Below are positions 1 to 35,279 of a DNA stretch of 35,279 nucleotides, one piece after another (the stretch's first letter is position 1; every line of letters begins with the position of its first letter). The DNA lies in contig CALVRT010000018.1 of assembly GCA_944358735.1 (NCBI GenBank), forward strand, positions 1 through 35,279. Reading direction: 5' to 3'. A program made the position numbers and the translations under genes. The notes beneath the pieces are model-generated. The model saw only the letters and a list, made by a program, of their open reading frames with translations, had not been told where the DNA came from and did no database searches. The stretch is from an uncultured Bacilli bacterium (lineage in GTDB: Bacteria; Bacillota_I; Bacilli_A; RF39; UBA660).

Positions 1-1
1 A

Positions 2-292
2 TTAGAAGAAATGTTTAATTATAAAAAAGTTAAAATAGCTAATAGTATTAAAGTAGGTTTTCCATTAAGGTCATTAAATAAAGTAATTAATAAATTAAAA
101 TATTTTAAAATAAATTATTTGATTTATGAAGAAGAAATAACAAGAAAAAAATATAAAAACAATAATTATAAAAATTTTATTAAAAGTTTATCTATTGATA
201 ATAGGGTAAATGTTATAACTTTTAAGTTAAATGAATTAAAAGAAAATTCTAAAACAATTAATATTTTAGAAAATATTGAAAGTAATGTATAA
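2..292 (+). CDS. MutS domain I-like (MSL-type) small protein, possibly 5'-truncated by window edge
   Basis: The reading frame is open to the left edge, so the gene may start outside the window; the first ATG inside is at 11 (93 residues from there). The segment around residues 13-42 (KVGFPLRSLNKVINKLKYF, then INYLIYEEE) resembles the end of MutS domain I, where a glycine-[FI]-P turn is followed by a helix and a strand ending in acidic residues. No ATPase part of MutS is present, so this is not a repair MutS. Free-standing MutS-like (MSL) proteins are known as accessory genes of some diversity-generating retroelements next to a reverse transcriptase; whether one lies upstream cannot be seen here. 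The rest is Lys/Asn-rich and unrecognised. A strong terminator follows 5 nt after the stop, so this is the last gene of its transcript. Confidence 0.5.
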   Translation, partial: LEEMFNYKKVKIANSIKVGFPLRSLNKVINKLKYFKINYLIYEEEITRKKYKNNNYKNFIKSLSIDNRVNVITFKLNELKENSKTINILENIESNV

Positions 293-296
293 ATAC

Positions 297-345
297 CACG
301 GCCAGCCTCATTTCGTCGCTTTTCTCGGGTTGGCCGTGCTTTTTT
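297..345 (+). terminator. Strong GC-rich intrinsic terminator
   Basis: An 11-bp stem (297-307 CACGGCCAGCC with 328-338, one G-U pair) closes a 20-nt loop and is followed by C and six T. It ends the transcript of the MSL-like gene. Its GC content is far above the surrounding DNA. Confidence 0.85.
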
Positions 346-481
346 GTATAATAATATTTTTTTTAAATACCTTTAATTTTAATAAATTAGGGGTGTTTTT
401 TTAACCAAATATATAAAATTATCTATAGACAATATTACCATTTTAACTATTAAAATAAGGCCAAAATTAGAAAATGGCTTG

Positions 482-510
482 TTGCTGGTATTTTGCAGAT
501 AGTGTAATAT
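482..510 (+). promoter_or_regulatory. Putative ssb promoter
   Basis: TTGCTG (482-487), 17-bp spacer, TAATAT (505-510) with a TG just upstream of the -10. Transcription would begin near 517, after the in-frame ATG at 474, which supports the GTG at 534 as the ssb start. A weaker alternative is TAGACA (426-431) with TATTAA (448-453). Confidence 0.4.
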
Positions 511-533
511 TAAGGGCGAAGGGAGGTGATAGA

Positions 534-857
534 GTGTTGAATCAGACCGTACTAGTAGGTAGACTTGTCAATGACCCCGAAGTATATGAAACTGAAACCG
601 GAAAAAAAGTCTCTCGCGTAACCCTAGCAGTACCACGTTCCTATAAAAATGTTGATGGCCAGTATGATACAGATTTTATCGGTTGCAAATTATGGCAAGG
701 CGTTGCTGAAAGTACGAGTGAATATTGTAAGAAAGGAGACCTTGTTGGCATAAAAGGCCGTATACAAACCTCTAATTATGAAACAGAAGAAGGACCCAAA
801 TATTTTACCGAAGTAATTGCAGAGAAAGTTACATTTTTATCTGGGAAAGGTAATTAA
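534..857 (+). CDS. ssb: Single-stranded DNA-binding protein (short form, no acidic tail)
   Basis: The protein binds ssDNA through one OB fold: MLNQTVLVGRLVNDPEV opens the typical first strands, TLAVPR the next, then DFIGCKLWQGVAE and GDLVGIKGRIQT. The start is GTG at 534 because GGGAGGTGAT (521-530) is an excellent ribosome-binding site right before it; an ATG at 474 in the same frame lacks one and gives an N-terminus unlike any SSB. The product is 107 residues and stops right after the OB fold (SGKGN). It therefore lacks the Gly/Gln-rich linker and the acidic DDDIPF-like tip that recruits partner proteins in housekeeping SSBs. That shape resembles secondary, competence or phage-type SSBs. 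It stands alone, and its third-position C use looks somewhat higher than its neighbours. Confidence 0.9.
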   Translation: MLNQTVLVGRLVNDPEVYETETGKKVSRVTLAVPRSYKNVDGQYDTDFIGCKLWQGVAESTSEYCKKGDLVGIKGRIQTSNYETEEGPKYFTEVIAEKVTFLSGKGN

Positions 858-1149
858 AGCCTTTCTCACTTATCAAAAGTTTAAAAGATTATTATGGTTT
901 TAATAATTATAATATAAATATTAGTAATTGATTGTTTAAGCCCTGAACTTAATTAAAAATAATTATTTAAATTTATATGATGTTGGTTATACTTTAACTC
1001 CTCGTTAATATTATTTTACTTTTTATATTATGTTAATCATTTTAGGTAGATTAGTAGTTTAGAATTAATATATAATAAACATAGTTGTTCAAAAAATCTT
1101 ATATTATAATAAAATATTTGTTGAAACAAAAAATCATTCATGCTGTTGA
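858..1149. other. AT-rich intergenic stretch without a recognisable gene
   Basis: About 290 bases of AT-rich DNA with stops in all frames and no ORF with a ribosome-binding site. A weak hairpin (GAAAGG 845-850 with CCTTTC 860-865) spans the ssb stop but has no T-tract. A TATAAT (1105-1110) lies only 14 nt after a TTGTTC (1085-1090). I see no tRNA, 6S or 4.5S RNA signature. Confidence 0.5.
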
Positions 1150-1179
1150 GATTATTATTTATCATAATAGTCTTTTTTT
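1150..1179 (+). terminator. Intrinsic terminator upstream of the heat-shock operon
   Basis: Stem 1150-1158 with 1164-1172 (9 bp, one G-U), loop TTATC, then seven T (1173-1179). No gene ends nearby except ssb, about 290 nt upstream, so it ends either the ssb transcript or a small RNA. Confidence 0.6.
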
Positions 1180-1194
1180 AATAAAAAAATTTTT

Positions 1195-1221
1195 TTAGCA
1201 TTCTACTATTGACAGTGCTAA
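1195..1221 (+). promoter_or_regulatory. CIRCE operator 1 (HrcA binding site)
   Basis: TTAGCATTC, 9-nt spacer, CAGTGCTAA: matches the CIRCE consensus TTAGCACTC-N9-GAGTGCTAA with one change in each arm. It covers the -35 box TTGACA at 1209-1214, so bound HrcA would block RNA polymerase. Confidence 0.9.
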
Positions 1222-1237
1222 CATATAATGTTATAAT
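1209..1237 (+). promoter_or_regulatory. Heat-shock operon promoter (vegetative sigma type)
   Basis: TTGACA (1209-1214), 17-bp spacer, TATAAT (1232-1237): a perfect sigma-A consensus pair sandwiched between two CIRCE operators. Expected start of transcription is near 1244. Confidence 0.9.
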
Positions 1238-1240
1238 GAA

Positions 1241-1267
1241 GTAGCATTCATCGAAGAAGAGTGCTAA
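1241..1267 (+). promoter_or_regulatory. CIRCE operator 2 (HrcA binding site)
   Basis: GTAGCATTC, 9-nt spacer, GAGTGCTAA: the right arm is a perfect CIRCE half, the left arm has two changes. It lies at the transcription start and 5' UTR, 20 nt after the first operator, and ends just before the hrcA ribosome-binding site AGAGGTGAT. Confidence 0.88.
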
Positions 1268-1280
1268 AAGAGGTGATGTA

Positions 1281-2273
1281 ATGATAACGCCAAGACAAGA
1301 AGAACTTTTAAAACTAATTGTTGAAGACTATATTAAAACAGTAACTCCAGTTAGTTCTAAAGCGTTAGAAGATATTATGAAATGTTCTAGTGCGACAATT
1401 CGTAATGAAATGGCGGCTTTAGAAAGAGAAGGATTACTTGAAAAAACACATATATCTTCTGGTAGAGTTCCCAGTGATTTAGGTTATCGTTATTATGTGG
1501 ATAATTTAATGAAACCAGAAGAACTAACTGGTAAAGATGTTTTGAAATTACAAAAAATCTTTAAAAATAACAGTTTGGTTTTATCGGACGCCATAACTAA
1601 AAGTATGGAAATTGTTTCAGAACTAACGCATTATACAACTGTTGTTTTAGGTAGTTCTTCAGCCGATAATAAAGTGGCTAAAGTTGAAGCTTTACCGATT
1701 AGTGATAACAAGTTACTAGCGATTATCATTACTGACAAAGGCCATGTTGAAAATCGCCCGATTGTTATTAGTGAAGCTATTAACCGTAGTGAAATCAAAA
1801 AAACAGTTGATGTGATTAACAAATTTATTGTTGGCGTTCCACTGCCAGAAGTTCCTGAAGTGCTGGAGTTTGAAGTAAAGCCGGCTATCGCATCATATAC
1901 CAGTCAGTATGAAGCTCTTTATCAAGCTTTTTACAATGCGTTTAATGATTTTAGTTCTAAAATGAATGTTAAAGTTAGTGGAACTGGTAATTTACTTATG
2001 GAACCAGAATTTAATGATGCTGATAAAATAAGAGAACTTTTAAATAAATTTGATAACCCAAATTTAATAAAGTCAATTAAAACCGACGATGAAGGTATTC
2101 AAATCTATATTGGTAGTGAAAATTTATTAGACGATGATATTTCCATTATCAAAACCTCTTATTATAAAGATGGCGAAGAAGGAACGATTGCTTTAATTGG
2201 TCCTAAAAGGATGGAATATGGCAAGGCTGAAGCACTGCTTAATTATATTAAAAATAATATAGGAATTAGGTGA
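1281..2273 (+). CDS. hrcA: Heat-inducible transcription repressor HrcA
   Basis: HrcA represses class I heat-shock genes by binding CIRCE and needs chaperonin help to stay folded. The N-terminal winged helix is clear (MITPRQEELLKLIVEDYI, then PVSSKALEDIMKCSSATIRNEM as the recognition region, and HISSGRVPSDLGYRYYVD). The rest is the GAF-like dimerisation region, with the conserved C-terminal IGPKRMEYGKAEALL. At 330 residues it has a normal family length. It is the first gene of hrcA-grpE-dnaK-pepF-dnaJ and sits directly behind two CIRCE operators, so it represses itself. AGAGGTGAT precedes the ATG. grpE starts 4 nt after its stop. Confidence 0.97.
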   Translation: MITPRQEELLKLIVEDYIKTVTPVSSKALEDIMKCSSATIRNEMAALEREGLLEKTHISSGRVPSDLGYRYYVDNLMKPEELTGKDVLKLQKIFKNNSLVLSDAITKSMEIVSELTHYTTVVLGSSSADNKVAKVEALPISDNKLLAIIITDKGHVENRPIVISEAINRSEIKKTVDVINKFIVGVPLPEVPEVLEFEVKPAIASYTSQYEALYQAFYNAFNDFSSKMNVKVSGTGNLLMEPEFNDADKIRELLNKFDNPNLIKSIKTDDEGIQIYIGSENLLDDDISIIKTSYYKDGEEGTIALIGPKRMEYGKAEALLNYIKNNIGIR

Positions 2274-2277
2274 AAAT

Positions 2278-2832
2278 ATGAATGAAGAAAAAGAAATAAA
2301 AGAAGAACCTAAACAAGAAAATAATGAACAAAAAGAGGTAAAAGAAGAAGTTAAAGAAAAAAAATCACATAAAAAAGAACAGAAATGTAAATGTGATGAA
2401 AGGCAAAAAAAAATTGAAGAGTTAGAAAATGCTTTACTTCGGATGCAAGCTGATAATATTAATTATCGCAAGCGAAAAGATGATGAAGTTGCAAAGATGC
2501 TTAAATATGCTAACGAAGATTTAGTAAAAGAGATACTTCCATCAATTGATAATTTTGAAAGGGCTATTAAATTAGATGATGATAATTTAGACGATGAACT
2601 TTCAAAATTCTTGGAAGGATTCAAAATGATTTATTGTCATTTGTTAGAAACACTAGAAAAATATGGTGTAAAAGCTATTGATGGTGACAATAAAGAATTT
2701 GACCCAGTTTATCATCAAGCTGTCCTTACAGAAAAAGGTGATAAACCAGGAATGGTTATTGAAGTAATGCAAAAAGGTTATCTTCTTAAAGATAAAGTTA
2801 TAAGACCAGCAATGGTTAAAGTTAGTGAATAA
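2278..2832 (+). CDS. grpE: Nucleotide exchange factor GrpE
   Basis: GrpE releases ADP from DnaK. The first 45 residues are a very charged Lys/Glu tail, followed by the long dimerising coiled coil (CDERQKKIEELENALLRMQADNINYRKRKDDEV) and the family signature in the C-terminal beta domain (FDPVYHQAVLTE, then KGYLLKDKVIRPAMVKV). Its length of 184 residues is normal. It lies 4 nt after hrcA and 19 nt before dnaK and is translated from the same mRNA. Confidence 0.97.
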   Translation: MNEEKEIKEEPKQENNEQKEVKEEVKEKKSHKKEQKCKCDERQKKIEELENALLRMQADNINYRKRKDDEVAKMLKYANEDLVKEILPSIDNFERAIKLDDDNLDDELSKFLEGFKMIYCHLLETLEKYGVKAIDGDNKEFDPVYHQAVLTEKGDKPGMVIEVMQKGYLLKDKVIRPAMVKVSE

Positions 2833-2845
2833 AAGAAAGGAATGA

Positions 2846-4662
<1,817 letters not shown>

Positions 4663-4663
<1 letters not shown>

Positions 4664-4685
4664 GTTCTAGGAAACTAGAACTTTC
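4663..4685 (+). terminator. GAAA-tetraloop hairpin at the end of dnaK
   Basis: Perfect 8-bp stem AGTTCTAG / CTAGAACT (4663-4670 with 4675-4682) capped by a GNRA loop, followed only by a short TT-C-T run. It overlaps the dnaK stop codon. The weak T-tract suggests partial termination or an mRNA-stabilising 3' end that would separate dnaK level from pepF-dnaJ level. Confidence 0.55.
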
Positions 4686-4721
4686 TCATATAATAAAAAA
4701 TATTTTGGATAGGAGAATAAT

Positions 4722-6515
4722 GTGATTAAAGAAAAAACAAGGGATGAAATTCCTGAAGAATATAAATGGGATTTAAGTACTATTTTTAAGAATGATGAAT
4801 TATTAGAAAAAAGTATTAATGAAGTAAAGTCTGAAATAAATAATTTAAATTTTGATAAGATGATGGAAAGTGCAGATAAACGATATGGTGCTTTAGAAAA
4901 TTATTATAAAATTGACCGAAATTTAGAAAAAATTTATACTTATGTAGCGCGAAAAAGTGATGAAGATATTACTAACACTAAATATCAAGGTTATAAACAA
5001 TTAACTTTAGATTTATGCAATAAATTTAGTCAGAAAATTAGTAGCTTTGGACCTAACTTATTAAAAGAAGATTATCAAGTTATTGAAAAATTTTATCAAG
5101 AAAATCCTAAATTAAAGGAAGATTATGAATTTATTTTAGAAAAAGAATATCGTTATAAAAAACATACTTTATCAGCTGAAGAAGAAAAATTAATGGCTAC
5201 TTTAGGAAAAGCTTTTGCCGATAATGAAATGCTTATGTCAGCTTTAGCTGACGGTGATTTAGATTTTGGACAAATAGAAGTAAATGGAGAAACCTTTACT
5301 TTAAGTGAGGCCAATTATTCTAGTTTTCTAACTTCTAGCGACCGGACTGTTCGTGAAAAAGCCTTTAAACAGTTATTTAAAACTTATGAAAAGTTTAATA
5401 ATACTTTTGCTTTGATTTTAAAAAATCATTTTGATACGTTAGCAGTTACTAGTAAAGTAAATAAATTTGCTAGTAGTCGTGAGGCCGCTTTATTTGCTGA
5501 TAATGTTAGTGAAGAAGTATACGATAATTTAATTAATGTTGTTCATCATAATTTAGATAAACTTCATGATTATTATACTTTTAAGAAAAAAGCTTTAAAT
5601 TTAGGTGAATTACATTTATATGACACTTCGGTTAATTTAATTAGTGATAGTGAAACTAAATATGATTTAAATGAAGCTCATAATTTAATTATTGACACAG
5701 TTAAAGTATTTGGACCAGATTATGTTTCAGTGGTTGAAAGAGCTTTTACAGAAAGATGGATAGATTTTTATCCTAATAAAAATAAAGCAAGTGGAGCTTA
5801 TTCTGGTGGGTCTTATGACAGTAATCCATTTATTTTAACTAATTATCTTGGTAAATATCGTGATGTTTCTACTTTAATTCATGAATTAGGTCATTCACTT
5901 CATACATATTATTCTAATAAACAGCCTTATCAATATTCTGGTTATTCAATATTTGTAGCGGAAGTGGCTTCAACAGTTAATGAACTTTTACTAGCTAATA
6001 ATATGTTAGAGAAAGCTTCAAACAATGAAGAAAAATTATATATTTTAAATGAACTTTTAGAGTTGTTTAAAGCAACAATTTACCGGCAAACAATGTTTGC
6101 AGAATTTGAAAATATTATAGCTAGTAAAACTGATAAAGAAGAAGTATTAACTAAAGATGAGTTTAATAATATTTATTATGATTTAAATAAAAAATACTTT
6201 GGTGAAAATGTTATAATTGATGAAGAAATAAAATATGAATGGCAAAGAATACCTCATTTTTACTATAATTTTTATGTTTATAAATATGCTACTGGCCTTT
6301 CTGCGGCCTGTTATATTGTAAAAAACATTTTAAGTGGTAAAGAAAATGCGGTAGACGATTATTTAAAATTTCTAAAAACAGGTAATACGATGTATCCACT
6401 TGATGAACTTAAAGTAGCGGGAGTTGATTTAACAAATCCTGAAGTTATAGAAAGTGCGATGGATATGTTTAATGATTATTTAGAAGAATTTAAAAAACTT
6501 TATAATGAGAGGTAG
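4722..6515 (+). CDS. pepF: Oligoendopeptidase F (M3 family zinc peptidase)
   Basis: Cytosolic zinc metallopeptidase that cuts short oligopeptides. The M3 signature HELGHSLH is at residues 387-394 (zinc ligands His387 and His391, catalytic Glu388), and the third ligand is Glu414 in FVAEVAST. The N-terminal helical lid ([33 protein letters not shown]) and C-terminal [12 protein letters not shown] are typical of PepF. Its 597-residue length is usual. The start is GTG at 4722 behind AGGAG (4711-4715); the overlapping ATG at 4720 runs straight into TGA. It sits between dnaK and dnaJ and ends 5 nt before dnaJ, so it is part of the heat-shock operon, an unusual position that suggests a role in clearing peptides from stress proteolysis (inference). 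Confidence 0.95.
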
Positions 6516-6523
6516 GTGATATG

Positions 6524-7639
6524 ATGGATAAGAAAGATTATTATGAAGTTCTAGGAGTATCTAAAGATGCTAGTGAAGCTGAAATTAAAAGTGCTTTTCG
6601 TAAGCTAGCTAAAAAATATCACCCTGATGTTTCCAAAGAACCTGATGCGGCAGAGAAATTTAAAGAAGCCCAGGAAGCTTATGCTGTTTTATCGGATAAA
6701 GAAAAAAGACAACAGTATGATAAGTTTGGACACGCCGCTTTTAATAATAATGGTGCTGGTGGCTATGATTTTAGTGGCTTTGATTTTTCAGATATTTTTA
6801 GTGACTTATTCGGTCAAGGATTTGGTGGCTTTAGTAATTTTGACTTTGGTGATTTTTCATCATCACGGTCAAGAGGTCGAAAAGGTCGTGACCGAATAGT
6901 TCGTGTTGATTTAACTTTTGAAGAAGCAACAAAAGGAACAACGAAAACAATAACTTTAGAGGTGACTGAAAACTGTGATAAATGTCATGGAAAAGGTGGC
7001 TTTGACGAAAAAACATGTGATAAATGTCATGGAAGTGGAACTATAACCGCGCAGCAACAAACATTATTTGGGGCTTTTATGACTAGAACAACTTGTGATA
7101 AGTGTGATGGAAAAGGTGTTACTTATGCTAGAGAATGTAATAAATGTCACGGTAGTGGAAAAACTAGTGTTACTAAAGATTTAGAAGTTAAAATTCCAGC
7201 CGGGGTTGATACTGGTAATCAGCTTCGGATTGCAGGAAAGGGTGAAGCGGGAACTAATGGTGGACCTAATGGAGATATATATTTAGAATTTAATGTTCAA
7301 GAACATCCTTTATTTGACCGTGATGGTAATGATATATATTTAGAATTGCCAATTACAGTGGCGGAAGCAGCTTTAGGTTGTAAGAAAGAAATTCCAACTT
7401 TAGATGGCGTTGTAAAATTAACTATTCCAGCCGGAAGTGAAACTGGTGACCGTCATCGTCTTCGTGGCAAAGGAATTAGTGCTATAAATTCTTTCCGTAA
7501 AGGTGATATGTACGTTATTATCAAAGTCAAAATCCCACAAAAACTATCACGCGAACAGAAAAAATTGTTTGAACAGCTAGTTAAAACAGGATTAGATGAG
7601 ACCGCTGAATATAAAAAGATAAAAAGTTATTTGAAATAG
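6524..7639 (+). CDS. dnaJ: Molecular chaperone DnaJ (Hsp40)
   Basis: DnaJ delivers unfolded clients to DnaK and stimulates its ATPase. The J domain (residues 1-66) carries HPD at 33-35. A Gly/Phe-rich region follows (about 70-110), then four CxxCxGxG zinc-finger repeats ([32 protein letters not shown]) and the two C-terminal beta domains. The length of 371 residues is normal. Two ATGs occur in tandem (6521 and 6524); AGGTG at 6514-6518 is better spaced for 6524, and [12 protein letters not shown] is the usual N-terminus. It is the last gene of the heat-shock operon. Confidence 0.97.
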
Positions 7640-7656
7640 GTGTAAACCTATTTTTT
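7634..7656 (+). terminator. Terminator of the heat-shock operon
   Basis: AATAGGT / ACCTATT stem (7634-7640 with 7645-7651), GTAA loop, T-run 7650-7655. It overlaps the dnaJ stop codon. Confidence 0.8.
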
Positions 7657-7658
7657 CT

Positions 7659-7688
7659 ATTGACGAAAACAATTTAAATTGTTATTAT
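7659..7688 (+). promoter_or_regulatory. Promoter of the sigma-factor gene
   Basis: TTGACG (7659-7664), 18-bp spacer, TATTAT (7683-7688), immediately behind the dnaJ terminator. It makes the sigma gene an independent unit. No CIRCE is present. Confidence 0.7.
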
Positions 7689-7709
7689 ATAAACGATTAG
7701 AGGGATTTT

Positions 7710-8714
7710 ATGAAAAATAAACAATTAAGTGATAATTGCTTAAGCGATTTTATTAATAATAATGCTTATCATAGAATTTATAGTAAAGAAGAAGAACGTT
7801 ATTTGTTAAAAACATTAAAACTAGCTTTTTATGATGATGTTTCTGATGAATTAAAGGAAGAATATTTAAATTATTATATGGAGGTTCATCCTGTGTTTGC
7901 TAGTAAATATCAGGAAGCGTCAGAAAAAGATAAACCAAAGTTATTGGCAAAGGCTATTGAGCGAGCAATTATCGTTAAAGAAGAATTTATTAAACATAAT
8001 TTAAGGTTAGTGATTTCATTAGCTAAAAGTTATCAACATACTTATTATTATCTTGAACTTATGGATTTAATTCAAGTTGGAAGTCTTGGTTTAACTGTTG
8101 CTATTGAAAAGTTTGAAATAAGTAAAAATTTAAAATTTTCAACTTATGCAGCTTACTGGATAAAAGCTTATTTTTCGAGAATGGCTATAAGTGAGCGGCC
8201 GGTGAGATTTCCACAAAACAAAGTTTTTCTATACAATAAGGTAGCTATAAAAGCTCGTTCTTATTATAATCAAACTTTAGAAAATCCAACTGATGAAATG
8301 TTAATCGAATGGGGTATTCCTCCAAAAAACATTGATGAATATAATTTATATAAGGCTAGTTTTAGTAGTTTGAATGAACCTGCGATAATAGAAGGTAATG
8401 AGATTGGTGATTTAATTGAGTCAGAAGCCCAACCAGTAGATGAAATGATTGAAAATAAACTAATGACTTTAGAAATACTTAATTTGCTAGAAAATAGTAA
8501 TATTACCAAAGAAGAAAAAGAAATTATCAAAAGACAATATGGTTTTTATGAAGAAGTAGAGAGTTTAAAAACCATTGCCGATAGTCTTGGGCAAACACCA
8601 GAACAAGTGCGAATAAAAAGAAATAAAGCATTAAAAATTTTAAAAAACGAAATGAGAAAAATAGATTTTTTCGGTGATAGACAATTTATTAAGAAAAAAG
8701 TTTTTAAAAAGTAA
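7710..8714 (+). CDS. Divergent sigma-70 family RNA polymerase sigma factor
   Basis: 334 residues. Region 2 is recognisable at about residues 92-165: FIKHNLRLVISLAKSY, then DLIQVGSLGLTVAIEKFEISKNLKFSTYAAYWIKAYFSRM, equivalent to the core-binding DLIQEGNIGL helix and the -10 recognition helix. Region 3 follows, and region 4 ends the protein (EEKEIIKRQYGF, LKTIADSLGQTPEQVRIKRNKALKIL). Compared with the housekeeping factor, the 2.3-2.4 segment is altered (YAAYWIKAYFSRM in place of YATWWIRQAITRAI) and the N-terminal region is short with an acidic insert. It is therefore an alternative, RpoH- or group 2-like factor and probably not the main sigma. It sits alone behind the heat-shock operon. Its target promoters are unknown. 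Confidence 0.85.
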   Translation: MKNKQLSDNCLSDFINNNAYHRIYSKEEERYLLKTLKLAFYDDVSDELKEEYLNYYMEVHPVFASKYQEASEKDKPKLLAKAIERAIIVKEEFIKHNLRLVISLAKSYQHTYYYLELMDLIQVGSLGLTVAIEKFEISKNLKFSTYAAYWIKAYFSRMAISERPVRFPQNKVFLYNKVAIKARSYYNQTLENPTDEMLIEWGIPPKNIDEYNLYKASFSSLNEPAIIEGNEIGDLIESEAQPVDEMIENKLMTLEILNLLENSNITKEEKEIIKRQYGFYEEVESLKTIADSLGQTPEQVRIKRNKALKILKNEMRKIDFFGDRQFIKKKVFKK

Positions 8715-8721
8715 ATTTTAC

Positions 8722-8750
8722 TTGCAGACATTAGTTATATATATTATAAT
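8722..8750 (+). promoter_or_regulatory. frr promoter
   Basis: TTGCAG (8722-8727), 17-bp spacer, TATAAT (8745-8750). Probably drives frr, the AI-2E transporter and, past the T-box, the kinase and alaS. Confidence 0.75.
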
Positions 8751-8773
8751 ATTAGTAAGAAAGGAAGAAAATT

Positions 8774-9316
8774 ATGGATGATATATTACTGAATACAGAA
8801 GTAAAAATGGAAGAAGCTGTTTCGGCCATGGAAAAACGTTTTAATAATGTTCGTGCGGGAAGAGCTAATCCAGCAATATTAGATGCGGTAATGGTTAATT
8901 ATTATGGAGTAGATACGCCTTTAAAGCAGCTAGCAACAATTTCTATTCCAGAAGCTAGAATGTTAATGATAAAACCATTTGACCGTAGTAGTTTAAATGC
9001 TATTGAAAAAGGTATTTTTGAAGCTAATGTTGGTCTTACACCCAACAATAATGGTGAAGCAATTATTTTGAATATTCCAGCATTAACTGAAGATACTAGA
9101 AAAGAGTATGTAAAACAAGTAAAAGCTATTGCTGAAGATGGTAAAATAGCTTTAAGACATGTGAGACAAGATGCCAATAATGAAATTAAAAAAATGGAAA
9201 TAACTGAAGACGATAAAAAAGGGTTAAGTGATGATGTTCAAGAACTTATAAATAAATATAATAAAATCATCGATGAAAAATTAAAAGCTAAAGAAAATGA
9301 TTTATTAAGTATATAG
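8774..9316 (+). CDS. frr: Ribosome recycling factor
   Basis: RRF splits the post-termination ribosome together with EF-G. The three-helix bundle sequence is standard: MEEAVSAMEKRFNNVRAGRANPAIL at the N-terminus, LATISIPEARMLMIKPFDRSSLNAIEKGI in domain II and RKEYVKQVKAIAEDGKIALRHVRQDAN in the C-terminal helices. The 180-residue length is close to the usual 185. In most Bacillota frr follows pyrH and tsf; here it opens a different unit with its own promoter, and a membrane protein follows 8 nt later. Confidence 0.97.
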   Translation: MDDILLNTEVKMEEAVSAMEKRFNNVRAGRANPAILDAVMVNYYGVDTPLKQLATISIPEARMLMIKPFDRSSLNAIEKGIFEANVGLTPNNNGEAIILNIPALTEDTRKEYVKQVKAIAEDGKIALRHVRQDANNEIKKMEITEDDKKGLSDDVQELINKYNKIIDEKLKAKENDLLSI

Positions 9317-9324
9317 AGGTAAAT

Positions 9325-10503
9325 ATGTTTAGAAAAAATAAACTAGAAGAAATTGATGCTAAAAAAATAAATGAAGTAGCAACTTTATCTGCTAGAGTAT
9401 TAAAAATTATATATTTACTTTTAGCTTTTTTAGTCATTTATATTGTTATAAGATTATTTAAAGAAACCCAAATCTTATCGTTTATTGGAACAATAATTCA
9501 AATATTAGTTCCATTAATAATTGGTTTAATAATAGCTTGGTTATTTGAACCAGTAGTGGCTTTCTTTGAACGTAAGCATATTAAAAGAGTATTTGGAACA
9601 ATTATTACATACATTATTTTGTTTGCGATAGTTGCTCTAGTTATGTCAGCTTTAATTCCATTAATGGCTAATCAAATTATGCAGTTTGCAAAAGCCGCAC
9701 CAGATATTTTTAATTCAATAAAAAGTTGGTGTTTAGGCGTTTTTGATTATTTAAATACTATCGATTATATTGATGCTGCAGCTTTAAAAGACCAGTTCTT
9801 TGATAAGTTTGAAGAAATCGCCGTTGGAATTTCAAGTGCTTTACCAAATCAATTAATAGGCTTTGTATCAGGACTATTTTCTGGTATTGGCGCTTTTGGA
9901 ATAGGGTTAATTATTGGTTTCTTATTATTAGTTAATTTTAAAGGTATGAAAAACGTTTTAAAATTACTACCAGTTAAATGTCGTCAAACTGGTGAAGAAT
10001 TAGTCAGTGAAGTTAATGGTTCGCTTAGAAATTATGTTACTGGAGCCCTTATTGACTGCGGAGCAGTATTTGTTCTTACCTCAATTGGTTTCTGGGTAGT
10101 TGGTTTAGAAGCTCCCGTTTTATTCGGATTTTTCTGTGGCCTTACTAATATTATTCCTTATATAGGTCCTTATATTGGTGGCGCGCCAGCGGTTATTGTC
10201 GGCCTTACCCAAAGCCCAACAATTGGTATTTTAACATTAATTATTGTTGTTATTATTCAATTCTTGGAAGGTAACTTATTGCAACCGTTTATTATGTCAA
10301 AAACAACAAAATTAAATGCTATTATTATTATGCTGGGGTTACTAGTATTTGGTTATTTCTTTGGAATTATTGGTATGCTTTTATCAACACCAATACTTGC
10401 TGCCATAAAAACAATATTTCAGTTTTTCAATAAAAAATATGGACTTTTAGATTATACATTAGATGATGTAAGTAATAATAAAATCGTTGAAGAAAAAGAG
10501 TAA
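9325..10503 (+). CDS. AI-2E family transporter (YdbI/PerM/TqsA-type permease)
   Basis: 392-residue membrane protein with about eight predicted transmembrane segments in the AI-2E arrangement: two N-terminal helices (residues 24-75), a third near 90-115, a soluble helical middle region, then closely packed helices including FCGLTNIIPYIGPYIGGAPAVIVG and FLEGNLLQPFIMS, the conserved family signatures. Members export or leak small solutes; some are linked to autoinducer-2 and others to sodium/proton exchange, so the substrate cannot be assigned. AGAGGT precedes the ATG. The last codons and the stop are also the 5' strand of stem I of the alanine T-box that follows, tying this gene to the kinase-alaS genes in one transcript. 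Confidence 0.9.
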   Translation: MFRKNKLEEIDAKKINEVATLSARVLKIIYLLLAFLVIYIVIRLFKETQILSFIGTIIQILVPLIIGLIIAWLFEPVVAFFERKHIKRVFGTIITYIILFAIVALVMSALIPLMANQIMQFAKAAPDIFNSIKSWCLGVFDYLNTIDYIDAAALKDQFFDKFEEIAVGISSALPNQLIGFVSGLFSGIGAFGIGLIIGFLLLVNFKGMKNVLKLLPVKCRQTGEELVSEVNGSLRNYVTGALIDCGAVFVLTSIGFWVVGLEAPVLFGFFCGLTNIIPYIGPYIGGAPAVIVGLTQSPTIGILTLIIVVIIQFLEGNLLQPFIMSKTTKLNAIIIMLGLLVFGYFFGIIGMLLSTPILAAIKTIFQFFNKKYGLLDYTLDDVSNNKIVEEKE

Positions 10504-10680
10504 GTTAATATTTATTTTATAGAGAGCTAGTGGGTAGGTGAAAACTAGTAAATAATTTTAACTGAAGCTATTTTTGAGAGAAATGCAAACATTTCCGGTG
10601 ATGAGCCGTTATCATAATTAAGTTAAATTAGGATGGTACCACGGTTTTTCGTTCCTAGAAAATACCCGTGGTTTTTCTTT
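10493..10680 (+). promoter_or_regulatory. Alanine-specific T-box leader
   Basis: tRNA-sensing leader. AAAAA (10493-10497) pairs with TTTTT (10571-10575) and AGTTAA (10503-10508) with TTAACT (10558-10563). Between them lies a specifier loop with AGTA (10499-10502) opposite GAAGCTA (10564-10570); the specifier codon is GCT (10567-10569), alanine. The stem I apex carries AGAGAG at 10521-10526 and a CTAGT/ACTAG helix. A stem III-like hairpin AAATG/CATTT lies at 10581-10594. The T-box AGGATGGTACCACG (10630-10643) contains TGGT, which fits a tRNA ending ACCA, as tRNA-Ala does. The terminator is CCACGG (10639-10644) with CCGTGG (10666-10671) plus a T-run. Uncharged tRNA-Ala should open the downstream kinase and alaS genes. 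Stem I starts inside the upstream coding sequence, so the leader can only act on read-through transcription or a promoter inside that gene. Confidence 0.93.
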
Positions 10681-10694
10681 ATATGGAGGTAAAA

Positions 10695-11246
10695 ATGAAA
10701 GAGGCAAAAATATTTTTATTAGCTGGTAAAGCAAGAACTGGTAAAGATACTATGGCTAGTGAAATTATTAAATATTATCAAAATAAAAATAAGAAGGTAG
10801 TTAGATTAGGTTTTTCTGATTATATAAAAAATTATGCGATGAAGATTACTGATTGGGATGGCTCTGATGAAAATAAGCCAAGGGATTTATTACAAATGCT
10901 TGGAACTGATATCGTTAGAGAAAAAATAAATAAGGATTTTTTTATCAATCGTTTATGTGAAGATATTATTGTTTATAGTTATTTCTTTGATGTTATTGTT
11001 ATATCAGGCGCGAGATTTCCGAATGAATTAGATATTCCTAAAAGTAAATTTAAGAATGTTACGATAATTAAAATGGAAAGACCTAATAATGAAAATAATT
11101 TAACTGAAAAACAAAAAAAACATATAACAGAACATGCTTTAGAAGATTATCAAAATTATGATTATTTAATCGTTAATGATGGTGATGAAGATAATTTAAG
11201 AAAGAAAGCGCAGGATTTATTAGAAGAGGTGGAAAATGGATATTAA
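10695..11246 (+). CDS. P-loop kinase, deoxynucleoside monophosphate kinase-like
   Basis: 183 residues. The Walker A loop GKARTGKDT is at residues 11-19 and keeps the GKD form seen in phage-type deoxynucleotide monophosphate kinases. SDYIKNYAMKITDWDG and PRDLLQMLGTDIVREKINKDFF fit the substrate-binding and LID part of that family, and VIVISGARFPNEL fits the following strand. It would phosphorylate a (deoxy)nucleoside monophosphate; the exact base is not readable. The start at 10695 follows GGAGGT (10685-10690); an in-frame ATG at 10668 lies inside the T-box terminator and is unlikely. The 3' end overlaps alaS by 11 nt, so the two are translationally coupled and both are under alanine T-box control. 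The kinase-AlaRS pairing has no obvious pathway logic. Confidence 0.75.
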   Translation: MKEAKIFLLAGKARTGKDTMASEIIKYYQNKNKKVVRLGFSDYIKNYAMKITDWDGSDENKPRDLLQMLGTDIVREKINKDFFINRLCEDIIVYSYFFDVIVISGARFPNELDIPKSKFKNVTIIKMERPNNENNLTEKQKKHITEHALEDYQNYDYLIVNDGDEDNLRKKAQDLLEEVENGY

Positions 11247-12993
11247 AGATACATATATTAAGTTTTTTGAAAGCAAGGGGCATAAGTATATTCCAAGTAG
11301 TGGAGTTATTCCTGAAAATGACCCAACAAGCTTATTTACCACGGCCGGAATGCAACCTTTAGTGCCTTATCTACTAGGTGAAAAACATCCAGAAGGAACT
11401 AGACTTGTTGATGTTCAAAAATGTTTTCGAACTAATGATTTAGATGAAATTGGTGATACTACGCATCATACCTTTTTTGAAATGCTTGGTAACTGGTCTT
11501 TGGGTGATTATTTTAAAAAAGAATCGATTAGCTGGAGTTTTGAACTTTTGACTAAACATTTTAATATTCCGGTTCAAAAATTAGCTGTTACCGTTTTTGA
11601 GGGTGAAGGCAATATCCCAAGAGATGATGAGTCAGCGCAGATTTGGCAAAGTTTAGGTATTAGTAAAAAGCGAATTAGTTATTTAGGCAAGGATGATAAT
11701 TTTTGGACTGTTGGTGGCGTTGGACCATGCGGACCAGATACGGAAATTTTTTACTGGCGTAGTACAGAACCTGTCCCTGAAAAACACGACCCAAATGATG
11801 AGAGATGGGTGGAGATTTGGAACAATGTTTTTATGCAGTATTATTTAGATGAAAATGGTAATGTTTCGGAACTTAAACAAAAAAATGTTGATACTGGTAT
11901 GGGTGTAGAACGAATAACCGCTGTTTTAGAAGGCAAAGATGATAATTATAAGACTAGTATTTGGCAAGATGTTATTAATAAAATCGAAGAAATAAGTGGT
12001 AAAAAATATGATGATGAAGTTTATACTAAAGCTATGCGAATTGTTGCCGATCATATAAGAGCAGTAGTTATGATTAGTGGTGATGATGCTGGCATAAAAC
12101 CGTCAAACACAGACCAAGGTTATGTTTTAAGAAGAATAATTAGACGGATGGTTAGATATGCTAAAATGTTAGATATTGACATTAATAGTGATTGGGATAC
12201 TGTTTTAGCGCAAATGATTATTACTAAATATGAAAAGTATTATCAAGAGTTAACTCGTAATAATGAAGTTATCTTATCAGTTTTGAAAAACGAAAAAACT
12301 AAATTTAATCGTACTTTAGAAAAAGGCTTAAAAGAGTTTGAAAAAATAAAAAAATCTTTAACTGGTAAAGAAATTAATAAAGATTTAGCCTTTAAATTAT
12401 ATGATACTTATGGTTTTCCAATTGAACTTACTGAAGAACTCGCTAAAGAAGAAGGGCTTTCAGTTGATATTAAAGGTTTTGAAGAAAAATTTAAGGAACA
12501 TCAAGAAAAATCGAGAACTGCTTCCGCTGGTAAATTTAAAGGCGGTTTAGCTTCTGATGGCGTTATGGAAACTAAATATCATACAGCAACGCATTTATTA
12601 AATGCTGCCTTAAAAGAAGTTGTTAATAAAGATGTTCATCAAATGGGAAGCAATATTACCGCTGAAAGAATGCGTTTTGACTTTTCTTGCGACCATAAAT
12701 TAACTGATGAAGAAAAGAAAAAAACTGAAGAATTAGTTAATAAATGGATTAGTGAAGGAATAGATGTAACTCATGAAATTATGACAAAAGAAGAAGCTTT
12801 AAAATCAGGTGCGGAATGTATGTTTATTGAAAAGTATCCTGAAGAAGTGACCGTTTATAGTATTGGTAATATTTCTAAAGAACTATGTGGTGGACCGCAT
12901 GTTAAAAACACTAGAGAACTTGGACATTTTAAAATAAAAAAAGAAGAAGCTAGTAGTGCTGGTGTAAGAAGGATAAAAGCAATTTTAGAATAA
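11236..12993 (+). CDS. alaS: Alanyl-tRNA synthetase, short form lacking the editing beta-barrel and C-Ala domain
   Basis: Class II synthetase that charges tRNA-Ala. The catalytic core is intact: FFESKGHKYIPSSGVIPENDPT, MQPLVPYLLG, VQKCFRTNDLDEIGDTTHHT (motif 2 area), FFEMLGNWSLGDYFK and VDTGMGVERI (motif 3). The helical tRNA-recognition region follows to about residue 425. The editing core is present with HTATH (His449, His453) and CGGPH (Cys551, His555), the four metal ligands of the deacylase site; the usual CGGTH has become CGGPH. The protein has only 585 residues against about 870-880 normally. The beta-barrel with the TPFYAESGGQ segment is replaced by a short linker (about 426-448), and the whole C-terminal DHHA1/C-Ala domain is absent. 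The frame is clean and a terminator follows, so this is not a frameshift. It is controlled by the T-box at 10493. Confidence 0.93.
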   Translation: MDIKDTYIKFFESKGHKYIPSSGVIPENDPTSLFTTAGMQPLVPYLLGEKHPEGTRLVDVQKCFRTNDLDEIGDTTHHTFFEMLGNWSLGDYFKKESISWSFELLTKHFNIPVQKLAVTVFEGEGNIPRDDESAQIWQSLGISKKRISYLGKDDNFWTVGGVGPCGPDTEIFYWRSTEPVPEKHDPNDERWVEIWNNVFMQYYLDENGNVSELKQKNVDTGMGVERITAVLEGKDDNYKTSIWQDVINKIEEISGKKYDDEVYTKAMRIVADHIRAVVMISGDDAGIKPSNTDQGYVLRRIIRRMVRYAKMLDIDINSDWDTVLAQMIITKYEKYYQELTRNNEVILSVLKNEKTKFNRTLEKGLKEFEKIKKSLTGKEINKDLAFKLYDTYGFPIELTEELAKEEGLSVDIKGFEEKFKEHQEKSRTASAGKFKGGLASDGVMETKYHTATHLLNAALKEVVNKDVHQMGSNITAERMRFDFSCDHKLTDEEKKKTEELVNKWISEGIDVTHEIMTKEEALKSGAECMFIEKYPEEVTVYSIGNISKELCGGPHVKNTRELGHFKIKKEEASSAGVRRIKAILE

Positions 12994-13017
12994 CAGTGTC
13001 AAATACTGTTATTTTTT
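12991..13017 (+). terminator. Terminator after alaS
   Basis: TAACAGT / ACTGTTA stem (12991-12997 with 13005-13011), 7-nt loop, six T (13012-13017). The stem includes the alaS stop codon. Confidence 0.85.
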
Positions 13018-13037
13018 AACTAAAAAATTTAATAAAA

Positions 13038-13066
13038 TTGCTTATTATTTAAATTTAGTTTATAAT
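13038..13066 (+). promoter_or_regulatory. Sortase promoter
   Basis: TTGCTT (13038-13043), 17-bp spacer, TATAAT (13061-13066). Ribosome-binding site AGAGGTGA lies shortly downstream. Confidence 0.7.
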
Positions 13067-13084
13067 ATAGATAGAGGTGAAATT

Positions 13085-13981
13085 ATGGAAATTACTTATG
13101 TTAATCCTAAAAAAAAAGGAAAATATAAACTGGTTAAAAGAACATTAAATATTGTAATTACTGTTGCTTTAACTACTAGTTTAGGTTATCTGGGATTTAA
13201 TATTATGGATAAAATAAAAAATAACAATCTTAATAATGAAATTAAATCAGAAGTTGTTAATGATAATGCTTATACCGCACCTGCTCAAGTTGTCAATGAA
13301 GAAACTGGTGAAGTTGCTGAAGTAACGCAGTCTTATGATGATATTGATTTTTCAGCTTTAAAGCAGATAAATCCTGAAGCCGTTGGTTATTTATCTTGGT
13401 TTGGGGTTGATAAAAATGGACAACCTACTGAATATAATTATCCGGTAGCGCAAACTACTGATGATGAAAAATATTTACATACGGGTTTTGATGGTAGTCA
13501 AAATAGTTGTGGTTCAATATTTGTTAGTACTTATAGTAATGCTGATTTATCTGGTAAGGTAACAATGATTTTTGGTCATGATATGGCAGATTATTCAATG
13601 TTTGGTTCATTAAATGAATATAAAAATCAAGCTTATATGGATGCTCATCCAACCATTGAGTACCAAACTGAAGATGCAATTTATAGGCTTGATGTTGTAT
13701 CAATTACTGATATGAATGTTTTAAATTTATATAATTCAGTTGTAAACTCTAAATATGATACTGGTGATAGTGTTCAGGATTCTGCGCAAATGTTAGCGGA
13801 TATGGGGCAGATTCAAAATGCGGCTGCAGCAAGTTCTGGAATTCAATTATCAGCTGATGACCAAATTGTCTTATTAGTCACTTGTAACGGTCAAGGTGGC
13901 GATGAACGAGATGTAACTATAACCAAAGCGACCAAAGTACTAGATAAAACAATGGTTAATCAAGCAGGTATGCAAAGATAA
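13085..13981 (+). CDS. srtB: Class B sortase
   Basis: Membrane-anchored cysteine transpeptidase, 298 residues. A positively charged N-terminus is followed by one transmembrane helix (about residues 20-43). The class B fold reads VGYLSWFGV, NYPVAQTTDDEKYLHTGFDG, CGSIFVST, MIFGHDMADYSMFGSL (catalytic His165) and IVLLVTC (catalytic Cys267), followed by Arg275 in DERDV. The MADYSMFGSL helix region and the wide spacing between His and Cys are typical of class B enzymes, which attach proteins or assemble pili. No LPxTG- or NPxTG-type substrate gene is visible in this window, so the substrate is unknown. The gene stands alone between two terminators. Confidence 0.9.
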   Translation: MEITYVNPKKKGKYKLVKRTLNIVITVALTTSLGYLGFNIMDKIKNNNLNNEIKSEVVNDNAYTAPAQVVNEETGEVAEVTQSYDDIDFSALKQINPEAVGYLSWFGVDKNGQPTEYNYPVAQTTDDEKYLHTGFDGSQNSCGSIFVSTYSNADLSGKVTMIFGHDMADYSMFGSLNEYKNQAYMDAHPTIEYQTEDAIYRLDVVSITDMNVLNLYNSVVNSKYDTGDSVQDSAQMLADMGQIQNAAAASSGIQLSADDQIVLLVTCNGQGGDERDVTITKATKVLDKTMVNQAGMQR

Positions 13982-13984
13982 AAG

Positions 13985-14017
13985 GTGTTATAACGTTATT
14001 CATTATAACACTTTTTT
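13985..14017 (+). terminator. Terminator after the sortase gene
   Basis: Perfect 9-bp stem GTGTTATAA / TTATAACAC (13985-13993 with 14003-14011) followed by six T. Confidence 0.9.
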
Positions 14018-14024
14018 GTTATAC

Positions 14025-14566
14025 TTATTTTTTAAATCTATATTTAGTTGGTTCAGCTGCTTCAATTAAGTCATAATTTATAAGTAATTTAATTATTTCT
14101 GATGCTCTTGATTTTTTAATTTTAAAAAGTTCTTCTATATTGTATTTTGTCCCTTTAATATTAAAGTATCTAAAATATGCGTCGGGGCTGGCACTTATGA
14201 TTCGCCAGCTCTAATAAATGCTTCTTTTCGGCCATCTGCATTGTAATAATATGGTGTTTTAGGTCCATCTCCAATTTTTATTTCCATGAAATCTTTATTT
14301 TCTTCTTTGAACGTTTTAAGTTCATATCTAGGAATAGGTGTTATTTTGTCGTTGATTAATTCTGAAACTTTTTCAGAGTCCTTTGTTATATTTGCTAAAC
14401 CAACAGGCTTTTTATCAATGTCTCTGACACCAAATAATAATATTCCACCATTTGTATTTGCAAAAGCAGAAACGGACTTAAGCCAACTTTTATGTTTTTT
14501 ATATTCTACTTTTTCTTTGAAATCAATATTTGTATTTTCAGCATTTTCATAGTCTTTTATATGCAT
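14025..14566 (-). pseudogene. Decayed AlbA_2 (Schlafen-like) ATP-binding protein gene
   Basis: The intact N-terminal part (from ATG at 14566 behind GAGGTG; a GTG at 14578 is also in frame) encodes an AlbA_2 domain: NTNIDFKEKVE, SWLKSVSAFANTNGGILLFGV, SELINDKITPIPRYEL, TPYYYNADGRKEAFIRAG. Full-length relatives run to roughly 450-480 residues. Here a TAA (14195-14197) interrupts the frame right after RAGES, where relatives continue GNESVxAP; VPAPTHILDTLILKG still follows in frame beyond the stop. In another frame, ending at 14025, comes a piece of the C-terminal winged helix (KYNIEELFKIKKSRASEIIKL, then LLINYDLIEAAEPTKYRFKK). About 300 residues between these pieces are missing. The gene has therefore lost its middle and been frameshifted. 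Such proteins occur as standalone regulators or defence-linked genes; this copy is dead. Confidence 0.85.
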
Positions 14567-14641
14567 ATATTTTTTCACCTCAATTATTTATATTATACAA
14601 TAAATTTTTTATATTTTTGTAATATAATGTCTAAATTTTTT

Positions 14642-14704
14642 AAACCGGACTTTTTTCCATAGAAAACCGGACTTTTTCCTAGAAAACCGGACTTTTTTAA
14701 ATAG
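14642..14704. repeat. Three tandem CCGG repeats forming bidirectional terminators after dacA
   Basis: Three copies of a 20-22 bp unit with the core AAAACCGGACTTTTT at 14642, 14663 and 14683. CCGG and T-run of one copy pair with A-run and CCGG of the next (8 bp with a two-base bulge), followed by a T-run on either strand. On the minus strand they lie directly behind the dacA stop, so they act as a double terminator for dacA. Expansion by slippage is the likely origin. Confidence 0.7.
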
Positions 14705-15848
14705 AAATATTGCTAGTTATAATGTCATTAAGATTTTGGGTATAAAGTTCAAAAATATTAGCTTTTTTAACTTCTTTTTCGGTAATTAAATTAATCGTTC
14801 TAACAAGTTTACCATTTTCTTTAACTTTTAATTTACCAACCACTTCACCTTTTTTTAACGGAGCTTTTAACGTATTTAAATTAACTTCATAAGTGGCATT
14901 ACCTTTTTCTTCAGATTTTTTCTTTAAAACCGTTACTTTAGTTTCTGGAATAACATTAACATACCTGTCTTTTCCTTTGTCAACTTCATAAGTACCGATA
15001 ATATCTTGGTTAAGTAGGTCTTCGGTTTTATACTGGGCAAAAGCATAATCAAGCATTTCACTAACTTCGGTATTCCTTGTTTTACTATCAGGTTCACCCA
15101 TAACAACAGCAATTATGCGCATTCCATCTTTTTCGGCTGTAGCGGTTAAACAGTAACCTGCTTCTTTGGTATAACCAGTTTTTAAGCCATCAACGCCTTC
15201 GTAAAATCTAACTAATTTGTTAGTATTAACGAGCCATATTTTTCTATCAGTATTTTCCCTTAAATAATCTTCATAAACAGAAGTAAATTCTAAAACTTTT
15301 TCATGTTTAACGAGTTCTTTAGCAATAAGCGCCATATCACGAGCACTTGAATAATGATTAGCTTCATCAAGACCATGTGGGGTTTTAAAATTTGTATTTT
15401 TAAGCCCTAATTCTTTAGCTTTATCATTCATCATGCTAATAAAAGCATCTTCTGTGCCAGCGACAGTTTCGGCTAAAGCCACAACAGCATCATTACCAGA
15501 TGAAATTGCCACACCTTTAAATAAGTCTTCGACACTCATTTTTTCGCCAGTTTCTAAAAGTATTTGACTGCCTCCCATGCTTGAGGCATTTTCACTAACG
15601 GTTACTTCTTGGTCCCAAGTAATAGTTCCATTTTCAATAGCTTCGATAATTAAAAGCATACTCATCATTTTCGTCATGCTAGCGGGGTTTAATTTTTCAT
15701 CAGCATTATTTTCATATATAACTTCACCGGTACTAGCTTCAATTAAAATAGCTGATTTACTACTAGGGGCGAGGGCAAAATCTTCTTCAGCGAGTACTTT
15801 AATTGGTAAGATTAATAATCCTAAAAGTAATAATAAATATTTTTTCAT
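14697..15848 (-). CDS. dacA: D-alanyl-D-alanine carboxypeptidase (PBP5/DacA family)
   Basis: Exported serine peptidase that removes the terminal D-Ala from peptidoglycan pentapeptides. A signal peptide covers residues 1-20 (MKKYLLLLLG, cleaved after VLA). The three active-site motifs are SMTK (57-60), SSGND (116-120, SGN at 117-119) and KTG (223-225). A beta-rich C-terminal PBP5 domain follows, with KAPLKKGEVVGKLKV. The C-terminus (IFELYTQNLNDI) is a weak candidate for the amphipathic membrane anchor. At 383 residues it has normal length. The ribosome-binding site AGGAGGA precedes the ATG. It lies downstream of the RhuM-family gene on the same strand with a 94-nt gap and shows that the cell builds a peptidoglycan wall. 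Confidence 0.95.
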   Translation of the reverse strand: MKKYLLLLLGLLILPIKVLAEEDFALAPSSKSAILIEASTGEVIYENNADEKLNPASMTKMMSMLLIIEAIENGTITWDQEVTVSENASSMGGSQILLETGEKMSVEDLFKGVAISSGNDAVVALAETVAGTEDAFISMMNDKAKELGLKNTNFKTPHGLDEANHYSSARDMALIAKELVKHEKVLEFTSVYEDYLRENTDRKIWLVNTNKLVRFYEGVDGLKTGYTKEAGYCLTATAEKDGMRIIAVVMGEPDSKTRNTEVSEMLDYAFAQYKTEDLLNQDIIGTYEVDKGKDRYVNVIPETKVTVLKKKSEEKGNATYEVNLNTLKAPLKKGEVVGKLKVKENGKLVRTINLITEKEVKKANIFELYTQNLNDIITSNISI

Positions 15849-15942
15849 TTTCGGTCCTCCTAATAAAAAATATGCCGAAAAAAGGGAAATATACTAGAAA
15901 TAGAAATATGATTTATACTTTTAGTAAATAATATTCTAATAA

Positions 15943-16962
15943 TTATTGCTTCTCTTGATTTTTACTAAATTCAATTAATTCATCAAAATCAGATAAATAA
16001 TTTTGGTCTTGCTTTATTCTATATTTTTCATATTCTGATAATGCTAGCGCATTGGCTATTTCTCTTTTTATTTTTCCATTATCTTTTAAGATATTATACT
16101 CATTTAATTTTAAAAATAATTCTAGTTTTTCTTTCCACTCTTTCATAGAAATAATGTGTCTAAGTTTAACTTGCCTTTCTGCATAATCTAAATACATCGA
16201 TACTAAATTGTTTAATTCATTTATTTCTTCTTTATTTAAATAATTTTTAGCCACAATAACGTCACTTGATAATATTTTGCCTTTAGGAGCATTTTTCCAA
16301 GTTTGAAGTCCCATATTATCTTTATTAGAATCTGTTCTATTATAAATTATTTCTGGAGCTGTCATACCTGTGATTGCATAGTGCAGTTTATTTTGAACAT
16401 TTTTATAAAATTCTATTGTTGTTTCACTATTCTTATCATAATCATAGCTACACTCTTTATAAATGTCGGTTATTTTTTGATAAAATCTTCTTTCGCTGGC
16501 TCTAATCTCTTTTATTTTTAATAGTAATTCATCGAAATAATCTTTTCCAAATTTTGGGCCATTTTTCAAAAATTCTGAATTGACGACAAAACCTTTTTTA
16601 ATATATTCTTTTAAAGTATTAGTTGCCCATCTTCTAAACTGAGTAGCTTCAAAACTATTAACTCTATAGCCTACAGCAATAATGGCATCTAAACTATAAA
16701 ACACAACATTTCGTCCAACTTTTCTATTTCCTTCATTTTGAACTATTCGAATTTTTCGAATAGTTGAATTTTCTTCAAGTTCACCACTACTAAATATTTC
16801 TTTTAAATGATAATTAATTGTATTAACTTTAACCGAAAATAGTTCAGCCATAGTTTTTTGGGTTAACCAAAAATCTTCACTATCATATAGTACTTCAATA
16901 ATTTTGTTTCCTGTTTCATTTTGATATAAAACTATATTATTTAAATCAGCAATTTTATTCAT
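15943..16962 (-). CDS. RhuM family protein
   Basis: 339 residues, a complete member of the virulence RhuM family. The N-terminal DNA-binding-like part reads DFWLTQKTMAELFSVKVNTINYHLKEIF, followed by the very characteristic FYSLDAIIAVGYRVNSFEATQFRRWATNTLKEYIKKGF. The middle has ASERRFYQKITDIY and the tail MYLDYAERQVKLRHIISMKEW, also family hallmarks. The biochemical function is not established; family genes are found in genomic islands, near restriction-modification and toxin-antitoxin genes, and originally in a Salmonella pathogenicity island. GGAGGAG precedes the ATG, and TTGTAG-N17-GATAAT gives it its own promoter. Its neighbours (decayed AlbA_2 gene, repeats) also look like accessory DNA. 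Confidence 0.92.
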   Translation of the reverse strand: MNKIADLNNIVLYQNETGNKIIEVLYDSEDFWLTQKTMAELFSVKVNTINYHLKEIFSSGELEENSTIRKIRIVQNEGNRKVGRNVVFYSLDAIIAVGYRVNSFEATQFRRWATNTLKEYIKKGFVVNSEFLKNGPKFGKDYFDELLLKIKEIRASERRFYQKITDIYKECSYDYDKNSETTIEFYKNVQNKLHYAITGMTAPEIIYNRTDSNKDNMGLQTWKNAPKGKILSSDVIVAKNYLNKEEINELNNLVSMYLDYAERQVKLRHIISMKEWKEKLELFLKLNEYNILKDNGKIKREIANALALSEYEKYRIKQDQNYLSDFDELIEFSKNQEKQ

Positions 16963-17017
16963 ATTATCTCCTCCAATCTAAAATTTAATTACAATTCAAA
17001 TAATCTTTAATTACTAT

Positions 17018-17046
17018 ATTATCATAAAAATAATTAAAAACTACAA
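17018..17046 (-). promoter_or_regulatory. Promoter of the RhuM-family gene
   Basis: On the minus strand TTGTAG (17046-17041), 17-bp spacer, GATAAT (17023-17018). The -35 box overlaps the T-tract of the upstream MFS terminator. Confidence 0.55.
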
Positions 17047-17072
17047 AAAAAGAAAACTTTTTAGAGTTTTCT
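17044..17072 (-). terminator. Terminator of the MFS-CBS gene
   Basis: On the minus strand AGAAAACT (17072-17065) pairs with AGTTTTCT (17058-17051), followed by a T-run. The stem overlaps the stop codon of the transporter. Confidence 0.85.
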
Positions 17073-18927
17073 ATTTCGCCATTTCTAAATAAGTATTTAC
17101 CGCATAAGTCGTAATATTACTTCTATTAATAACACCGACCATTTTGCCATCTTTCATAACTGGAGCTTTTTTAAGATGTTTGCTTTCAAGTATTCGGCAT
17201 ACTTCTTCTAAATTAGTATTAATATCAATAGTAAGAACTTTCTTTTTGGCAATATCTTTAACTTTTAAATTCATTAAATCCTTAAGCTTTTCATCAAAAC
17301 CATTTTCAGTTCCTAAAAGAGCAAGTGAGTAGGCATTAACGAATAAAGGATGGGCTTTAGCTAAATAGCGCATTATATCGCCATCGCTGATGAAACCAGT
17401 TAATTTACCACTATTATTAATAACCGGTACACCGCTAATGTGTTTTTCACTAATTAGAGATAATGCCGTTAATAAATTATCATTTTCTTTAACTGTATAA
17501 ACATCTTTTTTCATAATTGATTCTAATTTTAAATCGGTCTTAATAGTAGCATTTTTTTCTAAACGTTTAACTTTTAAAGCTGTAATAAAACCGGCTAAAG
17601 CGATTACAAAAGCTACCGCTAAAGTAATGATAAAGGCAAATTCCATTGCTTCATAACTAGATGTTCCTGTGGAAATTTTAATATTTGTCATCAAAGAATA
17701 AACGCCGGTAAAGACAGAAGTTCCAATACAGCCAGCAATTTGGAAACCGGCGGTAATTAAAGTTACACCATGAGGATTTAATTCTTTAGGTAAAGCGCCA
17801 AGAGCGAAACTTTGGCTAGGTCCAATAATTAGAGACATACTACCAGCGATTGGAATATAAAGTAAAGCTATAAGAATTAAAGATTTTAAATTAATTGTTA
17901 ATATCATTATGATAATAAAGGTAAAAACTAGTAAATAACCTAAAGGAATAATAAATTTACCACCTTTATTATCATAGATTTTTCCCGCAATTGGCGCTAA
18001 AACACAAGAGACAACGATAGCTGGAAACAAGGTTAGGGAAGACGTTAGTGATGACATATTCATCGCATTTTGAATAAATAGTGGCATAATAACATTTAAA
18101 GATAAAAGAATCATCATAGCTATCATATTTAAGGCAATTCCTATTTTAAATCTTTTAACTTTTAATGGTTCAAAATTAACTAGTGGTACTTTTAAATTAT
18201 TTTGTCTTTTCGCAAAAATAATTAAACAGATAATTCCAATTATAATCGCACTAATAGCTACTAAAAGATTACCAGAGAATAAGGTTGAAATTCCATATAA
18301 AATACCAATTAAGGCTAAACTAATTAAAATGACTGATAAAATATCTAAATAGGGATTTTCCAATTTTTTATCTTTACCAATAATAATGGCACCCATAATA
18401 AATAAAATAATCATTAAAGCAGCAAAGACAAAGAATAAAATGTGCCAAGTACTTATGCTAAGTAAAACACCAGCTATAATAATACTAAATGATGGCCCTA
18501 AAGTTGTTGCTGCTCCCATTAGGCCCATATAAGAACCCATTTTTTCTTTAGGCACGACACTTAAAACCATATTCATACCAATTGGAGTAAGCATTCCTGT
18601 TCCTAGAGATTGTAAAATTCTACCACCAAGCATAACTGGGAATGATGGAGCAAAAGCGCAGACTAAACTGCCAGCAATTAAAAGGCCAACGGTAAATAAG
18701 AAAAGGGGTCTAGTGGCAAACTTGCGATATAAAAACGAGGCAATTGGAATCATAATTGCCGCCCCTAACATATAAGCGGTTGTTAGCCACTGAACTGTTG
18801 AGACTTCAACATTAAAATCTTTCATAATTGGCGTTAAAGCAATATTAAGAAACGTTTCATTAAACGTTCCTAAAAAAGCTCCAAACGCAGCAACTATTAA
18901 GATAAGTAACGGTTTTTTGTTTTTCAT
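17071..18927 (-). CDS. MFS drug:H+ antiporter (DHA2/EmrB-like) fused to a C-terminal CBS-domain pair
   Basis: 618 residues. The first ~450 form a 14-helix DHA2-type transporter: FNETFLNIALTPIMKDFNVEVSTVQWLTTAYML (helices 1-2), GGRILQSLGTGMLTPIGM (motif B/C-like region) and LMGAATTLGPSFSIIIAGVL (antiporter motif C). Residues about 466-618 are soluble: CBS1 (LESIMKKDVYTVKENDNLLTALSLI, then HISGVPVINNSGKLTGFISDGDIM), an insert of about 30 residues, and CBS2 (VKDIAKKKVLTIDINTNLEEVCRIL, then HLKKAPVMKDGKMVGVINRSNI). CBS pairs bind adenine nucleotides and gate some channels and transporters, so export may respond to AMP/ATP or a cyclic dinucleotide (inference). The start at 18927 follows AAGGAGG; an upstream ATG at 18966 lies inside the leader structure. 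A structured leader precedes it. Confidence 0.92.
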   Translation of the reverse strand: MKNKKPLLILIVAAFGAFLGTFNETFLNIALTPIMKDFNVEVSTVQWLTTAYMLGAAIMIPIASFLYRKFATRPLFLFTVGLLIAGSLVCAFAPSFPVMLGGRILQSLGTGMLTPIGMNMVLSVVPKEKMGSYMGLMGAATTLGPSFSIIIAGVLLSISTWHILFFVFAALMIILFIMGAIIIGKDKKLENPYLDILSVILISLALIGILYGISTLFSGNLLVAISAIIIGIICLIIFAKRQNNLKVPLVNFEPLKVKRFKIGIALNMIAMMILLSLNVIMPLFIQNAMNMSSLTSSLTLFPAIVVSCVLAPIAGKIYDNKGGKFIIPLGYLLVFTFIIIMILTINLKSLILIALLYIPIAGSMSLIIGPSQSFALGALPKELNPHGVTLITAGFQIAGCIGTSVFTGVYSLMTNIKISTGTSSYEAMEFAFIITLAVAFVIALAGFITALKVKRLEKNATIKTDLKLESIMKKDVYTVKENDNLLTALSLISEKHISGVPVINNSGKLTGFISDGDIMRYLAKAHPLFVNAYSLALLGTENGFDEKLKDLMNLKVKDIAKKKVLTIDINTNLEEVCRILESKHLKKAPVMKDGKMVGVINRSNITTYAVNTYLEMAK

Positions 18928-18949
18928 AAAAATTCCTCCTTCTATTTTT

Positions 18950-19031
18950 AAGCCTAAAAAAAACACATATAGTATGCATTTCCTTGCGTAATCAGATTTA
19001 CGTGGTATCCACTACATGTGTCATCAGGCTT
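18950..19031 (-). ncRNA. Putative structured cis-regulatory leader of the MFS-CBS gene
   Basis: Read on the minus strand, AAGCCT (19031-19026) pairs with AGGCTT (18955-18950). Inside, a 10-bp helix pairs 19020-19011 (CACATGTAGT) with 18973-18964 (ACTATATGTG); its only non-Watson-Crick pair is G-U on this strand but A-C on the other, so the minus-strand RNA is the one that folds. The enclosed 37 nt can form CGTAA/TTACG (hairpin 19002-18987), a GTGG/CCAC hairpin that competes with the main helix, and GCA/TGC (18987-18976). Eight T follow the long helix directly. A micro-ORF MTHVVDTT (19024-18998) runs through it without a ribosome-binding site. It resembles no riboswitch class I know; an attenuator or new riboswitch is inferred. 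Confidence 0.5.
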
Positions 19032-19091
19032 TTTGCATTAATTATTTTAGCACAATTAAAAGCTAAAAGTCAAATGAAAATTACCAAAAAC

Positions 19092-19121
19092 TTGAACAAA
19101 TTACTATAAATATGATATGAT
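19092..19121 (+). promoter_or_regulatory. yqeG-yqeH promoter
   Basis: TTGAAC (19092-19097), 18-bp spacer, TATGAT (19116-19121). AGGGAGG lies shortly before the yqeG start. Confidence 0.55.
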
Positions 19122-19147
19122 AAAGCTAGTTGTAAGGGAGGAAATGT

Positions 19148-19669
19148 ATGGAAAAGTATGTTCCAGATATTTATCAAAAAAGTATTTATACAGTTGATTA
19201 TTCAAAACTTTACAGTAATGGAATTAGATGTCTATTATTTGATTTAGATAATACCGTCGTGGCTTCTAAAGAAAGTAATCCACCAGAAAAAGCTAAAGAC
19301 TTATTTATTAGTTTAAAACAAAAGGGATTTAAAGTGATTATTTTAAGCAACAGTCCAAAATCACGGGTTAGAAAGTTTGCTGATTTTTTTGAAGTTCCTT
19401 GTTATCATTTTGCTTTAAAACCTTTAAGCTTTAAATTTAAAAAAGTTTTAAGTGATAATCATTTTTTACCAAGAGAAACGGCTATTATTGGCGACCAAAT
19501 AATGACGGATGTTTTAGGGGGCAATAAAATGGATATTACAACAATTTTAGTAAATCCTGTATCAGAAAGTGATGTTGTATTTACGAAATTTAACCGTTTC
19601 TTTGAAAAACGCAAATTAAAACAATTAGAAGAACGTGAATTATTTAGTAGAGGTAATTACTATGATTAA
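19148..19669 (+). CDS. yqeG: YqeG family HAD-IIIA phosphatase
   Basis: 173-residue HAD hydrolase. Motif I is LLFDLDNTVVA (nucleophile and acid/base Asp pair), motif II IILSNSPKSRV, then KPLSFKFKK with the motif III lysine, and IIGDQIMTDVLGGNKMDITTILVNPV as motif IV. The layout without a cap domain is that of YqeG, a phosphatidylglycerophosphate phosphatase-like family conserved in Bacillota; its physiological substrate is not certain. It overlaps yqeH by 8 nt, the same gene order as in Bacillus. Confidence 0.93.
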   Translation: MEKYVPDIYQKSIYTVDYSKLYSNGIRCLLFDLDNTVVASKESNPPEKAKDLFISLKQKGFKVIILSNSPKSRVRKFADFFEVPCYHFALKPLSFKFKKVLSDNHFLPRETAIIGDQIMTDVLGGNKMDITTILVNPVSESDVVFTKFNRFFEKRKLKQLEERELFSRGNYYD

Positions 19670-20639
19670 ATGTCTAGGGTGTGGTGCTCCTTTACAAAAT
19701 AGTGATGCTAGTAAAATTGGATATACATTAGATATGAGTAAAAAATTATGCAAACGGTGCTTTGAAATTCGCAGTTATAATGCTTATAGTAAAGTAAGTG
19801 ACGATAAAAATCACTATATAAATATTTTAAATAATATTAATAAAACTAATGATTTAGTTTTGCTAGTAATAGATTTGTTTAGTATTCATACATTAAAAGA
19901 AATAAATATTGATAATCCAGTAATTCTTGTCTTTGCGAAAAGAGATTTACTACCTAGAGGAACTGATGAACAAAGACTACTTGCGAAAATTAACGGTAAT
20001 TTAAATATAGTTGGTAAAGTGATGATTAGTAGTAAAAATAATTATCAAATGGATGAACTTTATCATTTGATTATGAAACATAAAATCAGTAATAATGTGT
20101 ATGTTATTGGCTATACAAGCACTGGTAAAAGTACTTTAATTAATAAATTTATTTATAATTATGGCAATAGAGAAACGGAAATCACTACAAGTCCATTACC
20201 GTCAACAACTTTAGATTTAATTGAGACTAAAATTAATGATGAATTAACGTTAATTGATACGCCAGGTCTTTTAGATGATGGTAGTATTATTTTGACAGCG
20301 AGTAAGGAAGAACTAAAAAAAATAATTCCTAAAAAAGAAATTAGACCAATTGTTATTCAGGTTAAATGCCCACAAACAATTATAGTCGATAATTTATTTA
20401 GAATTGATGCCTTTAGGGGTGGTAGTTTAGTTTTTTATATGGCTAATAATTTAAAAATTAATCGTTTTTATAATGAAAAAAAAGATTTAAAAAATTTAAA
20501 AAAATATCATTTCGATAATTTAAATAATGAAGATATTATTATTAAAGGTCTTGGCTTTATAAAAGCTAAAAATATTACTAATATTGATGTGTATATTTCT
20601 GAAAATATAAAAATTTTAACCGAGCAGTCACTTATGTGA
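19662..20639 (+). CDS. yqeH: Ribosome biogenesis GTPase YqeH
   Basis: Circularly permuted GTPase needed for 30S subunit assembly. An N-terminal zinc finger has Cys4, Cys7, Cys30 and Cys33 (CLGCGAPLQ, then KLCKRCF). The G motifs come in permuted order: the G4-like FAKRDLLP comes first, then G1 GYTSTGKST (P-loop) and G3 DTPGLLDD. The C-terminal part is the treble-clef-like RNA-binding region. The start is ATG 19662 (MIKCLGCG) behind AGAGGT rather than the in-frame ATG at 19635, because zinc-finger cysteines begin YqeH at this position. The product is 325 residues and ends in TGA, evidence that TGA is a stop here. Confidence 0.95.
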   Translation: MIKCLGCGAPLQNSDASKIGYTLDMSKKLCKRCFEIRSYNAYSKVSDDKNHYINILNNINKTNDLVLLVIDLFSIHTLKEINIDNPVILVFAKRDLLPRGTDEQRLLAKINGNLNIVGKVMISSKNNYQMDELYHLIMKHKISNNVYVIGYTSTGKSTLINKFIYNYGNRETEITTSPLPSTTLDLIETKINDELTLIDTPGLLDDGSIILTASKEELKKIIPKKEIRPIVIQVKCPQTIIVDNLFRIDAFRGGSLVFYMANNLKINRFYNEKKDLKNLKKYHFDNLNNEDIIIKGLGFIKAKNITNIDVYISENIKILTEQSLM

Positions 20640-20651
20640 TTGTTTTTCTTT
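20625..20651 (+). terminator. Terminator of yqeG-yqeH
   Basis: CAGTCAC / GTGATTG stem (20625-20631 with 20636-20642, one G-U), TTAT loop, then a T-rich run. It contains the yqeH stop codon. Confidence 0.65.
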
Positions 20652-20686
20652 TCACTTTGTGGTAACATTAATAATAGGGTGATGAT

Positions 20687-22459
20687 ATGCTTGGAACAAT
20701 AATTGGTTTAGAAGAAGACCAGGTTTTACTTAAACTTAATATACCGCTAAATGAATTTCAAAGTTTAATTAATTTACATGTTGTAATGGAAGACGCTGAC
20801 AAGATGATAGTTGGAGAAATAGCCGATATAAAAGAAAATATTGCCTATATTAATTTACTTGGTGAAATTAAAGATAATAAGTTTGTTTTTGGTATTATTA
20901 GAAAACCTTCATTTGGAGCAAGTGTTAAATTAGTGTCAAAAGAAAAAATTCCGATGATTATCAGTATCGACCATTATAAAGAAAATGAAGATGTTTACAT
21001 TGGTGAAAGTCCTATTTATAGTGGGGTCAAAATTGGCTTTAATATTAATGATTTCTTTGCTAATCATTTTGCAGTTTTTGGCTCAACTGGTGGTGGTAAA
21101 TCTTGGGGTGTTGCCAGACTTATCCAAAGTATTTTTGACAAACAACATTCAATTGCCTACCGGGCAAGTATCTTCATATTTGATGCTTACGGAGAATATC
21201 ATAGTGCTTTTAAAGATATAAGCAGTAAAGTACCTGAACTTTCTTTTAAAGCTTATACAACTAATACTAAATTTAGTGAAAGCGAGCTTTTAAAAATTCC
21301 ATTATGGTTACTTACAACTGATGATATTGCGTTACTTTTAAATGTTGAAAAACCAACACAACTACCAATATTAGAAAAAGCTTTAAAATTAGTTAGTGTT
21401 TTTGCGCGAAAAGAAGAGGACGTTATTAAACAAAAGAATGATATTATCGCGCGAGCTTTACTTGATATTTTAGCTAGTGGACATTCATCTTCACAAATAA
21501 GAGACCAAATATTTTCGGTGTTAACGACTTATAATACAAAAGATTTAAATTTGGAATCTACCATATATCAGCCAGGTTATGTAAGACCTCTTAAACAATG
21601 TTTAATAATTGACGCTTCTGGTAAAATAAGAGAAATTGAGCTTTTAACAAATTATATAAGAACATTTTTAGATGATAGTATTGAGCTTACAATGCCGGAT
21701 GGTACTTTTAGATATGGCCTTGATGATTTACAAACGGCTTTAGATTTCGCACTTATTTCCGAGGGCGTTTTAAACAGTGATAGGGTTTATGATGAAGCTA
21801 ATGTGCTTAAAGTAAGACTTCATGCTTTAATTAATAGTGATTATGCGGTTTATTTTGATTGTCCAGAATTTATTAGTTTAGATAATTATATTAAAAGTTT
21901 ACTATCAATAAATGGGGGCAGAAAAGCCCAAATAATTAATTTTAATATTAATTATGTTGATGATAGATTTGCTAAAACAATTACAAAAATCTATTCTAAA
22001 ATGTTATTTGAATATGCGAAAAATTTAAAACAAAGAGCGTCTCTTCCATTTCATATTATTTTGGAAGAAGCTCATAGATATGTTCAAAATGATAGTGATA
22101 TTAATATTATCGGTTATAATATTTTTGATAGAATTACCAAAGAAGGAAGAAAATATGGGGTTCTTTTAGGCCTTATTTCTCAAAGGCCTAGTGATTTATC
22201 AGAAACTTCTATTTCCCAGTGTAGTAACTTTTTAATTTATAAGATGCTACATCCAAGGGATATTAATTATATAAAAGATATGGTTCCTAATATTACTAAT
22301 GAAATAGTTAAAAGGTTAAGAGTTTTACAACCTGGTAATTGTATTGCTTTTGGTAGTGCTTTTCATGTGCCGGTGCTTGTTAAATTAGATAAACCATCAC
22401 CACCGCCATCTTCTAGTAGCTGTGATATTAGTGCTAACTGGTTTATTGATAGAAAATAA
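20687..22459 (+). CDS. HerA-family ATPase (DUF87, FtsK/HerA superfamily)
   Basis: 590 residues. The N-terminal ~90 residues fit the HAS-barrel of HerA (MLGTIIGLEEDQVLLKL, then VGEIADIKENIAYINLLGEI). The RecA-like core has Walker A FGSTGGGKSW (131-140), SIFIFDAYGEYHSAF, Walker B FHIILEEAHRYV, and a downstream ITKEGRKYGVLLGLISQRPSDL carrying the sensor and arginine finger. HerA forms hexameric DNA pumps, with the nuclease NurA in archaea and with SIR2- or DUF4297-type effectors in bacterial defence. No nuclease or effector lies beside this copy, so its partner is unknown and a housekeeping DNA-processing role is equally possible. AGGGTGAT precedes the ATG; TTGTTT-N17-TAACAT (20640-20668) is a weak possible promoter. 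Confidence 0.9.
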   Translation: MLGTIIGLEEDQVLLKLNIPLNEFQSLINLHVVMEDADKMIVGEIADIKENIAYINLLGEIKDNKFVFGIIRKPSFGASVKLVSKEKIPMIISIDHYKENEDVYIGESPIYSGVKIGFNINDFFANHFAVFGSTGGGKSWGVARLIQSIFDKQHSIAYRASIFIFDAYGEYHSAFKDISSKVPELSFKAYTTNTKFSESELLKIPLWLLTTDDIALLLNVEKPTQLPILEKALKLVSVFARKEEDVIKQKNDIIARALLDILASGHSSSQIRDQIFSVLTTYNTKDLNLESTIYQPGYVRPLKQCLIIDASGKIREIELLTNYIRTFLDDSIELTMPDGTFRYGLDDLQTALDFALISEGVLNSDRVYDEANVLKVRLHALINSDYAVYFDCPEFISLDNYIKSLLSINGGRKAQIINFNINYVDDRFAKTITKIYSKMLFEYAKNLKQRASLPFHIILEEAHRYVQNDSDINIIGYNIFDRITKEGRKYGVLLGLISQRPSDLSETSISQCSNFLIYKMLHPRDINYIKDMVPNITNEIVKRLRVLQPGNCIAFGSAFHVPVLVKLDKPSPPPSSSSCDISANWFIDRK

Positions 22460-22526
22460 TGTATAAAATTAAATATTTTGGATATATTATAAATGTGTAT
22501 CAGTTATGATACATCCTTCCCGCTAT

Positions 22527-22560
22527 ATTCTAGGACCAAAAAAAGTCCTAGAATTTTTTT
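22527..22560 (+). terminator. Strong terminator after the HerA gene
   Basis: Perfect 10-bp stem ATTCTAGGAC / GTCCTAGAAT (22527-22536 with 22545-22554), A-rich 8-nt loop, seven T. Confidence 0.92.
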
Positions 22561-22573
22561 ACCAAAAAAATTC

Positions 22574-22602
22574 TTTACTAAATTTTTGGCCTGTGATATA
22601 CT
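22574..22602 (+). promoter_or_regulatory. potABCD promoter
   Basis: TTTACT (22574-22579), 17-bp spacer, TATACT (22597-22602). The promoter before ptcA has the same two hexamers. Confidence 0.6.
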
Positions 22603-22630
22603 AAAACTAGAATAAAATAGTGGTGGTGTT

Positions 22631-23704
22631 ATGAAAAAGGTAATCGTTAAATTAGAAAATTTTAGTAAGAGTTATAACAATAAAGAAATAATTAAAGATA
22701 TTAATTTAGAAGTTTATGAAGGGGAATTTTTAACGTTATTAGGGTCTAGTGGCTGCGGGAAAACAACTATTTTAAGGTCAATTTCCGGCCTTGATTTTCC
22801 GACTAAAGGCAAAGTTTATATCGACGGGGAAGATATAACCGCTTTAGAGCCTCAAGAAAGGAAAGTAAATACCATCTTTCAAAATTATGCTTTATTTCCT
22901 TTAATGACGGTTTATGATAATATTGCTTTCGGATTAAAAATGAAAAAAGTTCCAAAAAAAGAAATCGCTATTAGAGTAAAAGAAATGATTGAACTCGTTC
23001 ATTTAGAAGGCTTTGAACAAAGTAAACCTGGTGATTTGTCAGGTGGTCAGCAACAGAGAGTATCAATTGCGAGAGCTTTAATAAATAAACCAAGAGTTTT
23101 GCTTTTAGATGAACCACTATCCGCTTTAGATCAAAAATTAAGAGGAGAGATGCAGTTAGAATTAAAAGGCTTACAAAAGAAACTTGGAATAACTTTTATT
23201 TATGTAACCCACGACCAAAATGAAGCTTTATCAATGAGTGATAGAATTGCTGTTATCCACAATAAAAAAATTTTACAAATAGATGCCCCAGCGGAAATAT
23301 ATGAACATCCGAAAAACTTATATGTGGCGAAATTTTTAGGTGATTCCAATATTTTTACAGGGATTGTTAAAGAAATAAAAGGTCAAAGTTGTATGGTTTT
23401 AACAGAAGATAAAACTCAAATATATACCAAAAATAATGAATTTAATGTTGGTGATAAAGTAAGTATTGTTATTAGACCAGAAAATATTAAAATTACGAAA
23501 TCAGAAAGACTTAAAAACTGTTTAGAAGGGGTAATTACCGATATGGTTTATGATGGCTCATTTACTAAAATAATGGTTAAAGTAAAAAAACAAATTATAA
23601 CGGTAGTTATCTTTGGTAATGATAAAAAATATGCGGAAAAAGAAAAAATATTTTTGTACTGGGATACTGAAGACCCCATTGTTTTGAGGGATGAAAATGA
23701 CTAG
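22631..23704 (+). CDS. potA: Spermidine/putrescine ABC transporter, ATP-binding protein
   Basis: ATPase that powers polyamine uptake. Walker A is GSSGCGKTT, the Q-loop lies in FQNYALFPLMTVYDNIAFGL, the ABC signature is LSGGQQQRVSIARAL, Walker B is VLLLDEPLSALD and the switch histidine sits in YVTHDQNEAL. The C-terminal third is the TOBE domain (SIVIRPENIKI). The 357 residues match PotA. It opens potABCD; potB begins inside its last codons. Confidence 0.95.
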   Translation: MKKVIVKLENFSKSYNNKEIIKDINLEVYEGEFLTLLGSSGCGKTTILRSISGLDFPTKGKVYIDGEDITALEPQERKVNTIFQNYALFPLMTVYDNIAFGLKMKKVPKKEIAIRVKEMIELVHLEGFEQSKPGDLSGGQQQRVSIARALINKPRVLLLDEPLSALDQKLRGEMQLELKGLQKKLGITFIYVTHDQNEALSMSDRIAVIHNKKILQIDAPAEIYEHPKNLYVAKFLGDSNIFTGIVKEIKGQSCMVLTEDKTQIYTKNNEFNVGDKVSIVIRPENIKITKSERLKNCLEGVITDMVYDGSFTKIMVKVKKQIITVVIFGNDKKYAEKEKIFLYWDTEDPIVLRDEND

Positions 23705-24548
23705 TAAATTACTACGTTATATATTTATTTTACCAGTTATAATTTATACGGTTTTTCTAATTGCTTTACCCCTTATTTATATATTTGTTATTAGTTTTTT
23801 TCAAAGTGATTTTTATGGTGGAATGATTGAAACCTTTACTTTAGAAAACTATGCCAGAATCTTTGATAGTGTTTATATTGGTATTTTTATTAAGTCTTTA
23901 GTAATTGCCGGGATAACAACAATAATCTGCATACTAATTTCTTATCCGTTTGTTCTCGCGGTATCTCATAAAAATAAACGGTTTCAAACTATTTTAATGA
24001 TGCTGGTAATGATTCCGTTTTTAACCAATTCCTTAATTAGGATGTATGGCTGGACCGTTTTACTTAGAGAGTCTGGAATTATTAATCAAATATTAATGTC
24101 TTTAAATATTATCAGTGAGCCTCTTTCCTTAATGTATAATAATTTAGGAATTATTATCGGGATGGTTTACACTTTGATTCCTTTTATGATCCTGCCCCTT
24201 TATAGTTCAGTGTCAACAATTGATAAATCATTATTAGAAGCGGCTAGTGATTTAGGAGCGAGTAAATGGCAAAAATTTAAAAATATAATCTTACCCCAAA
24301 CATTTCCTGGACTTTTTAATGGCGCTTTAATGGTCTTTACTCCAGCTTTAGGTTATTTCTTTATTGTTGATGTGTTAGGTGGGGGCAAGATAATGATATT
24401 AGGTAATTTAATTAAAAACCAATTTTTAACAGCTCGTAACTGGCCATTTGGAGCGGCAATTGCGGTATCACTTGTTTTAATTACAATCTTGGTAATTGTA
24501 ATTTACCGTAAATTAGGTGGGAAAATGGATAAGTTAGGTGATATGTAA
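23697..24548 (+). CDS. potB: Spermidine/putrescine ABC transporter permease PotB
   Basis: Inner-membrane permease of the polyamine importer, with six predicted transmembrane helices. The EAA loop that contacts PotA is LLEAASDLGASKWQKFKNIILPQTFPGL. The chosen start, ATG 23697 (MTSKLLRYIF), is 7 nt behind TTGAGGG; an ATG at 23691 is too close to that site. It overlaps potA by 8 nt and potC by 1 nt, so the four genes are translated as a coupled unit. The product is 283 residues. Confidence 0.93.
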   Translation: MTSKLLRYIFILPVIIYTVFLIALPLIYIFVISFFQSDFYGGMIETFTLENYARIFDSVYIGIFIKSLVIAGITTIICILISYPFVLAVSHKNKRFQTILMMLVMIPFLTNSLIRMYGWTVLLRESGIINQILMSLNIISEPLSLMYNNLGIIIGMVYTLIPFMILPLYSSVSTIDKSLLEAASDLGASKWQKFKNIILPQTFPGLFNGALMVFTPALGYFFIVDVLGGGKIMILGNLIKNQFLTARNWPFGAAIAVSLVLITILVIVIYRKLGGKMDKLGDM

Positions 24549-25339
24549 TGAAAACAAATAAAGTGTTAGATAATTTAATAATTTTCATTGTCTTCTTCTT
24601 TTTATTCCTTCCGATATGTGTCCTCATTTTATTTTCGTTTAACACGTCTTCCTTAAACATAACTTTTGAAGGCTTTACTTTATATTGGTATCAGCATTTA
24701 CTGGAAAATACAGCTTTGCTTGAAGCTTTAAAAAATACTTTATTAATTGCTGTTATTAGTACAGTTGTTTCCACGATTGTGGGCACGATATCGGCGTATG
24801 CTTTAAAAAAATATGATTTTCCTTTTAAAAATGTCATTAATGAACTTTTATATATTCCTGTCGTTATTCCGGAAATAGTTTTAGGAATTTCCTTACTTTG
24901 TATTTATACATTTATGCATTTAGAACTAGGGATGTTTACGTTAATTCTGGCCCATATTAGTTTTTCAATACCTTTTGTAATTATAAGCGTTAGAAGTGTT
25001 TTAGATAGTTTAGACCCTAATATTGAAAAAGCAGCTAGTGATTTAGGAGCGAGTAAATTAAAAACCTTTTTTTACATCGTTATTCCTTTACTTTTACCAG
25101 GTATTTTAAGTGGGGCGCAGCTCGCGTTTACTTTGTCCCTAGATGATGTGGTAATTAGTTATTTTACCGCGGGACCAGGCAGTAATACTTTACCACTTTA
25201 CGTTTATTCGGTAATTAAAACTGGAGTAACGCCTGATGTTAATGCTTTAATTACAATAATGCTTTTAGTTATCTTTATTGTTTTAACGATAGCCACCATT
25301 ATTAGTTTGCGCAAATTCAAAAAAGAGGTGCGGGGATGA
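24548..25339 (+). CDS. potC: Spermidine/putrescine ABC transporter permease PotC
   Basis: Second permease subunit, 263 residues, six predicted helices. The EAA loop is NIEKAASDLGASKLKTFFYIVIPLLLPGI, followed by AQLAFTLSLDDVVISYFTAGPGSNTLPLYVYS, typical of PotC/YdcV. The start overlaps the potB stop (TAATG), and the last codons overlap potD. Confidence 0.94.
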   Translation: MKTNKVLDNLIIFIVFFFLFLPICVLILFSFNTSSLNITFEGFTLYWYQHLLENTALLEALKNTLLIAVISTVVSTIVGTISAYALKKYDFPFKNVINELLYIPVVIPEIVLGISLLCIYTFMHLELGMFTLILAHISFSIPFVIISVRSVLDSLDPNIEKAASDLGASKLKTFFYIVIPLLLPGILSGAQLAFTLSLDDVVISYFTAGPGSNTLPLYVYSVIKTGVTPDVNALITIMLLVIFIVLTIATIISLRKFKKEVRG

Positions 25340-26352
25340 AGAAAATAATAATAGTTCTGCTCATACTGATATGTACGGGATGCAGTAATACGAAGGAAGA
25401 AATAAATGTGCTTAACTGGTCTTCTTATATTCCAGATAGTGTAATTAAAAGCTTTCAAAAAGAAACTGGAATTAAAGTAAATTACAGTACTTATTCATCT
25501 AATGAAGAATTACTAGCGAAAATATCAGGCGCTAAAGAAGGCACTTATGATTTGATTTTTCCTAGTGATTATATGGTGGAAATAATGAAAGATCGGGATA
25601 TGCTGGAGACGATGGATTTAAGTAAACTTCAAAATTATCGTAATATAAATCCTAATTATTTGAATTTAGATTATGATAAAGGTAACGTTTATACTGTTCC
25701 TTTTGTGGCGGCCACGGTTTTAATTGCCGTTAACCGTGATGAAGTAACGGACACAATTACCTCTTATAATGATTTATTAAATCCCAAATATCAAAATGAA
25801 ATTGTTTTAATCGATGACCAAAGAATTATTATTGGTCTGGCTTTATTAGCTAATGGCTATGATATGAATTCAGTAAATGAAAATGAATTAGAAGTGGCTA
25901 AAGAGTGGCTTTTAAAACTAAAACCGAATATTAAAGCTTATGATAGTGATAGTCCGAAAAATTTTTTAATTACTAATGAAGCTTCAATTGGAGTTTTGTG
26001 GAATGCTGAGGCTGCTTTGGCGAAAGATGAAAATCCAAATATAGAAACAATCTTTCCAGATGAAGGTTTTGCTTTAAGTATTGATAATATGGCAATTCCC
26101 GCGTCAGCTAAAAATAAAGATTTAGTTTATACTTTTATCGATTATATTTTAAGACCTGATGTAATGAAAGAAATTATTGATGCTTATCCTTATAAAAATG
26201 TCAATAATATGACTAATAATTTACTTGGTAGTAATTATCTAAACAATAGTGCGGCTAATATTCCGGATAGCGTTATTGCTGAAGGAAAGTTTGTCGAAAA
26301 TATTGGCGAAAGTGTTAAATTATATGATAAGTTATGGGCCGAAATAAAGTGA
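25336..26352 (+). CDS. potD: Spermidine/putrescine-binding lipoprotein PotD
   Basis: Extracellular substrate-binding protein tethered by lipid. A lipoprotein signal peptide ends in the lipobox ICTGC, with Cys16 as the anchor. The mature part opens with INVLNWSSYIPDSVIKSFQKETGIKVNY, the classic PotD start, then DLIFPSDYMVEIM, YTVPFVAATVLIAVNRDE and IGVLWNAEAAL, and SIDNMAIPASAKN near the polyamine pocket. The 338 residues match the family. Which polyamine is preferred cannot be read from the sequence; the genes that follow suggest agmatine or putrescine. It overlaps potC by 4 nt. Confidence 0.94.
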   Translation: MKKIIIVLLILICTGCSNTKEEINVLNWSSYIPDSVIKSFQKETGIKVNYSTYSSNEELLAKISGAKEGTYDLIFPSDYMVEIMKDRDMLETMDLSKLQNYRNINPNYLNLDYDKGNVYTVPFVAATVLIAVNRDEVTDTITSYNDLLNPKYQNEIVLIDDQRIIIGLALLANGYDMNSVNENELEVAKEWLLKLKPNIKAYDSDSPKNFLITNEASIGVLWNAEAALAKDENPNIETIFPDEGFALSIDNMAIPASAKNKDLVYTFIDYILRPDVMKEIIDAYPYKNVNNMTNNLLGSNYLNNSAANIPDSVIAEGKFVENIGESVKLYDKLWAEIK

Positions 26353-26391
26353 TTTTACTGTCAATTAAAAGTAAAATAAAGAAAATTATAA

Positions 26392-26421
26392 TTTACTTTA
26401 AAGGGGTGAAAGTGCTATACT
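26392..26421 (+). promoter_or_regulatory. Promoter of the agmatine deiminase genes
   Basis: TTTACT (26392-26397), 18-bp spacer, TATACT (26416-26421), the same hexamers as the potABCD promoter. A hairpin ATTTTACT / AGTAAAAT (26352-26359 with 26370-26377), beginning at the last base of the potD stop codon, lacks a T-tract, so read-through from potD is possible. Confidence 0.5.
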
Positions 26422-26453
26422 ATAGGTAAGATATAATAGAAGGAGGCGCGTAT

Positions 26454-27428
26454 ATGAAAGATTATATCGATACTAGTGATTTCACAAAAGAAGAACTTTT
26501 GGAAATTGCTAATTTAGGGATTTTGATTAAGAAAAACCTAAAAGCTGGTTATCCTTTAAATGTTCTTTATCATAAAACATTAGGGATGATTTTTGAGCAG
26601 TCATCGACGAGAACAAGAGTTTCATTTGAAACGGCAATGACCCAATTAGGTGGGCACGCTCAGTATTTAGCTCCTGGGCAAATTCAACTTGGTAAACACG
26701 AAACTTATTACGATACAGCTAAAGTTTTGTCAAGACTAGTTGATATTTTAATGGCAAGGGTTCAAAAACACGAAACCATTGTTAATTTAGCTAAAAATGC
26801 TGATATTCCAGTTATTAATGGGATGAGTGATTATAATCATCCAACGCAAGAAATGGGTGATTTAACGACCATATTAGAACATTTACCGGAAGGCAAAAAA
26901 ATTGAAAATATCAAAGTTGTCTTTGTTGGTGATGCGACTCAAGTTTGTGCGTCTTTAATGATGACGATTACAAAAATGGGTGGGACGTTTGTTCATTTCG
27001 GACCTCAAGGATATCAGTTAAATGAACATTTTCAAAATATAGCTCGTGAAAACTGTAAAGTTAGTGGTGGTTCGTTCTTAGTAACGGATGACGAAGAAGC
27101 TATTGTTGGCGCTGATTTTATTTATACTGATGTTTGGTATGGTTTATATGAATCAGAGCTTTCTGAAGAAGAACGTAAAGGTATTTTTTATCCAAAATAT
27201 CAGGTAGATATGGATATGCTTAATAAAGCTAGTAGTAACTGCAAGTTTATGCATTGTCTTCCAGCAACGAGAGGGGAAGAAGTTACTGATGAAGTTATGG
27301 ATAGTGATAGGTCAATTATCTTTGACGAAGCGGAAAACAGATTAACTTCTATTAGAGCTTTACTTGTATATTTTATGGGTAAAAAAGAAGAGACAACAAA
27401 GATTTGTAAGCAAAATTTAGGTATTTAA
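26454..27428 (+). CDS. ptcA: Putrescine carbamoyltransferase
   Basis: Converts N-carbamoylputrescine and phosphate to putrescine and carbamoyl phosphate. The carbamoyl-phosphate motif STRTR is at residues 51-55 ([13 protein letters not shown]), followed by [21 protein letters not shown], a stretch specific to putrescine rather than ornithine carbamoyltransferases. [11 protein letters not shown] and [15 protein letters not shown] complete the active site. 324 residues, slightly short of the usual ~340 because the C-terminal helix is trimmed. AGAAGGAGG precedes the start. First of ptcA-aguD-aguA, with a 14-nt gap to aguD. Confidence 0.95.
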
Positions 27429-27442
27429 AGGAGTGAAAAAGG

Positions 27443-28831
27443 GTGGAAAAGAAAAAAAAGAAATTTAGATTAATTGATGCCATTTTAGCAACTGTTTGTA
27501 TTACTTTAGTTGCTGAAAGTGTCGCCCCAACAGCGGCGATTGGTAATTCCCAGTATTTCTGGTGGATTTTATTAATTGTAGCCTTTTGTTTACCTTATGG
27601 CTTAATTACCGCAGAACTTGGAAGTACTTTTGATAGTGAAGGGGGGATGTACGACTGGGTTAAAAAAGCCTTTGGTAAAAAATGGGCTGGAAGAGTGGCT
27701 TGGAATTATTGGATTAATTTCCCACTTTGGATAGCGTCACTTGCGGTGGCGGTAACCGATGTCGTAGCCGACATCTTTGATGTTGAACTTTCAATTTGGT
27801 GGTTACTTGTTTTACAACTTGGATATACGTGGTTAGTAGCTTTTTTAGGCACTAAAAGAATTGGCGAAAACAAATGGGTAGTTAATATTGGAACGCTCTT
27901 TAAAATATTATTTATGGTTGGTCTAGGTATTTTAGGTATTTATGTCTTTATTAAAACTGGCCATAGTGCGAATCCAGTACAGAGTGTTTCTGACCTACTA
28001 CCAACAATGGATTTAGCTGGACTTTCATTTGTTTCCGTTATTATCTTTAATTTCCTTGGTTTTGAAGTTGTTGCAACTTTTACTAAAGATATGGAAAATC
28101 CTAAACGTGAAATTCCTAAAGCTTTAATTATTGGTGGCGCGTTAATGGCAATATTCTATATTTTACCAGCAACTGGTATTAATATTGCGATGACCACTGA
28201 ACAAGCTGAAGTAGCTGGAATCACAGATTCATTTGCGATTTTACTTACAACATTAGGCTTTAGTGATTCATTTATTAGAGCAGTTGTTATTATCGTTGGT
28301 TTAATGTTTATTTATACGATGGTTGCTAATATTGCTTCTTGGTCATTTGGTGTTAACAGTGTGGCTAAATATGCAGCTGACGATGGATGTTTCCCAAAAA
28401 TATTTGGTGAAGAAAACAAACAAGGTGTACCTTATATAGCTTCAATTATCAATGGTTTTGTGGCTAGTGTAATTGTTATTATGGGTATAACTTTAGGTGT
28501 TTTAAGCGAAAGTGCTTCTAATTTATTCTGGACGTTCTTTAGCTTTAGTGTTGTAACTTTATTAATTAGTTATATACCTTTATTTCCAGCGTTCTTAAAA
28601 TTAAGAAAAACTGATAAAACTAAAAGAGAATATAAAGTTCCAGGTGGTAAAGTTATGTTAAATTTAATTACTTGGGTACCACTTGTATTCTTAATTGCTG
28701 GTATTATCTTTACTTTATTTATTGATTTTACTTATGATTCTATTATGGCAAATATGCCAGTTATTATTGGGGTAATTATTTCCTTTATTATCGAGGAGAT
28801 ATTAGTTGCCAGAATTAAAGAGGAGGAATAA
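27443..28831 (+). CDS. aguD: Agmatine/putrescine antiporter (APC family)
   Basis: Membrane exchanger of 462 residues with 12 predicted helices. The N-terminus [33 protein letters not shown] matches the AguD branch of the APC superfamily; [30 protein letters not shown] is the family segment after helix 2. In enterococci and streptococci AguD imports agmatine and exports putrescine without net energy cost. The assignment rests partly on its position between ptcA and aguA. The start is GTG at 27443 behind AAAGGAG. Its stop is 1 nt before the aguA start. Confidence 0.9.
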
Positions 28832-28832
28832 T

Positions 28833-29930
28833 TTGAAAAAGTTAACAGGAATTCCTAAAAATGATGGATTTAGAATGCCTGGTGAATTTGAAAGGCATTC
28901 GGGGACTTATATTATTTGGCCCGAAAGACCAGATAATTGGCGGCTAGGTGGTAAACCCGCCCAGCACGTTTTTACAAAAGTAGCTAATACAATTGGTAAA
29001 TATGAACCGATTACGGTTTTAGTTTCCAGAGGTCAGTATGATAATGCCAGAAATATGCTTGCTGATTATGTTAAGGTTGTTGAAATGAGCAATGATGATT
29101 CTTGGGTTCGTGACTGCGGAGCGACTTTCTTAATTGACGATAAAGGTGGTAAAAGAGCAGTTGATTGGAAGTTTAATGCTTGGGGAGGTCTAGTAGATGG
29201 ACTTTATTTCCCTTGGGACCAAGATGATAAGGTGGCTATGAAAATGTGTGAACTTGAAGGTGTGGACCGCTACCGTTTAGATGATTTTATTTTAGAAGGT
29301 GGGTCGATTCACGTCGATGGAGAAGGAACAGTTATTACAACGGAAGAGTGCTTATTATCAGAAGGCCGAAATAGTCATTTAAGTAAAGAAGAAATAGAAA
29401 AAACTTTATGTGACTATTTAAACTGTTCAAAAGTTTTATGGCTTCCAAAAGGTATTTATAATGATGAAACTAATGGTCACGTCGATAATATTTGTAATTT
29501 TGTTAAACCTGGTGTTGTTGTTCTTGCTTGGACTGATGATGAGACTGACCCACAATATGAAATTAGTAAAGCTGCTTATGATTATTTAAGCAATGAAACA
29601 GATGCTAAAGGAAGAAAATTAGAAATTCATAAATTATATACGCCGAAACCAATTTTAATTACTAAAGAAGAAAGTGAAGGCGTTGATGCTGTTGATGGAA
29701 CTCTTCCAAGACAAGAAGGCGATAGACTCGCTGCTAGTTATGCCAATTATTATACTGGTAACGGTTTTGTGGCTCTGCCAATATTTAATGATCCTAATGA
29801 TGAAAAGGCCATTAAATTACTTCAAGAACTTTATCCAGATAGAGTAATTGAACCAATTTATGCGAGAGAAATTCTTTTAGGTGGTGGCAATATTCATTGT
29901 ATTACCCAGCAAGTTCCAGCAGCTAAATAA
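28833..29930 (+). CDS. aguA: Agmatine deiminase
   Basis: Hydrolyses agmatine to N-carbamoylputrescine and ammonia. Members of the guanidino-group-modifying fold share [44 protein letters not shown] (catalytic Asp region), [26 protein letters not shown] (catalytic His) and [13 protein letters not shown], with the nucleophile Cys356. The product is 365 residues, as usual. The start is TTG at 28833, which sits correctly behind GAGGAGG (28820-28826); the in-frame ATG at 28806 lies inside aguD and adds residues foreign to the family. In many bacteria a carbamate kinase gene follows; here a terminator does. Confidence 0.95.
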
Positions 29931-29945
29931 AATAAGAGTAAAAGG

Positions 29946-29971
29946 ACTAGTTTATAATAGCTAGTTTTTTT
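29946..29971 (+). terminator. Terminator of the agmatine deiminase genes
   Basis: ACTAG / CTAGT stem (29946-29950 with 29961-29965), 10-nt loop, seven T. Confidence 0.65.
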
Positions 29972-29976
29972 CATAG

Positions 29977-29996
29977 AAAAAAAGCCTTGTGGCTTT
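29977..29996 (-). terminator. Terminator of the Rpn-family gene
   Basis: On the minus strand AAAGCC (29996-29991), ACAA loop, GGCTTT (29986-29981), T-run down to 29977. It sits back-to-back with the plus-strand terminator. Confidence 0.75.
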
Positions 29997-30002
29997 CTAA
30001 GA

Positions 30003-30356
30003 TTATTCTTTTTTTAAGGCAATGACTTCTGTTTCAGATAAACCCGTTGCTTTAGCAATATCACTAGGTGTCATTTGTAATCCTAAAAGGTTTTTAGCAA
30101 TTTCTACAGCTTTTGATTTTTCTCCTTGCTCAATACCTTGCTCAAGACCCTGTTCAATACCTTGCTCAATTCCTTGGGCAAGACCCTGTTCAATACCTTG
30201 CTCAATACCTTGGGCAATACCTTGCTCAATTCCTTCTTGCGTAGCATTTTTCATTAAGGTATTGTGCGTTCTTATCGCATCTTCTTCAGCTGAAAATAAA
30301 AATCTCATCTCTTCATCTTTATTTAAATTGTGGGCTTTTTTGCGAAACTTCTCCAT
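30003..30356 (-). CDS. Possible intragenic C-terminal Rpn product (antitoxin-like)
   Basis: Within the Rpn gene, AGGGAG (30370-30365) lies 8 nt before an in-frame ATG (30356-30354, Met202 of the long protein). Translation from here would give 117 residues: the helical region MEKFRKKAHNLNKDEEMRFLF, the G[IL][EA]Q repeat array and the C-terminal tail, without the nuclease domain. Small C-terminal inhibitors of this kind are established for some Rpn nucleases; that it operates here is inference from the well-placed ribosome-binding site. Confidence 0.4.
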   Translation of the reverse strand: MEKFRKKAHNLNKDEEMRFLFSAEEDAIRTHNTLMKNATQEGIEQGIAQGIEQGIEQGLAQGIEQGIEQGLEQGIEQGEKSKAVEIAKNLLGLQMTPSDIAKATGLSETEVIALKKE

Positions 30357-30959
30357 ATACTCATCTCCCTTACATATTTCCTTTAATTCTTTATCACCTA
30401 AGTCTAACATGATGAGATGTTTAAATTCCATAGCTTCTTCTTTTTTCTTTAAGTCTTTACTTTTGTAATACTTAAGTAACTTATCTATATTATATTCGAT
30501 AATGATAAAATTTTCAATATAGTAATTATCTTTTCTTTTAATACTATGGAGCATATAGATGTCCTCTAGTAAAGCATCTTTAGGTAAACCTTTGGTAAAA
30601 TTAATTTGAATATGCGTATTCATAACCTCATAATCTTCACCACGGTCTAAATCTTCTACATAATTACTCATAAGATAACCAGCATTACGCACAGGTAACT
30701 GACTATAGTAAGCAGAGTTTACTTCAATATTGATAATTTCATTTGGAGTTTTCACTAAAACATCTAGTGTTCTCCCTTTTTGATTATAATTATTAACAGG
30801 TAATTCATTATTTAAAATGATTAAATCTTCAATTTTTTTATGAATTATTTTCTCTAATAACCATTTTAATAAATCTTTATTTTCTTCGGTACATAAAGCA
30901 TTTTTAAAAACAACATCATTCATTGCCGTATAGTATTTTTCTTTTGTTTTTTCTTTCAT
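30003..30959 (-). CDS. Rpn family PD-(D/E)XK nuclease (recombination-promoting nuclease/putative transposase)
   Basis: 318 residues. The N-terminal nuclease domain starts with AMNDVVFKNALCTEENKDLLKWLL and carries the PD-(D/E)XK core as Asp66 (RTLDVLVK) and Glu79-x-Asn81 (NIEVN); most relatives have Gln in the last position. Residues about 242-278 hold nine tandem tetrapeptides of the form G[IL][EA]Q, and a short helical tail (DIAKATGLSETEVIAL) ends the protein. Rpn proteins are DNA endonucleases that promote RecA-independent recombination and can be toxic or antiphage; some are inhibited by a small C-terminal protein made from an internal start. Such a start is visible here at 30356. GGAG lies close before the main ATG (AAAGGAGC). 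It is isolated, the only minus-strand gene in the right third. Confidence 0.9.
   Translation of the reverse strand: MKEKTKEKYYTAMNDVVFKNALCTEENKDLLKWLLEKIIHKKIEDLIILNNELPVNNYNQKGRTLDVLVKTPNEIINIEVNSAYYSQLPVRNAGYLMSNYVEDLDRGEDYEVMNTHIQINFTKGLPKDALLEDIYMLHSIKRKDNYYIENFIIIEYNIDKLLKYYKSKDLKKKEEAMEFKHLIMLDLGDKELKEICKGDEYMEKFRKKAHNLNKDEEMRFLFSAEEDAIRTHNTLMKNATQEGIEQGIAQGIEQGIEQGLAQGIEQGIEQGLEQGIEQGEKSKAVEIAKNLLGLQMTPSDIAKATGLSETEVIALKKE
30124..30237 (-). repeat. 12-nt tandem repeat array in the Rpn gene
   Basis: Nine copies of a 12-nt unit encoding G[IL][EA]Q, with a higher-order 36-nt pattern (GIEQGIEQGL followed by A or E, then Q) appearing twice. Copy number changes would keep the frame and lengthen or shorten the linker by four residues. 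Confidence 0.85.
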
Positions 30960-31062
30960 ATATTTGCTCCTTTCTATATATTTTTTTTATAAGAAAGGCC
31001 CAATATTATACTGAGTTATATTAAGTAACATTTTTATCTTTTTAATTCTGACCGCGTACCCC

Positions 31063-31086
31063 ATAGAAGGGATTTTACCCTTCTAT
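31063..31086. other. Perfect 9-bp inverted repeat between rpn and the TasA-like gene
   Basis: ATAGAAGGG, 6-nt loop, CCCTTCTAT. No T-tract follows on either strand, so it is probably not a terminator. It lies in a 270-nt AT-rich gap between divergent genes beside an unusually GC-rich patch (GACCGCGTACCCC, 31050-31062). Confidence 0.5.
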
Positions 31087-31197
31087 TAAGTATTATACGA
31101 TAAAAAATTAAAAATCCTTTTTTTTAGCTAAATTTTTTTAATTTTTAAAATAAATACGCTTATCGCGTCATTAACGCACAAATAAATTTTAATATTC

Positions 31198-31203
31198 TAT
31201 AAT
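31198..31203 (+). promoter_or_regulatory. Possible -10 box of the TasA/camelysin-like gene
   Basis: TATAAT at 31198-31203, 27 nt before the start codon. No good -35 is visible; instead three ACGC/GCGT elements at 31156, 31165 and 31174 (9-bp spacing, alternating orientation) lie in that position and could bind a regulator. Confidence 0.4.
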
Positions 31204-31229
31204 AAAAAATAGAAAGTAGAGGTGCGATA

Positions 31230-31727
31230 ATGTACAGAGAAAAGCGACGCAATAGAATAATTATATTAGTATTAGTGGGAGTAGTCTGCCTAATGGGAGT
31301 TGGATATGCAGCCTTTCAGACAAGACTTAATATAACGGGAACTAGTGAAATAAGTAGTGACTGGAATATAAAAATAATAAGCGTGGACGTTACAGAAATT
31401 GGTGGAGACGGAGAAAATGTTAAAAATAATTATACAGATCTTACCGCGGATTTAGAAGCAAATTTATATGGTAAAGGGGATTATGTCGAGTATAGTATTA
31501 TAGTTGAAAATGCAGGTACATTTGATGCTAAATTAGAAAGTATAGGACTTACTAATACGAATAATGAAGCCGTTTTAATTACAAGTAGTGGACTAACAAA
31601 GGGACAAACTTTATACAAAAATACAACAGCTACTTTAAAAGTAAGAATAGAATATAATTCCAGCTATGAGGGTGATGCTTCGGGTACTAGTGGAGAAAGT
31701 ACTGTAGATTTAGAATTTGTTCAGTAA
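31230..31727 (+). CDS. Small exported TasA/camelysin-like protein
   Basis: 165 residues. A basic N-terminus and one hydrophobic segment (residues 9-28) are followed by GYAAFQTRLNITGTSEISSDWNIKI, the typical opening of secreted beta-sandwich proteins of the TasA/CalY (camelysin) type processed by SipW-like signal peptidases in Bacillota. The rest alternates strands and Thr/Asn/Ser-rich turns (YVEYSIIVENAGTFDAKLESIGL resembles the DUF11-like repeat fold). There is no LPxTG-like sorting signal, so the sortase at 13085 is not expected to anchor it. No SipW gene is adjacent. GAGGTGCGAT lies before the ATG. A role in the cell surface or matrix is inferred. Family assignment is moderate. Confidence 0.7.
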   Translation: MYREKRRNRIIILVLVGVVCLMGVGYAAFQTRLNITGTSEISSDWNIKIISVDVTEIGGDGENVKNNYTDLTADLEANLYGKGDYVEYSIIVENAGTFDAKLESIGLTNTNNEAVLITSSGLTKGQTLYKNTTATLKVRIEYNSSYEGDASGTSGESTVDLEFVQ

Positions 31728-31734
31728 ATAATAC

Positions 31735-31763
31735 AAAGGACCTTTATTAATGGGCCTTTTTTT
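31735..31763 (+). terminator. Terminator after the TasA-like gene
   Basis: AAAGG-A-CC (31735-31742) pairs with GG-G-CCTTT (31752-31759) with one internal mismatch, followed by a T-run to 31763. Confidence 0.7.
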
Positions 31764-31793
31764 GTTATAATTGATTAGGAAAGATGTGATAAT

Positions 31794-32345
31794 ATGTATG
31801 ATTATATAAAAGGAATTATAACTGATAATGAATCAGGTTATATTGTTATCGATGCTGGTGGCGTTGGTTATAAAGTTTTTACTGGTAATCCTTATGATTT
31901 TAAAGAAAATGAAGAATATAAAGTATATTTATATCAATATGTTAAAGAAGATGAAATTAGTTTATATGGATTTAAATCTAAAGAAGAAAGAGAACTTTTT
32001 TTAAGATTAATTAGTGTTAAAGGGGTTGGTTGCCGAATGGCTCTTCCAATGTTTGCTAGTAGTACGCCAGCTGGAATTATTGATGCGATTGAAAAAGAAA
32101 ATATTTTATATTTAAAAAAATTTCCGAAAATTGGTGATAAAGTTGCTAGACAAATTATTTTGGATTTAAAAGGAAAATTAGTTTCTAAAGGTGATGAATA
32201 TAACCGTAATCTTGATGAACTTGTTGAAGCTTTAAAAAGTTTAGGTTATAAAACTAGTGATATTAATAAAGTTACAAAACACATAAATAGTAATGATGAT
32301 ATAGAAGTACAAATAAAAGAAGCATTAAAATTATTATTAAAGTAG
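31794..32345 (+). CDS. ruvA: Holliday junction branch migration protein RuvA
   Basis: RuvA tetramers bind four-way junctions and load RuvB. The OB-fold domain starts MYDYIKGIITDNESGYIVIDAGGVGYKVF, with EDEISLYGFKSKEERELF next; the helix-hairpin-helix pair is LISVKGVGCRMALPMF and LKKFPKIGDKVARQIILDLKGKL. The flexible C-terminal domain III that contacts RuvB is present (LDELVEALKSLGY). 183 residues, slightly shorter than the usual ~200. ruvB begins 7 nt after its stop. Confidence 0.97.
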   Translation: MYDYIKGIITDNESGYIVIDAGGVGYKVFTGNPYDFKENEEYKVYLYQYVKEDEISLYGFKSKEERELFLRLISVKGVGCRMALPMFASSTPAGIIDAIEKENILYLKKFPKIGDKVARQIILDLKGKLVSKGDEYNRNLDELVEALKSLGYKTSDINKVTKHINSNDDIEVQIKEALKLLLK

Positions 32346-32352
32346 GTGAGTT

Positions 32353-33357
32353 ATGGACGAAAGAATAATTACTAATCATGAATTAAAAGAAGATAGTTTT
32401 GAAGGAAGTATTAGACCGGATAGTTTAGATGAATATATAGGTCAAAGTGAAGTTAAAGAAAATTTAAATATTTTTATTAAAGCGGCTTTAATGCGCGAAG
32501 AAGTTTTAGACCATGTTTTATTATATGGTCCACCAGGACTTGGAAAAACAACTTTAGCTTATATAATTGCCAATGAAATGGGAAGTAATATTAAAACAAC
32601 TAGTGGACCAGCCATCGAAAAAAGCGGTGATTTAGCGGCTGTTCTTTCAACACTTGAACCTGGAGACGTTTTATTTATTGATGAAATACACCGGATGCCA
32701 AGATTTATCGAAGAAATATTATATTCGGCAATGGAAGATTTTACTTTAGATATTATTGTTGGTAGTGATGCTTCAAGTAGAAGCATTAAAATAGACCTGC
32801 CCAAGTTTACTTTAGTTGGGGCGACTACTAGAGTTGGTGATATTACTGGACCACTTCGGGATAGATTTGGCATTATTTCAAAACTAAATTTTTATACAAC
32901 TGAAGAACTTACTCAAATAGTAATGCGAACTAGTAGAGTACTTGATAGTGAAATAAGTGAAGAAGCCGCCGTTGAATTAGCTAGAAGAAGTCGGGGAACG
33001 CCGAGAATTGCTAATAGATTATTCAAAAGAGTAAGAGATTACGCTTTAGTCATGGGTGGGGGTTATATTGATTTAAACATTACCAAAGTTGCTTTAGACA
33101 AATTAAAAGTCGATGAATTTGGCCTTGATGCTACTGATTATAATTTATTAGAAGCCATTATTGAAAAATTTAATGGCGGACCAGTTGGTATTGATGCCCT
33201 AGCTTCAAGTATTGGTGAAGAAGCTAGTACCATCGAGGACGTTTACGAACCTTATTTATTACAAAATGGATTTTTAAAAAGAACAAGTAGGGGTAGAATT
33301 GTAACTGATAAAGCTTATAAACATTTAAAGAAAAATAAGCAAGATAGTTTATTTTAA
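32353..33357 (+). CDS. ruvB: Holliday junction branch migration ATPase RuvB
   Basis: Hexameric AAA+ motor that drives branch migration. Signatures are [19 protein letters not shown], Walker [23 protein letters not shown], Walker [12 protein letters not shown], the sensor region [23 protein letters not shown] and the winged-helix C-terminus [33 protein letters not shown]. 334 residues is normal. TAGGTGAG precedes the ATG, and queA follows after 11 nt. Confidence 0.98.
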
Positions 33358-33368
33358 AGGAGATTTAT

Positions 33369-34397
33369 ATGAAAGTAGAAGATTTTGATTTTGATTTACC
33401 AAAAGAATTAATCGCTCAAACCCCGATTAAAGACCGCGATACTTCAAGGTTATTAGTTTTAAATAAAAGTAATGGAAATATTAGTCATAAACATTTTTAC
33501 GATATTTTAGATTATATGGAAAAAGGTGATACTTTAGTTCTAAATGATACTAAAGTTTTGCCAGCTAGGTTATATGGTGTTAAAGAAGAAACTGATGCGG
33601 CGATAGAAATATTAATGTTAAAAGATTTAGGAAATGATACTTGGGAGTGTTTAGTAAAACCGGCTAAACGAATTAAAGAAGGCACGGTTGTTACTTTTTC
33701 TTCTAAATTAAAAGCCAAATGTACAGGTATATTTGATGAAGGAATTAGACACTTTAAATTTATTTATGATGGTATTTTTTATGAAATATTAGATGAACTT
33801 GGAGAAATGCCACTACCTCCTTATATTCATGAGAAATTAAAAGAAAAAGACCGTTATCAAACAGTATATGCTAAAAAAATTGGTAGTAGTGCTGCACCAA
33901 CTGCCGGCCTTCATTTTACCAAAGATTTACTTAAAAAAATTGAAGATAAAGGCATTAATATTGTTTATATTACCTTACATGTTGGTCTTGGTACATTTAG
34001 ACCGGTAACAGCTGAAGATGTGACCGACCATAAAATGCATAGTGAATTTTATATGATGGATGAAAAAACTGCTGATATTTTAAATGACACGAAAAAAAAT
34101 AATCATAAGATTATCAGTGTAGGAACGACAACAACGAGAACTTTAGAAACGATTATGAACTTATATGGAACTTTTAAAATGACTAGTGGCTGGACAGATA
34201 TTTTTATTTATCCTGGGTATAAATTTAAAGCTATTGATGCTTTAATTACCAATTTTCACTTACCTAAATCAACATTAGTAATGTTAGTTAGTGCTTTTGC
34301 TAGTAAAGAAAATATTTTAAATGCTTATAATGAAGCCATTAAGGAAAAGTATCGTTTCTTTTCCTTTGGTGATGCGATGTTAATAACGGAGGAATAA
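33369..34397 (+). CDS. queA: S-adenosylmethionine:tRNA ribosyltransferase-isomerase QueA
   Basis: Transfers the ribosyl group of SAM to preQ1-modified tRNA, forming epoxyqueuosine at the wobble base of GUN anticodons. Family blocks: [76 protein letters not shown] and [12 protein letters not shown]. 342 residues is normal. AAAGGAGA precedes the start, and its stop overlaps the miaA start by one base. The other queuosine genes, such as tgt, must lie elsewhere. Confidence 0.97.
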
Positions 34398-35269
34398 TGG
34401 TTATTGTTATTGCAGGACCAACTGGAACGGGAAAAACAAGATTAAGTTTATTTTTAGCAAAACATTTAAATGGCGAAATTATTAATGCTGATAGTACCCA
34501 AGTTTATAAAAATTTAGATATCGCGACGGCGAAAGTAAAAAATATGGAAGGAATTCCTCATCATTTAATAGATATTACTAATATTACTAAAGATTATACG
34601 GTTTTTGATTATCAGAAGGATGCGAGAAAGTGCCTTGCTGATATTTTATCCAGAGGAAAAACCCCAATTATTGTTGGAGGCACTGGCCTTTATATAAAGG
34701 CTGCTTTATATGATTATGAGTTTTCAAACAAAGAACACAACACTTATGAAGGTTTAAGTAATGATGAACTTTATAAGAAACTATTAGAAGTTGACCCTGA
34801 TACTAGTATTCATTTAAATAATAGGCGGAGAGTTATTAGTGCCTTAAATTATTATGAAGCTAATAAAGTACCATATAGTAAAAAAGAAAAAAATGATAAA
34901 CTTTTATATGATACCATTTTTATTGGTCTTACAGTTGATAGAGATATTCTTTATTATAAGATAAATAAAAGAGTTGATGAAATGTTTAATGAAGGATTAC
35001 TTAATGAGGCTAGAGGATTATATGAGAGCGGTATTAGAACTAAAGCAGTAATGACGCCAATTGGTTATAAGGAATTGTTTGCTTATTTTGATAAAGAAAT
35101 ATCATTAGAAGAAGCTAAAGAGTTAATGAAAAAAAATAGCCGGCATTATGCTAAAAGGCAATATACTTGGTTTAATAATCAAATGAAATTAAAATGGTTT
35201 AATGTTAATTATGAAAATTTTTATGAAACGGAAGAAGCTGTTTTAAATTATATTAAGAGTTCTTTATAG
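34397..35269 (+). CDS. miaA: tRNA dimethylallyltransferase MiaA
   Basis: Adds an isopentenyl group to A37 of tRNAs reading UNN codons. The P-loop IAGPTGTGKTRLS starts at residue 4, followed by NGEIINADSTQVYKNLDIATAKV, PHHLIDI, PIIVGGTGLYIKAALYDYEF and RRVISALNYYEANKVPYS. MTPIGYKELFAYF and SRHYAKRQYTWFNNQ are the typical C-terminal blocks. 290 residues, close to the usual ~300. Coupled to queA through TAATG with GGAGGA just upstream. A TAGGAC-T-run at the window edge may be the start of its terminator. Confidence 0.97.
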   Translation: MVIVIAGPTGTGKTRLSLFLAKHLNGEIINADSTQVYKNLDIATAKVKNMEGIPHHLIDITNITKDYTVFDYQKDARKCLADILSRGKTPIIVGGTGLYIKAALYDYEFSNKEHNTYEGLSNDELYKKLLEVDPDTSIHLNNRRRVISALNYYEANKVPYSKKEKNDKLLYDTIFIGLTVDRDILYYKINKRVDEMFNEGLLNEARGLYESGIRTKAVMTPIGYKELFAYFDKEISLEEAKELMKKNSRHYAKRQYTWFNNQMKLKWFNVNYENFYETEEAVLNYIKSSL

Positions 35270-35279
35270 GACTTTTTTT

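Follow-up and report, generated by a model that had tools for sequence, protein, structure and literature searches.

In the guanidine-IV riboswitch (the mepA motif, or GGAM-1), the loop of a 5′ hairpin kisses the loop of the terminator, and the genes downstream encode MATE proteins, other exporters, and sugE (PMC7736828). The orphan motif Gd4v is also a two-hairpin pseudoknot and is linked to transaminase and GNAT enzymes (PMC9788692). The yjdF RNA is described, at the level of the abstract, as an orphan riboswitch candidate that is located before a gene of unknown function and binds diverse compounds (PMC4793209). The leader described here was found in a 35,279-nucleotide stretch of DNA from an uncultured Bacilli bacterium (contig CALVRT010000018.1), the whole of which is referred to as the window. 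Judged from its sequence and that of its homologues, this element appears, with reasonable confidence, to be a cis-acting, transcription-terminating leader of an undescribed family and most likely an ON riboswitch, its signal presumably being a small molecule.

The features of the leader are collected in Table 1. A first-pass annotation of the window had proposed a transcription-attenuating structured leader on the basis of a long helix, an outer 6-bp helix and an adjoining U8 tract, all of which were present in the minus-strand RNA on reading of the sequence and on folding. The MFE of this strand was −27.0 kcal/mol (z, −4.49), a value equalled by 1 of 200 dinucleotide shuffles, while the plus strand gave −19.4 kcal/mol (z, −3.03) in the same folding test; the minus strand was favoured because both its MFE and its z value were the stronger. 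The lone wobble of the main helix, a G-U pair on the minus strand that would read A-C if the plus strand were transcribed, pointed to the same strand, as had been argued. The promoter-like site would place the start of transcription near position 19037, just 5′ of the element, so that the leader is predicted to form the 5′ end of the mRNA. Most homologues had a promoter-like pair at a comparable distance, with a median of 22 nt between the end of the −10 element and GACAC (10th to 90th percentile, 17 to 31 nt).

Table 1. Positions in the window of the leader, its parts and the gene behind it
Feature	Positions	Strand	Basis
Promoter-like site: −35 TTGACT, 18-nt spacer, −10 TAAAAT preceded by TG	19044-19073	−	10/12 matches
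Leader RNA, predicted mRNA 5′ end	18950-19031	−	
Outer helix P0 (6 bp), 5′ strand AAGCCU	19031-19026	−	fold and partner-swap test
P0, 3′ strand AGGCUU, only in read-through RNA	18955-18950	−	partner-swap test over homologues
P1, 5′ part CCU, inside the P0 5′ strand	19028-19026	−	fold and partner-swap test
P1, 3′ strand AGG, pairs with CCU 19028-19026	18984-18982	−	partner-swap test over homologues
J1/2 GACACAUGUA, conserved; core strand and terminator 5′ arm	19013-19022	−	column conservation, 47 distinct rows; terminator pairing
P2, 5′ strand GUGG	19012-19009	−	compensatory changes at 3/4 pairs
P2 loop AUA	19008-19006	−	
P2, 3′ strand CCAC	19005-19002	−	compensatory changes
J2/1 GUAAAUCUGAUUAC	18988-19001	−	column conservation, 47 distinct rows
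Main (terminator) helix, 11 bp, ACACAUGUAGU / ACUAUAUGUGU	19021-19011 / 18973-18963	−	fold and terminator analysis
Terminator U8 tract	18956-18963	−	sequence; homologues carry T-runs of 5-9
MFS transporter (DHA2-type, two C-terminal CBS domains, 618 aa), gene behind the leader	17071-18927	−	

Other elements were noted in the window. An ORF resembling a RhuM-type protein (15943-16962, minus strand) adjoins the MFS-CBS gene. On the plus strand, a T-box leader (10478-10659; Rfam RF00230, 106 bits) precedes a small ORF that looks kinase-like (10668-11246) and overlaps the next ORF (11236-12993), one that reads like alanyl-tRNA synthetase.

The MFS-CBS gene of the window was present in 12 more genomes of the genus, in one as a C-terminal fragment and in another split over two contigs, and the leaders of these genes were recognisably similar to that of the window. 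A covariance model (R1), built from nine leaders of the genus with P2 alone as the given structure, retrieved more leaders in the genus and family, and a second model (R2) widened the reach to the order, class and phylum. In all, 56 homologous leaders with scores of 44 to 72 bits were aligned. Most belong to the family of the window, in which they are spread over about 29 genera, and five come from four further families; as one family supplies most copies, fewer than 56 of them count as independent. Five family labels cover the carriers (f1, which is the window's own, f7, f11, f13 and f16), and their near relatives, where named, are uncultured Bacilli. Family-level searches around two distant carriers yielded zero additional carriers. 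Viral contigs contained no match to the full pattern, the short-word matches in them being weak under R2 (best, 29 bits), and a blastn search of plasmids with one copy as the query found nothing. Inspected matches below about 32 bits were unrelated sequence, except for diverged leaders before MFS-CBS genes in L051, L052 and L053, which are the same leaders as L011, L009 and L010. These score about 20 bits and retain GACACAAGUAGC, the terminator and the gene, with GUAAAUCUGAUUAC swapped for the shorter UACUGAUACAGAUGAGC; they may represent a variant of changed specificity.

All 56 leaders were located directly upstream of, and on the same strand as, a gene for a membrane protein. The genes were of three types, DUF2798-like (44), MFS with CBS domains (9, four of which were missed by a word-pattern script and assigned by direct reading) and MATE pump (3). 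The first-pass annotation was thus correct in placing the leader before an MFS-CBS gene, but the element is not specific for such genes, since a DUF2798-like gene follows most copies and a MATE pump follows some. The gene was even seen to be exchanged within one genus, where most carriers have the MFS-CBS gene behind the RNA and L049 has a DUF2798-like one. Pfam confirmed MATE in both of the MATE proteins tested and assigned the L105 protein to DUF2798; three DUF2798-like proteins from the family of the window were also scanned, of which two scored just under the cut-off and one had no match, but these align with bona fide DUF2798 members. Divergent DUF2798 genes in L187, L189, L190 and L191 were without such a leader (4/4). 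In L105, a closed 3.0-Mb genome, the DUF2798 leader is followed after about 700 nt by a lysine riboswitch (2271-2449; 113.6 bits).

Alignment of the homologues defined a conserved core consisting of GACACAUGUAG, the hairpin P2 and GUAAAUCUGAUUAC. The last of these, J2/1, was the most conserved stretch, with 13 of its 14 positions at least 91% identical and the first G 72% identical over 47 distinct rows, and is the probable binding core on the strength of this conservation. The interior of the leader had been described as possibly multi-branched; it is structured, but as a single conserved hairpin between invariant single strands. A search of homologous leaders for covariation had also been proposed, with its absence as the result that would speak against the structure; covariation was detected in P2, whose strands GUGG and CCAC had been correctly identified as competing with the main helix. 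P2 was paired in 98.9% of cells, and its partners changed together, with counts of UA 26, AU 20 and CG 1 at one pair and of CG 31, UA 13 and GC 1 at another. For the whole given structure, 48 cells were changed on both sides versus 16.7 in shuffles, a control that leaves relatedness in. The covariation score was 0.312 versus at most 0.119 in slid controls, which keep relatedness yet score far lower.

Two further helices are statistically supported by pairing comparisons among the homologues. P1, just outside the core, is variable in sequence yet paired far better within its own RNA than with swapped partners (0 of 5000 swaps reached the observed value; z, 5.9 to 7.8). The window copy of P1 is weak, with 3 bp formed from nucleotides common to P0, and the helix is longer in relatives. 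P0, a helix between the 5′ end and the bases that follow the U-tract, gave 0 of 5000 (z, 5.4) in the same test; in the nine MFS leaders alone it was not significant (270 of 5000). The MFE fold also contains an inner hairpin, GUAA/UUAC, which was rejected, as 17 cells broke the pairing at two pairs and none restored it.

A terminator-like helix abuts the U-tract, with a helix score of 23.5 versus 14.1 with shuffled cores. Its 5′ arm begins in J1/2, within GACACAUGUAG, in 46 of the 56 leaders and in P2 or GUAAAUCUGAUUAC in most of the remainder (L046, L048 and L049 among them), indicating that the terminator nearly always borrows some part of the core while varying in which. As GACACAUGUAG serves in those 46 leaders both as a core strand and as the terminator 5′ arm, core and terminator would be mutually exclusive. 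In agreement with this, the median predicted pairing of P2 was 0.76 for RNA of aptamer length and 0.00 for the full leader, in which J1/2 was predicted to pair downstream at 0.97. For the window copy, the full leader reached −18.6 kcal/mol in its terminator fold and the aptamer-length RNA with P2 formed was at −6.8 kcal/mol, so that a signal acting during transcription would be required to stabilise an ON state. One MATE leader, L109 (core at 1501-1558, minus strand), had no evident terminator and a Shine-Dalgarno-like GGAGG about 30 nt past the core; control might be translational in this case. A terminator that acts constitutively, or intergenic DNA that is conserved but contains no switch, would also account for the terminator helix and U-tract, but needs neither an invariant 14-nt single strand nor a covarying competing hairpin, which are the best-conserved parts of these leaders, and is barely conceivable as an explanation.

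Antibiotic-sensing leaders of efflux genes use ribosome-mediated leader-peptide attenuation, and the first-pass annotation had offered this as an alternative, with a micro-ORF, MTHVVDTT, controlling termination. The micro-ORF exists (19024-18998) and spans the terminator 5′ arm, but it has no Shine-Dalgarno sequence and its ATG start codon is kept in just 5 of the 56 leaders. Only 7 of the 56 contained, ahead of the terminator, any ATG ORF with a 5-nt match to the Shine-Dalgarno sequence, and neither the micro-ORF nor any Shine-Dalgarno-led ORF was conserved across the 56 leaders. Conservation resides in the RNA core rather than in a peptide, and a conserved, translated short ORF across the attenuator was not found in this set. 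Control by a leader peptide is, hence, very improbable.

Under the riboswitch reading, GACACAUGUAG would, when the signal is absent, pair with the strand that leads into the U-tract, and termination would occur about 80 nt after the start. If the signal were present during synthesis of the core, P1, P2, GACACAUGUA and GUAAAUCUGAUUAC would fold as a compact core that withholds GACACAUGUAG from the terminator, allowing RNA polymerase to read through and the exporter to be made. P0 would form in the read-through RNA alone and may shield the mRNA 5′ end. From the arrangement of the elements and the types of gene, we infer a small-molecule signal that switches the gene on and is itself exported by these proteins. 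Homology, covariation of P2, the terminator, the shared strand and the gene association are established at the level of sequence, and the element combines a conserved structured leader and an expression platform with occurrence in several lineages before functionally related genes, as is general for riboswitches. An attenuator run by an RNA-binding antiterminator protein would look alike, with a conserved single-stranded core, a covarying hairpin and an exclusive terminator. Such a protein would have to act on one core that is shared, across several bacterial families, by the leaders of three unrelated types of gene, whereas the genes directly downstream encode transporter-like membrane proteins and not regulators, and conservation of at least 91% at 13 of 14 J2/1 positions is typical of binding pockets. 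We therefore consider protein-mediated control unlikely, and the small-molecule riboswitch is the preferred reading.

The chances are about even that the leader represents a new riboswitch class that senses a toxic gut compound and induces three unrelated exporters. If so, the uncharacterised DUF2798-like membrane proteins would be a new exporter family with a substrate common to certain MATE and MFS-CBS pumps, and the identity of the ligand would suggest a likely function for the DUF2798-like, MATE and MFS proteins together. An orphan riboswitch candidate in gut bacteria would thus offer a direct route to the substrate of three protein families.

A different leader, GGAAACGACACAU ... AACGAACAACAC, was detected before DUF2798 genes in Lachnospira eligens (L134) and in L136 to L138, L183 to L185 and L188. 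Its carriers, which belong to Clostridia and other Bacilli, comprise L. eligens, human-gut scaffolds and several genomes of family f13, and it has the form AUUGGAAACGACACAU-hairpin-AACGAACAACAC (L134, 1423-1480; L136, 560-630). An Rfam scan of four copies gave no match. This leader resembles the present one in serving the same gene family and in sharing similar words (AACGACACAU, and AUGU before the U-tract in several copies), but its core is different, and the best R2 score was 19.4 bits with an ambiguous alignment. Distant kinship with the present leader is one possibility, and an independent motif for the same gene is another; if the two are related, the class reaches Clostridia.

The scan against Rfam that had been suggested for the leader gave, with Rfam 15 in gathering and E-value modes, no match to a known family and only unrelated or chance matches at these leaders. 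Two leaders upstream of SugE-type genes (L118, 1040-1145; L119, 1075-1150) were judged by eye to be guanidine-IV-like. As these were also undetected by Rfam 15, the lack of a match is weak evidence of novelty. Searches of the main text of open-access papers gave no description of the motif or its core sequence, and DUF2798 was named in a single, unrelated paper. The likeness to yjdF lies in being an orphan candidate before a gene of unknown function, and the Rfam result, in which the present leaders matched no family, would set the two apart (PMC4793209).

Guanidine-IV and its orphan relative Gd4v may be regarded as the closest systems in spirit, and a divergent member of either could be suspected, since they, too, are located before MATE genes and have aptamer nucleotides that form part of the terminator stem (PMC7736828, PMC9788692, PMC12186494). 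Both, however, consist of two hairpins with a loop-loop pseudoknot, the second hairpin being the terminator, an arrangement not found here; it cannot be built because the predicted start lies too near the core, about 10 to 25 nt before it, leaving no room for a 5′ hairpin. The guanidine-IV-like leaders of L118 and L119 are unlike the present core, and no SugE-type gene was found behind any of the 56 leaders. Membership in either class is, hence, highly unlikely. Like guanidine-IV, the present leader would be a transcriptional switch in which aptamer nucleotides overlap the terminator stem and MATE or exporter genes lie downstream (PMC7736828). Unlike guanidine-IV, it is without a 5′ hairpin, has the core GACACAUGUAG-P2-GUAAAUCUGAUUAC and precedes DUF2798-like, MFS-CBS and MATE genes rather than sugE; unlike with Gd4v, transaminase and GNAT enzymes were not seen behind these leaders. 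The present element would thus offer a compact architecture that overlaps its terminator without the kissing hairpin of guanidine-IV.
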